Of a stretch of 64,000 nucleotides of DNA, positions 1 through 64,000 are shown piece by piece. The number at the start of each line of letters is the position of its first letter. The first letter of the stretch is position 1. The stretch covers positions 124,001 to 188,000 of the forward strand of contig NZ_QKYK01000001.1 in the NCBI RefSeq assembly GCF_003426815.1. Direction: 5' to 3'. The notes under the pieces were generated by a model. That model was not told the origin of the DNA. It was given only the letters and a program-made list of their open reading frames with translations, and made no database searches. Source of the stretch: Desertimonas flava. GTDB taxonomy: Bacteria > Actinomycetota > Acidimicrobiia > Acidimicrobiales > Ilumatobacteraceae. Both the position numbers and the translations under genes were made by a program.

Positions 1-1893
1 CGGACGGAACACAGGCGGCTCGTCGCCGTCACGGCCGGCGCCGCCATCGCGGCCGCCCTCACCTTCGGCGGGGTCGGCGCGGCCGCGCCGCCGACCGTCC
101 CGCCGACCGCTGCTCCACCGACAGCCCCACCGACCGCTCCTCCGACCGCTCCTTCACCGACAGCCCCTGCGGCCGCGTCGCCAACCCCGCTGTCGTGGGG
201 TCCGTGCACGGCGGAAGCCGGGATCGACCCGGCGTTCCAGTGCGCGACGCTGAACGTGCCGCTGGACCACGCCAACCCGACGGGACCCACCATCCCCATG
301 GGCGTGATCCGGCTCCCCGCCACCTCCACGCGCCAGGGTGCTCTGCTCGTCAACCCCGGAGGTCCCGGAGCATCGGGTGTGGACATGGCCATCGACTCGG
401 CCGACGGGATCGACTCATTGCTCGAACTGAACGGCACGTTCGACATCGTCGGGTTCGACCCTCGCGGGGTGGGGCGGTCGGCCCAGATCACCTGCGACAC
501 CGAGTCGTCGTGCGCGGCCGAGTACGGCGACACGTACCGGCTGTACTCCACGGAGAACACCGCCCGCGACATGGATCTCCTGCGGGCCGCGATGGGCGAC
601 GGACAGATCACGTTCTACGGGGCGTCGTACGGCACGTACCTCGGAGCGGTGTACGCCGCACTCTTCCCCGAGCGGGTTCGGGCGATGGCCCTCGACGCCG
701 CGTGGGACCCGGTCGAGGACACCGCGATCGAGGCCTGGACCACCGAGTTCGGCGGCTTCGAGCACGCCTTGAACCGTTGGATCGCCTGGTGTCAGGCCGA
801 CACGACGTGCGACCTCCACGGGCCCGACGTCGGCGCCCAGTGGGACGCCATCTACGATCTGCTCGACGAGCAGCCGATCCGCACCGCCGCCGGAACGATC
901 ATCGACGGCTCGGCCGTCCAGACGGCGTCGTACAACGCGATGTACGCCAACTGGATGTGGCCGATCCTCGCCCGCGGCCTCGCCGACGCGGCGTTCGGCG
1001 ACGGCGACGTGTTGGAGGAGATCCTCGGCGAGGGCGACGCCACCGACTCGCTCGTCCATCGCGCGACCGACGATCCGGAGGGTGCGGCGATGATGGCGAT
1101 CCGCTGCGCGAGCGGGATCGACCTGCCCCGTCCCGACGATCCGGCGGCGACGCTCGCCGCCGTCCAGGCTGCCGCCCCGCGCATGTCTCGCGGCGAGGGG
1201 TTGTCGATGTTCTCCGAGCCGGACGTCTGCGACGCGATCATCGGCGCCGACGTCGTCCCGATCGTGCCCGTCTACGCCGGCGCCGGGCCCATCGTGGTCA
1301 TCGGCGGCCAGAACGACCCGGCGACACCGTTCCGGTACGCCGCCGAGATGTCGGCGCGGCTCGGTCCCAACACGGCGCTGCTCACGTACACCGGCGAGGG
1401 CCACGCCTTTCTCGGATCATCGTCGTGCGTCACCGGCCACATCTCCGGCGTGCTCCGCGACGGCGTGCTGCCGCCGGCGGGCACCGTCTGTGACGCCGAT
1501 CCGCCCGTCGCCCGGCCGGCATTCTGGGACACCATGCCGATCGTCGCCGGGGTGGGTGACCCGGTCGACGCGGCGGTGGACTACGCCCTGCCCGATGCCT
1601 ACGGGCCGTGGCAGGCCTACGCCGACGTCCGTGTGTTGACCGGTGACCCCGAGGCGGTGTTCGCCGCCTACAAGTCGGCGCTCGTCGCCGCCGGCTTCGC
1701 CGATCTCGGCACCTACGACTACGACGTCGGCTGGGCAGGCGTCGACTTCAGGGCACCCGACGGCACGCCGATCTTCGTCGACGTCATGACCGCCGAGTAC
1801 GTGGCCGACATCGCCTTCGTCAACCTGCTCGTCCCGGCCGGCAGCGGCCTCGTGGTGATCGGCGCCTACGGCACCGATCCCTACGCTCCCTGA
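1..1893 (+). CDS. Secreted alpha/beta hydrolase, TAP-like peptidase family (5' end outside window)
   Basis: The frame is open from the first base, so the start lies upstream. The first visible residues are an Arg-rich stretch and an Ala/Gly hydrophobic segment, the remains of a Sec signal peptide. A Pro/Thr/Ala-rich linker (to about codon 60) follows. The hydrolase fold then shows the oxyanion motif GGPGASG (about codon 120), nucleophile elbow GASYGTYLG (Ser at codon 209), acid GGQNDPATP and histidine GEGHAFL. A TAP-type C-terminal segment carries a Cys pair. These features match secreted tripeptidyl-aminopeptidase-like serine hydrolases of actinobacteria, which clip peptides or esters outside the cell. 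About 130 further C-terminal residues resemble nothing I recognise. The family call is firm; the substrate is unknown. Confidence 0.85.
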   Translation, partial: RTEHRRLVAVTAGAAIAAALTFGGVGAAAPPTVPPTAAPPTAPPTAPPTAPSPTAPAAASPTPLSWGPCTAEAGIDPAFQCATLNVPLDHANPTGPTIPMGVIRLPATSTRQGALLVNPGGPGASGVDMAIDSADGIDSLLELNGTFDIVGFDPRGVGRSAQITCDTESSCAAEYGDTYRLYSTENTARDMDLLRAAMGDGQITFYGASYGTYLGAVYAALFPERVRAMALDAAWDPVEDTAIEAWTTEFGGFEHALNRWIAWCQADTTCDLHGPDVGAQWDAIYDLLDEQPIRTAAGTIIDGSAVQTASYNAMYANWMWPILARGLADAAFGDGDVLEEILGEGDATDSLVHRATDDPEGAAMMAIRCASGIDLPRPDDPAATLAAVQAAAPRMSRGEGLSMFSEPDVCDAIIGADVVPIVPVYAGAGPIVVIGGQNDPATPFRYAAEMSARLGPNTALLTYTGEGHAFLGSSSCVTGHISGVLRDGVLPPAGTVCDADPPVARPAFWDTMPIVAGVGDPVDAAVDYALPDAYGPWQAYADVRVLTGDPEAVFAAYKSALVAAGFADLGTYDYDVGWAGVDFRAPDGTPIFVDVMTAEYVADIAFVNLLVPAGSGLVVIGAYGTDPYAP

Positions 1894-1981
1894 CGTCCGC
1901 CCGGGCGGGATCGTCCCCGCGACTCGCGTCGATCGCGATCGTGGACGTCTCGGAATGCGGGTGATGGGTAGCGTCGCGGAC

Positions 1982-3736
1982 ATGACCGTGCTGCGCATCG
2001 CGCTGGCCCAGCTCAATCCGACCGTCGGCGACCTCGACGGCAACGTGGCCAAGATCCTGCTGGCCTACGACGACGCCGAGCAGGCCGGCTGCGACATCGT
2101 CGCCTTTCCCGAGCTGTCCATCACCGGCTACCCGCCCGAGGACCTCGTGCTGAAGCCGGCCTTCGTGGCCGACAACGAAGCGGCCCTCGCCCGGGTGGCC
2201 GCCCACACCGGTCGGTGCGCCGCGGTGGTCGGGTTCGTCGATGTCGACCACGACCTCTTCAACGCCGCGGCCGTGTGCGCCGACGGCCGGGTGCTCGGCA
2301 CCTACCGCAAACGCCTTCTCCCCAACTACGGCGTGTTCGACGAGGCCCGCTATTTCACACCCGGCAACGAGACCGATCCGCTCGAGCTGTACGTCATCGG
2401 CGGTGTGAAGGTCGGCGTGAGCATCTGCGAGGACGTGTGGAGCCCCGACGGACCCCTTGCCCTGCAGGCCGACGGCGGGGCCGAGTTGGCCGTCAACATC
2501 AACGCGTCGCCGTACCACTTCGGCAAGGCCGCCTACCGCGAGCGGATGCTGGCCACGAGGGCCGCCGATTCCCATTCGGCCCTCGTCTACGTCAACCAGG
2601 TGGGCGGTCAGGACGAGCTCGTCTTCGACGGTTGCTCGCTGGCCTTCGATGCGAACGGCGAGCTGATCGCCCGCGGCCGGCAGTTCCACGAGGAGCTGAT
2701 GATCGTCGACGTCCCCATCGCCGCCAGCTACCGCCAGCGATTGCTCGATCCGCGTGGTCGCGTGTCGCAGGTCGCCCTGCCGACCGTGCTGGTGTCGTCC
2801 GAGCCCGTGGAGCGCATCGACGACAACGGCGATGTCCCGTCGCACCCCGCCGCCAATCCGATCGCCGAGCCCCTGCCCGACATCGCCGAGCTCTACCAGG
2901 CGCTGGCCCTCGGGCTGCGGGACTACTGCCAGAAGAACGGATTCAGCGACGTCGTCATCGGGCTGTCGGGCGGGATCGACTCGACGATCGCCGCCGTGCT
3001 CGCCGCCGACGCCCTCGGAGCCGACCACGTGCACGGCGTGTCGATGCCGTCGCGGTACTCGTCGGACCACAGCCAGACCGACGCCGAGAAGCTGGCCGCC
3101 AACCTCGGCATCGACTATCGCACGATCCCCATCGAGCCGGCCTTCTCCGCCTACCTCGACATGCTCGCGCAGAGCTTCGTCGAGCCCGACGGCACGCCCC
3201 GTCCGCCCGGCCTGACCCAGGAGAACGTCCAGAGCCGCTGCCGCGGCCAGGTGTTGATGGCGCTGTCCAACGAGTTCGGATGGATGGTCGTCACCACCGG
3301 GAACAAGAGTGAGATGGCCGTCGGTTACTTCACGATCTACGGGGACTCGGTCGGCGGCTATGCGGTGATCCAGGACGTGCTGAAGACGCGGGTCTACGAC
3401 CTCTGCCGTTACGTCAACGAACGGGCGGGCCGGGAGTTGATCCCCGAGTCGGTCATCACCAAGCCGCCGTCGGCCGAGCTGCGTCCCGACCAGCGCGACG
3501 ACCAGAGCCTGCCGCCGTACGAGGAGCTCGACCCGATCCTGCGCCTCTACGTGGAGGAGGATCGGACGGCCGCCGAGATCGTCGAGCTGGGCTACGACGA
3601 GTCGGTGGTGCGGCGCATCACGCGCCTCGTCGACGTCGCGGAGTACAAGCGCCGGCAGTGCCCACCCGGCGTCAAGGTGACCACCAAGGGCTTCGGCCGC
3701 GACCGGCGGCTCCCCATCACCAACGGCTACAGCTGA
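1982..3736 (+). CDS. nadE: Glutamine-dependent NAD+ synthetase
   Basis: This is a two-domain enzyme. An N-terminal nitrilase-type glutaminase releases ammonia, and a C-terminal NAD synthetase amidates nicotinic acid adenine dinucleotide using ATP. The start codon here gives MTVLRIALAQLNPTVGD, typical of the family; an in-frame ATG-like start nine codons earlier (1955) is less likely. The glutaminase triad is visible as the Glu in FPELSITGY, Lys in RKRLLPNYG and Cys in VSICEDVW. The PP-loop SGGIDSTIAA begins the synthetase domain (about residue 330). At 584 residues it matches the shorter bacterial two-domain form. It appears monocistronic. Confidence 0.95.
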   Translation: MTVLRIALAQLNPTVGDLDGNVAKILLAYDDAEQAGCDIVAFPELSITGYPPEDLVLKPAFVADNEAALARVAAHTGRCAAVVGFVDVDHDLFNAAAVCADGRVLGTYRKRLLPNYGVFDEARYFTPGNETDPLELYVIGGVKVGVSICEDVWSPDGPLALQADGGAELAVNINASPYHFGKAAYRERMLATRAADSHSALVYVNQVGGQDELVFDGCSLAFDANGELIARGRQFHEELMIVDVPIAASYRQRLLDPRGRVSQVALPTVLVSSEPVERIDDNGDVPSHPAANPIAEPLPDIAELYQALALGLRDYCQKNGFSDVVIGLSGGIDSTIAAVLAADALGADHVHGVSMPSRYSSDHSQTDAEKLAANLGIDYRTIPIEPAFSAYLDMLAQSFVEPDGTPRPPGLTQENVQSRCRGQVLMALSNEFGWMVVTTGNKSEMAVGYFTIYGDSVGGYAVIQDVLKTRVYDLCRYVNERAGRELIPESVITKPPSAELRPDQRDDQSLPPYEELDPILRLYVEEDRTAAEIVELGYDESVVRRITRLVDVAEYKRRQCPPGVKVTTKGFGRDRRLPITNGYS

Positions 3737-3760
3737 CCCGTCGGGTGCTCGCCCCGGCCG

Positions 3761-4174
3761 TCAGCCCGTGCCGGTGAGCAGGAGCAGGCCGAGGAACAAG
3801 GCGGTCACGGCACCGACGAGGGCGAGCGCGCCGCCTGCGGCGAGAGCCACCTTCGTGCGGACGAGCTGGTGCACGGCCGCCCCGCTGCCGCTCACGGCGA
3901 CGACGGCGACCTTGATGAACAGCGTGACCTGGTAGCTCGGCGAGCGCTGCGAGAAGTTGACCTCGGAGAGGTTCCAGATGCCGGTCGCCACGGCGACGGC
4001 GAACGCCGGCCATCCGATGCGGGCGAACGCCCGGGCCGCCGCGCGGGTGGCGTCGGGAGAGACCTTGCGGAGCGCCGGCACGAGCCCGGCGAGGACGAAC
4101 TGGCCGCCGACCCAGATCGCCGCGGCGAGCACGTGGATCGCCAGCCGCCACGTGGCCAACGACGGGGAGAGCAC
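3761..4174 (-). CDS. CopD-like integral membrane protein
   Basis: This is a small protein of about 137 residues with four predicted membrane helices. The first, HVLAAAIWVGGQFVLAGLVP, has the His and Trp pattern of CopD/DUF2269-type copper-resistance membrane domains. A later helix pair is near TLFIKVAVVAVSG. I chose the GTG at 4174; the frame stays open to 4273, but the extra 33 residues are polar, low-complexity and overlap the palindrome at 4253-4277. It converges on nadE. Copper handling is only a family inference, since no copper genes are adjacent. Confidence 0.65.
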   Translation of the reverse strand: MLSPSLATWRLAIHVLAAAIWVGGQFVLAGLVPALRKVSPDATRAAARAFARIGWPAFAVAVATGIWNLSEVNFSQRSPSYQVTLFIKVAVVAVSGSGAAVHQLVRTKVALAAGGALALVGAVTALFLGLLLLTGTG

Positions 4175-4252
4175 GGATGAACCGTAGGCCGACGCGGGCG
4201 GATGGGTGGAATGCCGGCCCCGTCGAATCGGGGTGCGGTCGGGGCCGGTCTG

Positions 4253-4277
4253 ACGGTTGGTGCCAGGCACCAACCGT
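4253..4277. repeat. Perfect 25-bp palindrome, GGTGCCAGGCACC element, copy 1
   Basis: Two 12-base arms (ACGGTTGGTGCC and its reverse complement) flank a single A. It lies 17 bases beyond the stop of the leftward oxidoreductase gene, where a terminator would sit. Closely similar 25-mers occur at 20119-20143 (21/25 identical) and 30313-30337 (22/25). There is no T-run, so classical Rho-independent termination is not proven. Confidence 0.8.
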
Positions 4278-4293
4278 TTGGTCCCAACCGGGT

Positions 4294-5274
4294 CTACGGC
4301 GTGACGACGGCTCGGCCGGCGATGCCGCGGGTCATGAGGGCATGGCAGAGGCGACCGGTGTCCTCGAGCGAGAAGGGCGTCGGCTCGAGCGGATGGATCC
4401 TGCCGTCGCCCGCCATCTCGATGACCGCCCGTGTGACCTCGTTGAACCGCGACGGCTGCCGCATCGCCCAGCCGCCGAACTCCACGCCGATGATGGCCCG
4501 GTTGTTCAGCAGGGCGAGGTTGAGGGGGAAGCGGGGGATCGATCCGGCGGCGAACCCGAGCACGAGGTAGCGGCCATCGAAGCCGAGCGCCCGCATCGCC
4601 GGCTCGGCGAGGTCGCCGCCGATCGGGTCGACCACGACGTCGGCACCGCCCCCCGTCGCCTCGCGGATCGCCGTCTTGAGGTCGACGCCCGGCTCGCCGT
4701 AGTCGATGGTCGCGTCGGCGCCGACCGCGGTCGCGGCGGCCAGCTTCTCGGCGCTCGACGCACAGGCGATGACGCGGGCACCGGCGGCCTTGGCGAGGTC
4801 GATGGCGGCGAGCCCGATGGCCCCGCCCGCTCCCAGCACCACCACCTGCTGGCCTGGCTCCAGGGGAGCCCGCTGCCAGTACGTGAAGTGCATCGTCCCG
4901 TACGACTCGGGGATCGACGCCGCTGTCGCCGCGTCGACGTCATCGGGCAGTTCGATGACCCCCGCCGCCGGAGCGGTGACATGGGTGGCGCAACCGCCGC
5001 CACCCGTGAGCACGCGGCGGCCCACGAGCGAGGCGTCGACGCCGGCGCCGACCGCGGACACGACGCCGGCGCAGGACCCGCCCGGCGTGAACGGCAGCGT
5101 CGGCTTGAACTGGTAGTTCCCCGTGCAGGCGAGGGCGTTGACGTAGCTCACGCTCGCCGCCTCGACCGCCACGACGACCTGGCCCTCGTTCGGTTCGGGA
5201 TCCGGTGCGTCGAGCACCGGCATGTTCGGGAGGTCCTCGACCGCGGTCCACTCGGAGACGACGACATGACGCAT
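4294..5274 (-). CDS. Zinc-free MDR-family NADPH:quinone oxidoreductase
   Basis: The 326-residue medium-chain dehydrogenase/reductase has an N-terminal GroES-like domain and a Rossmann domain with the nucleotide-binding turn VVLGAGGAIGLAAIDLAKAAG (about residue 145). It lacks the four-Cys structural zinc lobe, placing it with quinone oxidoreductase (QOR-like) rather than zinc alcohol dehydrogenases. The expected reaction is NADPH-dependent reduction of a quinone or enone in the cytosol. The next gene, an MFS transporter, ends 10 bases upstream on the same strand, so they may be co-transcribed. The palindrome at 4253 lies just past its stop. Confidence 0.85.
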   Translation of the reverse strand: MRHVVVSEWTAVEDLPNMPVLDAPDPEPNEGQVVVAVEAASVSYVNALACTGNYQFKPTLPFTPGGSCAGVVSAVGAGVDASLVGRRVLTGGGGCATHVTAPAAGVIELPDDVDAATAASIPESYGTMHFTYWQRAPLEPGQQVVVLGAGGAIGLAAIDLAKAAGARVIACASSAEKLAAATAVGADATIDYGEPGVDLKTAIREATGGGADVVVDPIGGDLAEPAMRALGFDGRYLVLGFAAGSIPRFPLNLALLNNRAIIGVEFGGWAMRQPSRFNEVTRAVIEMAGDGRIHPLEPTPFSLEDTGRLCHALMTRGIAGRAVVTP

Positions 5275-5284
5275 GCGTCGGAAC

Positions 5285-6523
5285 CTACCGATCGGCCCCC
5301 ACGGCCCCGGTACCGGACGGCGTTCGCTCGCGCAATGACATCAACACGCCGAAGGTGACCGCGAGGACGCCGCCCAGGGCCGCCGACGCGCGCATGCCGA
5401 TGCGGTCGTACAGGGTCGTGGCGGGGACCGTCGCGATCGAGCGACCGACGGCGGAGGCGGCGAGGAACCGGCTGATGCCTGCGGCCGGCCGCGAGCGGAC
5501 CAGCTCCCCGCCGATCGGGATCATGCTCACGATGGCGAACTCGAAACTGGCGATGAACACACCGAGCAGCACCAGCGCCACGGGAAGGACGTCGACCAAG
5601 GCGATGAACCCGACCGCCGCCGTGACCATGACGATGGCGCCGGAGATCACGCTGCGCTCCTTTCCCCACTGGTCGGTCCGCGCCGTCGACGTGCTCGATG
5701 CGACGAGCTCGAGACCGCCGATCGAGAACGTCACCGCGGCCAGGGCGGTGGTGGTGAACCCGTGGGAATCTTCGAGCCAGGTTCCGAACGTGACGAACAT
5801 CGACTGGCTTGCGGCCGCCATCGCCGCCATCGCGCCGACGGCCATCCAGCCGCCGCGCCCCAGGCCGACGGCGCCCGTGGCGCCCGCCGCGACGGCGCGG
5901 CGGCCGGGCGGATCAGGGCCGATGCGAGGCCAGAGGATCGCGGCCATGCCCGTGACGAACAGGGCCCCCGCGACGTACGCCCACGGCCATGACGTCCACG
6001 CGGCGATCAGGCCCATCGAGCTGACGCCGAGCAGCAAGCCGAGCGCCCACGATGTCTCGGTCAGCCCGACGACCCGCCCACGCCGCTCGAACGGGACGTG
6101 GTCGGCGATCCACGCTCCTTGCCCGACGTCGTAGACGATCTTGGCGAGGCTCAGCACGAACAGTCCGGCGGCGAAGGCGACGACGTGGCGACTGGCGGCC
6201 ACGATGAGCGCGCCGGCGGCGAGACCCGCCAGCCCGACGGTCATCGCCAGCCGTCGGGGGACTCGATCGACGAAGCGGCCGATCAGCGGCGACATGAGGC
6301 CGCACAGCTCGGCGACGGTGAGCGCCACACCCAGCTCGCCGATGGACACATCGAGGCCGCGTGCGATCACGGCGAGGAACGGCGGGGCGAAGCGATACAG
6401 GGCGTTGGCGCCGATCCGGGTGACGGTCAGGGCCGTGACGTTGTGCCGCACGGTGGCAGCGAACGAGTCGTCCAGAGCGCGTCCGAGCACCACGGGCCCG
6501 ATCATCGTCGCTCGAGGCACCAT
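5285..6523 (-). CDS. Major facilitator superfamily transporter
   Basis: There are about 412 residues with 12 predicted transmembrane helices. The loop after helix 2 carries a motif-A-like stretch (GRFVDRVPRRLAMTVG), and the second half begins after an Arg-rich loop (PDPPGRRAVAAG). The chosen ATG gives MVPRATMIGPVVLG; an ATG six codons on (6505) is also possible. The open frame continues far upstream opposite the SUFU gene, which I treat as shadow. Motif A supports a drug/metabolite exporter family, but substrate cannot be read from sequence. The SUFU gene diverges from it across 72 bases. Confidence 0.85.
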   Translation of the reverse strand: MVPRATMIGPVVLGRALDDSFAATVRHNVTALTVTRIGANALYRFAPPFLAVIARGLDVSIGELGVALTVAELCGLMSPLIGRFVDRVPRRLAMTVGLAGLAAGALIVAASRHVVAFAAGLFVLSLAKIVYDVGQGAWIADHVPFERRGRVVGLTETSWALGLLLGVSSMGLIAAWTSWPWAYVAGALFVTGMAAILWPRIGPDPPGRRAVAAGATGAVGLGRGGWMAVGAMAAMAAASQSMFVTFGTWLEDSHGFTTTALAAVTFSIGGLELVASSTSTARTDQWGKERSVISGAIVMVTAAVGFIALVDVLPVALVLLGVFIASFEFAIVSMIPIGGELVRSRPAAGISRFLAASAVGRSIATVPATTLYDRIGMRASAALGGVLAVTFGVLMSLRERTPSGTGAVGADR

Positions 6524-6595
6524 CGGAGTACATCCGAGTGGGTCGGCCGCTGGAGACGCCGTGTCGCCGTCACACCGTGGGGTATTTTCCGGCCG

Positions 6596-7156
6596 ATGGT
6601 CGAGGGGTTGGGTGAACACGTCGAGCGGCATCTCGGGCCGATCGCCGGCACGTGGGACACCGACCCCGACGGCAACGAGCTGCCGTTCCAGATCGTCCAC
6701 TACGAGCCGGGCAAGGGTCCGGTCGGCACGGAGATCTTCACGACGCTCGGCCTCAGTGACTACCCGCTCGGCGAGCACGGCGTGCGGATCGAGATGCTGA
6801 TGATCGCTCCGTTGCGGTTGACCGCCGGCACCGTGCCGCCGATCCTCCATCACGCCGGGGTGATGCCGCTCGACGCCGACGACGTGCCGCAGCTCGGCGA
6901 CACGTTCAGCGCCGTCGGCGGGCTGCGGGAGGTGTCGCCCATGGACACCCTCTACGTCGGCCGACCGCTGTTCCAGAAGCCCGAGTTCTCGCCGTTCGAC
7001 AACGGCTTCGAACGGGTGCACTTCCTGTGGCTGATCCCGATCTACGACATCGAGGCCGAGTTCGTCGAGGACGAGGGGTGGCAGGCCTTCGAGCAGTTGA
7101 TGTGGGACCTCGACGTGGACCCCACCGACTTCGTCCGCGACGCCTGGATCGACTGA
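6596..7156 (+). CDS. Suppressor-of-fused (SUFU) domain protein
   Basis: The 186-residue protein resembles the bacterial SUFU-like domain. It has an N-terminal helix (VEGLGEHVERHLG), a central FTTLGLSDYPL strand-turn typical of the domain, and the closing segment VHFLWLIPIYDIEAEFVEDEG. In animals SUFU regulates Gli factors. Bacterial versions are often immunity or adaptor proteins, and no partner toxin is adjacent here. The start ATG at 6596 follows AT-richer DNA (GGTATTTTCC) and lacks a clear Shine-Dalgarno sequence. Domain call is moderately firm; function is unknown. Confidence 0.7.
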   Translation: MVEGLGEHVERHLGPIAGTWDTDPDGNELPFQIVHYEPGKGPVGTEIFTTLGLSDYPLGEHGVRIEMLMIAPLRLTAGTVPPILHHAGVMPLDADDVPQLGDTFSAVGGLREVSPMDTLYVGRPLFQKPEFSPFDNGFERVHFLWLIPIYDIEAEFVEDEGWQAFEQLMWDLDVDPTDFVRDAWID

Positions 7157-7200
7157 CGGATGCCCGGCCGGCACCGATCGGGGTCCGGCGGCACGTCATG

Positions 7201-7638
7201 ATGGTCACCATGGCCGACCTGACCGACGCCGTCCGCACGTTCCTCAGCGAGGGCACCCGCACGGGCAAGCTCGGCTGGGTCGCGCCCGACGGCCGCCCGC
7301 TCGTGGCGCCGATCTGGTTCGTCGTCGAGGGTGACGACCTGCTGTTCAACACCGGTGCCGGAACGGCCAAGGGCCGGGCGATCGCCCGCGACCCCCGCCT
7401 CGTGCTCACGGTCGACCTCGAGCGACCGCCGTACGGGTTCGTGCAGGTGCAGGGCGTGGCCGAGATCATCGACGATCTGCCCGAGGTGCGCCGGGTCGCC
7501 ACCCTCGCTGGGGGCCGCTACATGGGTGCCGAGCGGGCCGAGGAGTTCGGCGAGCGCAACGGCGTCCCCGGGGAGTGGGCGATCCGCCTCCGGCCCACCA
7601 AGGTGATCGCCGCGCTCGACGTGACGGCGGAGCCCTGA
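7201..7638 (+). CDS. Pyridoxamine-phosphate-oxidase-fold, F420/FMN-binding protein
   Basis: This split-barrel protein has about 145 residues. The pattern TGKLGWVAPDGRPLVAPIWFVVEGDDLLFNTG, followed by a basic KGRAIARDPR strand, is typical of the F420-dependent PPOX-class proteins common in actinobacteria (TIGR03618-like). Members reduce or bind small flavins such as F420 or FMN. Possible starts are ATGs at 7198, 7201 and 7210; none has a strong ribosome site. It is followed after 10 bases by the NUDIX gene on the same strand, suggesting a short operon. Confidence 0.8.
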   Translation: MVTMADLTDAVRTFLSEGTRTGKLGWVAPDGRPLVAPIWFVVEGDDLLFNTGAGTAKGRAIARDPRLVLTVDLERPPYGFVQVQGVAEIIDDLPEVRRVATLAGGRYMGAERAEEFGERNGVPGEWAIRLRPTKVIAALDVTAEP

Positions 7639-7648
7639 TGAGGGCCGC

Positions 7649-8383
7649 ATGACCGTCCCCCCGCTCGTGGAGTTCGGCGACCGGTTGCGTGCGCGCATCG
7701 CCGCCAACCTGGCCGGACACGCGCGCCGCGTCGTGGAGGACGACACCAGGCGTCGCGCCGCGGTGGCGGTGGTCGTCGTCGACTCGGTGGTCGGCGAGGA
7801 TCGTGTCGACCCGCTGGCGCCCTCGCTCGACGAGATCGAGTGGTCGGGCCTCGCCGAGGCCGGTCTCGACGGCCGGATGGTCGGCGTGGCGGGCGGTGCG
7901 GCGTTCCTGCTCTGCCGCCGTGCCTCCCGGTTGAACGCCCACGCGTCGCAGTGGGCGTTGCCTGGTGGGCGTGTCGACGCCGGCGAGACCGTCGAGCAGG
8001 CCGCCCGGCGAGAGCTCCACGAGGAGCTGGGTGTCGAGCTGCCGGAGTCGGCGGTCCTCGGACTCCTCGACGACTACCCGACCCGCTCGGGCTACGTGAT
8101 CACCCCCGTGGTGCTCTGGGGGGCAGCCGGCCTCGAGCTTCATCCGTCGCCGGACGAGGTCGCCGCGGTGTACCGGATCGGTCTCCACCAGCTCTGCCGG
8201 CGGGACTCGCCGCGCTTCGTGTCCATCCCAGAGAGCGACCGTCCGGTGGTGCAGTTGCCACTCGGCAACGATCTCATCCACGCGCCGACCGGTGCCGTGC
8301 TCCTCCAGTTCCGGTGGCTCGGGCTCGAGGGCGACGGTTCGCCGGTCGACGAGTTCGAACAGCCCGTCTTCGCCTGGAAGTAG
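7649..8383 (+). CDS. NUDIX hydrolase
   Basis: The 244-residue protein contains a complete Nudix box, GRVDAGETVEQAARRELHEE followed by LGV (about residues 108-130), with the catalytic Glu residues in REXXEE. The segment before the box, WALPGGR, is also typical. About 80 residues precede the Nudix domain. The C-terminal half resembles the CoA-pyrophosphatase branch, so hydrolysis of CoA or a nucleotide diphosphate derivative is plausible but not established. It converges on dut. Confidence 0.85.
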   Translation: MTVPPLVEFGDRLRARIAANLAGHARRVVEDDTRRRAAVAVVVVDSVVGEDRVDPLAPSLDEIEWSGLAEAGLDGRMVGVAGGAAFLLCRRASRLNAHASQWALPGGRVDAGETVEQAARRELHEELGVELPESAVLGLLDDYPTRSGYVITPVVLWGAAGLELHPSPDEVAAVYRIGLHQLCRRDSPRFVSIPESDRPVVQLPLGNDLIHAPTGAVLLQFRWLGLEGDGSPVDEFEQPVFAWK

Positions 8384-8414
8384 CGGCGGGTCGCCGCCCT
8401 CCCGACGCCAGATC

Positions 8415-8849
8415 TCAGCGGCCGCTGTGGCCGAACCCGCCGCCGCGGTCGTCGCCGTCCAAGGCGTCGACCTCGACCCACTGCACCTCTTCCACCTTCT
8501 GGATGAGCAGCTGGGCGATGCGGTCCCCGCGATGCACCTGGTAGTCGTTCGTCGGGTCGGTGTTGAGCATCACGACCTTGAGCTCGCCCCGGTACGCGGC
8601 GTCGATGACGCCTGGCGTGTTGATGCCACCGATGCCGTGCTTGAGGGCGAGCCCGCTGCGGGGCGCGATGAACCCGGCGTATCCGCGCGGGATGGCGATT
8701 GAGATTCCCGTCGGCATCAGGGCCCGTCCGCCCGCCGCCGGGATGAGGGCATCCTCCCGAGCGAGCAGATCGAGCCCGGCATCACCGGGATGGGCGTACG
8801 CGGGCAACGGGAGATCGCGATCGAGGCGCACGATGGGAACCGGCAGCAT
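8415..8849 (-). CDS. dut: Deoxyuridine 5'-triphosphate nucleotidohydrolase (dUTPase)
   Basis: This is a trimeric dUTPase of 144 residues that hydrolyses dUTP to dUMP and pyrophosphate, limiting uracil in DNA. All five motifs are visible: HPGDAGLDL (motif 1), PRSGLA (motif 2), GVIDAAYRGELKV (motif 3 with catalytic Asp), RGDRIAQLLI (motif 4) and the C-terminal arm RGGGFGHSGR (motif 5). The ATG at 8849 gives the usual MLPVPIVRLD; the open frame extends 21 codons further without family similarity. Confidence 0.95.
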   Translation of the reverse strand: MLPVPIVRLDRDLPLPAYAHPGDAGLDLLAREDALIPAAGGRALMPTGISIAIPRGYAGFIAPRSGLALKHGIGGINTPGVIDAAYRGELKVVMLNTDPTNDYQVHRGDRIAQLLIQKVEEVQWVEVDALDGDDRGGGFGHSGR

Positions 8850-8920
8850 CCGGCCGAGCCTACGGACCCAGACACCGTCCCGACCCGTGCGTCGGTCCGG
8901 GGCGGGGCACACTGGACCTC

Positions 8921-9310
8921 ATGCCCTTCGAGCTGAACCACACGATCGTCGCCGCGCGCGACGCCGAGGCGTCCGCCCGGTGGTTCGCCGACCTGTTCGG
9001 CGGCGCCGAGCCCGAGCACTGGGCGCCGTTCTGGCAGGTCGTCACGGCCAACGGTGTCGGTCTCGACTTCGCCACCGTGCGCGCCGACGCCGAGGTCGTT
9101 CCGCAGCACTACGCCTTCCTGGTGGGCGAGGACGACTTCGACCGGATGTACGGCGCCATCGTCGACCGAGGCCTCGAGCACTGGGCCGACCCGGGGCAGC
9201 GTCATCCCGGTGAGATCAATCACAACGACGGGGGTCGCGGCGTGTACTTCCTGAGCAACGATGGCCACTACCTGGAGATCATCACCCGTCCGTACGGCTC
9301 GGGCTCCTGA
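8921..9310 (+). CDS. VOC-superfamily (glyoxalase-like) protein
   Basis: A single 129-residue vicinal-oxygen-chelate domain, built from two beta-alpha-beta-beta-beta units. The first His is in FELNHTIVAARD and the final Glu in GHYLEIITRPYG, with an internal HYAF. Such proteins are dioxygenases, isomerases or resistance proteins. Neither neighbour indicates a substrate. It diverges from dut with a 71-base gap. Confidence 0.75.
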   Translation: MPFELNHTIVAARDAEASARWFADLFGGAEPEHWAPFWQVVTANGVGLDFATVRADAEVVPQHYAFLVGEDDFDRMYGAIVDRGLEHWADPGQRHPGEINHNDGGRGVYFLSNDGHYLEIITRPYGSGS

Positions 9311-9371
9311 CGAACGAACCTTTCTCGAATCGGCCGTATCCCCGATGCGGGCTCGGACGATGTACTCAAGC

Positions 9372-10400
9372 ATGGAACACTCCGACGTGATCGCCCGGTT
9401 GCGGGCCCTGGGCGACCAGCCGGTCGATGCGGCCGGTGCTGCCAGCGTGGCGGCCGCCACCGCGAGCGCCGCCACGGTGCGTCGTCGGGTGTCGATCGTT
9501 GCCGGCACCGGACTCGTCGTGGCCCTGGCCACGGTCGGCACCGTCTTGGCGGTGGGCGCCAACGGGGGCGGGACGGGCTCGGCCGATGCCGTGGGAGCCA
9601 TCCGTCCTGCTGCCGAGTTCGAGTGCACCGGCCCTCCGCCCTGGGTCGCCGAGACGGCGGCGTCCGACACGCTGCCCGAGACGTCGCTGCCTGCCGAGTC
9701 CAGCGTCGCCGAGTCCAGCGTCGCCGAGGCTGCGGACGCGTCACCCGGGCGCGGCGACGAGGCGCGGGAGTTCGCCGAGTGGCGGGCTGAGAACTGCCCG
9801 CCCGACACATCCACCTCGACCACCTCGACGTCGACCACCACGTCCACGACGAGCTCGACGACGACCACCACCTCGACGACGAGCTCGACGACGACCTCCA
9901 CGACGTCGACGACCACCGCCGCACCGACGACCGCCGCGCCGACGACCACGTTGGTCGACGACGATGCGTGCACCGGACCGCCGCCGTTCGCCGGTGTCCC
10001 GGCCGAGCCGGCCGATCCCGACGCTGGCATCGTGCCGTCGCCCCGTGCCGAGGAGGCTCACGAGCACGCCGCCGAGCGTCAGGCCTGCCACGACGGCGAC
10101 ACCGGTGATGGTGAGACCGACGATGGTGACGACGGCGATGCCAGCGACGACGACGCAGCTCCGGGAGTCCCCGGTGCCAATGCGAATGCGAACGCCAATG
10201 CCAATGCCAATGGCGGCGGAGCCGGCAACGGAGCCGGCTCCGGGTCGGGGAACGGCGCCGAAGGGAACGGCCCGCCCAGCGGTGACGGCCCAGGCGGCGA
10301 CGACCGGCCGGGGCCGGCGAGCAACGGTGGCAACGGAGGCAACGGAGGCAACGGAGGACAGGGCGGCGGGCCGCCGTCCGGGCGGGGTGGATCACGGTGA
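9372..10400 (+). CDS. Low-complexity membrane protein, probable anti-sigma partner
   Basis: The 342-residue protein has a short cytoplasmic N-terminus (MEHSDVIARLRALG), one transmembrane helix (about residues 38-62) and a long, biased exterior. The exterior holds a Thr/Ser tract near residues 145-190, an acidic tract, alternating Asn-Ala pairs (about 270-285), and Gly/Asn-rich repeats at the end. Its GTGA stop overlaps the start of an ECF sigma gene. The topology and overlap suggest a membrane anchor that holds the sigma factor, although no recognisable zinc anti-sigma motif (HXXXCXXC) is present. The function is inferred from context only. Confidence 0.6.
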   Translation: MEHSDVIARLRALGDQPVDAAGAASVAAATASAATVRRRVSIVAGTGLVVALATVGTVLAVGANGGGTGSADAVGAIRPAAEFECTGPPPWVAETAASDTLPETSLPAESSVAESSVAEAADASPGRGDEAREFAEWRAENCPPDTSTSTTSTSTTTSTTSSTTTTTSTTSSTTTSTTSTTTAAPTTAAPTTTLVDDDACTGPPPFAGVPAEPADPDAGIVPSPRAEEAHEHAAERQACHDGDTGDGETDDGDDGDASDDDAAPGVPGANANANANANANGGGAGNGAGSGSGNGAEGNGPPSGDGPGGDDRPGPASNGGNGGNGGNGGQGGGPPSGRGGSR

Positions 10401-10951
10401 CCGCCGTCGCCGCGGACGCCATCGACGTGCCGCGACGGTTCGGGCGACGTCTCCGCGAGCCGGTGAACGCAACGCTTGAGTGGGAGCCGTCCCTCGAGGA
10501 CGCCTACCGCACACTCGCGCCGGCCGTGCTCGGGTACTACCGATCGCACCGGGTCGATCATGCCGAGGACCTTGTCAGCGACGTCTTCGTGAGCGTCGCC
10601 CGCGGCCTGCGACGCTTCCGCGGCGACCAACTCGATCTGCGCCGCTGGGTGTTCGCCATCGCCCGCCGTCGCATGATCGACCACCATCGCTGGCACCGCG
10701 TCCGCCAGCACACGTCGTCGGGCGAGCCTCCCGAACAAGCCGTCGTCGACGCCCACCGGGTGCTCGACGTCGACCTCGTCGACGCCTTGGCGCAGCTCAC
10801 GCCGCTACAGCGCGACGTCGTCATCCTGCGCTTCGTGGGCGACCTGTCCATCGACGACGTCGCCCGCATCGTCCGCCGCAGCCCCGGTGCCGTCAAGGCT
10901 GCGCAACTGCGCGCCCTCACGCAACTCGCCGGTCGGCTCGATTCCCCCTAG
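10397..10951 (+). CDS. ECF-type RNA polymerase sigma factor
   Basis: A 184-residue sigma factor. Region 2 spans about residues 30-95 (DHAEDLVSDVFVSVARG, then RRWVFAIARRRMIDHHR), and region 4 includes LTPLQRDVVILRFVGDLSIDDVARIV with its helix-turn-helix. The GTG start overlaps the preceding membrane-protein gene by four bases, indicating translational coupling. The order is reversed from the usual sigma-then-anti-sigma arrangement. Two hairpins follow the gene (10963-10998, 11036-11076). Confidence 0.9.
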   Translation: MTAVAADAIDVPRRFGRRLREPVNATLEWEPSLEDAYRTLAPAVLGYYRSHRVDHAEDLVSDVFVSVARGLRRFRGDQLDLRRWVFAIARRRMIDHHRWHRVRQHTSSGEPPEQAVVDAHRVLDVDLVDALAQLTPLQRDVVILRFVGDLSIDDVARIVRRSPGAVKAAQLRALTQLAGRLDSP

Positions 10952-10962
10952 CCGCCCATCTT

Positions 10963-10998
10963 CGCCTGGCACCGGGAGCAGCGGCCTGGTGCCAGGCG
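10963..10998. repeat. Hairpin with GGTGCCAGGCG arms, variant of the intergenic element
   Basis: Eleven-base perfect arms (CGCCTGGCACC and its reverse complement) enclose a 14-base loop, 12 bases after the sigma gene stop. The GGTGCCAGG core matches the 25-bp elements, but the halves are arranged inside-out. It could terminate rightward transcription. Confidence 0.65.
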
Positions 10999-11035
10999 AC
11001 ACATCGTGTGTGTTCCGCCCACACACGCCGCCGGA

Positions 11036-11076
11036 GGGCACCCTGCTCGACACACCCACCCCCGAGCAGGGTGCCC
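11036..11076. terminator. Bidirectional hairpin between converging genes
   Basis: A 14-base perfect stem (left arm GGGCACCCTGCTCG) with a 13-base loop sits between the ECF sigma gene and the leftward glycosylase gene, 20 bases past the latter's stop. It has strong pairing but no T-tract, as is common in high-GC actinobacteria. Confidence 0.7.
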
Positions 11077-11095
11077 CGGCAACCCCGACAGACCA

Positions 11096-11737
11096 CTAGC
11101 GGAGGGCCGGGTCGGTGCCGCCGCGGAAGAGGTGCACGGCTTCCCAGCAGTAGCGAGCGACGATCGAGCGGTACGGACGGAACCGTTCCCCCAACGGATC
11201 GAGTTCCTTGGCGGTCGGTGGCGCCGCGAGGTCCCATGCCAACCCGTAGCCCTGCCGCACGCCGAGGTCGCCGACCGGCCACACGTCGAGCCGGCGCAGC
11301 TCGAACATCAAGTACATCTCCGCCGTCCACCTGCCCACACCGCGCACGGCGACGAGGCGATCGACGATCTCGCCGTCGCTGAGGCGGCCGGCGCCGTCGA
11401 AGACGACGGTGCCATCGAGCACCTTGGCCGACAGGTCACGCAGCGACGCCAGCTTGCCGGCCGAGAGGCCGGCGCCGCGGAGGACGTCGTCGGGCACGGC
11501 TGCGAGGGTCTCCGCCGACAGTTCGCCGTCGATGGTGGCGAGCACGCGTGTGTGGATCGCGTTGGCCGCCGCGCCGGCCAGTTGCTGGAAGACGATCGCT
11601 CGGACCAGCGCGCCGAAGTGTCCGTGCGGATCGCCGGGGCGGTGGCCGATCGGCCCGGCCAACCGGACGAGGTTGGCGAGCACCGGGTCGCGCCCGGCGA
11701 CCTCGTCGATCGCCCGGACGAGCGAGATGCGTGGCAC
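11096..11737 (-). CDS. DNA-3-methyladenine glycosylase, AlkA-like HhH-GPD family
   Basis: The 213-residue base-excision enzyme removes alkylated purines. The helix-hairpin-helix signature is VAVRGVGRWTAEMYLMF (about residues 129-145), with the catalytic Asp about 18 residues later in WPVGDLGVR. The N-terminal FGALVRAIVFQQLAGAAANAI matches the HhH-GPD start. It lacks the N-terminal TATA-fold of E. coli AlkA and has no iron-sulfur cluster cysteines. The GTG start is used. A second alkylation-repair gene (AlkD-like) lies at 47978-48670. Confidence 0.88.
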   Translation of the reverse strand: MPRISLVRAIDEVAGRDPVLANLVRLAGPIGHRPGDPHGHFGALVRAIVFQQLAGAAANAIHTRVLATIDGELSAETLAAVPDDVLRGAGLSAGKLASLRDLSAKVLDGTVVFDGAGRLSDGEIVDRLVAVRGVGRWTAEMYLMFELRRLDVWPVGDLGVRQGYGLAWDLAAPPTAKELDPLGERFRPYRSIVARYCWEAVHLFRGGTDPALR

Positions 11738-11775
11738 GCCGCCAACGTACCGGTGCCCGGGCGGGCCGGGTGCCG

Positions 11776-12696
11776 TCAGGCGGCGCTGTTCAGCGTCCGG
11801 ACGAGGTTGGGCGGGAGCTCGCGGAAGACCTCGGCGAACGACGGCAGGAAGTCGCCGAGGGCGCTGGTCCGCCGCCAGTACATGGCGATCTGACGTCTCG
11901 GCACGGGCTCGGCGAAGGGGATCAGCGTGATGTCGTCGGACGAGGCGACCGGCGGCTGGACGGCCATGTTGGGCAGCAACGTGACGCCCACGCCGGCCGC
12001 GACCATCTGGCGCAGCGTCTCGAGGCTCGTGGCGCGGAAGCCGCGGCGCTCGTCGGCCCCGGCGAGCTCACACACCGAGAGGGCCTGGGCGCGCAGGCAG
12101 TGGCCGTCCTCGAGAAGGAGCACCGTCTCGCCCGAGAGCACGTCGAGCGGGGCGGGCGGAGGGACGCGGGCGAGGTGATGGCCGGTGGGGACGGCGAGGA
12201 TGAAGTCCTCCTCGAAGAGCACCTCCTCGTGGAGGTGGTCGTCGTCGACCGGTCGGGCGAGGACGGCGACGTCGAGGGCGCCGTCGCGCAGCTGATGCAG
12301 CACCACCTCGGTCTTCTCCTCGACGAGGAGCAGCTCGAGCCGCGGGTAGCGGCGCCGCAGTTCGGGCACGACGTGGGGGAGGAGATACGGGCCCAGCGTT
12401 GGGAACAGGCCGAGGCGGATGCGCCCCGATGCCGGGTCCTTGGTCCGCCGGGCGATGTCGCGGATGTTGTCGGTCTCGCGCTGCACGATGCGGGCGCGCT
12501 CGACGACCTGGACGCCGGCGTCGGTGAGCATGACACCGCGGGCGTTGCGCTCCACCAACTGCACGCCGAGCTCGCGCTCGAGCTTCTTCAGCTGGGTCGA
12601 CAGCGTCGGTTGGCTGACGTGACAGGCGTCGGCGGCGCGGCCGAAGTGCTGGTGGTCGGCGACGGCCACGAGGTAGTCGAGCTCGCGCAGGTTCAC
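11776..12696 (-). CDS. oxyR: LysR-family peroxide sensor OxyR
   Basis: A 306-residue LysR regulator. The N-terminal winged helix is visible (HFGRAADACHVSQPTLSTQL). The sensing domain has the OxyR signature EDGHCLRAQALSVC, placing the redox cysteines at residues 200 and 209, next to E. coli Cys199/Cys208, and the ensuing FRATSLETLRQMVAAG is also conserved. The GTG at 12696 matches the family N-terminus; 32 extra upstream codons are open but would overlap the glucan-operon promoter. It probably activates ahpC-ahpF, about 8 kb away. It diverges from the glucan operon. Confidence 0.92.
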   Translation of the reverse strand: MNLRELDYLVAVADHQHFGRAADACHVSQPTLSTQLKKLERELGVQLVERNARGVMLTDAGVQVVERARIVQRETDNIRDIARRTKDPASGRIRLGLFPTLGPYLLPHVVPELRRRYPRLELLLVEEKTEVVLHQLRDGALDVAVLARPVDDDHLHEEVLFEEDFILAVPTGHHLARVPPPAPLDVLSGETVLLLEDGHCLRAQALSVCELAGADERRGFRATSLETLRQMVAAGVGVTLLPNMAVQPPVASSDDITLIPFAEPVPRRQIAMYWRRTSALGDFLPSFAEVFRELPPNLVRTLNSAA

Positions 12697-12724
12697 GAGT
12701 CGAGTCTGCCCGGTCGCCAGGCCC

Positions 12725-12753
12725 TTGACGGTCGGCAGGTCCCGTCGTATGGT
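12725..12753 (+). promoter_or_regulatory. Sigma-70-type promoter of the glucan-utilisation operon
   Basis: The -35 TTGACG (12725-12730) is separated by exactly 17 bases from the -10 TATGGT (12748-12753). It points to the binding-protein gene starting at 12891, and the CebR-type operator begins four bases after the -10. It overlaps only the unlikely upstream extension of oxyR. Confidence 0.75.
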
Positions 12754-12756
12754 GAC

Positions 12757-12782
12757 TGGGAGCGCTCCCGGGAGCGCTCCCA
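12757..12782 (+). promoter_or_regulatory. Fused double LacI/CebR operator
   Basis: Two 13-base copies of a LacI half-palindrome pattern, TGGGAGCGCTCCC and its reverse complement, abut to give a perfect 26-base palindrome. The 14-base sequence TGGGAGCGCTCCCA is the established CebR operator of Streptomyces cellobiose genes. Each copy here covers 13 of its 14 bases. It covers the expected transcription start, a classic repression position. The repressor is probably the LacI protein at 17747-18760. Confidence 0.85.
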
Positions 12783-12890
12783 GGGGAACCATCGTTGCGA
12801 TCGCTCGTCTCGATCAGTGATGGCGATTCGTCGTCACGCTCCACTTCGCATCTCGGCGCACCGCGCCTCTCGACAAGGGGAAACACACTC

Positions 12891-14218
12891 ATGAGGTCTA
12901 CGCACAAGACGCTGCTGGCGGCACTCGCCGCCACCGGCGCCGCCGTGTCGGTCGTCGCGGGCGCAGCCGGCGCCGGTCGGGCACCCGCATCGGGCGCGAG
13001 GAGGTCACGCTGCGGGTGCTGGTGCACCAGAACCCGCCGATGATGGCCTTCCTCGAGGAGTTCAACGACGCCTTCGAGGAAGCCAACCCGAACATCTCGA
13101 TCGACCTCGCCGTGGTCAACGCTGACGAGCTGTCGACCGTCACGCAGACCCGGTTGACGGCCAACGACGTGGACGTCATCGACATCTTCGGCTTCTCCAA
13201 CGCCGTCCAGCCCTACATGGGCGAGGATGTCGTACCGCCCAACTGGCAGACGCTCATCGAGGCCGGCCTGCTGCTCGACATCACCGATCAGCCGTTCGTC
13301 GCCAACTACGACCCGGTGTCGATCGCCGACGCCGGCACGTGGAACGACGCGGTGTACTCGATCAACCTCGGCCGCGTCTCGTACAGCGGCATGTTCGTCA
13401 ACCTCGACCTGCTCGCCGAGGTCGGCATCGAGACGCCCACCACGTGGAGCGAGCTGGTCGCCGCCTGCGAGGCGGTGAAGGAGGCCGGCAACGAGTGCAT
13501 GACCGCCGGTGGGGCCGACGGCTGGCCGATCTTCGTCGGCTCCTACGGCCTGCTCGGCGCGGCCTATCCCGACCAGGCGGCCCTCGTCGAGGCGCTCTGG
13601 ACCGGAGAGGCCACGTGGGACAGCCCGGAGAACATCGAACTGCTCACGAAGATGCAGATCTACGCCACCGAGATGCTCGAGGAAGGCGTCACCGGCCTCG
13701 GCCATGACGCCGCACCGGCCCGGTACGCCGCCGGCGACGTGGCGTTCATGCCCACTGGTGTCTGGCAGGCGCCGGCGCTCGAGGAGGCCGAGCCGGGCTT
13801 CGAGTGGACGTACGTGCCGTTCCCGGGCAGCGACGTGCCCGAGGACAACCAGTACCTGTTCGGCAAGTACGACCAAGGATGGGCCATCGCCGCCAACTCG
13901 CCGAACCAGGAAGCGGCCATCGCCTACCTCACAGCGTTCTCCGAGCCCGACAACTACCAGGCGTTCGTCAATGCCGTCGGCTTCATCCCGACCCAGCCGA
14001 CCGCCACGCTCGACTCGCAGCTCGGCGAGGCCGTCGCCCCGTATCTCGAGAACTACCGGGTGGGCTTCGAGCAGTACTGGGTGCAGCCGACCGGCGCCGG
14101 CCAGTGGGCCAACGCGTCGCAGGCGGCGTCGTGGTTCGAGCCGTTCAACGAGTGGAGCGATCCTGCCGAGCTGGCCGCCCAGGCCCAGTCCGATCTGGCC
14201 GCCGCCCTCGGCGGATGA
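12891..14218 (+). CDS. Sugar ABC transporter substrate-binding protein (frameshifted in this sequence)
   Basis: This is the extracellular oligosaccharide-binding protein (family 1 type) of the glucan importer. The ATG at 12891 follows an AAGGGGA ribosome site and opens with a clear signal peptide, MRSTHKTLLAALAATGAAVS. That frame stops after about 50 codons. The mature domain (TLRVLVHQNPPMMAFLEEFN onward, about 400 residues, ending WFEPFNEWSD and AALGG) continues in another frame, which runs open from about 12980. Restoring one base near 12992-12997 (GGGCGCGAG) would join them. It may be a sequencing error or a genuine recent mutation; the rest of the operon is intact. Confidence 0.82.
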
Positions 14219-14226
14219 CCGAACGG

Positions 14227-14263
14227 GAGTGAGCCGCCGAGCGCCGTGCGCGGCGGCTCACTC
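14227..14263 (+). terminator. Strong hairpin between binding-protein and permease genes
   Basis: A perfect 13-bp stem (left arm GAGTGAGCCGCCG) with an 11-base loop begins 8 bases after the binding-protein stop. In solute-importer operons such hairpins commonly stabilise the upstream message and attenuate downstream permease expression. That role is inferred from position. Confidence 0.7.
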
Positions 14264-14306
14264 CCCACCGTCACTCGAGTGCTGACCTCACCTGGACCCT
14301 GCGCGC

Positions 14307-15242
14307 ATGCTCGCCGCCCCCACTAGGCATCCCTTCGGCCGCACCAGCAGCCGGCCCCTGCCGGCCCTGCTGCTGCTCCCCGGCCTGATCCTGTATCTCG
14401 TCATCGCCGTCGGCCCGTCGCTCGCCACGGCGATCTACGCCTTCACGGACGCGACGGGAATCCGTGGCGTACCGATCCACTGGGTCGGCTTCGACAACTT
14501 CCACGACTTCCTGTTCGCCGGCACCGTGTCGCGCGACAACCTCGCCGCGCTGCGCCGGACGCTCACGTTCTGCGTCGTCGTGACGACCGTGCAGTTCCTC
14601 CTCGGTCTGTTGCTCGCCGTGCTGCTCAACCAGCGGCTGCCGGGCCGGACGATCTTCCGCACGCTGTTCTTCATGCCGGTGATCCTCGGCGTGGTCGTGC
14701 AAGGCCTGATGTGGAAGCTGTTCCTCCTGCCCCGCAACGGGCCGATGGCGACGATCTTCGGATGGTTCGGTCAGGAGTCCGAGTTCCTCGGCGGCCCGCA
14801 GGCCTTCACCTGGGTGATGGTCGTGCAGATCTGGGCCAACGTCGGCATCACGATGGTGATCTTCCTCGCCGGGATGCAGGCGATCCCCCAGGAGCTCTAC
14901 GACGCCGCCCAGGTGGACGGCGCCAGTGCATGGCAGCAGTTCCGCAACGTCACCTGGCCGCAGCTCACGCCGGCGGTCAACACCAACTTCCTGCTCAACG
15001 TCATCGGTTCGCTGCAGGCCTGGCAGCTCTTCCTCGTGCTCATCGGATACCGGCCCGGCACCCAGGTGCTCGGCTACCTGGTGTACGCCGAGGGCTTCGG
15101 TCGCACGTCCGGCTCGGTCACCTCGGCGTTCCGCCAGGGCTATGCGGCGGCCGCCTCGATCGTGCTGTTCCTCCTCGTCCTCGTGCTCGGCCTCACCGCC
15201 AACTTCGCCGTGGCGCGTCGCGAACGGAAGTACCTCTCGTGA
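14307..15242 (+). CDS. Sugar ABC transporter permease, MalF/CebF type
   Basis: The 311-residue inner-membrane permease has six predicted helices. The conserved EAA loop, AQVDGASAWQQFRNVTWPQL, contacts the ATPase and lies near residue 208. An N-terminal cytoplasmic segment with Pro and Arg precedes the first helix. It overlaps the second permease by four bases (GTGA). It partners with the binding protein at 12891 and the permease at 15239 to import an oligosaccharide. Confidence 0.92.
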   Translation: MLAAPTRHPFGRTSSRPLPALLLLPGLILYLVIAVGPSLATAIYAFTDATGIRGVPIHWVGFDNFHDFLFAGTVSRDNLAALRRTLTFCVVVTTVQFLLGLLLAVLLNQRLPGRTIFRTLFFMPVILGVVVQGLMWKLFLLPRNGPMATIFGWFGQESEFLGGPQAFTWVMVVQIWANVGITMVIFLAGMQAIPQELYDAAQVDGASAWQQFRNVTWPQLTPAVNTNFLLNVIGSLQAWQLFLVLIGYRPGTQVLGYLVYAEGFGRTSGSVTSAFRQGYAAAASIVLFLLVLVLGLTANFAVARRERKYLS

Positions 15243-16072
15243 GCGTCGGGACGCGACGGATCGGCCGGGGCGGCGCCAAGGCCATCTCGTACGCCGTGCT
15301 GGCCGCCTTCGCCGCCTTCTACGTGGGGCCGATCCTCATGCTCGTGAGCACGGCGCTGAAGCGGCTCCCGGAGTTCTTCAAGGACCCCACCGGCCGGCCG
15401 CCCGACCCGACGCTCGACAACTTCAAGAGCGCGTGGGACCTCGCCAACTTCCCCGGCTACGCCCTCAACTCGGTGATCTACACGGTGGTCGCCACCACGC
15501 TGTTCGTCGTGATGGGCGTGCTCGTGGCGTTCCCGATCGCCCGCGGCTACGTGCGGGGCAGTGGCGCCCTGCTCACGCTCTACGTCGTGGCCCTGTTCCT
15601 GCCCCCGGCGCTGATCCCGCAGTTCCAGCTCATCTTGTCGCTCGGTCTGTACAACACACGGCCGGGCTACATCCTGCTGTTCCTCGTCAACCCGATCGGC
15701 CTGATCATCCTCGTCAACTACATCAAGTCGGTCCCCGTCGAGCTCGACCAGCAGGCGGCGGTCGACGGGTGCGGGTACTTCCGCTACGTGTTCACGGTGC
15801 TGTTCCCGCTGATCCGCCCGGCGGTCGCCACGGTGACCGTGCTCCACGCGATCGGCATCTGGAACGAGCTGATCCTCGCCACGATCTACCTCACCAACGA
15901 CGACCTCTACCCGATCACGCGCGGGCTGATCGTGTTCGAAGGCGTCTACGGGAGCGACTGGCCGGGCCTGGCGGCCGCCGTGCTGATGCTGATGCTGCCG
16001 ATGCTCGTGCTCTTCATGTTCCTCCAGCGCTACATCATCTCCGGACTCACGGCAGGGGCGGTGAAGGGATGA
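15239..16072 (+). CDS. Sugar ABC transporter permease, MalG/CebG type
   Basis: The 277-residue second permease has six predicted helices. Its EAA loop is AAVDGCGYFRYVFTVLFPLI (about residue 175), preceded by YIKSVPVELDQQ. The GTG start overlaps the first permease gene and the stop overlaps the first GH16 gene (ATGA). No ATP-binding subunit is encoded in this operon, which fits the actinobacterial habit of sharing an MsiK-type ATPase. Confidence 0.92.
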   Translation: MSVGTRRIGRGGAKAISYAVLAAFAAFYVGPILMLVSTALKRLPEFFKDPTGRPPDPTLDNFKSAWDLANFPGYALNSVIYTVVATTLFVVMGVLVAFPIARGYVRGSGALLTLYVVALFLPPALIPQFQLILSLGLYNTRPGYILLFLVNPIGLIILVNYIKSVPVELDQQAAVDGCGYFRYVFTVLFPLIRPAVATVTVLHAIGIWNELILATIYLTNDDLYPITRGLIVFEGVYGSDWPGLAAAVLMLMLPMLVLFMFLQRYIISGLTAGAVKG

Positions 16073-16923
16073 AGTCGTCACGACCGGCTCTCATCGCAGC
16101 GTCAGCGGCGCTGGCTGCCGCGGCGGCCACGGCGACGGGAGCGTCGACCGCGACCGGTGAGTCGGCGCCTCCGCAGATCGTCGCCCCCGACGGCATGGGA
16201 CTGGTGTGGAGCGACGAGTTCGACGGCGACACGATCGACCCGACCAACTGGACGTTCGACATCGGCGCCGGCGGCTGGGGCAACGGCGAGGCGCAGTACT
16301 ACACAGACCGCCCGGAGAACGCCCGGATCGAGAACGGGGCGCTCGTCATCGAACTGCGTCAGGAGCAGTTCGAGGGGTCGTACTACACGTCGGCCCGGCT
16401 CAAGACGCTCGGACTGCGCGAGTTCCAGTACGGCCGGATCGAGGCCCGGGTGTTGGTGCCTCGCGGTGCCGGCACCTGGCCGGCGTTCTGGGCACTCGGC
16501 GCCGACTTCGACCCGACCAGTTCCGACCCCGCCCGCCAGTGGCCACACGTCGGGGAGATCGACATCATGGAACACGTCGGACGCGAGCCCGACCTCACGT
16601 TCGGCACGATCCACGGCCCCGGCTACTCGGGTGCCGGTGGACTCTCGCGCTGGAACCGGCGGGATCACGACATCGCCGACGACTTCCACACGTTCGCCGT
16701 CGAGTGGGACGCCGACGGGATCGAGTGGTTCTACGACGGGGAATCGTTCTACGAGATCGGTCCCGATGACCTGGGTGGGCGAGATTGGGTGTTCGACCAT
16801 CCGTTCTTCCTCATCCTCAACCTCGCCCTCGGCGGGACGTTCGGCGGCAACATCGCCCTCGACCTCGAGTTCCCGCTTCGGTACGAGGTCGACTACGTGC
16901 GGGTCTTTCAGGAGCCGACGTGA
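16069..16923 (+). CDS. Secreted GH16 endo-beta-glucanase (laminarinase type)
   Basis: This is a family 16 glycoside hydrolase of 284 residues. The N-terminus is a Sec-type signal peptide (Ala-rich, to about residue 32). The catalytic motif GEIDIMEHVG supplies the nucleophile Glu, the Asp and the acid/base Glu (about residue 165). WPAFWALG precedes it, as is usual for the bacterial laminarinase subfamily. The expected reaction is endo-cleavage of beta-1,3 or mixed-linkage glucans outside the cell, releasing oligosaccharides for the importer. It is coupled by four-base overlaps at both ends. Confidence 0.9.
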   Translation: MKSSRPALIAASAALAAAAATATGASTATGESAPPQIVAPDGMGLVWSDEFDGDTIDPTNWTFDIGAGGWGNGEAQYYTDRPENARIENGALVIELRQEQFEGSYYTSARLKTLGLREFQYGRIEARVLVPRGAGTWPAFWALGADFDPTSSDPARQWPHVGEIDIMEHVGREPDLTFGTIHGPGYSGAGGLSRWNRRDHDIADDFHTFAVEWDADGIEWFYDGESFYEIGPDDLGGRDWVFDHPFFLILNLALGGTFGGNIALDLEFPLRYEVDYVRVFQEPT

Positions 16924-17750
16924 CCGGCGACGTGCTGTTGTACGACGATTTCGGCGCGGGCGACCTCGATCGGTCACTGTGGAACGTGATCGTGTCCGGC
17001 CCGGCCCACAACGACGAGCAGCAGGCGTACATCGACTCGCCCGACACCGTGTTCGTGACCGCCACCGCCGGGCTCGACGGCGCCACCGGCCGAGGCTGCC
17101 TCGTACTCCAACCGCGCTTCCGTCCCGGCACCACCACGGCGGAGGGGGCGACGTTCGACTTCGTGTCCGGACGCGTGGACACGCGCGATCGCTTCACCGT
17201 CCGGTACGGCTCGCTGGCGGCGCGCATCCAGGTTCCCGGAGGTCGGGGGGTGTGGCCGGCGTTCTGGGCACTCGGGCCCGGCCCGTGGCCCGACACCGGC
17301 GAGATCGACGTCATGGAGTACGTCGGTGAGGCCGACTGGACGGGATCGGCCGTGCACGGGCCCGGCTACTCGGGCGAGTCGGGGCTCGTCAACCAGCTGC
17401 ATCACCCTGCCGGGTCGGCGCCGACGGATTGGCACGTCTTCTCGGCCGACTGGGGACCCGACGAGATCGTGTTCCGGGTCGACGGCGCGGTGTCGTACCG
17501 GGTCACCCGGCCGATGGTCGAGTTCCACGGGCCGTGGGCGTTCGACAACGAGATGCACCTGCTGCTCAACGTCGCCGTCGGCGGCACCTATCCGTTCAAG
17601 ATCAACGGCATCCGCACCCCGTACTACGGCGTCGACGAGGCCACGGTCGAGGCCGTCCGCGCCGGCGAGGTGCGCATGCTCGTCGATTGGGTGCGGGTCA
17701 CCTCGCTCACCGATCCGGTTCCGCGGGCGGGGGCGGAGGCAGGGGCATGA
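16920..17750 (+). CDS. GH16 family glycoside hydrolase without signal peptide
   Basis: A second GH16 domain of 276 residues, with catalytic GEIDVMEYVG and preceding WPAFWALGPG. It starts with GTG (VTGDVLLYDDF), overlapping the first GH16 stop by four bases, and enters the fold at once with no hydrophobic leader. It may therefore act in the cytoplasm on imported oligosaccharides, or leave by an unknown route. It is similar in layout to its neighbour but clearly diverged, so the pair is an old duplication or two separate acquisitions. Confidence 0.87.
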   Translation: MTGDVLLYDDFGAGDLDRSLWNVIVSGPAHNDEQQAYIDSPDTVFVTATAGLDGATGRGCLVLQPRFRPGTTTAEGATFDFVSGRVDTRDRFTVRYGSLAARIQVPGGRGVWPAFWALGPGPWPDTGEIDVMEYVGEADWTGSAVHGPGYSGESGLVNQLHHPAGSAPTDWHVFSADWGPDEIVFRVDGAVSYRVTRPMVEFHGPWAFDNEMHLLLNVAVGGTYPFKINGIRTPYYGVDEATVEAVRAGEVRMLVDWVRVTSLTDPVPRAGAEAGA

Positions 17751-18760
17751 GCGGGCCGGGCGACGGCGCCCACCTGACGCTCGAGCAGATCGGCCAGCGC
17801 GCCGGCGTGTCGAGGTCGACGGTGTCACGCGTCCTCAACGGCCAGCGCGACGTCCGGCCCGAGGTGCGTGCCCGGGTCGAGGCGGTCATCGCCGAGACCG
17901 GCTACCACCCCAACCCGGCGGCGCGTGCGCTGGTCTCGAGACGCAGCGGCCTGATCGGTCTGGTGATGCTCACCGAGGTCGACGAGCTGTTCGGCGATCC
18001 GTACTACTCGGCTCTCGTCAACGGCATCCAGCAGGGGTGCTCGGAGCACGACCTGATCTCGGCGATCTTCCCGGCGGCTCCGGGCCCCGGCTCGCAGTCC
18101 GAGGCGCTCACGCCGCAGATCGGCCAGCGGTTCGTCGATGGCGTGATCATCACGGCGGTCCCGCAGAGCGGTCCGATGATCGAAGCGCTCATCGCCCGCG
18201 GCAAGCGGATGGTCGTCATCGGCCATCCGGCCGACGACGCCAGGGTGACCCGCATCGACGTCGAGAACCGTCCCGGCAGCGCCCAGGCGGTCGAGCACCT
18301 GGCCGGTCACGGCAAGCGCCGGATCGCCTACGTCGGCCCGCCGGCCGAGTACCCCTTCGGCGTCGATCGTCACGCCGGCTACCTCGACGCGCTCACCGCC
18401 ACCGGGCTGTCCGACGACGGGCTGGTGCAGTTCGACGATCCGTCGGTGGAGGGTGGATACCGCGCCGCCGCGTCGTTGCTCGACCACGAGCCCGAGGCGA
18501 TCTTCGCGGCGACCGACACGATGGCCGAGGGCGCGTATCGCGCCATCGCCGAGCGAGGCTTGCGCATCCCCGACGACATCGCCGTGGTCGGCTTCGACGG
18601 GCTGCCCCGCGGTGCTGTCCTCGACCCCGTGCTCACCACCGTGGTGCAGCCCGTGGTGGAGGTCGGTCGGCGGGCGGTCGGCCTGCTCGCCAGCGACCAG
18701 CCCGACTCGCTCGTCCTGCCGGTGACGCTGCGCCTCGGCGGCTCCTGCGGTCCCCACTGA
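17747..18760 (+). CDS. LacI-family repressor, CebR-like
   Basis: The 337-residue repressor has a LacI DNA-binding head, TLEQIGQRAGVSRSTVSRVL, with the hinge AARALVSRRSGLIGLVM, and a periplasmic-binding-like effector domain ending in GFDGLPRG and TTVVQPV. It is the last gene of the operon and starts within the ATGA of the second GH16 gene. The operator at 12757-12782 upstream of the first gene makes negative autoregulation likely. The effector is probably a short beta-gluco-oligosaccharide. A CebR orthology is suggested by operator identity, not proven. Confidence 0.88.
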   Translation: MSGPGDGAHLTLEQIGQRAGVSRSTVSRVLNGQRDVRPEVRARVEAVIAETGYHPNPAARALVSRRSGLIGLVMLTEVDELFGDPYYSALVNGIQQGCSEHDLISAIFPAAPGPGSQSEALTPQIGQRFVDGVIITAVPQSGPMIEALIARGKRMVVIGHPADDARVTRIDVENRPGSAQAVEHLAGHGKRRIAYVGPPAEYPFGVDRHAGYLDALTATGLSDDGLVQFDDPSVEGGYRAAASLLDHEPEAIFAATDTMAEGAYRAIAERGLRIPDDIAVVGFDGLPRGAVLDPVLTTVVQPVVEVGRRAVGLLASDQPDSLVLPVTLRLGGSCGPH

Positions 18761-18856
18761 CGCGGACGGGCCCGCCGGCCGCCGCTCCAGCAGACGATCG
18801 GCGATCGAGCGATCAGGGCCGAACATAGCTTCCCGGCCCGCCCACCGGCTGGGAGG

Positions 18857-20113
18857 ATGGCCGCCGTGCAGATCCTCCCGCCCGGCGCCGGCCCCGATGC
18901 CGCCGTGCTGTTGCGCACACGAGGCGTGCGAGCGCTGGCCGACGGACTGGTCAGTGTGGTCCTGTCCGCCTACCTCGCCGCCATCGGACTGTCCGACGTA
19001 CGCATCGGCATCGTGCTCACGGCGACGATGCTCGGATCGGCGGCTCTGACGCTGTCGGTCGGGTTGCGGGCGCACTCGTTCGACCGGCGCCGCCTGCTGC
19101 AGCTCGTCTCCGCGCTCATGATCGCCACGGGCGTCGGCTTCGCCGCGGTCACGTCGTTCTGGCCACTGCTCGTGGTGGCCTTCGTGGGCACGCTCAACCC
19201 GACGAGCGGCGACGTCAGCGTCTTCCTTCCCACCGAGCAGGCGGTCCTGCCGTCGACCGTTCCCGACGATCAACGCACGGCGTTGTTCGCCCGGTACGCG
19301 CTCATCGGCGCGCTCGTCGCAGCGGCCGGGGCGCTGTGCGCCGGTGTGCCCGAGTGGATCGGCGAGCGCGCCGGTGTCGCCCCCGAGACCGCACTACGCT
19401 GGACGTTCGTCGGCTACGCCGCGCTGGGTGTGGTCGTGCTCGTGCAGTACCGGCAGCTGTCGCCCGCCGTCGAGCCACAGGGCGAGGCCCCGACAACACC
19501 CCTCGGTGCCTCGCGCGGAGTGGTCTACCGGCTCGCCGCGCTGTTCAGCCTCGACGCCCTGGGCGGCGGGTTCGTCATCACGGCCCTCGTCGTGTTGTGG
19601 CTGCAGCGGCGCTTCGACCTCTCCGTCGCCGTCGGCGGTCTCGTGTTCTTCTGGGCCGGTGTGCTGTCGGCGTTCTCGTCGCTCGTCGCCGTGCGCCTCG
19701 CCCGCCGCATCGGGCTCGTGCGGACGATGGTGTTCACCCACCTACCCGCCAACGCCCTGTTGATCCTCGCCGCGTTCATGCCGTCGGCACCGCTCGCCAT
19801 CGCCGCCTTGCTCGCCCGCTCGGCGCTGTCGCAGATGGACGTGCCCGCGCGCACGTCCTACGTGATGGCGGTGGTGTCGCCCGCCGAGCGACCGGCGGCA
19901 GCCAGCGTGACGAACGTGCCGCGCAGCCTGGCCGCCGCCCTTCCTCCCATCCTCGCCGGCTGGATGCTGAGCCACTCGACGTTCGGCTGGCCGCTCGTGA
20001 TCGGCGGGGCCGTCAAGGCCACGTACGACCTGCTGTTGCTGCGCCAGTTCCGCGACGTCCGGCCGCCCGAGGAGACAGGGCCGGCGGCCGTCCGAACGAG
20101 CGCGAACAGGTGA
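18857..20113 (+). CDS. Major facilitator superfamily transporter
   Basis: This is a 418-residue MFS protein with about 12 predicted helices, split by a central loop (YRQLSPAVEPQGEAPTTP). The N-terminal half has the motif LRAHSFDRRRLL, similar to MFS motif A. ATG 18857 follows GGGAGG. It could be part of glucan utilisation, but it lies 96 bases beyond the repressor gene with no overlap. The substrate is not inferable. Its 3' end runs directly into the palindromic element at 20112-20150. Confidence 0.82.
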   Translation: MAAVQILPPGAGPDAAVLLRTRGVRALADGLVSVVLSAYLAAIGLSDVRIGIVLTATMLGSAALTLSVGLRAHSFDRRRLLQLVSALMIATGVGFAAVTSFWPLLVVAFVGTLNPTSGDVSVFLPTEQAVLPSTVPDDQRTALFARYALIGALVAAAGALCAGVPEWIGERAGVAPETALRWTFVGYAALGVVVLVQYRQLSPAVEPQGEAPTTPLGASRGVVYRLAALFSLDALGGGFVITALVVLWLQRRFDLSVAVGGLVFFWAGVLSAFSSLVAVRLARRIGLVRTMVFTHLPANALLILAAFMPSAPLAIAALLARSALSQMDVPARTSYVMAVVSPAERPAAASVTNVPRSLAAALPPILAGWMLSHSTFGWPLVIGGAVKATYDLLLLRQFRDVRPPEETGPAAVRTSANR

Positions 20114-20150
20114 GCGTGACGGTCGGCGCCACGCACCAACGGTCACGCTC
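20112..20150. repeat. Palindromic element, GGTGCCAGGCACC family, copy 2 (hairpin)
   Basis: Nine-base outer arms (GAGCGTGAC and reverse complement) enclose a 25-base core at 20119-20143 that matches the copy at 4253 in 21 of 25 positions. It lies between the converging MFS and ahpF genes, overlapping the MFS stop, and is placed to terminate both. Confidence 0.72.
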
Positions 20151-20155
20151 GGGCG

Positions 20156-21799
20156 CTACGCGAGCGCCGGTTCCGCCTGCGGGTCGTCGACAGGGAGCGG
20201 GGTGCGGATGAGGTGGTCGAAGGCGCTCAGCGCGGCGGTGGAGCCGGCGCCGAGGGCGATGACGATCTGCTTGTACGGCACGGTCGTGCAGTCGCCGGCG
20301 GCGAAGACGCCGGGAACGGAGGTCTGGCCGCGGTCGTCGATGACGATCTCACCGCGGGGTGAGAGATCGACGGTGCCGCTCAGCCACTCGGTGTTGGGCA
20401 GCAGGCCGATCTGCACGAAGATGCCGTCCACGTCGAGCTGCTGGGCTGCGCCGGTCGTGCGGTCGTCGTAGCGGAGTCCGGTGACCACCGAGCCATCGCC
20501 GATCACCTCGGTGGTCAGCGCGCTGACGATCACGTCGACGTTCGGGAGGCTGTGGAGCTTGCGCAGCAGGACGTCGTCGGCGCGCAGACGAGCGTCGAAC
20601 TCGATGAGCGTGACGTGGCTGACGACGCCGGCGAGGTCGATCGCCGCCTCGACACCGGAGTTGCCACCACCGATCACGGCGACCCGCTTGCCCTTGAAGA
20701 GCGGGCCGTCACAGTGCGGGCAGTAGGTGACGCCCTTGTTGCGGTACTCAGCTTCGCCGGGCACGTTCATCTGACGCCACCGGGCGCCGGTGGACAGGAT
20801 GACGGTGCGCGAGTGGAGCGTGGCGCCGTTCTCCAGCTCGACCGAGATGAGCCCACCGGGCTCGGCGGCCGGCACGAGGCGGGTCGCTCGCTGCAGGTTC
20901 ATCACGTCGACGTCGTACTCACGCACGTGCTGCTCGAGCGCGGCGGCGAGCTTGGGGCCGTCGGTGTGGGGCACGGAAATGAGGTTCTCGATGCTCATCG
21001 TGTCGAGCACCTGCCCGCCGAGACGCTCGGCCGCGACGCCGGTGCGAATGCCCTTGCGGGCCGCGTACACCGCGGCTGCAGCACCCGCTGGGCCGCCGCC
21101 GACGACCAGCACGTCGAACGATTCCTTGGCGTCGAGGCGGGCGGCTTCCTTGGCCGCCGCGCCGGTGTCGAGCTTGGCGACGATCTGCTCGAGGCTCATC
21201 CGCCCCGAGTCGAACGGCTCGCCGTTGAGGAACACGGTCGGTACCGCCAGTACCTGGCGAGCCTCGACCTCGTCGGGGAACAGGGCGCCGTCGATGGCGA
21301 CGTGGTGCACGTTGGGATTGAGCACGCTCATCAGGTTGAGCGCCTGCACGACGTCGGGGCAGTTCTGGCACGACAGCGAGAAGTACGTCTCGAAGTGCAG
21401 GTCGCCCTCGAGCGCTTGGACCTGCTCGATGGTCTCGGCGGCCGCCTTCGAGGGGTGGCCGCCCACCTGCAGCAGGGCGAGGACCAGCGACGTGAACTCG
21501 TGACCGAGCGGGATGCCGGCGAAGCGCACCGAGACGTCGGAGGGGGAGACGTCGGAGGGGGAGACGTCGGAGGGAGCGTCGGCGCGCATGATGGCGAACG
21601 ACGGCCGGCGTCCGTCGTCGCCATCGCGGCGAACCGTGATGTTCGGGGACATCGCGGCGATCTCGTCGAGGAGCTCGATCAGCTCCGCCGACTTGCCGGT
21701 CGGGGCGACGGCATCATCGAGCGATGCGATGAGCTCGATCGGCTTGGTGATGTTGTCGAGGTAGGTCTTCAGTTGCGCGGCAAGCGTGGCATCGAGCAC
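20156..21799 (-). CDS. ahpF: Alkyl hydroperoxide reductase subunit F
   Basis: The 547-residue flavoprotein passes electrons from NADH to AhpC. The N-terminal double thioredoxin-fold domain bears the redox pair SCQNCPDV (about residue 142). The FAD domain starts [21 protein letters not shown]. The TrxR-type disulfide is YCPHCDG, followed by the NADH fold [16 protein letters not shown]. It is about 25 residues longer than E. coli AhpF, and part of the excess is a three-copy Ser-Pro-Ser-Asp-Val-type repeat (about residues 75-90). It lies 164 bases after ahpC on the same strand. Confidence 0.93.
21531..21575. repeat. Three 15-bp tandem repeats inside ahpF
   Basis: Unit GAGACGTCGGAGGGG occurs three times, the last copy differing in its final base. 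It is in frame and codes repeated Ser-Asp-Val-Ser-Pro. It sits in the N-terminal domain of AhpF, between the two thioredoxin-like folds. The perfect identity suggests slippage. Confidence 0.85.
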
Positions 21800-21828
21800 G
21801 ACGATCTCCGGGAGTCACGGATTCCTGC

Positions 21829-21862
21829 ACCGGTCTCGCTCGCCAGACGGGGCGAGACCGGT
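21829..21862 (-). terminator. Hairpin between ahpC and ahpF
   Basis: Perfect 11-base arms (ACCGGTCTCGC and reverse complement) with a 12-base loop. It lies 102-135 bases after the ahpC stop and 30 bases before the ahpF start, so it is likely to attenuate read-through and keep AhpF below AhpC. Confidence 0.65.
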
Positions 21863-21963
21863 ACGAGGAACGGGGGGTTGAGGGGGTCTTGGTGAGTCGT
21901 TGGGGAGCCGGCGAGTCGGGGGGCGGCCAGCCGGCAGACCGTGGGCTGGATCGACGCCAGGCG

Positions 21964-22527
21964 TCAGATCTTGCCGACGAGGTCCAGGCTCGGTGCGAGC
22001 GTCTCGGCGCCCTCTTCCCACTTCGCCGGGCAGACCTCGTTCGGGTGGCTGCGCACGTACTGGGCGGCCTTGACCTTGCGGAGCAGCTCGGTGGCGTTGC
22101 GGCCGATGCCGCCGGCGTTGATCTCGACGATCTGGATCTTGCCGTCGGGGTCGATGACGAACGTGCCACGGTCGGCGAGGCCGTCGGCCTCGATCATCAC
22201 CTCGAAGTTGCGGGTGATCGTGCCGGTCGGGTCACCGACGAGCGGGTACTGAACCTTGCCGATGGTCTCCGACGAGTCGTGCCACGCCTTGTGCGTGAAG
22301 TGGGTGTCGGTCGACACGCCGTAGATCTCCACCCCGAGCTTCTGGAACTCGGCGTAGTTGTCGGCGAGGTCACCGAGCTCCGTGGGGCAGACGAACGTGA
22401 AGTCCGCCGGGTAGAAGAAGAAGACCGACCACTTGCCGTGGAGGTCGACTTCGCTCACGGTGACGAACTCGCCGTTGTGGTAGGCGGTTGCGGTGAAGGG
22501 CTTGACGTCGGTGTTGATCAAGGACAT
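21964..22527 (-). CDS. ahpC: Alkyl hydroperoxide reductase subunit C (typical 2-Cys peroxiredoxin)
   Basis: A 187-residue peroxiredoxin that reduces peroxides with electrons from AhpF. The peroxidatic Cys47 is in FTFVCPTE and the resolving Cys166 in NEVCPAKW, the same numbering as E. coli. The length and C-terminal end match the E. coli-type AhpC, not the AhpD-linked mycobacterial type. A 20-base palindrome is centred about 49 bases upstream of the ATG, and OxyR is encoded 8 kb away, so peroxide induction is likely. Confidence 0.97.
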
Positions 22528-22566
22528 GCAAACATCGTACGGACGCAGGGACGATAGCGAACATCA

Positions 22567-22586
22567 ATTGATCTGATCAGATCAAT
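22567..22586 (-). promoter_or_regulatory. Perfect 20-bp palindrome upstream of ahpC, candidate OxyR operator
   Basis: The sequence ATTGATCTGATCAGATCAAT is its own reverse complement, in unusually AT-rich DNA for this genome. A TATCGT box on the ahpC strand lies 10 bases downstream, placing the palindrome just upstream of the -35 region, an activator position. Correspondence to the classic OxyR spacing (ATAG-N7-CTAT) is weak. Confidence 0.6.
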
Positions 22587-22760
22587 AGCTGGTGTCAATC
22601 ATCCTCGTTCGCTTGTGAACAACTCGGCCGGTCGGCCGGGCCGCGGCGGCTGACGCGGGTGCGGTCGCGGGTGCGGTCGCGGGGTCGTGACGCCCGTGCT
22701 AGACCGTGGGGAGACCGTCCGGCGTGTCCGGCGCGGGCGGTGTGAGCCCGGGGAGGCGTG

Positions 22761-23567
<807 letters not shown>

Positions 23568-23601
23568 GCGTGGCGGGCGGTGGCGGTCGTCGCCAGCCGG
23601 G

Positions 23602-24474
23602 TCAGCCGACCTGGGCGATGACGTCGTCGCCGTAGCGGGCCAGGTCGGCGGCCGGGTCCTTCCAGAAGAGGAAGGCCGGCACGATCACCCTGTCGACGCC
23701 GAGGTCGGCGAGCGCGGCCACCTCGTCGAGCGCCCGCTCGCCGACGGCGCCGCGTCCGGCCGCGGTGAGCTCGATGGCGTCGGGATCGCGGCCGGCGTCG
23801 GTGGCGCTGGCCCGGACGACGTCGAACAGGCTGCGCAGCTCGTCGTGGTCCCCGCGGCCAGGAAAGAACCCGTCGCCGAGGCGGCCGGCGCGTCGAGCCG
23901 CGGCGACGCTGTGGCCGCCGACGTGGATGGGGATGGATCCCTGGGCCGGGCGGGGCCGCAGGATGCAGTCGGCGAAGTTCGTGAACGGGCTCTGATGCGT
24001 CGCCTTGTCCTGCGTCCACAGCGCCCGCAGGGCGGCGACGTGGTCGTCGGTGCGGGCGCCACGCTCGGAGAACGGCACGCCGATGGCGTCGAACTCCTCT
24101 TCCAGCCACCCGACGCCGATGCCGAGGTCGAGGCGGCCACCGGACATCGCGTCGAGCGTGGCCAGCTCCTTGGCCAGCACGACCGGGTTGCGCTGCGGGA
24201 GGATGAGGATGCCGGTCGCCAGGCGGATGCGCTCGGTGGCCGCGGCCACGAACGACAGCCACACCAGCGGGTCGGGGATCGGCGAGTCCTCGGGTCCGGG
24301 CATCTTGCCCGTCGGGCTGTACGGGTAGGCCGACTGGTAGCCCGACGGCACGATCACGTGCTCGACGGTCCACACCGACTCGAAGCCGGCGGCCTCAGCG
24401 GCCTGGACGAAAGCGGTCGCGCCCTTGGCGTCGGCGAAGGGACCGGTGTTGGCGAAGGCGATGCCGAACTTCAT
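23602..24474 (-). CDS. LLM-class F420-dependent oxidoreductase (TIGR03619-like)
   Basis: The 290-residue TIM-barrel flavin enzyme has the luciferase-like pattern MKFGIAFANTGPFAD, IRLATGILILPQRNPVVLAKELATLD and GRLDLGIGVGWLEEEF. Related actinobacterial proteins use reduced F420 to transform ketones, esters or sugars. No substrate-linked neighbour is visible. The repeat cluster at 24568-24703 lies in the region upstream of this start. Confidence 0.87.
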   Translation of the reverse strand: MKFGIAFANTGPFADAKGATAFVQAAEAAGFESVWTVEHVIVPSGYQSAYPYSPTGKMPGPEDSPIPDPLVWLSFVAAATERIRLATGILILPQRNPVVLAKELATLDAMSGGRLDLGIGVGWLEEEFDAIGVPFSERGARTDDHVAALRALWTQDKATHQSPFTNFADCILRPRPAQGSIPIHVGGHSVAAARRAGRLGDGFFPGRGDHDELRSLFDVVRASATDAGRDPDAIELTAAGRGAVGERALDEVAALADLGVDRVIVPAFLFWKDPAADLARYGDDVIAQVG

Positions 24475-24800
24475 CGTCGCGACGGTACGTGGTCAGCGTC
24501 GATCCGCCCGGATCGCGGGATCGACCGACCCCGGACCCCGGACTCTCGTGCCGGAGGCCGGGCCCGGAACGGGAGGGTATTTACCCACCGCGGCGTCCGG
24601 AGGGTATTCACCCACCGCGCGCGTGGGACCGGAGGGTATGTACCTGACCGAAGCGTCCGGCAAATACCCTCCGGTTCCGGAGGTGGGTAAATACCCTCCC
24701 GTTCGCAGGGGGCAGGGGAGGCCGAAACAGCCCGGGGGCCGACGCGAGCGCGACGCGTCGCGCCGGCACCCCGGACGCCTCGGACAGGGGTCTGGTGGGC
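24475..24800. other. 326-base intergenic stretch holding the repeat cluster
   Basis: It lies between two leftward genes (upstream of the LLM gene and downstream of the secreted-repeat gene). It contains no supported coding sequence. Long open frames here translate the repeats into Gly-Tyr-Pro periodic sequence and are treated as artefacts. The only structure seen is the repeat cluster at 24568-24703. Confidence 0.7.
24568..24703. repeat. Cluster of five GGAGGGTATTTACCC-type repeats
   Basis: Copies begin at 24568, 24597 and 24628 (direct) and at 24657 and 24682 (inverted). The outermost pair (24568-24589 and 24682-24703) are exact 22-base inverted repeats. Each full unit has an internal palindrome GGGTA-TT-TACCC. 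The units differ in the centre (TTTA, TTCA, TGTA). Spacing is 25-31 bases, irregular, so this is not a CRISPR. Confidence 0.85.
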
Positions 24801-25637
24801 TCAGTACCCGGAGTCCGTGGCCTTGGGCTCGCTGTCGGCAGGGGCAGCAGCGGCGCCCTCGGTGCCGGCCGGCATGGACTCGGCGGTGCCGGCGTCCATG
24901 CCGGCGTCCATGCCGACACCCGTGCCGTCGGGTGCGACGACCCACCAGACCTCGTTGACGGCCTGGCCGTTGAGGTCGCCGGGGGCCGTATCCGACGCGA
25001 AGTAGTACAGCGGGAAGTCGCCGACCTTCAGCATCGGGCCGAGCGGGTGGTCGACCACCGAGAACAGCGCCGGGTCGAGATCGGCGGCGAGCTCGGGAAC
25101 CTCACCGTTCTCCACGAGCGCCGGCGGCCAGGCGGTGGCGCAGCCGTCGAAGCAGGTGCTCTCGCCGTCGACGTCAGCCGTGAAGAGGTACAGAGCGCGG
25201 CAGTTGCCGTCGACGAGGATCGTGCCGAGCGAGGTCTCGGCCGTCTGGATCGGTCCGGGGATGAAGGCATCGGCCGGCGCGGCCGAGTCGGCGGCTGAGC
25301 CCGCAGCGGCCGTCTCCGCTGCAGCAGCGGTCTCGACAGCAGCAGCGGTCTCGGCGGCGGCGGTGTCGGGTGCCGCCATCGTTTCGGCGGTCGCAGTGTC
25401 GCCGGCCGGTGCGGCGGCGTCGCTGGTCGCGGGCGCGTCGAGCGGGAAGACCGTGGAGCAGTCGGTGCCCTCGGTTGTCGTACCTGCGGCTTCCGAACCG
25501 GCCGGCTCGGTGGGAGGGGCGGATGCGGATGCCGAGGCGGCGACGGGGATGGCGACGGCGAAGACGGCGGCGAAGACGGCGGCTCCGGTGGCCAGCCAGC
25601 GGCTCAGGCCTCCGTGACGTTGGCGGTGCGAGTGCAT
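24801..25637 (-). CDS. Exported protein with COG4315 secreted-repeat domain
   Basis: The 278-residue protein starts with a signal peptide (MHSHRQRHGGLSRWLATGAA, then a hydrophobic Ala/Val core). A long Ala/Thr/Glu-rich linker (about 40-115) follows. The folded part carries the COG4315 pattern: SLGTILVDGNCRALYLFTAD, CFDGCATAWPPAL and PLYYFASDTAPGDLNGQ. It has no lipobox Cys, unlike many relatives. A Met/Asp-Ala repeat tail ends the protein. The ECF sigma gene diverges from it over 107 bases, a common association for envelope proteins under that sigma factor. Confidence 0.82.
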   Translation of the reverse strand: MHSHRQRHGGLSRWLATGAAVFAAVFAVAIPVAASASASAPPTEPAGSEAAGTTTEGTDCSTVFPLDAPATSDAAAPAGDTATAETMAAPDTAAAETAAAVETAAAAETAAAGSAADSAAPADAFIPGPIQTAETSLGTILVDGNCRALYLFTADVDGESTCFDGCATAWPPALVENGEVPELAADLDPALFSVVDHPLGPMLKVGDFPLYYFASDTAPGDLNGQAVNEVWWVVAPDGTGVGMDAGMDAGTAESMPAGTEGAAAAPADSEPKATDSGY

Positions 25638-25744
25638 AGGTGGGTCCTTTCGTGCAGGTTGCTCCTGTCACTACGTCCGCCGCCCCGGGTGCGGTTCGCG
25701 ATCTACACGCCGACGATCACGGGCAGTGTGACAACATCGGCTGA

Positions 25745-26401
25745 ATGGGCGACGTGTCGACGGAGGACCGCGAGCTGGCTCGTCGCTTCCCGTCGGGCGA
25801 CGAGAGCGCTCTCCGCGACGTGTACGAGCGGTACGGGCGCGCCGTCTACACGGTGACGTTCTCGATCCTTCGTGACCCCGATCGGGCGGCGGACGCCACA
25901 CAGGCGGCCTTCGTGAACGCCTGGCGGGCGTCGGCGCGGTTCGACCCGGCGCACGCGCTCGCGCCGTGGCTCTACACGATCGCCCGACGCACGGCGATCG
26001 ACGCCTACCGGCGCGAACGGCGGATGGAGCCCACCGATCCCAGCACCCTGGACGCGGTCGCCGACCTGGACGCCGAGCCGGGACTGCTCGTGAGCACATG
26101 GGAGGCATGGCAGGTGCGCATGGCCGTCGATGCGTTGCCGCCCGACGAGAGGGAAGTGGTCCGCCTGTCCTGGTTCGAGGGCCTCAGCCACCCCGAGATC
26201 GCCGAACGGCTCGCAGTGCCCGTCGGCACCGTAAAATCGAGATCACATCGCGCTCATCGGCGGTTGGCGGCAGCCCTCTCCCATGTCCGCGACGAGAACC
26301 GGCCGGACGGGCCCGGCGTAGAGGACGACGGGTGGACGACGCAAGCAGACGGGGTGGCACCGCAGGTCCACCCGGCTCGAGGTGAGCCGCATGACAGTTG
26401 A
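25745..26401 (+). CDS. ECF-type RNA polymerase sigma factor (SigK-like)
   Basis: A 218-residue sigma factor. Region 2 is LRDVYERYGRAVYTVTFSIL through WLYTIARRTAIDAYRR. Region 4 is LPPDEREVVRLSWFEGLSHPEIAERL. An extra linker of about 25 residues separates them, and the C-terminal 35 residues are polar. The downstream RskA-like gene starts within its last codons, 11 bases overlapping. The ATG lacks a visible Shine-Dalgarno site, so a leaderless message is possible. Confidence 0.9.
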   Translation: MGDVSTEDRELARRFPSGDESALRDVYERYGRAVYTVTFSILRDPDRAADATQAAFVNAWRASARFDPAHALAPWLYTIARRTAIDAYRRERRMEPTDPSTLDAVADLDAEPGLLVSTWEAWQVRMAVDALPPDEREVVRLSWFEGLSHPEIAERLAVPVGTVKSRSHRAHRRLAAALSHVRDENRPDGPGVEDDGWTTQADGVAPQVHPARGEPHDS

Positions 26402-27062
26402 CGAATCGAACTGGGGCGGGGACACGGACGGCGCGGCGTCCGTCGATTCGTTCGCTGCCGTTCTGCGCGACGAGGCCACCTGGGCTGAGCCGCCTGCGTT
26501 CCTCCTCGACCGCATCATCGCCGAAGCGTCGCCCGCACCGATCGCGCCCGTCGCTCCAGTCGCACCAGTTGCTCCGGTCCCTCCGGTCGTCCCGATCCGC
26601 CGCCGCTCCTGGACGCGCACGATCGCCGCGGTCGCCGCAGCCACCGCGGCCGTCTTCGGCGCCGGGGTGCTCGTCGGGATCGCCGGCGACGACGAGGCGC
26701 CGCCGTCGGCAGGCGAGGACGTGCTGGTCGCCCAGCTGGCGCTGGCCGGCACCGACCTCGCGCCAGCGGCCTCGGCGGCGGTCGACGTGTTCGATCGAGG
26801 CGCCGGATACGCGCTCATCCTCCAGACGTCAGGACTGGAGCCGGCGCCGGACGGTGGGTACTACGAAGGCTGGCTGAGCTCCCACGACGACGTGGCGGTC
26901 AGCGTCGGCACCTTCCACATGCGAGGAGGCGACGGCACGGTCGTCCTCTGGTCCGGGGTGCCGGTGGCCGATTTCCCGTTGCTCACGGTGCGGCGGCACG
27001 CGGGTGATTCCACCGACGTCGACCCGGTGGTCATGACCGGGACCTACGTCCCCGACGCCTGA
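26391..27062 (+). CDS. RskA-like membrane anti-sigma factor
   Basis: The 223-residue protein has a cytoplasmic part with a short helical segment (FAAVLRDEATWAEPPAFLLD), a Pro/Ala/Val repeat (APVAPVAPVAPVPP), and one transmembrane helix near residues 78-100. The extracellular domain ends with the pattern EGWLSSHDDVAVSVGTFHM and VLWSGVPVADFPLLTVRR, as in the anti-sigma-K C-terminal domain. Overlap with the sigma gene implies stoichiometric synthesis. Release of the sigma factor probably needs envelope stress and proteolysis. Confidence 0.85.
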   Translation: MTVDESNWGGDTDGAASVDSFAAVLRDEATWAEPPAFLLDRIIAEASPAPIAPVAPVAPVAPVPPVVPIRRRSWTRTIAAVAAATAAVFGAGVLVGIAGDDEAPPSAGEDVLVAQLALAGTDLAPAASAAVDVFDRGAGYALILQTSGLEPAPDGGYYEGWLSSHDDVAVSVGTFHMRGGDGTVVLWSGVPVADFPLLTVRRHAGDSTDVDPVVMTGTYVPDA

Positions 27063-27075
27063 CGGGCTTCGCCCG
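27063..27075. terminator. Compact bidirectional hairpin
   Basis: CGGGC-TTC-GCCCG lies immediately after the anti-sigma stop and before the stop of the leftward ligase gene. A tight C(TTCG)G-like loop on a GC stem is a stable terminator-type hairpin. Confidence 0.6.
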
Positions 27076-27086
27076 GCATCGGCGGC

Positions 27087-28751
27087 TCAGGACGGCGCCG
27101 GCCAGAACGGCTCGCGCAGGAGCCGGCGCAGGACCTTGCCCGACGGGTTCCGCGGAAGCGGACCGGCGAAGTGCACCTCGCTCGGGGCCTTGTAGTGGGC
27201 GAGGTGCTTCCGGCAATGGTCGATGACGGCGTCGGCCGTGAGCGCTGCGCCGTCGGCGTCGTCTCGCCGCACGACGATCGCCGTGACCGCCTCACCCCAT
27301 CGCTCGGTGGGTCGTCCGACGACGCACGCCTCGGCGAGACCAGGAATGGTGAGCAGCACCCGCTCGACCTCGCCGCAGTAGACGTTCTCCCCACCCGAGA
27401 TGATCACGTCCTTCACGCGGTCCGTGAGGATGAGGTAGCCGTCCTCGTCGAGCATGCCGACGTCGCCGGTACGCAGCCAGCCGTCGTCGGTGAACAGCCG
27501 CGCCGTCTCGTCCTCGTTGCGCCAGTAGCCCGACGCCACCTGGGTGCTCCGCGTCTGGACTTCTCCCGGCATGCCCGGGCGCAGCTCTTCGCCCGTGTCG
27601 ATGGACACCACGCGCACGTCGGCGTTGGGCGCCGGTCGCCCGGCCGTGCGGAGCTTCGGCGAGCCGGGCACGTGCTCGTCGGCCAGGAGGTAGGTGACCG
27701 GTCCCGTCGTCTCGGTCATGCCGTAGCCCTGCACGAAGGCGCAGCCGGGAAGATGCGCGAAGGCGCGTTCCAGCAGTTGCTCGGAGATCGGCGAGGCGCC
27801 GTAGATCACCGCCTCGAGGCTGGAGAGGTCGCGCTTGGCGCGATCGGGATGGTCGAGCAGCGCCTGGAGGAGGGCAGGAACCCACACGGTGTGGGTGACC
27901 CGACGCGATTCGACCTCGGCGAGCACGGTGGCGGGCTGTGGGTCGGCGAGGAGTACGCCGGTCGCGCCGCTGTCGAGCACGAACGCCGTCCACACGACGC
28001 CGACGGCGTGGAACACCGGTGACACGATCAGCACCGTGGAGCGTTCGCCGAGCGTCCACGGCGGCGGCGTGTGCAGGTGCTCGAGCAGCGCCCGGTTCGA
28101 CGTCATCACCCCCTTCGGGCTGCCGGTGGTGCCGGACGTGTAGATGAGGTAGGCGATGTCGGACACCGACGACGTTGTGGCGGGGACGGTGCCGTTCCCA
28201 CCGTCCACGCCGTCCGCCCAGGCGAGGAGGCCGGCGCTTCCGGTACCGGCGTCGACGAGGGTGGGGACCGCCGAGCCGCCGCGCTCCATGGCGGCGATGG
28301 CCTCGGCGGCGGTGGCCGCGAACTCGTGGTCGGCGACGACGATCGTGGGTTCGGCATCGCGGAGCACGAGGGACAGTTCGCCGGCCGGGAGGCGCCAGTT
28401 GAGCCCGAGGCTCGTCGTCCGGAGCCGTGACGCGGCGACCGTGACGACGGGGTAGCCGTTGTGGTTGCGGCCGAGGTAGCCGATCCGGTGACCGGCCGCC
28501 GCGCCGACGCTGGCGAACGCAGCAGCGACCCGGTCGGCGGCGTGGTCCAGTTCCGCAAAGGTGAGCGTCTCGCCGTCGGCGATGAAGGCCACCCGATCGG
28601 GATGGGCGGCGGCGCGCCGCCGGGCGATGTCGGACAACGATCGCGGCGCCCCGCAGGCGTCGATGTCCTGATCGGTGACGGGATCGATGCTCGGATCGGT
28701 GCTCGTCTCGGTGGTCGGATCGGTGTCGTGTTCGGAACGGTGCAGGCTCAT
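27087..28751 (-). CDS. AMP-forming acyl-CoA synthetase
   Basis: The 554-residue adenylate-forming ligase activates a carboxylic acid with ATP and joins it to CoA. Motifs in order: YTSGTTGSPKG (ATP loop, about residue 205), GYGMTETTG, GWLRTGDVG and the C-terminal catalytic Lys in NPSGKVLRR. An unusual Asp/Thr/Ser-rich N-terminal extension of about 35 residues precedes the fold. It starts inside the TetR stop (ATGA), so it is coupled to that regulator. The substrate may be a fatty or aromatic acid arising from the neighbouring degradation genes. Confidence 0.9.
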   Translation of the reverse strand: MSLHRSEHDTDPTTETSTDPSIDPVTDQDIDACGAPRSLSDIARRRAAAHPDRVAFIADGETLTFAELDHAADRVAAAFASVGAAAGHRIGYLGRNHNGYPVVTVAASRLRTTSLGLNWRLPAGELSLVLRDAEPTIVVADHEFAATAAEAIAAMERGGSAVPTLVDAGTGSAGLLAWADGVDGGNGTVPATTSSVSDIAYLIYTSGTTGSPKGVMTSNRALLEHLHTPPPWTLGERSTVLIVSPVFHAVGVVWTAFVLDSGATGVLLADPQPATVLAEVESRRVTHTVWVPALLQALLDHPDRAKRDLSSLEAVIYGASPISEQLLERAFAHLPGCAFVQGYGMTETTGPVTYLLADEHVPGSPKLRTAGRPAPNADVRVVSIDTGEELRPGMPGEVQTRSTQVASGYWRNEDETARLFTDDGWLRTGDVGMLDEDGYLILTDRVKDVIISGGENVYCGEVERVLLTIPGLAEACVVGRPTERWGEAVTAIVVRRDDADGAALTADAVIDHCRKHLAHYKAPSEVHFAGPLPRNPSGKVLRRLLREPFWPAPS

Positions 28752-29497
28752 CGCATCGTCTTGGTGGAAGGGGCCGGGCGGCGGGATGGGCGCGGCGCGT
28801 GGCCGAGACGGATCAGCGGGTCGACACCGAGCAGGAGGTCGGCGACCACGTTGGCGTGGCGGCGCAGCACGTCGGGATCGGTGGGGTCCTCGTGGTCGAG
28901 ACGCATCGCCGTCGGCCGGTGCGAGGCTCCGGCGGTCGCCCCGTGGGCGAGGAGGAAGAACATCGTCGACTGCGGCGTGCGCGTGTAGCGCTCACCGCCC
29001 TCGAGCGCGCCGACGACGGAGCGCATCCTGCGACCGAACGGCCGCACGTGCCGTTCCCACAACCAGTCGAGGCGCGGCCCCTCGATCGCCCCTTCCATCA
29101 TCATCACCCGCCAGAGCTCCGGACGCTCGGCGCTGACCTCGATGAACGTCACGATGAACTCGCGGAACGCATCGAGGGGCTGTCCGGGCTCGATGGAGTC
29201 GAGCACGGCGTTGAGCCGGTCACTGAACTGGGTGAAGGCCCGGTCGACCGTGGCCTTCCAAAGATCGAGCTTGCTGCCGAACCGGCGATGGACGAGGTTG
29301 TGGCTGACGCCGAGGTCCTTGTTGAGATCGCGGACCGACATGCCGTCGTAGCCCTTGGCGGCGAAGGCGTCGAGGGCCAGGTCGAGCACCTCCTCCTCGG
29401 ACAGTTGCGCGTCGGTGGCCTTGGGGCGGCCGCGCCGGCGAGGGGGCACCGACTCGCCCCCGGCGGAGCGGCCCGCCGTCCCCGATTTCGTCGCCAT
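28748..29497 (-). CDS. TetR-family regulator of the catabolic cluster
   Basis: A 249-residue TetR regulator with a basic N-terminal tail (PPRRRGRPKATDAQLSEEEV) and helix-turn-helix GMSVRDLNKDLGVSHNLVHR (about residues 55-75). The C-terminal ligand domain is helical. The ATG at 29497 is supported by the family N-terminus. A palindrome begins 19 bases upstream (29516) and resembles two more at 33508 and 33549, so it probably autoregulates and controls the monooxygenase operon and importer. The ligand may be an acyl-CoA or pathway intermediate. Confidence 0.88.
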   Translation of the reverse strand: MATKSGTAGRSAGGESVPPRRRGRPKATDAQLSEEEVLDLALDAFAAKGYDGMSVRDLNKDLGVSHNLVHRRFGSKLDLWKATVDRAFTQFSDRLNAVLDSIEPGQPLDAFREFIVTFIEVSAERPELWRVMMMEGAIEGPRLDWLWERHVRPFGRRMRSVVGALEGGERYTRTPQSTMFFLLAHGATAGASHRPTAMRLDHEDPTDPDVLRRHANVVADLLLGVDPLIRLGHAPRPSRRPAPSTKTMR

Positions 29498-29515
29498 CGA
29501 GGGGCACGGTACCAT

Positions 29516-29537
29516 AAAGTTGACACCTGCCGAATTA
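29516..29537. promoter_or_regulatory. Candidate TetR operator, site 3
   Basis: Left half AAAGTTGACA, spacer CC, right half TGCCGAATTA. The left half and spacer match the sites at 33508 and 33549. It lies between the divergent TetR and mycothiol-isomerase-like genes. Its TTGACA could double as a rightward -35, a competing explanation. Confidence 0.5.
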
Positions 29538-29582
29538 CCGTCGATCCAAACCGATCGGCAGCTTCCACCGAGGGGGACACCG

Positions 29583-30272
29583 GTGTACCAACGTTCGACA
29601 TGGCCCGATGCGGCCGAGCTGTACCGGGCGCAACGGGACACGATCGCCGGTGTGATCGGAGCGTTCGACGGCGACCCCGACGGCGTCGCCGTTCCGGCCT
29701 GCCCGGCGTGGACGGTCGCCGAGTTGACCGCCCACCTCGCCGGAACGCCGGCTGCCCTCCTGGAACGGAGCTATCCCGGCGACGACGCCGTGAGCTGGGT
29801 CGCCGGTCACGTCGCGGCCCGTCGGGGCCGATCGGCCACCGACAACCTCGCCGAGTGGGACGAGGTCGGGCCCGGCTACGACCGGTTGCTCGGCAAGAAC
29901 GAGGAGGCGTGGGGGTCACTGCTCTACGACGCCATCGCCCACGAGCACGATCTGCGTGAGGCCCTCGACCTGCCCGGCGGCCGTGATGGCGCGGCCATCG
30001 ACTACGCCGTCGACCGGGCGCTGGCGCAAGTGGACGCCAAAGCCACGGCCGCCGGCGCCGGTGTGCTGCGGATCACCGCCGGCGAGCGCAGCTGGGAGGT
30101 CGGCACCGGCGAGGCGACGGCGACGCTCTCGGCACCGACGCCCTGGGAGCTGATGCGGCTGCTCGGGAGTCGCCGGAGCGAGCGGCAGGTGCGCGCGGCG
30201 ATCACCGGTGACGCCGACCTCTGGCTCGCCGTACTGCCCTGGGGCACGCCCGACCGCGACAGCACCGGCTGA
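29583..30272 (+). CDS. Mycothiol-dependent maleylpyruvate-isomerase-fold protein (TIGR03086-like)
   Basis: The 229-residue protein has the MDMPI N-terminal DinB-like helical bundle, VPACPAWTVAELTAHLAG with its metal-site His, and DAIAHEHDLREAL with a second His pair. A C-terminal domain starts near GVLRITAGERSWEVG. GTG 29583 has the ribosome site GAGGGGG. Family members use mycothiol as cofactor or act as conjugating enzymes; the exact reaction is unknown. The divergent promoter region carries a candidate TetR operator. Confidence 0.82.
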   Translation: MYQRSTWPDAAELYRAQRDTIAGVIGAFDGDPDGVAVPACPAWTVAELTAHLAGTPAALLERSYPGDDAVSWVAGHVAARRGRSATDNLAEWDEVGPGYDRLLGKNEEAWGSLLYDAIAHEHDLREALDLPGGRDGAAIDYAVDRALAQVDAKATAAGAGVLRITAGERSWEVGTGEATATLSAPTPWELMRLLGSRRSERQVRAAITGDADLWLAVLPWGTPDRDSTG

Positions 30273-30305
30273 CCGTCGTCGCGCGGTGAGAGGCCCACCG
30301 CCATC

Positions 30306-30344
30306 CCGCGTTACGGAAGGTGCCAGGCACCATCCGTAACGCGG
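30306..30344. repeat. 39-base hairpin, GGTGCCAGGCACC family, copy 3
   Basis: Outer 12-base arms (CCGCGTTACGGA and reverse complement), an A:A mismatch, and an inner GGTGCC-A-GGCACC. The central 25 bases (30313-30337) match the copy at 4253 in 22 positions. It ends exactly at the stop of the leftward monooxygenase gene and sits 33 bases past the rightward gene, so it could terminate both. Confidence 0.85.
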
Positions 30345-31520
30345 TCAGTGCCAGATGCTCTCGCTCCTCAGGCCGACAAGGGACCGGCCGAGCGAGCGAT
30401 AGCGCTGGTCGAGGTCGAACACGGTGTGGCACGAGATCGTGTTGAGGTCGCGGCGCACGCGTTGGAGCGGGTTGTCGAGGAAGTGCGAGCTGGCGCCGGC
30501 CGCCTCGCAGATCTCACTGACGGCGTCACGGCACATGCCGACGGCATGGGCGATCGATGCCGTCCAGCCGACGCGGCGATGCTCGTCCGCGTTCTTGCGG
30601 CGCTCCATCACATCGGCGAGCACGGAACGCATCAGCGCCTCCGCGCTGCGCACGATCATGTCGGCGCGGGCGAGGCGCACCTGCCGGGACGAGTTGTCGG
30701 CCTGCCGTTCGAGGGTGATCTGGTCGTAGCGCCGCTGCAGCTGGGCGGCGTATTCGCGCACGGCGAACCGGGCCTGGCCGAGCGCCGGGGCGCCCGCCGT
30801 GAACGACAGGATCGGCGCCATCGGCGTGGAGTACAGCGGCTCGTGGTGGATGGCCGAGCCCGGGGTGGTCGCCATCATCATCGCCGGGATGTCGACGAAG
30901 CGGTCCTCGGGGACGAAGGCGTCACGGATGACCACGTCGTGGCTGCCGGTCCCCGCCATGCCGTCGGTGTGCCACGTGTCGAGCACCTCGACGTCGTCGA
31001 TCGGCAGGGCGAAGAACGCCGCACGCGGCTTGCCGCTGGCCCGGTCGATCGCACCGGCGATCACCCACTCGGCGTGCACGATGCCGGTGCCCCACTGCCA
31101 ACGCCCGTCGAGGCGATACCCACCATCCACGGGGGTCGCCGATCCGGCTGGTGAGATCATCCCCGGCGCCAGCACGTAGCTGCGGTCGCCGTACAACTCC
31201 TGCTGGAACGACTCCGGGAACTGGCAGAACATCCAGTTGTGCTCGATGTAGAACGTGGTGATCCACGCCGCCGAGGCGTCGGCTTCGCCGAGGATGACGC
31301 CGACCTCGAACAGCGAGTCGAGGTCGAGTCCGGCCCCTCCCCAGTGGGTCGGCGTGAGTATGTCGAAGAGCCCGGCCCTGCGGACCGCGTCGATCACCTC
31401 GTCGGCGGGTTGCCGGGCGATCTCGGAGGATCGGGCGTGCTCGGCCAGGGTCGGCACGAGCGCCGTCGCCGCGGCGACGGCGTCATCGTGGGTTCGGGCG
31501 GGTGAATCGGTCGTGGTCAT
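30345..31520 (-). CDS. Flavin-dependent monooxygenase, acyl-CoA-dehydrogenase fold (HsaA-like)
   Basis: The 391-residue protein has the acyl-CoA dehydrogenase fold but fits the two-component monooxygenase branch that uses reduced flavin from a separate reductase (HsaA, HpaB-C2 type). Visible are the N-terminal LVPTLAEHARSSEIARQPADE, the central WQWGTGIVHAEWVIAGA, the loop DGMAGTGSHDVVI, and the C-terminal HTVFDLDQRYRSLGRSLVG. It is the last gene of a leftward three-gene operon (hydrolase, VOC, monooxygenase). No flavin reductase is nearby. The substrate is probably a phenolic or cyclic compound. Confidence 0.82.
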   Translation of the reverse strand: MTTTDSPARTHDDAVAAATALVPTLAEHARSSEIARQPADEVIDAVRRAGLFDILTPTHWGGAGLDLDSLFEVGVILGEADASAAWITTFYIEHNWMFCQFPESFQQELYGDRSYVLAPGMISPAGSATPVDGGYRLDGRWQWGTGIVHAEWVIAGAIDRASGKPRAAFFALPIDDVEVLDTWHTDGMAGTGSHDVVIRDAFVPEDRFVDIPAMMMATTPGSAIHHEPLYSTPMAPILSFTAGAPALGQARFAVREYAAQLQRRYDQITLERQADNSSRQVRLARADMIVRSAEALMRSVLADVMERRKNADEHRRVGWTASIAHAVGMCRDAVSEICEAAGASSHFLDNPLQRVRRDLNTISCHTVFDLDQRYRSLGRSLVGLRSESIWH

Positions 31521-31533
31521 GTGGACGGGAGGC

Positions 31534-32274
31534 TCACGGGACCGGCGGGTCGGTCACACTGAGCCGGGCGGTCACCTCGGCGTCGGGCATCGTCATCAGT
31601 GCGGCGTACACCTTCGGGGGATACGCCATCTGCGGCATCGGCGAGTCCAGCGGCGGTTGGGGCACCGGCTCGGCCGGCCGCTCGTACGTCCGCGGCGAGC
31701 GGTAGCGGGCGAGCTCCTCCTCGGAGATGCCGGCGAGGGCGACGACCTCGGGGTCGATCCAGTGGTTGCCGTCGATCGCCACCTCCGAGGTGGAGATCTC
31801 CAAGGACAGTTGCTCGGGGCCGGCGAAGTAGATCGAGGTGCACATGCCGTGCTCGAGCGGGCCCATCACGTGGACGCCGCGATCGCGGAGCCGGTCCCGC
31901 ATGGCGAGCAGTTCGTCCTTGGTGGCCACGTCGAACGCGACGTGCTGCATCGTGCCGCCCGCGCACTTGCCGCCGCCGTTGCCGGCGTGGGTGACGCCGA
32001 GCTCGGCGGGGATGTCGGCGATCCCGTCGATCTGCACGAAGGCGAGGTACGAGTGGTCGTCGAGCTTCAAGAACCCGTGCCACGCCCCCTCGACGCCGTG
32101 CATCCAGTAGAGGGCGACGAGCTCGAGACCGAGGACGTCACTGAAGAACTCGATCTGGGCCTTGATGTCGCCCGTGCTGATGGCGAGGTGATGGACGCCG
32201 CGCGGCTGGAGACGTGGCTCCGGGTCGGCGGCCTCGGTCGGCGCTGGCGCCGGTCGTTCAGCGGTGGTGCTCAT
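31534..32274 (-). CDS. VOC-superfamily protein, extradiol-dioxygenase-like
   Basis: The 246-residue protein has a first His in GVHHLAISTGD, a second in MQHVAFDVA and a Glu in LSLEISTSE, the three ligands of the VOC metal site. An unusual C-terminal extension of about 75 residues (from HWIDPEVVALAGI) follows. Between the hydrolase and monooxygenase genes, it may open a ring or isomerise an intermediate. It starts inside the hydrolase stop (ATGA) and lies 13 bases before the monooxygenase gene. Confidence 0.75.
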   Translation of the reverse strand: MSTTAERPAPAPTEAADPEPRLQPRGVHHLAISTGDIKAQIEFFSDVLGLELVALYWMHGVEGAWHGFLKLDDHSYLAFVQIDGIADIPAELGVTHAGNGGGKCAGGTMQHVAFDVATKDELLAMRDRLRDRGVHVMGPLEHGMCTSIYFAGPEQLSLEISTSEVAIDGNHWIDPEVVALAGISEEELARYRSPRTYERPAEPVPQPPLDSPMPQMAYPPKVYAALMTMPDAEVTARLSVTDPPVP

Positions 32275-33506
32275 GTGCTGCTCCTCTCTCCGGGGCGGAT
32301 GGTCTGTTCGGAGAACCCGTGCCGGGCCAGCCAGTCGGTGACGACCCCGACCGCCTGGGCCAGTTTGTCGGCCTGGTCGGGGCCGGCGTAGTAGTGCGTG
32401 GCGCCGGCGATCTCGTGCAGTTCCTTGTCGTCGTGGCCGACGGCTTCGAAGAGCCGCCGGGTGTGGCTCGGGGTGCACGCGTCGTCGGCCGTGTTGCCGA
32501 TCACGAGGACCGGCACGGTGATGTCCCGTGCCGCGGTGAGAGCGTCGCCGCGGGCATCGTCGTAGCTCCACTGTGACAGCCAGCTCCGCAACGTGGTGAA
32601 GCGGGCGAGACCGGTGGGACTCATGTTCACGACCTGCGGGTCGCCTTGGTAGCACCAGTTCGGGCGGCGGTCGTTGGGGTCGACGGTCGGATCGAGCCAG
32701 CGGGGGTCGGCCATCGTGCCGTGGACCACGAACGCCAGCTCGTCGTGCTCGCGGCCGGCCGCCTTGAGCTTGCCGAGCTGCGCCTTGACCCACGCCGTGA
32801 TGCGCCGGTTGCGGGCGACCTGTGCCTCTCGGTAACGCTCGAGGAACTCGGGCGTGTAGGGCGGCTGGTTGGGGTTGCGGGCGTCGTAGAGGTCGAGCTC
32901 GACGTCGCGGACCGTCGGGTCACGCTCGTCGAGGATCGACGCGTCCATCCACTCGCTCAACGTCCCGTGGCGGCTGATGTGAGCGGCGAGCAGGAGAACG
33001 GCGTCGGCGGGCTCGAGCCCGAGCGCCGTGAGGTCGGGCGGGTCGCCTGCCGGCGTGGACGTCACCGTCGGCCGCTCGGCCTGCTGTTGGTAGTACATCG
33101 ACAGGGCGCCGCCGCCGCTCCACCCCGCGAGCACGACCTTGCGGTAGCCGAGCCGGCCGCGAGCGTCGGCGACGCACGCGCCGAGGTCCTGGACCACCTT
33201 CTCCATCACCAGCGCGGCGTCGGTGCCGCGGTACCGGCTGTTGCAGTAGATGACGTGGTGGCCGGCCTTGGCGAGGGCCATCGTCATCGGGAGGTAGCTG
33301 CCGCCGCCGATGGGGTGCATGAACACGAGCACCGTGTCGGATGGGTCGGGTGGTCGCAGCAGGTGGGCCTCCAGCGTGACGTACTCGCCCGTTCCGCCGT
33401 AGGTGTCCCGCACGGCGGAGTCGTCCCGGAACGCCACCAGGAGCGGCACGCGTTCGTAGCTGCGAGTGGTCGTCGACGTGTCCCCCATCGAGGCGAGGGT
33501 AGCCAT
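32271..33506 (-). CDS. Alpha/beta hydrolase
   Basis: A hydrolase of about 411 residues with nucleophile elbow GWSGGG (Ser about residue 144), acid Asp in VIGNTADDACTPSHT, and His in EIAGATHYYAG. It has a long cap insert between. Three in-frame ATGs are possible: 33518, 33506 and 33488. The first falls in the centre of the palindrome at 33508-33529, so I use 33506; 33488 is also likely. It is the first gene of the leftward operon and divergent from the ABC importer. Ester or C-C bond cleavage of a pathway intermediate is plausible. Confidence 0.8.
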   Translation of the reverse strand: MATLASMGDTSTTTRSYERVPLLVAFRDDSAVRDTYGGTGEYVTLEAHLLRPPDPSDTVLVFMHPIGGGSYLPMTMALAKAGHHVIYCNSRYRGTDAALVMEKVVQDLGACVADARGRLGYRKVVLAGWSGGGALSMYYQQQAERPTVTSTPAGDPPDLTALGLEPADAVLLLAAHISRHGTLSEWMDASILDERDPTVRDVELDLYDARNPNQPPYTPEFLERYREAQVARNRRITAWVKAQLGKLKAAGREHDELAFVVHGTMADPRWLDPTVDPNDRRPNWCYQGDPQVVNMSPTGLARFTTLRSWLSQWSYDDARGDALTAARDITVPVLVIGNTADDACTPSHTRRLFEAVGHDDKELHEIAGATHYYAGPDQADKLAQAVGVVTDWLARHGFSEQTIRPGERSST

Positions 33507-33507
33507 C

Positions 33508-33529
33508 GAAGTTGACATGTGTCAACTTC
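33508..33529. promoter_or_regulatory. Candidate TetR operator, site 1 (22-bp palindrome)
   Basis: Ten-base arms (GAAGTTGACA and reverse complement) around TG. It sits at the start of the leftward hydrolase operon and between that operon and the rightward importer. Best of three similar sites. Confidence 0.7.
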
Positions 33530-33548
33530 TCCCCGTCATGGGTGATCT

Positions 33549-33570
33549 CAAATTGACACCTGTCCACTTT
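33549..33570. promoter_or_regulatory. Candidate TetR operator, site 2
   Basis: Imperfect palindrome CAAATTGACA-CC-TGTCCACTTT, 57 bases upstream of the importer binding-protein start. TTGACA could also be a -35, though no convincing -10 follows at 17 bases (TTCGAT). Confidence 0.6.
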
Positions 33571-33626
33571 CGTGGTTCGATGCGCTCACCGACCCAGAAG
33601 GTCAGTTCTGCAAGGGGGAATCAATC

Positions 33627-34793
33627 ATGCGAGTCAAGCAAACGACGGGCGCCTTCGGCGCCTTGGCCGCGGCGGCTGCTGCCATCGCGGCGAGCACGGC
33701 ATCGATCGGCTCGGTGGCCGCCACGTCCGCCGAGGCGACCACCGTGCGCATCGGTGTCCCGCTCGACATGTCGGGCTCGGCGGCGATCGCCGACATCGGT
33801 GAGAGCGAGCTGAACGGTGTGGAACTGGCCCTCGAGCAGATCAACGAGGAGGGATTTCTCGGCGACGTCACGATCGAACTGCTCCCCGTCGACACCAAGG
33901 GCGACAAGCAGGAGGCCGTGGCCGCCGTCCTCGAACTGGTGGACAGCGAGCAGGTGGACGCCATCGTCGGGTTCACCCTCACGCCGTCGTTCATGGCGGC
34001 CGTGCCCAAGGCCGTCGAGGCCGGTATCCCGGTGATCGCTCTCGGGCTCGCCGCTCCCGGCGTCACCGATGTCGGCGAGAACGTCTTCCGCATCATCCCC
34101 AACGTGACCGGCCTGTACGCCGCCAGCGACCCGGTCATCGCCGAATCGCTCGGTGCGACGTCGGCCGCCTACCTCTACGTCAACGACTCCGAGACGACCG
34201 TGGCCATCCACGAGGCTCGGATCGGCGCCTTGGAGGAGGCCGGGCTGGAGACGCTCGAGGTCCAGGCCTTCACGACCACCGACACGGACTTCCGCGCCCA
34301 GCTGACCGAAGCCGACAATGCCGGCGCCGACGTCATCGTGCTGACGACGTTCCCCGGCCAGATCGCACCGATCTTCCTGCAGGCCGAGGAGCTCGGCATC
34401 GAGACGCCGATCATCTCCAGCGACGGCTCGGCACGTGACGACGTGCTCGGGCAGGCCGGGGGCGCGATGCAGTGCACGACGTTCAACTCGGTGTGGGCGG
34501 CGCAGAACGACACCGGCCGCAATCCGCAGTTCATCGAGGCGATGGGCGAGGACGCCGACCTCTACGCAGCGGCCGGATTCGACGCCATGTGGGTGTACGC
34601 CGAGGCGCTCGCCGCCGCCGGCTCGGCCGAGTCCGAGGCGATCATCGCCGCGCTGCACGACCTCGAGGACTTCGAGGGAGCCTTCGGGGTGTACGACTTC
34701 GACGAGACCCGCAACCCGTCGATCCCCGGTGTGAACCTGCAGATCCAGGACGGCGAAGCGGTCCTGTGGACACCAGAGACGACGTGCGAGTGA
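33627..34793 (+). CDS. Branched-chain-type ABC importer, substrate-binding protein
   Basis: The 388-residue binding protein has a signal peptide (MRVKQTTGAFGALAAAAAAI to about residue 35) and then a type I periplasmic-binding fold: TVRIGVPLDMSGSAAIADIG, VDAIVGFTLTPSFMAAVPKA, IPVIALGLAAPGVTDVGENV. The fold is that of LivK-like proteins, many of which bind aromatic acids, amides or short-chain acids instead of amino acids. The adjacent monooxygenase and ligase suggest a non-amino-acid substrate. It begins the five-gene importer operon. Confidence 0.9.
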   Translation: MRVKQTTGAFGALAAAAAAIAASTASIGSVAATSAEATTVRIGVPLDMSGSAAIADIGESELNGVELALEQINEEGFLGDVTIELLPVDTKGDKQEAVAAVLELVDSEQVDAIVGFTLTPSFMAAVPKAVEAGIPVIALGLAAPGVTDVGENVFRIIPNVTGLYAASDPVIAESLGATSAAYLYVNDSETTVAIHEARIGALEEAGLETLEVQAFTTTDTDFRAQLTEADNAGADVIVLTTFPGQIAPIFLQAEELGIETPIISSDGSARDDVLGQAGGAMQCTTFNSVWAAQNDTGRNPQFIEAMGEDADLYAAAGFDAMWVYAEALAAAGSAESEAIIAALHDLEDFEGAFGVYDFDETRNPSIPGVNLQIQDGEAVLWTPETTCE

Positions 34794-34873
34794 CGAGCGC
34801 GACCGCGTTCGGGGCTCGGGCGGCCGTGACCGCCTGAGCCGACCGTCCTCCATCTCGATCCACACGGAGACAC

Positions 34874-35746
34874 GTGCAGCAGACCATCAACGGCCTCGCC
34901 GTCGGCAGCATCTACGCCCTGCTCGGCCTGGGTGTGACGCTGATCTGGGGTGTGCTGCACGTGCTCACGTTCACGCACGCCCAGGTGCTCACGTGGGGAG
35001 CGTTCGCAACCCTCGCCGCGCTCAACGCCGACTGGCCGGTGCCCGTGGCGATCCTCGTCGGCATGCTCGCCGCGGGGGCGATCTCGGCAGCCATCGACGC
35101 CGGCGTGCTCGAGGCGCTGCGTCGCCGCGGCGCCTCCGAGCACGCCTTCGTCGTCGCCACGATCGGCGTGGCGGCGATGATGCAGGCGTTGCTCAAGAAG
35201 CGCACCGGGTCGCGGTTCGAGCCCTACCCCCGTGACGGCTTCCCGAAGGGCCCCGTCGAGCTGTTCGGGCAGAACATCCCGAAGCTTCAGATCCTCGTGC
35301 TCGCCGTGTCGCTCGTCGCCATGGTGCTCCTCGCCGCCTGGCTCCGGTACACGAGCTTCGGGCGAGGATTGCGGGCCGTCGCCTACTCCCGAGAGACCGC
35401 CGAGCTGCTCGGGGTCAACGCCCGGTTGGCGTCGGCGACCGCCTACTTCGTCTCGGGAGCGCTCGCTGCCCTCGCCGGTGTGTTCGTCTCGGTCAACACG
35501 GCCCAGGTGTCGTACTCGTCGGGTGACCGGCTGCTGCTCGTCGCCTTCGCCGTCATCGTGCTCGGCGGCATGGGCTCGGTGGCCGGGGCGGTGGTCGGCG
35601 GGCTCGCCCTCGGCGTGATCGAGACGTACGCCACGGTGCACGTGTCGTCGAAGTTCAGCGAGGCCTGTGCCTATCTCGTGATCCTCGTGGTCCTCCTCGT
35701 GCGGCCGTCGGGGCTGTTCGGGGCCAAGGAGGCCGTCCGTGTTTGA
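34874..35746 (+). CDS. Branched-chain-type ABC importer permease, LivH family
   Basis: The 290-residue permease has about eight predicted helices. It begins QQTINGLAVGSIYALLGLG, the LivH signature, and ends with FGAKEAVRV. GTG 34874 has GGAGA ribosome site. It overlaps the LivM gene by eight bases. It forms the membrane channel with LivM. Confidence 0.93.
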   Translation: MQQTINGLAVGSIYALLGLGVTLIWGVLHVLTFTHAQVLTWGAFATLAALNADWPVPVAILVGMLAAGAISAAIDAGVLEALRRRGASEHAFVVATIGVAAMMQALLKKRTGSRFEPYPRDGFPKGPVELFGQNIPKLQILVLAVSLVAMVLLAAWLRYTSFGRGLRAVAYSRETAELLGVNARLASATAYFVSGALAALAGVFVSVNTAQVSYSSGDRLLLVAFAVIVLGGMGSVAGAVVGGLALGVIETYATVHVSSKFSEACAYLVILVVLLVRPSGLFGAKEAVRV

Positions 35747-36638
35747 CTGGCTCTCGTCGTACCACCAGTTCCTGGTCGACGTCACGCTGATCGACATCCT
35801 CCTCGTGTTGTCGGTGGTGATCCTGTTCCAGTGCGGCCTGTTCTCGATGGCGACCGCGGGGTTCGCCGCCATCGGGGCGTACACGTCGGCACTCCTCGTC
35901 ACCGACGCGGGGTGGCCGACCGCGCTGGGGATCCCGGCCGCGGCCGTGTCGGGCGCCGTGCTGGCCACCCTGTTCGGGCTGCCGGTGCTGCGCCTGCGGG
36001 GCATCTACCTCGCCCTCGGCAGCCTCGCCCTCGCTCAGGTGATCGTGCTCGGCATCGCCAACGTCGACTTCACCAACGGCGTGTTCGGCATCTCCAACAT
36101 CCCCCAGGACATCGGCACGGAATGGCTCGTCGCCATCGTGCTGGTGGTGCTGATCGTGCTCGAGATCGTCCACCGGTCCCACGTGGGCCGGGCGATGCAG
36201 GCGATCCGTCTCGACGAGCGAACGGCGTCGGGGCTGGGCGTGAACATCTTCGCCTACCGCACCGGGGTGTTCGCCGCGAGCGGCGCCCTGGCCGGGCTCG
36301 CCGGGGCGCTCGAGGCCCATCGCACCACGGTGATCAGTCCCGACCAGTACAACTTCCCGCTCCTCGTGATGGTCTTCACCTACGCCCTCGTCGGCGGGGT
36401 CGGCCACTGGATCGGCGCCGTCGTCGCCACGGTCGCCTTCCGGGTGATCGAGGAGAACCTCGAGTTCGCCGGCTCGGACTGGGAGTCGTTCATCTACGGC
36501 GGGATCCTCGTGGTGACGATGATCCTGGCCCCCGGTGGACTGGCGAGCCGGGCGACCTGGCGCCCGCTGCAACGCCGGCTCGGCCCGCTTCGCACGCGTC
36601 GGGATGCCGCCGCCCCGAGCACGGCGGCGACACCGTGA
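35739..36638 (+). CDS. Branched-chain-type ABC importer permease, LivM family
   Basis: The 299-residue permease has about nine helices and the LivM-type segments VILFQCGLFSMATAGFAAIG, LPVLRLRGIYLALGSLALAQ and AYRTGVFAASGALAGLAGAL. GTG start overlaps livH; its stop overlaps the LivG start (GTGA). The C-terminus is basic and low-complexity. Confidence 0.93.
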   Translation: MFDWLSSYHQFLVDVTLIDILLVLSVVILFQCGLFSMATAGFAAIGAYTSALLVTDAGWPTALGIPAAAVSGAVLATLFGLPVLRLRGIYLALGSLALAQVIVLGIANVDFTNGVFGISNIPQDIGTEWLVAIVLVVLIVLEIVHRSHVGRAMQAIRLDERTASGLGVNIFAYRTGVFAASGALAGLAGALEAHRTTVISPDQYNFPLLVMVFTYALVGGVGHWIGAVVATVAFRVIEENLEFAGSDWESFIYGGILVVTMILAPGGLASRATWRPLQRRLGPLRTRRDAAAPSTAATP

Positions 36639-37444
36639 ATGCCCAACTCGAAGGGCCGTTCGGCGCCGGAGCGGCGCGGGCCGGGGGTGCGTTGCTGCAG
36701 CTCGAGGGCGTCGGCAAGGCGTTCGGCGCCGTGCGTGCCGTCGACGGCGTCACGCTGTCGGCCGAGCGGCAGGAGGTGCTGGGACTGATCGGACCGAACG
36801 GGGCCGGCAAGACGACGGTGGTCAATCTCATCTCCGCCTACTTCTCGCCGTCGGAGGGCCGGATCACGTTCGCCGGCGCATCCGTCGACGGGCTGCGGCC
36901 CCATCAGTTGGCGGCACGCGGCATCGCCCGCACGTATCAGAACCTGCGCCTGTTCGACGAGTCCACGGTGCTCGACAACGTGCTGATCGGCCGCCATCTC
37001 GCGTTCGGCAAGCAGCCGCGGCGCTCGGTGCTCTGGCCCGGGGCGCAACGGCGCGAGCGGGCGGCGGCCGCGGCGTTGATCGAGCGGCTCGGCCTGGGCG
37101 ATCTCGCCGGCGAGCGCGTGTCGGAGCTGTCCTACGGGGTCCGTCGTCGGGTCGAGATCGCCAGGGCGCTGGCCATCGAGCCGTCGTTGCTCCTGCTTGA
37201 CGAGCCGACGGCCGGCATGACCCGCACCGAGTCCGACGAGATCGGGCGCCTGGTCGGCGAGCTCCGCGACGACGGGATGACGGTGCTGCTCGTCGACCAC
37301 AACGTGCGGCTCGTGTCGGAGGTGTGTGACCGCGTCGCCGTGCTCGACTGGGGGCGGCTCGTGACGATCGACGCTCCCGATGCGGTGTGGTCGGACGAGC
37401 GGGTGCGCGACGCCTACCTCGGCACCCGGCAGGGCGGATCGTGA
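36635..37444 (+). CDS. Branched-chain-type ABC importer ATPase, LivG family
   Basis: The 269-residue ATPase has Walker A GPNGAGKT, a signature LSYGVRRRVEIARAL in place of the common LSYGQQR, Walker B LLLLDEPTAGM and the switch His in LLVDHNVRLV. After a 20-residue N-terminal extension it starts LQLEGVGKAFGAVRAVDG. It overlaps the LivF start by four bases. Confidence 0.93.
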   Translation: MNAQLEGPFGAGAARAGGALLQLEGVGKAFGAVRAVDGVTLSAERQEVLGLIGPNGAGKTTVVNLISAYFSPSEGRITFAGASVDGLRPHQLAARGIARTYQNLRLFDESTVLDNVLIGRHLAFGKQPRRSVLWPGAQRRERAAAAALIERLGLGDLAGERVSELSYGVRRRVEIARALAIEPSLLLLDEPTAGMTRTESDEIGRLVGELRDDGMTVLLVDHNVRLVSEVCDRVAVLDWGRLVTIDAPDAVWSDERVRDAYLGTRQGGS

Positions 37445-38142
37445 CGGGCAGCCTCGACGTCCGCGACCTGACCGTGCGCTACGGCGCGGTGACCGCGGTG
37501 CGCGACGTCCACCTCGAGGTCGCCGCCGGCGAAGCCGTCGCCGTGCTCGGTCCGAACGGCGCGGGCAAGACCACGCTGCTCCGAACGATCTCGGGGCTGC
37601 TGCGACCGGCCGCCGGCTCGATCACGCTGTCGGGCCGGGACATCACCGGCCGGCCGGCGTACCGCATCGCCCGCGCCGGCTTCGTCCACGCTCCCGAAGG
37701 GCGCTCGATGATCGCTCCCCTGACCGTGGGTGAGAACCTCCGTCTCGGTGGCCGGGGCCGGCCACGGGCCGAGGTCGCCGCGGACATCGAGCGCATGGTC
37801 GATCTGTTCCCGTCGCTCGGTCGCCGCATCACGACGAAGTCCGGCCTGCTGTCGGGCGGCGAGCAACAGATGGTCGCCATCGCGAGGGCGCTGATGGCCC
37901 GTCCGGTCGTCCTGGCGATCGACGAACCGTCGATGGGGCTCGCTCCGGTCGTGGTCGACTCGGTGCTCGACGCCCTGCGCCGCGTGGTCGAGTCGGGGAC
38001 ATCGCTCTTGCTCGCCGAGCAGAACGCCCGGCTCGCCCTGGACGTCGCGGACCGGGCATATGTCCTGCTCAACGGCGAGGTCGTGCGGACGGGGCGCAGC
38101 GACGAGCTCGGCGACGAGCTGATCGAGTCCTACCTCACCTGA
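37441..38142 (+). CDS. Branched-chain-type ABC importer ATPase, LivF family
   Basis: The 233-residue ATPase has Walker A GPNGAGKT, signature LSGGEQQMVAIARAL, Walker B VLAIDEPSMGLAP and LLAEQNARLAL. LivF-type HAPEGRSMIAPLTVGENL is present. It is the last gene of the importer operon and is followed by a strong hairpin at 38185-38223. Confidence 0.94.
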   Translation: MTGSLDVRDLTVRYGAVTAVRDVHLEVAAGEAVAVLGPNGAGKTTLLRTISGLLRPAAGSITLSGRDITGRPAYRIARAGFVHAPEGRSMIAPLTVGENLRLGGRGRPRAEVAADIERMVDLFPSLGRRITTKSGLLSGGEQQMVAIARALMARPVVLAIDEPSMGLAPVVVDSVLDALRRVVESGTSLLLAEQNARLALDVADRAYVLLNGEVVRTGRSDELGDELIESYLT

Positions 38143-38184
38143 CGCGGGCGGCATGTCCCGGCACGCCTGCTTGGGACCTGATTC

Positions 38185-38223
38185 CGTCCGCGCTGCGGTC
38201 CGCAGCGGACCGCTGTGCGGACG
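38185..38223. terminator. Long hairpin after the importer operon
   Basis: A 19-base stem with one T:T mismatch and one G:U pair closes on a single A (38204); the inner arms are GCGGTCCGC and its complement. It lies 43 bases after the LivF stop. Confidence 0.75.
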
Positions 38224-38289
38224 AATGCGGCCGTGCCCGATGAGAGAGGGGCCGGCGGACGCGTTCCGACACCCGGTCGCGGAAGAAAG

Positions 38290-38310
38290 CTTGAGTCGTC
38301 GTCGATCAAG
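38290..38310 (+). promoter_or_regulatory. HAIR-like element (HspR operator) upstream of lon
   Basis: CTTGAGT-N7-GATCAAG matches the HspR inverted repeat CTTGAGT-N7-ACTCAAG fully in the left half and at five of seven positions in the right half, with the exact seven-base gap. HspR is an established repressor of lon in Streptomyces. The site is 32 bases before the lon ATG. Confidence 0.7.
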
Positions 38311-38341
38311 TTTTCCAAGTAACGCCGTACCATGTCCACCT

Positions 38342-40789
38342 ATGAGTGACGTGACCGTCTCCACCGTTCGCCTTCCTGTCGCCACCATCCCCGCCGCCGT
38401 CCTGCCCGGCGCCGTCGTCACGCTGATGCTCGGCAGCGACGAGCTGCGCGCCTCCGTCGCCGCCGCCCGGGCCGAATCCGAGCGGCGGATCCTGCTCCGC
38501 GTCGCCACCGAGGGGTCGGCCGGCGCCGGCGAGCTGGCCGTCATCGCCCAGGTCCCCGACGTCGGATCGCTCCCCACGGGCGATCCGGCCGCAGTGGTCA
38601 GCGTCGACGGCCGGGCCCGCATCGTGGCGGTCCACCCGAGCGAGCGGGGCGGCGACTGGGCCGAGGCCGAGCTGGTCATCGACCCCCGCCCGACGCCCCG
38701 GGTCGAGGCACTCGGCCGGGAACTGCGCGGCGTGTTGAACGTGGTCGCCGAGTTGCGGCGTTCCCGTCGCCTCCCCGAGCTGATGCGGACGGTCGCCGAC
38801 CCCGGCGCGCTCGCCGACGCCGTGGCCACCTGGGCCGAGTTCGGCGAGGCTGACCGGGCCGCCGTACTCGCCGCCGTCGACGTGGCCGACCGCGTGCAGA
38901 TCCTCCTCGACTGGGCCCGCAACCACCTGGCCGAGCTGCAGGTGGCGCAGTCGATCCGCAACGACGTCAGCGAGGGCGTCGACAAGCAGCAGCGGGAGTA
39001 CCTGCTACGCCAGCAGCTGGAGGCGATTCGCAAGGAGCTCGGTGAGGGCGACGACAACGTCGTGTCGGAGTACCGCGATCGACTCGCCGAGCTCGGCGCG
39101 CCCGAAACGGCGTACAACGCCATCGCCAAGGAGATCGACCGCCTCGAGCGCACCAGCTCCCAGTCGCCCGAGCACGGCTGGATCCGCACCTGGCTCGACC
39201 GGGTCTTCGAGCTGCCGTGGGGCCAGCGCAGCGAGGACAACCTCGATCTCGCCGCCGTGCGCGAGGTCCTCGACGCCGATCACTACGGACTCGGCGACGT
39301 GAAGGACCGGATCGTCGAGTACATGGCGGTGCGCAAGCTCCGCGCCGAGCGCGACGACGCCGACACCGACACCAGTGACGATCAGCCGACCGTCGCGCCA
39401 GAGAGTCGCGATGGCCAGCCGACCGTCGCGCCAGAGAGCCGCGATGATCAGCCGACCGTTGCGGCGAGGAGCCGCAACAAGCAGAAGAGCCGCAACAATC
39501 AGCAAGGCGCGATCATCACGCTCGTCGGCCCGCCCGGGGTGGGCAAGACCAGCCTCGGCGAGTCGATCGCCAGGGCGATGGGACGGTCGTTCGTCCGCGT
39601 GGCCCTCGGCGGCGTCCGCGACGAGGCGGAGATCCGCGGGCACCGGCGTACGTACGTCGGCTCCCAGCCGGGCCGCATCGCCAAGGCGATGACCGAGGCC
39701 GGCACGTCCAATCCGGTGATCCTGCTCGACGAGGTCGACAAGCTGTCGGCGGGCGGCTGGTCGGGTGATCCGACGGCGGCCCTCCTCGAGGTGCTCGATC
39801 CGGCGCAGAACCACACGTTCCGCGACCACTACCTCGAGCTCGATCTCGACCTGTCAGACGTCGTGTTCATCGCCACGGCGAACGTCCTCGACACCGTTCC
39901 CGCCCCGTTGCTCGACCGCATGGACGTCGTGCGCCTGGACGGGTACACCGACGACGAGAAGGTGTTCATCGCCCGCCGCTACCTGCTGCCGCGGCAGCTC
40001 GACCGGGCCGGCGTGCGGGCCGAGGAGCTGACCGTCGACGACGACACCATCCGGGCCGTCATCCGCAACTACACCCGGGAGGCCGGCGTGCGGTCGCTGG
40101 AGCGTGAGCTCGGCAAGCTGGCCCGCAAGGTTGCGGCCCGCATCGCCACCGGCGATCCCGTCGGCGATGTCAGTGCGCCCTCTCTGTCGACGTGGCTCGG
40201 GCGGGCCAAGGTGGACGACGAGGTCCCCCAGCGCACCGAGTTGCCCGGCGTGGCCACCGGTCTCGCCGTCACGGGAGCGGGTGGCGACGTGCTGTTCATC
40301 GAGACCACGGCGTTCCCCACCGGCGCCGACGCCGAGCCCGGGCTCACCCTCACCGGCCAACTCGGCGACGTGATGAAGGAGTCGGCGCAGATCGCCCTCA
40401 ACTACGTGCGATCACACGCTGACGAACTCGGTATCGATCCCGACACGATCCGGCGCCGTTTCCACGTGCACGTGCCCGCCGGTGCGGTGCCCAAGGACGG
40501 ACCGTCCGCGGGTGTCACGATGACCACGGCCCTCGTCAGTCTGCTTCGCGGTCGGCCGGTGAAGCCGACCGTGGGGATGACCGGCGAGATCACGTTGCAG
40601 GGCGCGGTGCTGCCCATCGGCGGGGTGAAGCAGAAGGTGCTCGCCGCGCACCGGGCCGGGCTCACCGAGGTGGTCCTGCCCAAGCGCAACGGTCCCGACC
40701 TCGACGACGTGCCCGAGCGGGTGCGCGACGAGATGACCTTCCACCTGGCCGAGACCTACGCCGACGTGGCCGCCGCAGCGTTCGCCTGA
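38342..40789 (+). CDS. lon: ATP-dependent protease Lon
   Basis: The 815-residue protease and AAA+ unfoldase degrades damaged cytosolic proteins. Its LON substrate-binding domain occupies the first 190 or so residues, followed by a helical segment with RNDVSEGVDKQQREYLLRQQ. Walker A is GPPGVGKT, the pore region VALGGVRDEAEIRGHRRTYVG, and Walker B PVILLDEVDKL. The proteolytic dyad is Ser722 (PKDGPSAG) and Lys765 (GGVKQK). A three-copy, 11-residue repeat insert (about residues 347-380) precedes Walker A and is not seen in typical Lon. The start codon is the first ATG giving MSDVTVSTVRLPV. Confidence 0.97.
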   Translation: MSDVTVSTVRLPVATIPAAVLPGAVVTLMLGSDELRASVAAARAESERRILLRVATEGSAGAGELAVIAQVPDVGSLPTGDPAAVVSVDGRARIVAVHPSERGGDWAEAELVIDPRPTPRVEALGRELRGVLNVVAELRRSRRLPELMRTVADPGALADAVATWAEFGEADRAAVLAAVDVADRVQILLDWARNHLAELQVAQSIRNDVSEGVDKQQREYLLRQQLEAIRKELGEGDDNVVSEYRDRLAELGAPETAYNAIAKEIDRLERTSSQSPEHGWIRTWLDRVFELPWGQRSEDNLDLAAVREVLDADHYGLGDVKDRIVEYMAVRKLRAERDDADTDTSDDQPTVAPESRDGQPTVAPESRDDQPTVAARSRNKQKSRNNQQGAIITLVGPPGVGKTSLGESIARAMGRSFVRVALGGVRDEAEIRGHRRTYVGSQPGRIAKAMTEAGTSNPVILLDEVDKLSAGGWSGDPTAALLEVLDPAQNHTFRDHYLELDLDLSDVVFIATANVLDTVPAPLLDRMDVVRLDGYTDDEKVFIARRYLLPRQLDRAGVRAEELTVDDDTIRAVIRNYTREAGVRSLERELGKLARKVAARIATGDPVGDVSAPSLSTWLGRAKVDDEVPQRTELPGVATGLAVTGAGGDVLFIETTAFPTGADAEPGLTLTGQLGDVMKESAQIALNYVRSHADELGIDPDTIRRRFHVHVPAGAVPKDGPSAGVTMTTALVSLLRGRPVKPTVGMTGEITLQGAVLPIGGVKQKVLAAHRAGLTEVVLPKRNGPDLDDVPERVRDEMTFHLAETYADVAAAAFA
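39380..39481 (+). repeat. 33-bp tandem repeats inside lon
   Basis: Three 33-base in-frame units begin at 39383, 39416 and 39449, coding QPTVAPESRDG, QPTVAPESRDD and QPTVAARSRNK. The first two are nearly identical at DNA level; the third is diverged. They lie in the linker just before the AAA+ core. Confidence 0.85.
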
Positions 40790-40826
40790 ACCCCCCGGAT
40801 CGTCCATCGGGACGGTCGGACCGCCC

Positions 40827-40864
40827 GTGTCGGTTGCGGCCTCCGCCGATGCCACAACCGACAC
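40827..40864. terminator. Probable lon terminator
   Basis: Ten-base perfect arms GTGTCGGTTG and reverse complement, 37 bases beyond the lon stop, extended by three more pairs after one mismatch. Confidence 0.65.
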
Positions 40865-40902
40865 GATGCAGTCGAGTCCCGTGTCCGCCGTCACGGTGCC
40901 AG

Positions 40903-40932
40903 GAATCGTCGGTGTGGGCGCGCCGACGATTC
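40903..40932. terminator. Second hairpin beyond lon
   Basis: Ten-base arms GAATCGTCGG and reverse complement with a 10-base loop, possibly a backup terminator for convergent transcription. Confidence 0.55.
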
Positions 40933-41088
40933 ACTCGTACGGTCACCGTACCATCACCGACAGGCATCGACAAGCGAACAGTCGTTAGGTCTTGATCACC
41001 CTTTTGGGTGATTACGCTGCATTTGTGCTCGCAAAACTTGCGTCACTGAAGACGAACGACCGATAGGGAAGCGTCCCGGCACCTCGAC

Positions 41089-41346
41089 TCAGCGCTGGCG
41101 CGAGCGGAACGCCGACATCGCCGCCGTCACGATGAGGGCGCCGACGATCGACCCGATGACCCCGCTCGGGCGGAAGCGGATGCCGTCGCCGGCGATGAGG
41201 CTGATGAGGAGGCCGCCGACGAGCGATCCGCCGAGGCCGGCGATCAGGGCCGTGGCCCAATCGATGTTCGTCGAACCGCGGGCGAGGATGATCTGGGCGC
41301 CGGCGCCGATGACGAGGCCGAAGAGAAGGATCCCGAGCAACAACAT
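41089..41346 (-). CDS. GlsB/YeaQ/YmgE-family stress membrane protein
   Basis: An 85-residue protein with three hydrophobic helices and the family pattern MLLLGILLFGLVIGAGAQII, AGLGGSLVGGLL and GVIGSIVGALIV. These transglycosylase-associated small membrane proteins rise under acid or envelope stress; the molecular role is unknown. It follows the next-upstream membrane-protein gene after six bases. Confidence 0.85.
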   Translation of the reverse strand: MLLLGILLFGLVIGAGAQIILARGSTNIDWATALIAGLGGSLVGGLLISLIAGDGIRFRPSGVIGSIVGALIVTAAMSAFRSRQR

Positions 41347-41352
41347 CGGCGA

Positions 41353-41778
41353 TCAGCCCCAGGTCCGCACGTTCGACGCGGCGTTCGGAGGTGGTGGCTT
41401 CCTGGCGTACTTCGTCTTGCGCAGGAGCAGCCAGGGAAGGAACAGCCCGCCGACCAGTGACGCCGCCCAGACGATGACGGTGGCCAGCACCCACGTGAGC
41501 GCGCCGCGGATCGAGAGGCTGTCGGAGACGATCACCGTCACCACCAGACCCACGACGGTGGCGAGCAGCGCCGAGCTGCCTCCGAGGGCGCTGGCGTGCT
41601 TGATCGCCAGTTTCGTGATCATCGGGCGGACGAGGATCAGGACGCCGGTGAAGACGAGGACGGCGATGATGAAGCCGCTCGCTCCGAGCGCCATGTCGTC
41701 GAGCAGGGCGGCGGCGACGATCAACCCGACCGCGTTGGCGAGTATCGACAATCCGACGTTGATCAGCATCCGAATCAT
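41353..41778 (-). CDS. Small four-helix membrane protein, phage-holin-family-like
   Basis: A 141-residue protein with four predicted helices: NVGLSILANAVGLIVAAALL, FIIAVLVFTGVLILVRPM, LLATVVGLVVTVIVS and LTWVLATVIVWAASLVGGLF. Its layout resembles DUF-type membrane proteins often annotated as phage-holin family IV, with no phage genes around. The last 15 residues are Pro-rich and basic. It is in an operon with the GlsB-like gene. Confidence 0.7.
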   Translation of the reverse strand: MIRMLINVGLSILANAVGLIVAAALLDDMALGASGFIIAVLVFTGVLILVRPMITKLAIKHASALGGSSALLATVVGLVVTVIVSDSLSIRGALTWVLATVIVWAASLVGGLFLPWLLLRKTKYARKPPPPNAASNVRTWG

Positions 41779-41911
41779 GCGGCTCTCCTACCCAGGCGCA
41801 CGTGTGGACGTCGGTGCGCTACCGATACACAACAGTGTCGCCGAGGCCGACGGCACCACCCTGATCGGGTGAACGCGTGACGGCGCACCTCGCCCGGTCC
41901 GGTGAGGGACA

Positions 41912-42643
41912 ATGTCGGCCATGGCCGGCCTCAACGCGATCGACCGGGCGTCGGACTCGGTCTACGTCGAGCGCGTGTGGCGTTCCGACGGCGCCGAGCC
42001 GAGTCACATGCTGTCGGTCGCCAACTCCAACTGGGAGCTGGTGATCTCGCGCGTTCGCGGCCGGGTCGACGTAGCGATCCGTGGACCCGAGACGCGCACC
42101 ACGCTCGTGCCGATCCCCGAGGTGGACTGGGCGCTCGGCATCGTGTTCTCGCACGGCACGGAGATGCCGCACCTGCCGGTCCCGCGACTGGTCGACTCGG
42201 CGGTCGGCGCGGACACGGCGGCAGGACGCGTCTCGCTCGCCGGGGACGCGTGGGAGCTGCCGGGCTACGAGTCGGCGGAGGACTTCGTCCGCCAACTCGC
42301 CCGCGCCGGACTGCTGAGGCGTGACCAGCTCGTCTCGGAAGCTGCGGCCGGGGCCGACGACCACGGCCTGTCGGCGCGATCGGTGCAGCGCCGGGTGGTC
42401 GGCGCAACCGGGCTCACGCTCGGTGCGATCCGTCAGATCGAGCGAGCTCGCCACGCGGCGACGCTGCTCGCGTCGGGAGCGAGGGCGACCGACGTCGTGC
42501 ATCAGGCGGGGTACTACGACCAACCCCATATGGCGCGCTCCCTCGTCCGGTACATCGGAAGAACGGCGACGGAGATCCAGCGCGCGGCGAGCGACGTGCC
42601 GTTGTCGCTCCTGTACAAGACACCACGCTGGGACGTCACTTGA
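41912..42643 (+). CDS. AraC-family transcriptional regulator
   Basis: The 243-residue regulator has an N-terminal sensing domain (about 1-130) and a C-terminal AraC pair of helix-turn-helix motifs, DDHGLSARSVQRRVVGATGL and ATDVVHQAGYYDQPHMARSL. ATG 41912 follows GAGGGA; ATG 41921 is the alternative. The following VOC gene is 43 bases downstream and may be its target. Confidence 0.85.
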   Translation: MSAMAGLNAIDRASDSVYVERVWRSDGAEPSHMLSVANSNWELVISRVRGRVDVAIRGPETRTTLVPIPEVDWALGIVFSHGTEMPHLPVPRLVDSAVGADTAAGRVSLAGDAWELPGYESAEDFVRQLARAGLLRRDQLVSEAAAGADDHGLSARSVQRRVVGATGLTLGAIRQIERARHAATLLASGARATDVVHQAGYYDQPHMARSLVRYIGRTATEIQRAASDVPLSLLYKTPRWDVT

Positions 42644-42686
42644 CTGGGCGGTGTCCGAACGACGACACCACCCTCAGGAGCTGAAC

Positions 42687-43085
42687 ATGTCCGTCACCCA
42701 CCTCTTCGTCAACCTCCCCGTCGCCGACATCGCCGCCAGCAAGGCGTTCTACGAGGCGCTGGGGTTCTCGCTCAACCCGCAGTTCTCGGACGAGTCGTCG
42801 GCATACGTGGTCCTGTCCGAGACCGCCGCCCTCCAGCTGTCGACGCTCGAGCAGTTCCAGACCTACACCGACCGGCCGCTGCCACGGAGCAGTGGCGTGA
42901 TCAACGCACTCGGCGTCGACTCCCGCGACGAGGTCGATCGGATCGCCGACACGGCCCTGCTGTCGGGCGGCTCGCCGACGAAGGAAGCCACCGACCTCGG
43001 CTGGCTCTACAACCGCGGGTTCGCCGACCCTGATGGACACCACTTCGAGGTGGTGCACGTCGACATGTCAGCGATCCCGGCCTGA
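42687..43085 (+). CDS. VOC-superfamily (glyoxalase-like) protein
   Basis: A 132-residue VOC protein starting MSVTHLFVNLPVADIAASKA after AGGAG. The closing strand DPDGHHFEVVHVDMSAIPA carries His and Glu ligands. It resembles small lactoylglutathione-lyase-related proteins in PhnB/VOC families. Its last 18 bases overlap the end of the convergent DUF1990 gene. Confidence 0.82.
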   Translation: MSVTHLFVNLPVADIAASKAFYEALGFSLNPQFSDESSAYVVLSETAALQLSTLEQFQTYTDRPLPRSSGVINALGVDSRDEVDRIADTALLSGGSPTKEATDLGWLYNRGFADPDGHHFEVVHVDMSAIPA

Positions 43086-44216
43086 ACCGACTGCGGCGGC
43101 GGCACGCCCGACCCCTCGCGATGTCCTCGCCCGTTCGGTGACGATCTCGAACGGTCCCACCGGCTCGCCGCCGGTGAGCTCGACGAAGCGATCCAGCGCT
43201 GTGGCCCACATCTCGCTCTGCAGTGCGTACGCAAGCTTGAGCCGGTCGTAGAGCACGCGGAGGACGCGGTCGTGACTGCGGGCCCACGACTCGATGGTGA
43301 ACCAGAGCTCGCCGTCGCCGTCCTGGGCGCGCATCTCGATCACTCCCGATTCCATGTGACCTTCCAACGTCGACAACCGGAACGACTGCGGCGTCACGTC
43401 GATCACCTCGACGGCACCCTTCCATGGGCCGAACACCTGGATGACGTAGCGGTCGCCGGTGTTCATCGCCCCGGTGCTGCCGACCGTCTTGGTGAACGGT
43501 GCGAAGCTGGAGTCGGTGAGGACGTCGGGCTCCGCCTGGATCCTGGCCATCGCCTCGTCGGCCGAGCACGATGCGTTGCGCACGCCGACGCGATACCGGC
43601 GGTGGATGGTCGGACCGGTGCCCTGTTCGGGCGGCTGGTCGTCGTCACACCCGGAGCGATGGTTCGCCGGGAGGGCGATCCGCTCCACGTCCTGCTCGTG
43701 GTGGGTCACCGATCGCTTTTTCCACCGCCACATCGCGGCCAACGTCGCGAGCGGTCGGCCCTTCGGGTGGCGCGGATCGGTGTTCGGCTCGTCCGACGAT
43801 TCCCGCGACCGTCGCAGGCGATCGCTCACGTCGCGTACGAACGAGTCCGGATCGGCCACGCCGAGCGTCACGCCCGGATGCCGGATCAGGCCCAACGGTT
43901 CGATCCCGGGGATCGGCTCACGGAGACGGAGACACACGCCGCCCGCCGTCGTCGCCGCCATCGTGATGCCGCGATCGGCGACCGAGAGGTGGGCCGGTCC
44001 GGCGATCTTCCACTTCTCGTACGGTCCGGTGCGGGTGACCTCCACGACGTTCGACCACACCGTGCCGACGCGCCACGAGCCGTAGACGGCTTCGAATCCA
44101 TCGTCGTCGACGTGCACGAACGATCGCGTCGGAACGACCGCGAAGAGCCGGGCCCATCGATCGAGCGTCGGCTCGAAGGCGAACGGGTAGGACGTGGCCG
44201 GGACGGCGTCGGTCAT
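43068..44216 (-). CDS. DUF1990 protein with an extra N-terminal domain
   Basis: The 382-residue protein has a C-terminal DUF1990 domain (about 210-370: YRVGVRNASCSADEAM, TKTVGSTGAMNTGDRYVIQV, GELWFTIESWARSHDRVL). The N-terminal 150 residues form a separate beta-rich region I do not recognise, joined by a basic linker near residue 170. The gene starts as the upstream SRPBCC gene ends (TGATG). DUF1990 is related to START/SRPBCC folds, so the pair may bind a lipid or polyketide-like ligand. Confidence 0.72.
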   Translation of the reverse strand: MTDAVPATSYPFAFEPTLDRWARLFAVVPTRSFVHVDDDGFEAVYGSWRVGTVWSNVVEVTRTGPYEKWKIAGPAHLSVADRGITMAATTAGGVCLRLREPIPGIEPLGLIRHPGVTLGVADPDSFVRDVSDRLRRSRESSDEPNTDPRHPKGRPLATLAAMWRWKKRSVTHHEQDVERIALPANHRSGCDDDQPPEQGTGPTIHRRYRVGVRNASCSADEAMARIQAEPDVLTDSSFAPFTKTVGSTGAMNTGDRYVIQVFGPWKGAVEVIDVTPQSFRLSTLEGHMESGVIEMRAQDGDGELWFTIESWARSHDRVLRVLYDRLKLAYALQSEMWATALDRFVELTGGEPVGPFEIVTERARTSRGVGRAAAAVGSGRDR

Positions 44217-44692
44217 CACGGCGTCGATTCGGTCGCCCGGCCCACGCGGGTCGCTTCGGTGACGAGGAAGGCGTTGCGGACCTCGATCAGGTGGCGGAGA
44301 TAGCGACCGAGGACGAGCCGCTCGACGAGCCGGCCGATCGGCCCGAACGGCGCCTCGAACTCGACGTGATCGATGAGCGTCGTGCCGTGTTCGGCCGGTT
44401 CGAAGCGGTGTTCGTGGCGGAACGACTTGAACGGCCCTCGCCGCTGCTCGTCGACGAACCGCGTCGGGCGTTCCCACGACGTGATGGCGTTCGTCATCGT
44501 CCACATCACGCCGAAGTGCCGGGCCCGCCAGGTGACGAACTCACCGAGCCCGATCGTGCCGGCTCGCACACCACCGATCGCCTGCTCCCCGGACGACCGG
44601 AAGGACGCCGCGTGCACGTCGATCGACAGCGAGAGATCGAAGGCGGTCTCGGCGTCCACAGGCAGCAGCGTCTCAGCAGTGAAGCGGACCAT
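44216..44692 (-). CDS. SRPBCC-family protein (START-like ligand binding)
   Basis: The 158-residue protein has the SRPBCC helix-grip fold: FTAETLLPVDAETAFDLSLS at the start, WTMTNAITSWERPTRFVDEQ in the middle, and HVEFEAPFGPIGRLVERLVLG at the C-terminal helix. Members hold hydrophobic ligands. It is coupled by one shared base to the DUF1990 gene. Confidence 0.8.
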   Translation of the reverse strand: MVRFTAETLLPVDAETAFDLSLSIDVHAASFRSSGEQAIGGVRAGTIGLGEFVTWRARHFGVMWTMTNAITSWERPTRFVDEQRRGPFKSFRHEHRFEPAEHGTTLIDHVEFEAPFGPIGRLVERLVLGRYLRHLIEVRNAFLVTEATRVGRATESTP

Positions 44693-44730
44693 TCTTCCAT
44701 CGGTACCCAGAGAACCGGTCGGTCAATGCC

Positions 44731-45564
44731 TCACGGACGAGCGCGGCGACGGGCGAGACGCTCACCTCGGGCGACGAACGCGACGGCGAACCCGATGGCC
44801 CCGACGAGCACGATCGCCGGCCCGGACTGGATGTCGAGGTGGTAGCTGACGTTCATCCCGATGAACCCCGTGGACGCGCCGATCGCTCCGGACAGTGGGA
44901 GCAGGCGGCGGAACGAGTCGGTGAGCATCCTGGCGGTCGTCGCCGGGATGACGATCGTCGCGGCGATGAGCGTCACGCCCAGTACCTGCATCGTGGCGAG
45001 GATCGTCGCCGCGAGCACGAGCATCAACAGGGCTTCCACCCGCGCCGTCGGCACGCCCGACGCCGCCGCGACCTCGGGATCGAACGTGGTGAAGAGCAGC
45101 GGTCGGTACCCGACGAGGAGCACGGCGCACACCACCACGGTCACGGCGGCGATCGCCCAGACGTCCTCGGTGCCGACGCCGAGGATGCTGCCGAACAGGG
45201 CCGACTCGAAGTTCTGACCTCGCCGACCGAACATGGCGAACAGCGCCAGGCCGAGCGCGAACGACGCGGTCGTGATCACGCCGATCGCGGCGTCGGCGCG
45301 GATCGTCCGCCGTCTCGTCACGCCGTTGATCATCAACGCCGAGACGACTCCCCACACGCCGGCGCCGAGCGCGAAGTTCACACCGAGCAGGGCGCTCGCC
45401 GCGTAGCCGCCGAACATCGCGTGCGAGAGTCCGTGACCGATGTAGCTCATCCCCTTGAGCACCACGTACACGCCGACGAGCCCACACAGCCAACCGGCCA
45501 GCGTGGCCACGATCACACCGTTGCGGAAGAACTCGAACTCGTACGGGCGGAGGAGCTCACCCAT
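44731..45564 (-). CDS. Zn/Mn ABC importer permease, ZnuB family
   Basis: The 277-residue permease has seven to eight helices with the family segments GMSYIGHGLSHAMFGGYAAS and ATILATMQVLGVTLIAATIV. It overlaps the ATPase gene by eight bases. It forms the transport channel. The family includes zinc and manganese carriers. Confidence 0.92.
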   Translation of the reverse strand: MGELLRPYEFEFFRNGVIVATLAGWLCGLVGVYVVLKGMSYIGHGLSHAMFGGYAASALLGVNFALGAGVWGVVSALMINGVTRRRTIRADAAIGVITTASFALGLALFAMFGRRGQNFESALFGSILGVGTEDVWAIAAVTVVVCAVLLVGYRPLLFTTFDPEVAAASGVPTARVEALLMLVLAATILATMQVLGVTLIAATIVIPATTARMLTDSFRRLLPLSGAIGASTGFIGMNVSYHLDIQSGPAIVLVGAIGFAVAFVARGERLARRRARP

Positions 45565-46393
45565 GTCGTGCCGTCGCCGCCGACTGGTGCGCGTCGCCGG
45601 GCTCGTGACCGAAGCCGATCTGATGACGGTCGACGACGACGCGCATGCCGAGGTGCTCGAGGATCTCCATGCGCGCACCGAAGGTCCGCTCGAGCACGTC
45701 CGGGACGAGGACGTCCCCCGGCGCTCCGACGCCCACGATCGTGGCGTTGAGACAGATGAGGTGCGGCAGGTGGGCGGCGATCCCGTTGAGATCGTGCGTC
45801 GTGAGGACCACGGCGAGGCCGTCGCGATGGAGGTCGGCGAGCAGATGCAACACCTCGTGCCGCGTCGCGACGTCGACACCGGACGTCGGCTCGTCCATCA
45901 CGAGGAGGTGAGGGCGGCCGAGGAACGCCCGGGCGATGAACACCCGCTGCTGTTGGCCACCCGACAGGCTGCGGATGTGTCGATCGGCGAGATGGCCGAT
46001 CGACAGACGCTCGAGCACGTCGTCCACCTCCGCCCGCTCCCGTCGGTTCGGCCATGGCAGCAGGCGGCCCCGGGTCCGCGCCATGAGCACACACTCGGCG
46101 ACGGTGACGGGGAAGCTCCAGTCGACCGTGTCCACCTGGGGCACGTAGCCGAGCCGTAGGCCGTCACGGCGGCGCACGGTGCCGGCGCTTGGCCGAACCG
46201 TGCCGAGCACGACGCGCAGCAACGTGGTCTTGCCGGCGCCCGACGGTCCGACGATCCCGGAGAACTGATCGGCGCCGATGACGAGGTCGACATCGCGGAG
46301 CACCGGCGCCGCTCCGTAGGAGCACGTCACGGCGTCGAGCCGGATCAGCGGCATCGCCGCCGGCGCCGCTGCCGAGTTGCCGCGCCCGCTCAC
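45557..46393 (-). CDS. Zn/Mn ABC importer ATPase, ZnuC family
   Basis: The 278-residue ATPase has Walker A GPSGAGKT, signature LSGGQQQRVFIARAF, Walker B LLVMDEPTSGVD and switch His in VVLTTHDLN. The region YVPQVDTVDWSFPVTVAECV is typical of metal-importer ATPases. GTG at 46393 overlaps the binding-protein stop (GTGA); an ATG at codon 14 (MPLIRLDAV) is also possible. Confidence 0.92.
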   Translation of the reverse strand: MSGRGNSAAAPAAMPLIRLDAVTCSYGAAPVLRDVDLVIGADQFSGIVGPSGAGKTTLLRVVLGTVRPSAGTVRRRDGLRLGYVPQVDTVDWSFPVTVAECVLMARTRGRLLPWPNRRERAEVDDVLERLSIGHLADRHIRSLSGGQQQRVFIARAFLGRPHLLVMDEPTSGVDVATRHEVLHLLADLHRDGLAVVLTTHDLNGIAAHLPHLICLNATIVGVGAPGDVLVPDVLERTFGARMEILEHLGMRVVVDRHQIGFGHEPGDAHQSAATARHG

Positions 46394-47391
46394 TGCGGGT
46401 AGTCGGCCTCGTCGGGAGCGACGTTGCGAATGTCGAGGGCCCTCAGCGCGCCGGCGTCGCCGCCGAGCGCCTCGGTCATCGTGACGTAGTCGAACACCAT
46501 CAAGCCGAGCCAGGAGTGCTCGGCGTCGCCCGGCTCGCCCGGAAGGTCGTCGTCGCGGAGGACGTCGACGTACTCGACGCCGGCCTCCTCGCCGATCTGT
46601 TCGAGGACGGGACTCGGGAAGACCTCGGACCCGAAGATGGCCGGCACCTGCTCGGCTCGGATCTGCTCGATGAGATCGGCGACCTCGCGTGGCGTCGGGT
46701 CCTCGAAGTCGGACACCTGGATGGCGCCCACGATCTCCCAGTCGTAGTCGGCGGCGAAGTAGGCGTAGGCGTCGTGGTAGGTGATGAGCTTGCGCACCGG
46801 CACGGTCGCGAATGCCTCCCGCATCGCCGCGTCGAGCTCGTCGATCACGTCGGCGAAGGCGTCGTAGTTGGCGGCGTAGTAGTCGGCGTTGGCCGGGTCG
46901 CGTTCAGCCATGTCGGCGGCGACGATCTCGGCGTAGCGGACGGCGAGCAGGGGATCGGTCCACAGATGGGGGTTGGGCTTGCCGTCGCGCTCGGGGAACG
47001 AGAAGTCGAAGATGTACTCGTCCTCGGTGATCGTCCGATCACCGAGCTCGACGAGGCCCGCGCCGTCGCGCAGGTGCTCCTCGGCGAGTTGCCGGGTCGG
47101 CTCCTCGAGCATCAGCCCGTTGAGGTACACGACGTCGGCCTCCGACAGCAGTTCTGCGACGCTGGGACGGGGCTCGAACGTGTGGGAGTTCGTCCCCTCG
47201 GGAACGATCCCGCGAACGTCGGCGCGGTCACCCACGATGTTGGCGACGATGCTCGTGATCGGGGCCACGGTCGTGGCGACGAGCAGGCGAGCGGTCGGCT
47301 CGGTGGTCTCGGCGGATGCGCCGCCGGTGACCGTGACGGGCACGACCGCTGCGGCGACGGCGAAGGCGGCGGTGGCGACAAAGCGGTGCAT
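46390..47391 (-). CDS. Zn/Mn ABC importer binding protein, ZnuA/TroA family
   Basis: The 333-residue secreted binding protein has a signal peptide (MHRFVATAAFAVAAAVVPVT). The metal ligands of the family are visible: His in NSHTFEP, His in KPNPHLW, His in ITYHDAYAYF, and Glu in FGSEVFPS. There is no His-rich loop. Three His and one acidic ligand point to zinc or manganese. It leads the operon; direct repeats precede it at 47427-47462. Confidence 0.92.
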   Translation of the reverse strand: MHRFVATAAFAVAAAVVPVTVTGGASAETTEPTARLLVATTVAPITSIVANIVGDRADVRGIVPEGTNSHTFEPRPSVAELLSEADVVYLNGLMLEEPTRQLAEEHLRDGAGLVELGDRTITEDEYIFDFSFPERDGKPNPHLWTDPLLAVRYAEIVAADMAERDPANADYYAANYDAFADVIDELDAAMREAFATVPVRKLITYHDAYAYFAADYDWEIVGAIQVSDFEDPTPREVADLIEQIRAEQVPAIFGSEVFPSPVLEQIGEEAGVEYVDVLRDDDLPGEPGDAEHSWLGLMVFDYVTMTEALGGDAGALRALDIRNVAPDEADYPQ

Positions 47392-47426
47392 CGCCGAACA
47401 TTACTGCGAAGAAGAGCTAATTGCGA

Positions 47427-47462
47427 AGGAGATGCATTAACGCCCAGGAGATGCATCAACGC
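47427..47462 (-). promoter_or_regulatory. Two 17-bp direct repeats before the metal importer
   Basis: AGGAGATGCATTAACGC (47427-47443) and AGGAGATGCATCAACGC (47446-47462) differ at one base and start 19 bases apart. The second overlaps the Fur-family stop region. They could be operator sites for the regulator upstream. Confidence 0.6.
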
Positions 47463-47929
47463 GAGGTTGAGGTGGTGGGCAGCGCGGCCCGGCACCGTTC
47501 GCACCGGCCCGACACCGCCAGACGCGCCTGGTCGAGGTCGTAGCCGAACCGTCGTTGCAGCTCGCCGGTGAGCGATGACACGAGGTCGGGCGGGATGTCG
47601 ACGACCGCTCCGCAGTCCTTGCACACCAGATGGTGATGGACGTGGTCGGTGAAGTGGTACACGGCGCCACCGGTGCCGAGGGCCATGCGGTCGAGTACAC
47701 CGGCGACCTCGAGCGCGTCCAGCGTGCGGTACACGGTCGACAGGTGGATGTGCGGGTGCTGGGCCTGCACCGCCGCCGCCAACTCGTCGGCGTTCAAGTG
47801 GTGGTCGCCGGCAGCCAACAGCGCCTGGACGATCGCCCGGCGACCGGTGGTGAGCCGGCCACTACTGCCCTTCAGCCGGCTGAGGATCTCGTCGACGCGG
47901 GCGTCGTCGGTATCGCCTGTGGTGGTCAT
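47456..47929 (-). CDS. Fur-family metal regulator (Zur-like)
   Basis: The 157-residue regulator has the winged helix LTTGRRAIVQALLAAGDHHL and HLSTVYRTLDALEVAGV, the sensing His stretch YHFTDHVHHHLVCKDCGAVV, and a structural zinc pair CERCR. Position beside the importer and family features support zinc control (Zur); Fur or Mur cannot be excluded. It lies 64 bases upstream of the binding-protein gene. Confidence 0.88.
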   Translation of the reverse strand: MTTTGDTDDARVDEILSRLKGSSGRLTTGRRAIVQALLAAGDHHLNADELAAAVQAQHPHIHLSTVYRTLDALEVAGVLDRMALGTGGAVYHFTDHVHHHLVCKDCGAVVDIPPDLVSSLTGELQRRFGYDLDQARLAVSGRCERCRAALPTTSTSR

Positions 47930-47977
47930 CGCGAGCTGTCCCGCACGCCCTCACGATACGCGGGGCGAGCAGGGCGG

Positions 47978-48670
47978 CTACCCGAGGTGCTTGAGGGCCT
48001 CGCGACGCGAGAGCCCGGACATCGCGCGCTCGTGGGCGGCGACGAACTCCCGGACCCAGCCGGGATCGGTGCGTGCGTACTGGCGCAGGGCCCAGCCGAT
48101 CGCCTTGCGGATGAAGAAGTCGCGATCGGTGAGATTGGCGACGATCGTCTCGGCGAGCAGGCCGGTGTCGGTGGCGGCATTGGCGTGGAGCTGGCAGATG
48201 ATCGACGTCCGCCGGCGCCACAGGTCGGCGTCCACGCTCCAGGCGCGCATCGTCGGAGTGAGGTCCTCCCGGTGCGCGGCCAGCAATGGTTCGATGAGCG
48301 TGCCGGCCACGGTGTCGACGTGATCCCACCACGCCCCGGTCACGACGAAGTGGTCGTACAGCGGCATGCGGTCGAGCGTCTGGAATGGCCGGGCCGTTCG
48401 GTGGGCCGCGATGTCGAGGGCGAGGTATCGCTCCTCACGGTAGTGGGCGCCGTCCCAGAGGGTCGCGACGACGTGTTCCCAGTCGTCGATGCTGCTCCAC
48501 GTGCGCCCGCTCAGTGTCTCGCGGACGAGGGCGCGGCGCAGTGGGCTGGGGACGCCCCGGAACGGCATCACCGACTTCATGTACGCCTGCATCTGCGGCG
48601 CACGTTGGGGATCACCGAGTCGAGCGAGGCCGGCTCGTAGCTCGATCGCCAGGTCGCTCGGCACGGGCAC
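47978..48670 (-). CDS. AlkD-like DNA alkylation repair protein
   Basis: A 230-residue HEAT-repeat-like glycosylase that excises bulky or cationic alkylated purines without base flipping. Visible are MPFRGVPSPLRRALVRE (early helix), YREERYLALDIAA, WWDHVDTVAGTL with the Trp-Asp pair, and DRDFFIRKAIGWALRQYART. It starts with ATG or GTG near MPVPSDL. It is separate from the Fur gene by 48 bases. Confidence 0.9.
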   Translation of the reverse strand: MPVPSDLAIELRAGLARLGDPQRAPQMQAYMKSVMPFRGVPSPLRRALVRETLSGRTWSSIDDWEHVVATLWDGAHYREERYLALDIAAHRTARPFQTLDRMPLYDHFVVTGAWWDHVDTVAGTLIEPLLAAHREDLTPTMRAWSVDADLWRRRTSIICQLHANAATDTGLLAETIVANLTDRDFFIRKAIGWALRQYARTDPGWVREFVAAHERAMSGLSRREALKHLG

Positions 48671-48720
48671 GGCGAGAGCGTAGGGGCAGCGCGTGCTGCC
48701 CGATCACCCAACATGTGTGA

Positions 48721-48809
48721 GTTGGTGCCCGGACCGCCGCCGTGCCCGGTCGTGTGGGAACGACCGGGCATGTACCGCCGGGTGTGCGTCGGCCAGTCCG
48801 GGCACCAAC
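48721..48809. repeat. Nested inverted repeat, split GGTGCC element
   Basis: Outer 14-base arms (GTTGGTGCCCGGAC and reverse complement) are 61 bases apart. Inside is an 11-bp stem, TGCCCGGTCGT (48742-48752) with its complement at 48760-48770. The outer halves resemble the 25-bp element with an insertion in the centre. Confidence 0.75.
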
Positions 48810-48821
48810 CGATTCCGCGTT

Positions 48822-48844
48822 CCCGTAGCCAGGCGGGCTACGGG
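48822..48844 (-). terminator. Probable hsp20 terminator
   Basis: Nine-base arms CCCGTAGCC and reverse complement with a 5-base loop, 9 bases past the hsp20 stop. Confidence 0.7.
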
Positions 48845-48853
48845 CGGGGCCGG

Positions 48854-49309
48854 CTACCCGGTCGCCACGGATTCGCTGTCGGCCGACTCCGCTTCGATGG
48901 CAGCCCGGCCCGCCGTGTTGATGGCGATCTTGCGGGGCTTGGCGATCTCGGCAACAGGGATTCGTAGCGTGAGGACGCCGTCGTGATAGTCGGCTTCGAT
49001 CCGGTCGGAATCGAGCCCGTCGCCCAGGTGGACCTGGCGACGGAATGCGCCCCGGTGCCGTTCGCTGAGGTAGATCTGGTCGCCGTCTTGGCGATGCCAG
49101 CTGCGCTCGGCCGTCACGGTCAGCACGTTGCGCTCGACGTCGATGTCGATGCTGTCGGCGGCGACGCCCGGCAGGTCGATGTGGACCCAGAGATCGTCGC
49201 CCCGCTTGTAGGCATCCATCGGCATCGGCCGCTGTCCGGACGATCGACCGGCGAGCTGGTCGAACCAGGCGTTGATGTCACGGAACGAGTCGTTCTGTAG
49301 CAGCATCAT
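48854..49309 (-). CDS. Small heat-shock protein, Hsp20/alpha-crystallin family
   Basis: The 151-residue ATP-independent chaperone has an alpha-crystallin domain from about MDAYKRGDDLWVHIDLPGVA to GVLTLRIPVAE, containing the A-x-x-x-n-GVL motif. ATG 49309 is selected because AGGAGG lies five bases upstream; the GTG at 49315 is too close. It is divergent from a TetR gene, with a well-formed promoter between. Confidence 0.93.
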   Translation of the reverse strand: MMLLQNDSFRDINAWFDQLAGRSSGQRPMPMDAYKRGDDLWVHIDLPGVAADSIDIDVERNVLTVTAERSWHRQDGDQIYLSERHRGAFRRQVHLGDGLDSDRIEADYHDGVLTLRIPVAEIAKPRKIAINTAGRAAIEAESADSESVATG

Positions 49310-49354
49310 GGTCACCTCCTGAGGGATTTGGTGCTACACAACCTCTCGGTGACA

Positions 49355-49384
49355 AGTATTCACCATTCGTGAAGTCATTGTCAA
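49355..49384 (-). promoter_or_regulatory. hsp20 promoter with central palindrome
   Basis: On the hsp20 strand TTGACA (49384-49379) and AATACT (49360-49355) are 18 bases apart. Between them sits TTCAC-N5-GTGAA (49359-49373), with outer TGACAA/TTGTCA halves. The divergent TetR or another repressor could bind here. Confidence 0.65.
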
Positions 49385-49426
49385 TACATGTGACGGACTG
49401 TCTTGGCAGGTGTATGGTTGAGAGCC

Positions 49427-49987
49427 ATGGGCAAAGTCCGTGTGCCGGCTGGAAGCGTCGTCGATGCCGCCGTCGAGCTCATCGACGAGCAGGGTTTCGA
49501 GGCCCTGAGTCTGTCGGCGGTCGCCGCGGTGCTCGGCGTACGCCCGTCCGCGCTGTACAACCACGTCGAATCGCTCGACGATCTCCGCAGTCGTGTCGCG
49601 GTCACGGCGACCGAGCGGTTGACCGACGCGATCAGCACGGCAGCGATGGGGGTCGCCGGGCTCGCCGCCATGCGGGCCGTGGCCGAGGCGTACCGGGCGT
49701 TTGCCGTCGACCATCCAGGTCAGTACTCCGCCCTGCTGCGCTCGTCGCCGTCGACAGGCGAGCTCGACCGCGCGAACGCCCGGCTGCATGAGGTCTTCGT
49801 GAGTGTGTACAAGGGCGCCGGTCTCGTCGGCGCCGACGCCGAGACTGCCGCGCGCCGCGCTCGACAGACCGTGCACGGTTACGTCACGCTGCAGCACGCC
49901 GGTGCCGGCGGCGCCGACCACGCGATGTTCGATCAGCTCGTCGAGGGGTTCGGCCGGATCCTCGCACCGTCATCCGCCGACGACTGA
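49427..49987 (+). CDS. TetR-family transcriptional regulator
   Basis: A 186-residue TetR regulator with the helix-turn-helix LSLSAVAAVLGVRPSALYNH, then the WHG-type C-terminal domain (YRAFAVDHPGQYSALLRSSP). The ATG at 49427 gives MGKVRVPAGSVVDAAVELID, a normal start. It may autoregulate and repress hsp20 from the shared 117-base region. It converges on an LLM gene. Confidence 0.87.
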   Translation: MGKVRVPAGSVVDAAVELIDEQGFEALSLSAVAAVLGVRPSALYNHVESLDDLRSRVAVTATERLTDAISTAAMGVAGLAAMRAVAEAYRAFAVDHPGQYSALLRSSPSTGELDRANARLHEVFVSVYKGAGLVGADAETAARRARQTVHGYVTLQHAGAGGADHAMFDQLVEGFGRILAPSSADD

Positions 49988-50003
49988 CGGAGTGCCACGA
50001 GGC

Positions 50004-50972
50004 TCATCGCTCGAAATGGGGCAGCAGTTCGTCGGCGGCGAGAGCCGCGAGACGCGCCTGGTCGGGGCCGATCTGGTGCAGGTACACCGTGTCGTATCCA
50101 GCAGCGACGAATCGATCGATCGCGGCGACGACGGGTGTCGCACCGGTCGCGCACACGACGGTCCGTTCGATCGCCTCCGGCCTGAGACCCTGCGCCGCGG
50201 CCTCGATGTGCTCCGGACGAGCCAACTCGGTGAGGAGCGGGGTGGCGACGGCGCCGTTCGGCCAGTAATGCCACGCTTGGGAGCGGGCGGCCTCGACACT
50301 GTCGGCCAGGCTCACGTGGACCTGGGCGATCGCCGGACCGGTGCCCCCCGTGCCACGGTAGACGTCGACGAGTGATGCATCGGCCGACACCGAGATCAAC
50401 CCGTCGCCGAGTGTGCTGGCGACGCGAGCGGACCGCGGACCTGCGGCCGCCACGTAGATGGGCGGCGGAGTGGCGGGACGCTCCTGCAGCTCGAACCGCT
50501 CGACCGTCCACGAGCGGTTCTCGATGTTGACCTGACCTCCCTTCCAGACCTCACGGACGATCTCGATGGCATCCTGCAATCGCCGGCGCCGCTCGCCCGG
50601 GCGCGGCCAGTGGCCGCCGAACGCTTGCTCGTTGAGCCGTTCGCCGGTTCCGACCCCGAGGAAGAACCGGCCTTCGAGGAGGATGGCAGCGGTCGCCGCT
50701 GCGTGAGCCACCATCACGGGGTGGGATCGGTGCACCATCGCGGTGACGCCGGTACCGACCTCGAGGCGATCGGTCGACGCCGCGATGGCCCCGATCGTCG
50801 TCCAGACGTGTCCGGCGTGCCCCTGCGAGACCGCCCAGGGCTGGAGGTGGTCGGAGATCATCGCCGTCGTGAAGCCGGCTCGCTCGGCGAGCTCGGCGTC
50901 CGCGACGAGCTCGCGTGGGCTGCGTTCCTCGCTGGACAGCCACCAACCGAGGCGAACGCGCTGACTAGACAT
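50004..50972 (-). CDS. LLM-class F420-dependent oxidoreductase (TIGR03557-like)
   Basis: The 322-residue TIM-barrel enzyme has VRLGWWLSSEERSPRELV, FTTAMISDHLQPW, GHAGHVWTTIGAIAA and LLEGRFFLGVGTGERLNEQA, as in the F420-dependent glucose-6-phosphate dehydrogenase-like group. The ATG overlaps the rhodanese-CBS gene by eight bases. A second member of the same family is at 54119-55075, so they may serve related reactions. The substrate is unknown. Confidence 0.86.
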   Translation of the reverse strand: MSSQRVRLGWWLSSEERSPRELVADAELAERAGFTTAMISDHLQPWAVSQGHAGHVWTTIGAIAASTDRLEVGTGVTAMVHRSHPVMVAHAAATAAILLEGRFFLGVGTGERLNEQAFGGHWPRPGERRRRLQDAIEIVREVWKGGQVNIENRSWTVERFELQERPATPPPIYVAAAGPRSARVASTLGDGLISVSADASLVDVYRGTGGTGPAIAQVHVSLADSVEAARSQAWHYWPNGAVATPLLTELARPEHIEAAAQGLRPEAIERTVVCATGATPVVAAIDRFVAAGYDTVYLHQIGPDQARLAALAADELLPHFER

Positions 50973-51639
50973 GCAGCTCGGCCACGACGGCGAGTCCGAG
51001 CAGCGTGCCGTTGACTGCGGTGACGAAGACGTGGGCCAGACCGTCGTCCTCGAGTTGCCGGACGGCCTCCTCGACACGGAGCTCGGGCCGGATCGTCGCG
51101 GGCGCCGGGATCATCACGTCGGCAACCGGAGTGTCGGGTGCGAGCGTGCGGGCCGTGGGTTGGAGCGCCCCGAGCAACACGCCGTCGTCGCTCACCACCG
51201 CGGTCGGCAACCCGTCGTCTGCGAGCCGGGACACCTGGGCGATCGTGTCGTCGACACCTACGGTGGCGGCCGGCCGGAGGTAGTGGGAGAGCCGGCGCCG
51301 GTCCCCGACGGTGCCCTCGGTGGGCAGGCCCTGAGCCGTCCACGCAGCGCGTCCCCCGATGAGGTCGTGCACGTGGGTGAAGCCGAGCTGGACGAGACGG
51401 CGGCACATCCGGGCGCTGAGATCACAATGCTGGTCGAAGCAGTACACGAGCAGCTGCTCGTCTCGCGCGATGTCGGCGACCTCCCCGGGCGAGAAGCTCT
51501 CGAGTGGTTGCGATCGAGCGCCGGGCAGGCGCTCCTGGCGCCAGATCGACTCGGGCAAGGCGTCGAACACCGTGATCCCGGCCGCGATCAAGCGTTCGGC
51601 CTCCAGTGCGTCGACCCGCGTGATCGGGGGTGTCGTCAC
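50965..51639 (-). CDS. Rhodanese-CBS fusion protein
   Basis: The 224-residue protein has an N-terminal rhodanese domain (about 1-105) with the loop LVYCFDQHCDLSARM, in which the Cys of YCFDQH would hold a persulfide. Two CBS domains follow (about 115-220: LRPAATVGVDDTIAQVSRLA and VADVMIPAPATIRPELRVEE). The combination suggests sulfur transfer or sensing gated by an adenine nucleotide. It starts with GTG. It overlaps the LLM gene. Confidence 0.8.
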   Translation of the reverse strand: MTTPPITRVDALEAERLIAAGITVFDALPESIWRQERLPGARSQPLESFSPGEVADIARDEQLLVYCFDQHCDLSARMCRRLVQLGFTHVHDLIGGRAAWTAQGLPTEGTVGDRRRLSHYLRPAATVGVDDTIAQVSRLADDGLPTAVVSDDGVLLGALQPTARTLAPDTPVADVMIPAPATIRPELRVEEAVRQLEDDGLAHVFVTAVNGTLLGLAVVAELHV

Positions 51640-51650
51640 GACGAGCTCGA

Positions 51651-51824
51651 TCAGCCGGGCTCGTTGGGCTCGGGGACTTCGGCAGACGTCTCGTCGTCGA
51701 CGTAGTTGCCGGGTGCATCGGGGTCGACGCGGCGCGAACGCTCCCGGCGATCATCGCCCTCCGGCGTGGGGCTCGTGTCCGTCTCGTTCGAGCTGTCTGG
51801 TGGCTGTACCTGTTCGGGTGTCAC
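51651..51824 (-). CDS. Small acidic/basic hypothetical protein
   Basis: A 57-residue polar protein, VTPEQVQPPDSSNETDTSPT at the start and a C-terminal acidic tail ETSAEVPEPNEPG. I use the GTG at 51824 because it ends clear of the zinc-ribbon gene; the ATG at 51884 would overlap it by 38 bases. No function is recognised. It is in the same direction as its neighbours and 11 bases from the rhodanese-CBS start. Confidence 0.5.
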   Translation of the reverse strand: MTPEQVQPPDSSNETDTSPTPEGDDRRERSRRVDPDAPGNYVDDETSAEVPEPNEPG

Positions 51825-51846
51825 GTCGCGGACGTACCCGGCCTCG

Positions 51847-52257
51847 TCACCGGGCAACCGGCGGCGCGTCGTCGGATGTCTCACCCGGGGCCATGTGCGC
51901 CGGCAGATCGTCGTCGCCCCGGCGATCGCGAAGCGCTCGGAGGATGTCGCTGTCCTCTGCGGCCGACGCCGGACCGTACCCGAGGGCGACCGTGCCCCGG
52001 CTCCCGCACTCCGGACATGTCAGGGCGACCACGGCCAGCATGTCGTCGGGGTCGGAAGCGCCTTCGAGGCGGCGGAGCGACGACATCGTCACCTCCGACG
52101 GATCGAGGTGCGTGTGACACGACCCGCACTCGAGCTGACCGTCGGGGGTCGCGCCGAAGCTGGCATCGAAGCCCTCACGTGCGTACGCGGTGATGATGTC
52201 GGTCAGGGTCGAACCCTCGTCGCCCGGCACCGATTCTGCGAGATTCGAGTTGTCCAT
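51847..52257 (-). CDS. Hypothetical protein with a Cys4 zinc ribbon
   Basis: The 136-residue protein carries two CXXC pairs, CGSCHTHL and CPECGSRG, about 40 residues apart, which probably hold one zinc. The N-terminal helix (LTDIITAYAREGFDASFGAT) precedes them. A recurring small zinc-ribbon type in actinobacteria; function unknown. The ATG has AAAGG eight bases upstream. Confidence 0.7.
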   Translation of the reverse strand: MDNSNLAESVPGDEGSTLTDIITAYAREGFDASFGATPDGQLECGSCHTHLDPSEVTMSSLRRLEGASDPDDMLAVVALTCPECGSRGTVALGYGPASAAEDSDILRALRDRRGDDDLPAHMAPGETSDDAPPVAR

Positions 52258-52313
52258 GGGAGCGCCTTTCGTCGGCGTTCAACTACCCAATCCGTCGGCG
52301 GGACAACGGCCGG

Positions 52314-53513
52314 TCAGCTCGATCCCGGGCGGAAGACGACCTTCACGGCGCCGTCCTTCTTGGCCTGGAACATCTCGTACGCACTGGACGCCTCGTCGAG
52401 TGGGAGGTGGTGCGTGGCGAACCCGTCGACGCCGAGGGGATCGGCGTCGGTGAGCAGCGGCAGGATGTCGTCGACCCAGCGACGCACGTTGGCCTGGCCC
52501 ATCCGGAGCGTGACCTGCTTGTCGAACATCGTCATCATCGGAAGCGGGTCGGTCATGCCGCCGTAGACCCCGATGATCGACACGGTGCCGCCCCGGCGGA
52601 CGAGCTCGATCGCCGTGTGGAGCGCGGCGAGGCGGTCGACGCCGGCCTTCATCATCAGCTTCTCACTGAGCGCGTTGGGCATCAGCGCGGTGAGCTTCTG
52701 GGCAGCCGATGCAGCCGGCGACCCGTGGGCCTCCATGCCGACGGCGTCGATGACCGCATCCGGCCCGCGCCCGTCGGTGAGCTCCCGCACGGCCAGCGCG
52801 AGATCCTCGTCGCCGTCGAAGTCGCGGAGGTCGAGGGCGTGAACTCCTCGCTCGCGGGCACGGTCGAGGCGCTCGTCGACGAGGTCGATGCCGATCACCG
52901 TGCCGGCACCGCGCTGGGCGGCGACCCGTGCGCACATGTCGCCGATCGGACCCAGCCCGAGGACGGCGACGGAACCGCCGGTGGGAATCGCCGCGTAGTC
53001 CACCGCCTGCCACGCCGTGGGGAGCACGTCCGACAGGAAGAGGAACCGATCATCGGGTGGTCCCTCGGGCACGACGATCGGTCCGTAGTCGGCGTGGGGG
53101 ACCCGCAGCAGTTCGGCCTGTCCGCCGGGGACCTGGCCGTAGAGCTTGGTGTAGCCGAAGAGGCATGCTCCGGTCCCGTGGTCGTGCACCTGGGTGGTCT
53201 CGCATTGCGACTGCAGACCGGACCGGCACATCAGGCACCGGCCGCAGGAGATGTTGAAGGGCACGACCACGCGGTCGCCCACCTTCAGGTTGCCGACGTC
53301 CGGCCCGACCTCCTCGACGATGCCCATCGGCTCGTGGCCGAGCACGTCTCCCGACGTCATGAATGGCGCCAGGACGGTGTAGAGGTGGAGGTCCGATCCG
53401 CACAGTCCGCTGCTCGTCACGCGGATCACCGCATCGTTGGGCTGCTCGATCCGGGGATCGGGGACCGTCTCGGTCCGCACGTCACGGCGTCCGTGCCATA
53501 CCACTGCTTGCAT
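52314..53513 (-). CDS. Zinc-dependent alcohol/formaldehyde dehydrogenase family
   Basis: The 399-residue medium-chain dehydrogenase has catalytic zinc ligands in GLCGSDLHLY and GHEPMG. The structural zinc lobe is CGRCLMCRSGLQSQC. The NAD(P) fold starts VAVLGLGPIGDMCARVAAQR. The long form and the QCETT region resemble glutathione-independent formaldehyde dehydrogenase-type enzymes. It is separate from the zinc-ribbon gene by 56 bases and could share its operon. Confidence 0.88.
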   Translation of the reverse strand: MQAVVWHGRRDVRTETVPDPRIEQPNDAVIRVTSSGLCGSDLHLYTVLAPFMTSGDVLGHEPMGIVEEVGPDVGNLKVGDRVVVPFNISCGRCLMCRSGLQSQCETTQVHDHGTGACLFGYTKLYGQVPGGQAELLRVPHADYGPIVVPEGPPDDRFLFLSDVLPTAWQAVDYAAIPTGGSVAVLGLGPIGDMCARVAAQRGAGTVIGIDLVDERLDRARERGVHALDLRDFDGDEDLALAVRELTDGRGPDAVIDAVGMEAHGSPAASAAQKLTALMPNALSEKLMMKAGVDRLAALHTAIELVRRGGTVSIIGVYGGMTDPLPMMTMFDKQVTLRMGQANVRRWVDDILPLLTDADPLGVDGFATHHLPLDEASSAYEMFQAKKDGAVKVVFRPGSS

Positions 53514-53597
53514 CTCCGGCCTCCTTCGTCCCTGACGCTTCGGCGGTCCACGCCGGACGTGGCCCCGCGTACCCGATGTGGTCGCCGGGCAACCGAG

Positions 53598-54122
53598 TCA
53601 GTCGGTGCGTGCCGGTCCGAACGCTTCGGCGGTCGCCCGCTCGTGCAGCTCCATGAGCCGGAACAGCTGGTTCGCCGTCCGTTGCTCGAGCTCGTCCAGC
53701 TCGGTCTCCGACGAGGTGACGTCTCCACGAGGCGTGGAGACCCGGAGCGTACGCCAGAGGTGGCCTTTGGTCGAGACCCCGGCGGCGAGGGTCTCGAGCT
53801 CGACGACGCGGCTCGATGGTGAGTACGTGACGATCCGTCCGTTGGCCTTGAGCCTGGCGAACGCCTCGGAAACCGCACCCAGCGCGGCTTTGGTACGACT
53901 CGGTGTCACCCCGAGACGGCTCATGATCGCCCGCAGCTCCTCGCGGTCCTCACCGATCTCCCGTTCCACGTCGGCGAGCGTCGCTTCGTAGGCGGTCCCA
54001 GCGTTGTTGCGACGGCACCTCGCGGCGAGCGCGAGTCCGGCGGTCGAACCGGCCCAGTGGTCCCTGAGGTAGATGGCAAGGAGACGCGACTCGTCGGCGT
54101 CGCCGCGGCGGACGGTCCTCAT
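53598..54122 (-). CDS. Helical protein of unknown function
   Basis: A 174-residue, mostly helical protein: LLAIYLRDHWAGSTAGLALA, a central acidic region (LADVEREIGEDREELRAIM), and a C-terminal helix QRTANQLFRLMELHERA. The pattern suggests a four-helix, ferritin-like bundle, but clear metal ligands are not visible. It starts in the ATGA of the LLM gene at 54119, suggesting shared function with that F420 enzyme. Confidence 0.7.
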   Translation of the reverse strand: MRTVRRGDADESRLLAIYLRDHWAGSTAGLALAARCRRNNAGTAYEATLADVEREIGEDREELRAIMSRLGVTPSRTKAALGAVSEAFARLKANGRIVTYSPSSRVVELETLAAGVSTKGHLWRTLRVSTPRGDVTSSETELDELEQRTANQLFRLMELHERATAEAFGPARTD

Positions 54123-55075
54123 GAGAGCTCGGCGAGCCGGTCCGCCAGCTCGCTCTTGTAGATGTCGAAGAAGCCGCGCTGGTCGGGCCCGACCTGGCTG
54201 ACGTAGAGGCGATCGAAGCCGGCGTCGGCGTACGCGCGGGCCGCTTCGACGATGCGATCGATGTCAGGGCCACACGGCATCGACTCGGCGACTGCGTCGA
54301 CCGTCACGAGTGACGCCGCCTGGTCGAAGTGGGCAGGCGAACGCAGTTCCTGGGACAGCTCGCCAGGCACGCCGCTCGTTCGCCACAGTCGATGGGCGAG
54401 CTCGGCGCACTCCCGCTCGTCGGGGCCCCAGCACACCTTGAGACCGGCGCTGGCCGGTCCCCGGCCGCCCTCGGCCCGATACTGGTCGACCAGGTCGCCA
54501 TCAGGCGAGGTCGACACGTAGCCGTCGGCGATACGGGCGGCGAGCGCCGTCGCCTTGGGGCCGAACCCGCTCACGTGCACGTCGGGCGGTTCCTCCGGGA
54601 GCGTGTAGATGCGGGCGTTGTCGACGCGGTAGTGGGTGCCGCGATGCGTGACCTCGTCGCCGGTCCACAGGCGCCGCATCACGTCGACGGCTTCCTCGAG
54701 CATGTCGAGGCGATCGTCGGTGATGGGCCAGTGGTCACCGAGGATGTGCTCGTTGAGGTTCTCGCCTGAGCCGACGCCGAGCTCGAACCGACCCTCGAGC
54801 ATGACCGCACACGTGGCCGCGGCCTGGGCGATCACCGCCGGGTGGATCCGCATGGTCGGGCAGGTGACGGCCGTCGTGACGCGGAGATCGGTGCCGACGG
54901 CGATCCCCCCGATGACGGACCAGACGAACGCGCTGTGGCCCTGCTCGTCGACCCAGGGGTGGTAGTGGTCCGAGATCCACACCGACTGCATGCCGGCATC
55001 GGCCGCCATGCGGGCCTGATCGACCAGCTCGAGAGGGCCGTGCTCCTCGGACGACAGGAAGTAGCCGATCTCCAT
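54119..55075 (-). CDS. LLM-class F420-dependent oxidoreductase (glucose-6-phosphate-dehydrogenase-like)
   Basis: The 318-residue TIM-barrel enzyme begins MEIGYFLSSEEHGPLELVDQ and has WISDHYHPWVDEQGHSAFVW, RVTTAVTCPTMRIHPAVIAQ and ELGVGSGENLNEHILGD. These match TIGR03557 (F420-dependent, glucose-6-phosphate dehydrogenase group). It may oxidise a sugar phosphate or alcohol with F420. The unknown helical gene overlaps it by four bases. Confidence 0.87.
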   Translation of the reverse strand: MEIGYFLSSEEHGPLELVDQARMAADAGMQSVWISDHYHPWVDEQGHSAFVWSVIGGIAVGTDLRVTTAVTCPTMRIHPAVIAQAAATCAVMLEGRFELGVGSGENLNEHILGDHWPITDDRLDMLEEAVDVMRRLWTGDEVTHRGTHYRVDNARIYTLPEEPPDVHVSGFGPKATALAARIADGYVSTSPDGDLVDQYRAEGGRGPASAGLKVCWGPDERECAELAHRLWRTSGVPGELSQELRSPAHFDQAASLVTVDAVAESMPCGPDIDRIVEAARAYADAGFDRLYVSQVGPDQRGFFDIYKSELADRLAELS

Positions 55076-55236
55076 CACGCCGGACGTCCGTGTAGTTCGA
55101 TGAATGCCATGCCTCGCCCGTACCCACGAGCGGGCGGATTCAGATGGTGCCGCGGTGTGCCGCCCCGGGGCGGGGCGCCAGGCCCACCCCCGGCGCGGTG
55201 CGGGTCTGTGAACGTGCACCGTGGGTACCCGACGGT

Positions 55237-55473
55237 GTGAGCAGCGAGCGAGCAACGGGGGCCGCTCCCAGCGGTGCAGACCCGTTCAACCTTCGAGTGG
55301 AACCCGATCGAGACGGCGGGTGGTGCGTCGTGCGCAACGTCGATGGCCGCCGACACGTGGTGAGCCGTCACCGCGACGAGGCCCAGGCCACCGCCGCCGC
55401 GGCGTCGATCAACGACACGTCGCGCAACGACATCGTCGGGCCCCGACGCAACGAGTCGTCACCGGGCGAGTGA
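55237..55473 (+). CDS. DUF2188-like small protein
   Basis: A 78-residue protein, beginning after a GTG. Its middle, FNLRVEPDRDGGWCVVRNVD followed by RHVVSRHRDEAQATAAAASI, resembles the DUF2188 pattern, in which a short beta-rich domain has a helix with a run of Ala. The function is unknown. It is convergent with treZ. The longer reading frame (from 55144) covers a GC-rich hairpin-like leader and is less likely. Confidence 0.6.
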   Translation: MSSERATGAAPSGADPFNLRVEPDRDGGWCVVRNVDGRRHVVSRHRDEAQATAAAASINDTSRNDIVGPRRNESSPGE

Positions 55474-55483
55474 CGTCCGGGGA

Positions 55484-57207
<1,724 letters not shown>

Positions 57208-57211
<4 letters not shown>

Positions 57212-59712
57212 GTCCGGACGAGCAGGGCGACCGGGAATGGGTCGAACAGGCCGGCGACCCGAGCGGGGCCGCACACGGTGGTCGAATGGAAGACGTGGCG
57301 CCACGTGCCCGGTGGCAGCGCCAGGGCGGTGTCGCGCCAGCCGCCCTCGCGCTCGCGACGGACCGCGAGACGCGGCACGGCAACGACGACGTCGTCCCCG
57401 CGGGCGAAGGCGACGACGTGGTCGGATGCCGGTCCGGACGCGACCAGCGGTGTGTAGCCGGCGTCGGGCCCCCCGAAGCACTGGGCGTGCGTTCGTCTGG
57501 CGTCGAGGGCGGAGTGAACCACGGCCAGTTTGGCGAGGCCGGGATCGGCCGGATCGTCGAGCGTGGCGGCGAGCGCCTCCCCGTCGAGCGGGTTCGCCGA
57601 CGACAGCTCCGTGAGCAGGGCCCGGCGCAGGTCGTAGTCCACCGGTCGCCGGTTGTCAGGGTCGACGAGATCGAGGGCCCACAACTCGGTGCCCTGGTAC
57701 ACGTCGGGCACGCCCGGCATGGTCAGCGCCAGCAGCTTCTGCACGAGCGAGTTGACACGACCCGGGACGAGCAGGCGGTGCCACCACGCCTCGAGCTGAC
57801 CGGCGTACTCCTCGTTGGCGAGCAGTACGTCGACAAACTGGTGCACGGCTCCCTCGAACGTCTCGTCGGTGTCCAGCCACCGCGTGCGGCGCTTGGCTTC
57901 GCGGGTGGACTTCGTGAGGTACTCGTGCAGGCGGTCGGGCTCGATGGGGTACGACCCGACGAGCGTCTGGTGCACGAGGAGCTCGGCGGCCGGGTCGCGG
58001 GGTGCTGTGCTCGGCCACAGTTGGGCCCCCCGCTCGAGCCACTCGCTCGTCCACGCCGCCCATTCGTCGGCGAGCTCGGACAGCACCGCGAGGCGAGCCC
58101 GGACGTCCTCGGAGCGCTTGGTGTCGTGGGTCGACGTGGTGATCATCGAGCGAGGGCGGAGCGCGGACCGGTCGGCGGCGTTCTGGTGGAACGCGTCGAC
58201 CCCGACGCCGAACCGTGCCGGATCGCACCCGACGTCGTTGAGCGCGACGAACCGCGTGAAGCGGTACAACGCCGTGTCCTCGATCCCCTTGGCCATGACC
58301 GGCCCGCTCGTCTGCTGGACGATCCGGGCGAGCTCGGCGAACTGCGGTGCCAGGGCTTGGCGGCCGCTGTCGGCGACGGTCGCGGCGAGGAGCTCGAGCA
58401 GGATCGACGACACCCCCGGGTGGTGCCGGATCGCCTGCTTGGCCGTCTCGTCGATGACGTGGCGGTCGTGCGCACTCACCGGCCGGGCCGGCCAGGTGTA
58501 GGTGCGGTACACCGGCATCTCGGCGAGGTAGGCCTTGACGACGGTCTCCGCCTCGGACAACGAGGGCCGTAGCCCGAGGTCGGTCGCGGCGGCGACGAGG
58601 GCTCGCGCCGCCCGCGTGATCTCGGGGACCAGCACCTCGTCCATCACCTGGACACGTGTCGCGCGGGTGAGGTCGGCGAACGTCTGGTGGCGGCCGATCG
58701 CCGACTCGTACACCTGGGTCAATGCCGGCTCGCCCTGGGGATCCACGAGGAGTCCCGTCAGTAGCGCGAGCGCCTCGTAACCTGTGGTGCCGTCGACCGG
58801 CCAGTCGTCGGGAAGCGCTTCGTCGTCCACGAGCACCTTCTCGGCGACGATCCAGGTGTTCGGCGCAACCTCGCGCAACCGCTGGAGGTAGCCCACGGGA
58901 TCGGCCAGCCCGTCGGGATGATCGATGCGCAGCCCGTCGACCGCGCCGTCCTCCACCCAGCCCAGCACCAAGCGGTGCATCTCGTCGAACACGTCGGGGT
59001 CCTCGACCCTCACACCGACCAGCTGCGACACGTCGAAGAACCGGCGGTAGTTGAGCTGCCCGCCCTGCGACTGCCAGTCGACGAGGGCGTAGTGCTGGCG
59101 AGACAGCAGGTCGACGAGCTCTGCCCCTTCCGGGACCGAGCCGTCGGCGGGGACGGTGGCCGGATCGAGCGGATAGTGCGTGCCGGCCGCCTCGACCACC
59201 CATTCCTCACCGGGGCGCACCATCACGTGCCCGGCGGCCACGGCCTCGTCGAGCGTTCCGTCCAGCACCGGCAGGACCACTCTCCCGTGGAACTCGGCGT
59301 CGGCCCCGTTCCAGTCGATGTCGAAGAACGCAGCGAAGCGGCTGGCTCGTCCGAGGCGCAAGACGTCGCGCCACCACAGGTTGTCCACCGGGTCGGCCGC
59401 GAGATGGTTCGGCACGACGTCGACGACGAGGCCCAGGCCGCGGGCGGCCAGGGAATCGACGAGCGCCCGGTGGGCCGTGGCCCCGCCGAGCGAGCGGCTC
59501 ACGATCGTCGGATCGACGGCGTCGTAGCCGTGCGTCGATCCCTCCGTCGCTTGCGACAACGGTGACGTGTACACGTGCGTGACACCCAGATCGGCGAGGT
59601 AGGTGGCTTGCGCGGCCACCGCCTCCAGGGTGTGGTCGGCATGTACCTGGACGCGATACGTCGCCCCGACGCGCCGGTTCGTCGAGCCCTGGCCTCCACT
59701 GTCTTCGCCCAC
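57208..59712 (-). CDS. treY: Malto-oligosyltrehalose synthase
   Basis: The 834-residue GH13 enzyme converts the reducing end of a maltodextrin into a trehalose unit by intramolecular transglucosylation. The GH13 regions are VDVVPNHLA, GLRIDHPDGL (nucleophile Asp), WIVAEKVL (Glu) and STHDTKRSEDVRARL (Asp). GTG 59712 is selected because GAAGGA lies five bases upstream and the start avoids overlap with treX; a farther ATG at 59766 would overlap. The early QATYLADLGVTHVYTSP confirms the fold start. Confidence 0.93.
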
Positions 59713-59737
59713 ACCAATCCTTCGTTCGAGTGCGCTG

Positions 59738-61945
59738 TCAACTACCCGGCGTGGCCGTACCGTCATGCCTCGTCTGCATGAACTCGACCGAAGAGTCGAC
59801 CGTGAGGTCGGGCTCCGGCTGGGCAGCGGTCAGCTCGAGCGCCACCACCATCGACTTGGCGGCCACGTGGATGTGGGCGGCCGCGTCGAGGGGTTCACCT
59901 CCGTCGGTGCCCGAGGTGTCGACGACGACCTCCCAGCGCTCGCCGTGATGTTCATCGGGAAGGCGGAACGTCACCGTGTCGTCGTGCGCGTTGAGGAGGA
60001 GCACGACGTTCACGTCGTCGATGGGCTCTCCCTGCCGGTTCCGCTCGTTCATGCCTCGGCCGTTGACGAACATCCCCACCGAGCGGGCGACACCGGTGTC
60101 CCAGTCCTCCGGCGACATCTCGTTGCCGTCGGGCTGGAACCACCGGACGTCCGGTAGCGGCTCTCCCTCACCACGCGGCACCGGGCGCCCGTCGAAGAAC
60201 CGCGACCGGCGGAACGTCGGGTGCGCCTTGCGCAGCGCCACGACGTGGGCGACGAAGTCGACGAGGGCCTCGTCCACCCGGTCCCATGCGACCCACGACA
60301 GCTCGGAGTCCTGGGCATACGTGTTGTTGTTGCCTCGCTGTGTTCGACCCAGCTCGTCACCGTGGACGAGCATGGGCACGCCCTGGGAGAGGAACAGCGT
60401 GGCGAGCAGATTGCGCTGCTGGCGGGCCCGCAGCGTGAGCACCTCCCGATCGTCGGTCGGACCCTCCACGCCGCAGTTCCACGACCGGTTGTGCGACTCT
60501 CCGTCGTTGCCGCCTTCACCGTTGTCCTCGTTGTGCTTGTCGTTGTACGAGACGAGGTCGGCGAGCGTGAAACCGTCGTGGGCGGTCACGAAGTTGATCG
60601 ACGCGACCGGTCGACGCCCGCTGTGCTCGTAGAGGTCGGCCGAGCCGGTCAGGCGAGCGGCGAGCTCGCCGAGCGTGCCCGGCTCACCGCGCCAGAAGTC
60701 GCGGACCGTGTCGCGGTACTTGCCGTTCCATTCCGACCACTGCGGCGGGAAGCCGCCGACCTGGTAACCGCCCGGGCCGACGTCCCACGGCTCGGCGATC
60801 AGCTTCACCTGCGAGATCGTCGGGTCCTGCTGGACCATCTCGAAGAACGTCGACAAGCGGTCGACGTCGAAGAACTCGCGTGCGAGCGTGGACGCGAGGT
60901 CGAAGCGGAACCCGTCGACGTGCATCTCGAGCACCCAGTAGCGCAACGAGTCCATGATCAGTTGCATGGTGTGCGGGTGGCGAACGTTCAGCGAGTTGCC
61001 CGTGCCCGTGTAGTCCATGTAGTAGCGGGGATCGTCGTCGACGAGGCGGTAGTACGCCGCGTTGTCGAGCCCACGGAAGCTCAGCGTCGGACCGAGATGG
61101 TTGCCCTCGGCGGTGTGGTTGTAAACGACGTCCAAGATGACTTCGAGCCCCGCCTCGTGCAGAGCCCTCACCATCGCCTTGAACTCCTGCACCTGTTCGC
61201 CACGCTGTCCCGCTGCGGCGTATTCGTTGTGTGGGGCGAAGAACCCGATCGTGTTGTACCCCCAGTAGTTCCGCAATCCGCGGTCCAGCAGGACGCTGTC
61301 GTGGACGAACTGATGGACCGGCATCAGCTCGATCGCCGTCACCCCGATGCGCCGGTAGTGGTCGATCATCGCGGGGTGGGCGATCGCCGCATACGTGCCC
61401 CGGATCGCCTCGTCGATGTCGGGGTGCAGGTGCGTGAGGCCCTTGACATGGGCCTCGTAGACGATCGTGTCGGCGTAGCTCGTCGAAGGCGGTCGGTCAT
61501 CACCCCAGTCGAAGTACGGGTTGGTGACGACGCCGAGCATCATGTGGCCGGCGGAGTCGTCGTCGTTGGGCGTGTCGGGATCGCCGAGCTGATAGGCGAA
61601 CAGCGACGGGTCCCAGTCGACTCCGCCTTCCACCGCCTTGGCGTACGGGTCGAGCAGGAGCTTGTTGGGGTTGGCCCGCAGACCGCGGGCCGGGTCGTTG
61701 GGCCCCGTGACCCGGTACCCGTAGCGCTGTCCCGGCTGCACGTCGGGCAGGTAGGCGTGCCACACGCCGGCGTCGACGTCGACGAGCTCGACGCGGACCT
61801 CGTGGCGGTCGGCGTCGAGGAGGCAGAGATGGACGGCATCAGCCGACTCGCTGAACACGGCGAAGTTCGTGCCTCGACCGTCGAACGTGGCGCCGAGGGG
61901 ATAGGGCGAACCCGGCCACGCCCTGGGATGTCCGTCGTTGGTCAA
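59738..61945 (-). CDS. treX: Glycogen debranching enzyme
   Basis: The 735-residue GH13 debranching enzyme cleaves alpha-1,6 branches of glycogen, feeding treY. An N-terminal CBM48 begins PYPLGATFDGRGTNFAVFSE. The catalytic residues are Asp in GFRFDLAS, Glu in LIAEPWDVG and Asp in FVTAHDGFTL. VVYNHTAEGNHLGP is present. A TTG start at 61945 overlaps the CBM48 protein stop by four bases (TTGA); no ATG or GTG lies in a better place. The gene could equally be named glgX. Confidence 0.92.
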   Translation of the reverse strand: MTNDGHPRAWPGSPYPLGATFDGRGTNFAVFSESADAVHLCLLDADRHEVRVELVDVDAGVWHAYLPDVQPGQRYGYRVTGPNDPARGLRANPNKLLLDPYAKAVEGGVDWDPSLFAYQLGDPDTPNDDDSAGHMMLGVVTNPYFDWGDDRPPSTSYADTIVYEAHVKGLTHLHPDIDEAIRGTYAAIAHPAMIDHYRRIGVTAIELMPVHQFVHDSVLLDRGLRNYWGYNTIGFFAPHNEYAAAGQRGEQVQEFKAMVRALHEAGLEVILDVVYNHTAEGNHLGPTLSFRGLDNAAYYRLVDDDPRYYMDYTGTGNSLNVRHPHTMQLIMDSLRYWVLEMHVDGFRFDLASTLAREFFDVDRLSTFFEMVQQDPTISQVKLIAEPWDVGPGGYQVGGFPPQWSEWNGKYRDTVRDFWRGEPGTLGELAARLTGSADLYEHSGRRPVASINFVTAHDGFTLADLVSYNDKHNEDNGEGGNDGESHNRSWNCGVEGPTDDREVLTLRARQQRNLLATLFLSQGVPMLVHGDELGRTQRGNNNTYAQDSELSWVAWDRVDEALVDFVAHVVALRKAHPTFRRSRFFDGRPVPRGEGEPLPDVRWFQPDGNEMSPEDWDTGVARSVGMFVNGRGMNERNRQGEPIDDVNVVLLLNAHDDTVTFRLPDEHHGERWEVVVDTSGTDGGEPLDAAAHIHVAAKSMVVALELTAAQPEPDLTVDSSVEFMQTRHDGTATPGS

Positions 61946-62307
61946 CGGCGGCGCACGGAATCGTCGCTGCCGAACTCGTTCGGCACGTAGTCGTCGGCCT
62001 CGGGATCGTTGTCCCAGTGCTGCCCGTCGAAGAGGAACCGGTAGCGGTACTCGCGGCCGGGCGCCAACGAGACGGTGGTCTCGAAGTGATCGCCGACCCG
62101 GGTCATCGGCGTGGCCTCGGTGGACCAGTCGTTGAACTCGCCGACGACGACCGCGTTCTGCGCCCATTCCGCCGGGGCCGTGCGGAGCGTGACCGTCTCG
62201 CTGGTCTGGTCGTCGACCGCGGCGTCGGCGGCGGCGTCGGCGGCGTCAGCAGCGGATTCGCTGACGCTGTCGGTCGACTCGATGGATGCGGTGCGCTTCC
62301 TGGGCAT
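61942..62307 (-). CDS. Small CBM48 (isoamylase N-terminal-like) protein
   Basis: The 121-residue protein has an acidic, Ala/Asp-rich N-terminal region of about 35 residues and a glycogen-binding CBM48-like domain: VTLRTAPAEWAQNAVVVGEF, NDWSTEATPMTRVGDHFETT and YRYRFLFDGQHWDNDPEADD. It has no catalytic domain and may tether enzymes to glycogen. ATG 62307 has AGGAG nine bases upstream. It is the first gene of the trehalose operon and overlaps treX by four bases. Confidence 0.82.
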   Translation of the reverse strand: MPRKRTASIESTDSVSESAADAADAAADAAVDDQTSETVTLRTAPAEWAQNAVVVGEFNDWSTEATPMTRVGDHFETTVSLAPGREYRYRFLFDGQHWDNDPEADDYVPNEFGSDDSVRRR

Positions 62308-62422
62308 GTCGTCTCCTGTCGCAAGTCCGCAGCGAGGGTCGGGCGGACGGTGGGGAGACCTCACTACCCACACACCTTTCCGGTCAGACCGACCAGTCCC
62401 CACCGCGCCGTACGGTGCAGGG

Positions 62423-62986
62423 ATGCTGCTGCTCGTACGCCATGGTGAGACGGCCTCCAACGCTCGCGGTCACTTGCTGGGTCGCGCCGATCCACCGCTG
62501 AGCCCGACCGGACAGCGTCAGGCCGACGCGATGGCCATGTGGTTGCCGCCCGCCGACGTCGTGGTGTCGAGCCCGCTGATGCGCGCCCGGCAGACAGCTG
62601 CCGTCTTCGGCCGCCCCGTCACCGTTGACGAACGATGGATCGAGCGGGACTACGGGCCCTATGACGACGGCCCGCCCGACGCGCTGTCCGACGAGGAGTG
62701 GGCTCGCTGGCGATGCGACGAGGCGTTCACCCCGGACGGCATCGAGCCGGAGTCCTCGATCAGGCGCCGGGTGAATGCGGCCTGCGAGGAGTTGTCGGCC
62801 CAGGCGGCGTCGTCGGTCGTGATCGTCGTGAGTCACGTGAGCCCGATCAAGTCGGCGCTCGCGTGGGCGCTCGGCATCACGGGCACGTTGGCGTGGCGGC
62901 TCTTCGTCGAGGACGCCGGCGTCAGCCGCGTCGACATCACCGACGATGGCCCGGTCGTGCGGTGGTTCAACCGGGGCGGCCTGTGA
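62423..62986 (+). CDS. Histidine phosphatase family protein
   Basis: The 187-residue phosphatase has the RHG motif LLLVRHGETASN at the start, an Arg in SSPLMRARQTA, and the second His in VIVVSHVSPIKSA. It removes a phosphate through a phosphohistidine. Divergent from the trehalose operon; a sugar or phosphoglycerate substrate is possible but not shown. Confidence 0.9.
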   Translation: MLLLVRHGETASNARGHLLGRADPPLSPTGQRQADAMAMWLPPADVVVSSPLMRARQTAAVFGRPVTVDERWIERDYGPYDDGPPDALSDEEWARWRCDEAFTPDGIEPESSIRRRVNAACEELSAQAASSVVIVVSHVSPIKSALAWALGITGTLAWRLFVEDAGVSRVDITDDGPVVRWFNRGGL

Positions 62987-63043
62987 GCGGCCGCCGCCCC
63001 CTCGCCGGCGCCTAGCGGACGCGAGGCTGGGTACACGTGAGGC

Positions 63044-63235
63044 ATGTCTGATCCGCAGCTCCCGCCACCCGATCCCGAGTCCGTCGAGCGTGACGACACG
63101 GCCGCCGACGAGGAGGTCGATCGATCCGAGAACCCGGCTCCGGCGGGTGTCGGCCCGGCGCTGTTCGTGCGCCCGGCCGCAGCCGAGGAACCTCAGGACG
63201 ACGAGAACGACGACTCGGAAACGGACGCCGACTGA
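63044..63235 (+). CDS. Short acidic hypothetical protein
   Basis: A 63-residue, Asp/Glu-rich protein (MSDPQLPPPDPESVERDDTA to DDENDDSETDAD). It starts at an ATG 57 bases after the phosphatase stop, with TGAGGC upstream. It overlaps the convergent reductase end by 43 bases. Low complexity makes the call uncertain. Confidence 0.4.
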   Translation: MSDPQLPPPDPESVERDDTAADEEVDRSENPAPAGVGPALFVRPAAAEEPQDDENDDSETDAD

Positions 63236-63981
63236 AGGTCGACCCCCGACCGCGCACGCCTGGTTCCGGTGTCGATGTTCCCGGCGATGAGCACGTCGTC
63301 GCCGGCGAGCGCCAGCGTGCGGTCGCTCAACGTGACTGCGTCGGCCACCGCGCGGGTGCGGAGATCGCCGATGGCGTCGATGCCCGCTCCCAGCACGAGC
63401 GGTGAGACCGAGACGATCAGGCGATCTGCCACACCGGCCTCCAGCATCGCCGTGACCAACGTCGCGCCCCCTTCGACGAGGGCGACTTCGACCCCGAGCT
63501 CGCGGAGGCGGCGTAGCCCCGCATCGAGGTCGACATGGCCCCCGTGCTCGGCGACCACCTCGACGGCGACACCGAGTTGCCGCAGCTGCTCGCGGTGGGC
63601 CGGGTCGCTCCGCGATGTCGTGAGGACGAGCGTCGAGCCGTCGTCGGTGAACACCTTGGCGTCGCTCGGCGAACGCAGAGCCGTGTCGACGACGACACGG
63701 AGCGGGGAGGCGCCCGGCACGTCTCGTACCGTCAGCTGCGGATCGTCGGCGACGATCGTGCCGGCGCCGACGATGACGGCGTCGCAGGTGGCTCGGAGGC
63801 TGTGGGCGACCCGTCGTTCGGCTGGCCCGCTGATCCACTTCGAGTCGCGCGTCCGCGTCGCGATGCGACCGTCGAGGGATTGGGCGAGCTTCAGCACGAT
63901 GCCGGGCCGATCCTGCTGCGGCTCGACGTCCCCGATGAGGAGACTCGGGTCGACCACATCGATGTCGGACTCCGGCGCCAC
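63193..63981 (-). CDS. RibD C-terminal-type reductase (dihydrofolate-reductase fold)
   Basis: The 262-residue protein has the RibD_C reductase pattern: VLKLAQSLDGRIATRTRDSK, CDAVIVGAGTIVADDPQLTV and VEVALVEGGATLVTAMLEAG. Related proteins reduce pyrimidine intermediates of riboflavin biosynthesis or other pteridine-like substrates using NADPH. No deaminase half is present. GTG 63981 gives a length normal for the family, but the frame is open to the window edge, so a longer protein is possible. Confidence 0.82.
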   Translation of the reverse strand: MAPESDIDVVDPSLLIGDVEPQQDRPGIVLKLAQSLDGRIATRTRDSKWISGPAERRVAHSLRATCDAVIVGAGTIVADDPQLTVRDVPGASPLRVVVDTALRSPSDAKVFTDDGSTLVLTTSRSDPAHREQLRQLGVAVEVVAEHGGHVDLDAGLRRLRELGVEVALVEGGATLVTAMLEAGVADRLIVSVSPLVLGAGIDAIGDLRTRAVADAVTLSDRTLALAGDDVLIAGNIDTGTRRARSGVDLQSASVSESSFSSS

Positions 63982-64000
63982 GCCGGTCGGGCGGACATGG

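Follow-up and report, generated by a model that had tools for sequence, protein, structure and literature searches.

A genome-specific family of tagged palindromic units in Desertimonas flava that looks like a new lineage of mobile REP repeats

The cluster of five short palindromic units that lies between two leftward genes of Desertimonas flava probably belongs to a family of non-autonomous palindromic mini-elements of the REP/REPIN/BIME kind that is specific to this genome, and represents the largest composite form of that family. Taken as a whole, the family resembles the mobile REP repeats of other bacteria and appears to be a new lineage of them. The genome comprises 6,220,585 bases in 73 contigs, and the stretch of 64,000 nucleotides that was analysed around the cluster, referred to here as the window, corresponds to C1:124001-188000.

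Anatomy of the window cluster

The cluster (24568-24703) consists of five tagged dyad units, three direct and two inverted, in a gap between leftward ORFs. Its parts and the neighbouring genes are as follows.

23602..24474, minus strand: neighbouring gene for a luciferase-like monooxygenase (PF00296), whose start lies ~97 bp from unit 1
24568..24589, plus strand: outer unit 1 (24572-24585), tagged AACG, which forms the left arm of the exact 22-bp inverted ends
24599..24616, plus strand: unit 2 (24599-24612), GGAGGGTATTCACCCACC, 27 bp past unit 1
24631..24644, plus strand: unit 3, which forms arm B of the inner inverted pair (42 bp)
24645..24658, minus strand: 14-bp core separating the inner arms, reading GGACGCTTCGGTCA on the minus strand
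24659..24672, minus strand: unit 4, reading GGAGGGTATTTGCC, which forms arm A of the same inner pair
24682..24703, minus strand: outer unit 5 (24686-24699), tagged AACG, which forms the right arm of the exact 22-bp inverted ends
24801..25637, minus strand: neighbouring gene for a protein with a secreted repeat of unknown function (PF03640), whose stop codon lies ~101 bp from unit 5

An earlier, sequence-only reading of the window had placed the cluster in a 326-base gap between two leftward genes and had given it exact 22-base inverted ends. Both statements are correct: the gap extends over 24475-24800 between the ORFs at 23602-24474 and 24801-25637, and AACGGGAGGGTATTTACCCACC at 24568-24589 is the reverse complement of 24682-24703. 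The end arms lengthen to 42 bases at 88% identity. That reading was slightly too generous about the units themselves. Four of its five copies of the pattern GGAGGGTAT-NN-ACC are exact and unit 4 has one mismatch, while the internal palindrome GGTA-NN-TACC ascribed to every unit has one deviating base in units 2 and 4; units 1, 3 and 5 show it in perfect form.

When up to two mismatches are allowed, the unit pattern has nine matches in the window against 2.87 expected, and none of 100 shuffles attained nine, so that the cluster stands beyond chance. Seven of the nine loose matches fall within it, two of these seven being opposite-strand palindrome echoes of units 1 and 5. The cluster had been described as resembling neither a CRISPR nor an insertion-sequence end, and nothing that we observed favours either. 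A structured-RNA reading was tried and rejected, the only Rfam matches being far under the gathering scores.

A dispersed family in the genome

The exact unit GGAGGGTATNNACC occurs 26 times in the genome and its reversed-pattern control not at all. Strict inverted pairs of 42 bp, defined as GGAGGGTA and its inverse at a distance of 24-30 bases, number 40 (control 0), and their commonest form is GGAGGGTAAATACC-GGACGCTTCGGTGG-GGTATTTACCCTCC. The two units of a 42-bp pair are offset by 28 bp, and this inverted doublet is the main unit of the family. With the window cluster as the query and E values up to 10, 96 matches were returned, the query itself included, many of them weak or overlapping; the best of the other places has 87% identity over 145 bases. 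The short word GGAGGGTA by itself was found 136 times against 61 in the control, roughly a twofold excess, and the unit at two mismatches 435 times against 171, roughly two and a half-fold; lone loose matches therefore mean little.

Copies without shared flanks range from a bare 42-bp pair up to clusters, among which 14, with that of the window, contain three to five units; those with five are the window cluster, C10:96552 and C41:11162. The guess that the cluster might be part of a second dispersed repeat family has thus been borne out, by the 40 strict pairs and the 13 further clusters of three to five units in the same genome. A local duplication peculiar to the window site, which the three direct copies at 27- and 32-bp spacing might by themselves suggest, has next to no chance of being the explanation. 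It was to be preferred had the genome held no other copy and had sister strains shown no conservation, and it is refuted by the copies that do exist (26 exact units and 40 strict pairs); spacing and orientation were also compared elsewhere, and the geometry of the window recurs at unrelated loci such as C10:96552 and C41:11162.

Kept and free bases

The unit consensus is R(A/T)C(C/G)-GGAGGGTA-NN-TACC, with the tag directly before GGAG. Most composites carry additional units at a distance of 27 bp beyond arm A and of 31/32 bp beyond arm B, a rule that does not hold exactly in L058, L070, L078, L080 and L081. Pairwise identity among the composites amounts to 94% and 91% in the outer units and 96-97% in the inner arms minus their centre, figures that are inflated because the rows were chosen by their likeness to the units. 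It is 83% in the core between the arms, 61% and 55% in the spacers, 47% in the flanks, and 27% and 25% in the central dinucleotide of the inner arms; these figures come from 8 of 12 composites for one side and from 5 of 12 for the other. Neither the core nor the inner central dinucleotide played a part in the choice of rows, and the contrast between them (83% versus 27%) consequently holds independently.

Units that are kept around a free centre are not what would be expected from the decay of neutral copies, and we read them as a sign that each unit is recognized. The central dinucleotide is alike in both arms of 17 of 50 pairs, as compared with 14.05 in shuffled pairs (sd 2.25, p 0.14). The arm centres of the pairs do not covary, therefore, and there is no sign of selection for a long stem.

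A short tag marks both ends of the element. Over 38 outer ends from 19 copies, position -4 is R in 37 of 38, position -3 is A in 29 or T in 9, position -2 is C in 37 of 38 and position -1 is C or G; outward of the tag no position exceeds 0.34 bits, and conservation stops. (These counts were made after removal of L067 and L073; before it there were 42 ends from 21 copies.)

Placement relative to genes

The placement of the family was assessed on 20 copies without shared flanks, using genes called in this analysis. Eight of the copies lie between convergent genes, nine between tandem genes and none between divergent genes; two are inside genes and one is at a contig edge. Overlaps with genes at L046, L075 and L080 were judged to be start-codon artefacts, and these copies are counted as tandem. 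Five were left out for the company they keep, namely L083 and L084, with remnants of a longer element (see below) alongside, L067 and L073, both convergent, with sequence of that element alongside, and L079:6303-6428, whose flanks are those of the longer element; L072 and L079 were retained, having matches of only 12-17 bases to it. In the window, convergent and divergent gaps number 10 each and tandem gaps 27. Against this small background, eight convergent to zero divergent copies would be an unlikely outcome at even odds (0.5^8, or ~0.004).

Seventeen of the 20 copies are intergenic, and 15 of these have a stop codon at a distance of 12-57 bp; the other two are the window copy (~101 bp) and L072 (~90 bp). 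It might accordingly be asked whether the inverted pairs act as transcription terminators in both directions or as stabilizers of mRNA 3' ends, the more so as the whole window cluster, computed as DNA, folds far better than shuffles on both strands (z -8.5 and -9.2). We consider this improbable. The arms show no covariation (17 of 50 equal versus 14.05), no T-run was seen by eye beside them, and each unit is conserved by itself.

The proteins encoded next to the copies are of mixed function among the 20 scanned of 47 listed, and include UvrD, Ku and LigD-type repair proteins. At L058:2959-3069 a LigD-type gene and a Ku gene stand on either side of a four-unit cluster, in which one of the spacings measures 42 bp rather than 32. 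The gene adjoining another four-unit cluster (L061:26-2893) encodes a UvrD-type helicase that contains Hint and weak intein-splicing matches at residues ~278-436.

A longer dispersed element that carries pairs

At 21 loci a pair is found in or beside a longer dispersed element with conserved flanks and ends of the TGCC(A/T)GG type. The element is 315 bp long in L047 (~2914-3228), the sole copy measured from end to end. It holds one or more 42-bp pairs, often two at a distance of 84 bp, and several copies look shortened on the right; L067 and L073 carry remnants of it. Such an association at about 20 loci, together with inverted ends (22 bp in the window cluster) and a non-coding interior, would be in keeping with a conventional MITE, that is, with the ends of a lost insertion sequence that was moved by a DDE transposase and produced a target duplication. 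This origin is nevertheless very improbable, since 42-bp pairs also occur without the longer element, as does the window copy, which lacks its flanks; the flanking sequence is little conserved past the tag; and the tags are inverted rather than direct.

Copies inside coding genes

The two intragenic copies are both in frame. One is located between an AtuA domain and an AtuA ferredoxin-like domain. The length of the linker varies among the aligned homologues, and we have therefore rejected this copy as proof of mobility and take it to indicate in-frame tolerance only. The other is a three-unit copy, 69 bp from the first to the last unit base, in a gene that matches the NCBIfam model for error-prone DNA polymerase with 1436.9 bits (cut-off 939) and that we take to be dnaE2/ImuC. 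Of 40 other genomes of the family that were searched, 29 gave the locus and were aligned, and the insert is missing in all 29; 23 of these have a short linker with ~22 residues less, and six have a different, longer linker.

In one of the six relatives (G026, locus L110) the same dnaE2 linker contains, in frame, an inverted repeat of 20 bp that is perfect but of other sequence. The remaining five long linkers have arms of only 5-7 bases. Relatives from four other genera have longer linkers of other sequence at this place. REPs within the DnaE2 genes of other bacteria are reported by Di Nocera and colleagues (PMC3733652). The genome of D. flava has a second match to the DNA polymerase III alpha subunit (C72:208786-210327), which contains one TAG and one TAA and is possibly an assembly or boundary effect.

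Search for a mobilizing enzyme and a second palindrome family

Two RAYT-like genes for Y1 transposases (PF01797) are present in the genome, on contigs C72 and C8, and both match the NCBI model for REP-associated tyrosine transposases below its cut-off (52 bits versus 80). The C72 gene has AGTGCC(A/T)GGCACT palindromes on either side. Downstream of the C8 gene stands a complete GGTGCCTGGCACC palindrome; upstream, where the contig extends for 121 bp, there is a single 17-base arm of it. GGAGGGTA was not found in the 7.0 and 6.0 kb around the two genes (121 bp on the upstream side of the C8 gene). As they are flanked by GTGCC(A/T)GGCAC palindromes with no GGAGGGTA nearby, the two genes were rejected as direct partners of the units.

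The C8 type of palindrome, GGTGCC(A/T)GGCACC, occurs at 82 places in the genome (control 0). Two of them are in the window, at 4259-4271 and 30319-30331 (C1:128259 and C1:154319), and represent a separate REP-like family in the same stretch of DNA.

No transposase was recognized among 20 scanned of the 47 neighbours of copies, among 11 scanned of the 14 genes between neighbouring elements (L058, L078 and L079), or among 10 scanned of the 42 neighbours at the loci with the longer element. An HxlR-type regulator was found between elements (L079:3384-4037), and the 10 scanned neighbours of the longer element included one TetR-type regulator and one DinB-type polymerase. IS110-type transposases gave four matches in the genome.

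Occurrence in other genomes

Pattern searches did not find the strict pair in 199 other members of the family, nor a relaxed pair in 396 other genomes of the order; a second genome of the genus was not encountered in them. A near-strict pair had no match in viral contigs, and in a scan of 84,980 species, which perhaps did not include the near relatives of this genome, it gave two single matches in unrelated metagenome-assembled genomes. A blastn search with the window cluster returned nothing from phages and nothing from plasmids. In the literature on such repeats, mostly other than subscription papers and queried by terms other than the word itself, we met no description of a GGAGGGTA family.

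Possible recognition of the units by a protein

The units might be double-stranded sites for an architectural or regulatory DNA-binding protein of the host and be kept for that function rather than for mobility. As in a dimer site, the centre is random and independent between the arms and the bases on either side are nearly fixed, and the spacings are kept while the sequence of the spacers drifts. The positions of the copies argue otherwise: they lie at the 3' ends of genes, in none of 20 cases between divergent genes, and twice within coding genes; the functions of their neighbours (20 of 47 scanned) are mixed, though UvrD, Ku and LigD-type repair proteins are present; and no pair was found in the relatives searched. 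On balance we regard this explanation as unlikely. Placement 3' of genes also speaks against a classical operator, and a transcription-factor operator array was not apparent, since the sites are not upstream of a coherent set of genes (20 of 47 neighbours scanned). The search brought up no candidate for a protein that binds the units. The earlier suggestion of a multi-site protein-binding region does fit the random central dinucleotide, and binding of a protein to the units is plausible.

Comparison with known repeats

The family agrees with REPs in general in having many dispersed copies of a short palindromic unit (40 strict pairs and 26 exact units), mostly intergenic near 3' ends in convergent or tandem contexts; published REPs are placed similarly (PMC3733652). 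Because it shows these general features but neither a GTAG nor a CGTC tag, and because no link to a RAYT was found around the two RAYT-like genes, we regard it as REP-like and as lying outside the GTAG and CGTC classes.

With the REPINs and GTAG REPs that accompany RAYTs in Pseudomonas fluorescens and E. coli it shares short tagged palindromic units, inverted pairs and higher clusters, extragenic location at the 3' ends of genes, and specificity for a genome or species. GTAG REPs are defined by a hairpin with the tetranucleotide GT(A/G)G at its foot (PMC6006769). The tag in the present family is RACS/GTCC and not GTAG/GTGG, each side of the core dyad has only 4-5 bp, and no RAYT gene flanked by the units was found. 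Its single unit, unlike REPs with long stems, folds weakly as one strand, with energies (-2.8 and -3.4 kcal/mol) that do not surpass those of shuffles. The core between the arms of a pair is largely kept; for REPIN spacers a lower conservation is reported (PMC3116915).

The CGTC-tagged REPs (Di Nocera 2013) are described as having no dedicated transposase (PMC3733652), and they resemble the GGAGGGTA family in this respect as well as in their mainly inverted dimers, their 3'-end placement and some intragenic copies. They are defined there by CGTC at one end and a stem of 8-9 bp that begins with A/T pairs; here the unit end has no CGTC tag, and A/T pairs are not found at the beginning of the stem. 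By description, the Rickettsia palindromic elements and other intragenic REPs offer a parallel for insertion in frame, replication and repair genes included (PMC3733652), from which the present family differs in having only two intragenic copies.

The multi-unit clusters, with their regular spacings and both orientations, are reminiscent of the E. coli BIMEs. BIMEs are mosaic clusters of several palindromic units; the clusters described here are built from one family, with up to five units. Their sequence is unlike that of the E. coli REPs tabulated in PMC2817692.

Proposed mechanism and significance

Based on these comparisons, we infer that the units are or have been mobile, in the manner of REPINs and BIMEs; neither a target duplication nor an excision was observed. 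The working unit would be the tagged dyad R(A/T)C(C/G)-GGAGGGTA-NN-TACC, and the basic element of 42 bp would consist of two inverted units around a largely kept 14-bp core, to which further units may be added at 27- and 31/32-bp steps to give composites of up to five. Each tagged dyad would be recognized separately by a protein, with copies spreading as pairs or arrays and persisting mainly where promoters and reading frames stay unbroken. Both RAYT-like genes stand beside other palindromes, and the mobilizer of the units may therefore have been lost, be missing from the assembly or act in trans.

The GGAGGGTA family would add another tag type beside the CGTC REPs, one in which the kept and the free bases of the unit can be read directly. 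The two RAYT-like genes with their other palindromes provide an internal comparison within the same genome, and the dnaE2 copy, together with the palindrome of other sequence that a second genus carries at this linker, makes the reported occurrence of repeats in repair genes testable across one family. A more far-reaching proposal, which we put forward as doubtful, is that the short tagged dyads are double-stranded sites for a lineage-specific protein, with inverted pairs and arrays as its substrate and without long hairpins or recognition of the HUH/RAYT type, and that unrelated palindromes have repeatedly landed in the linker of the error-prone polymerase in this bacterial family.
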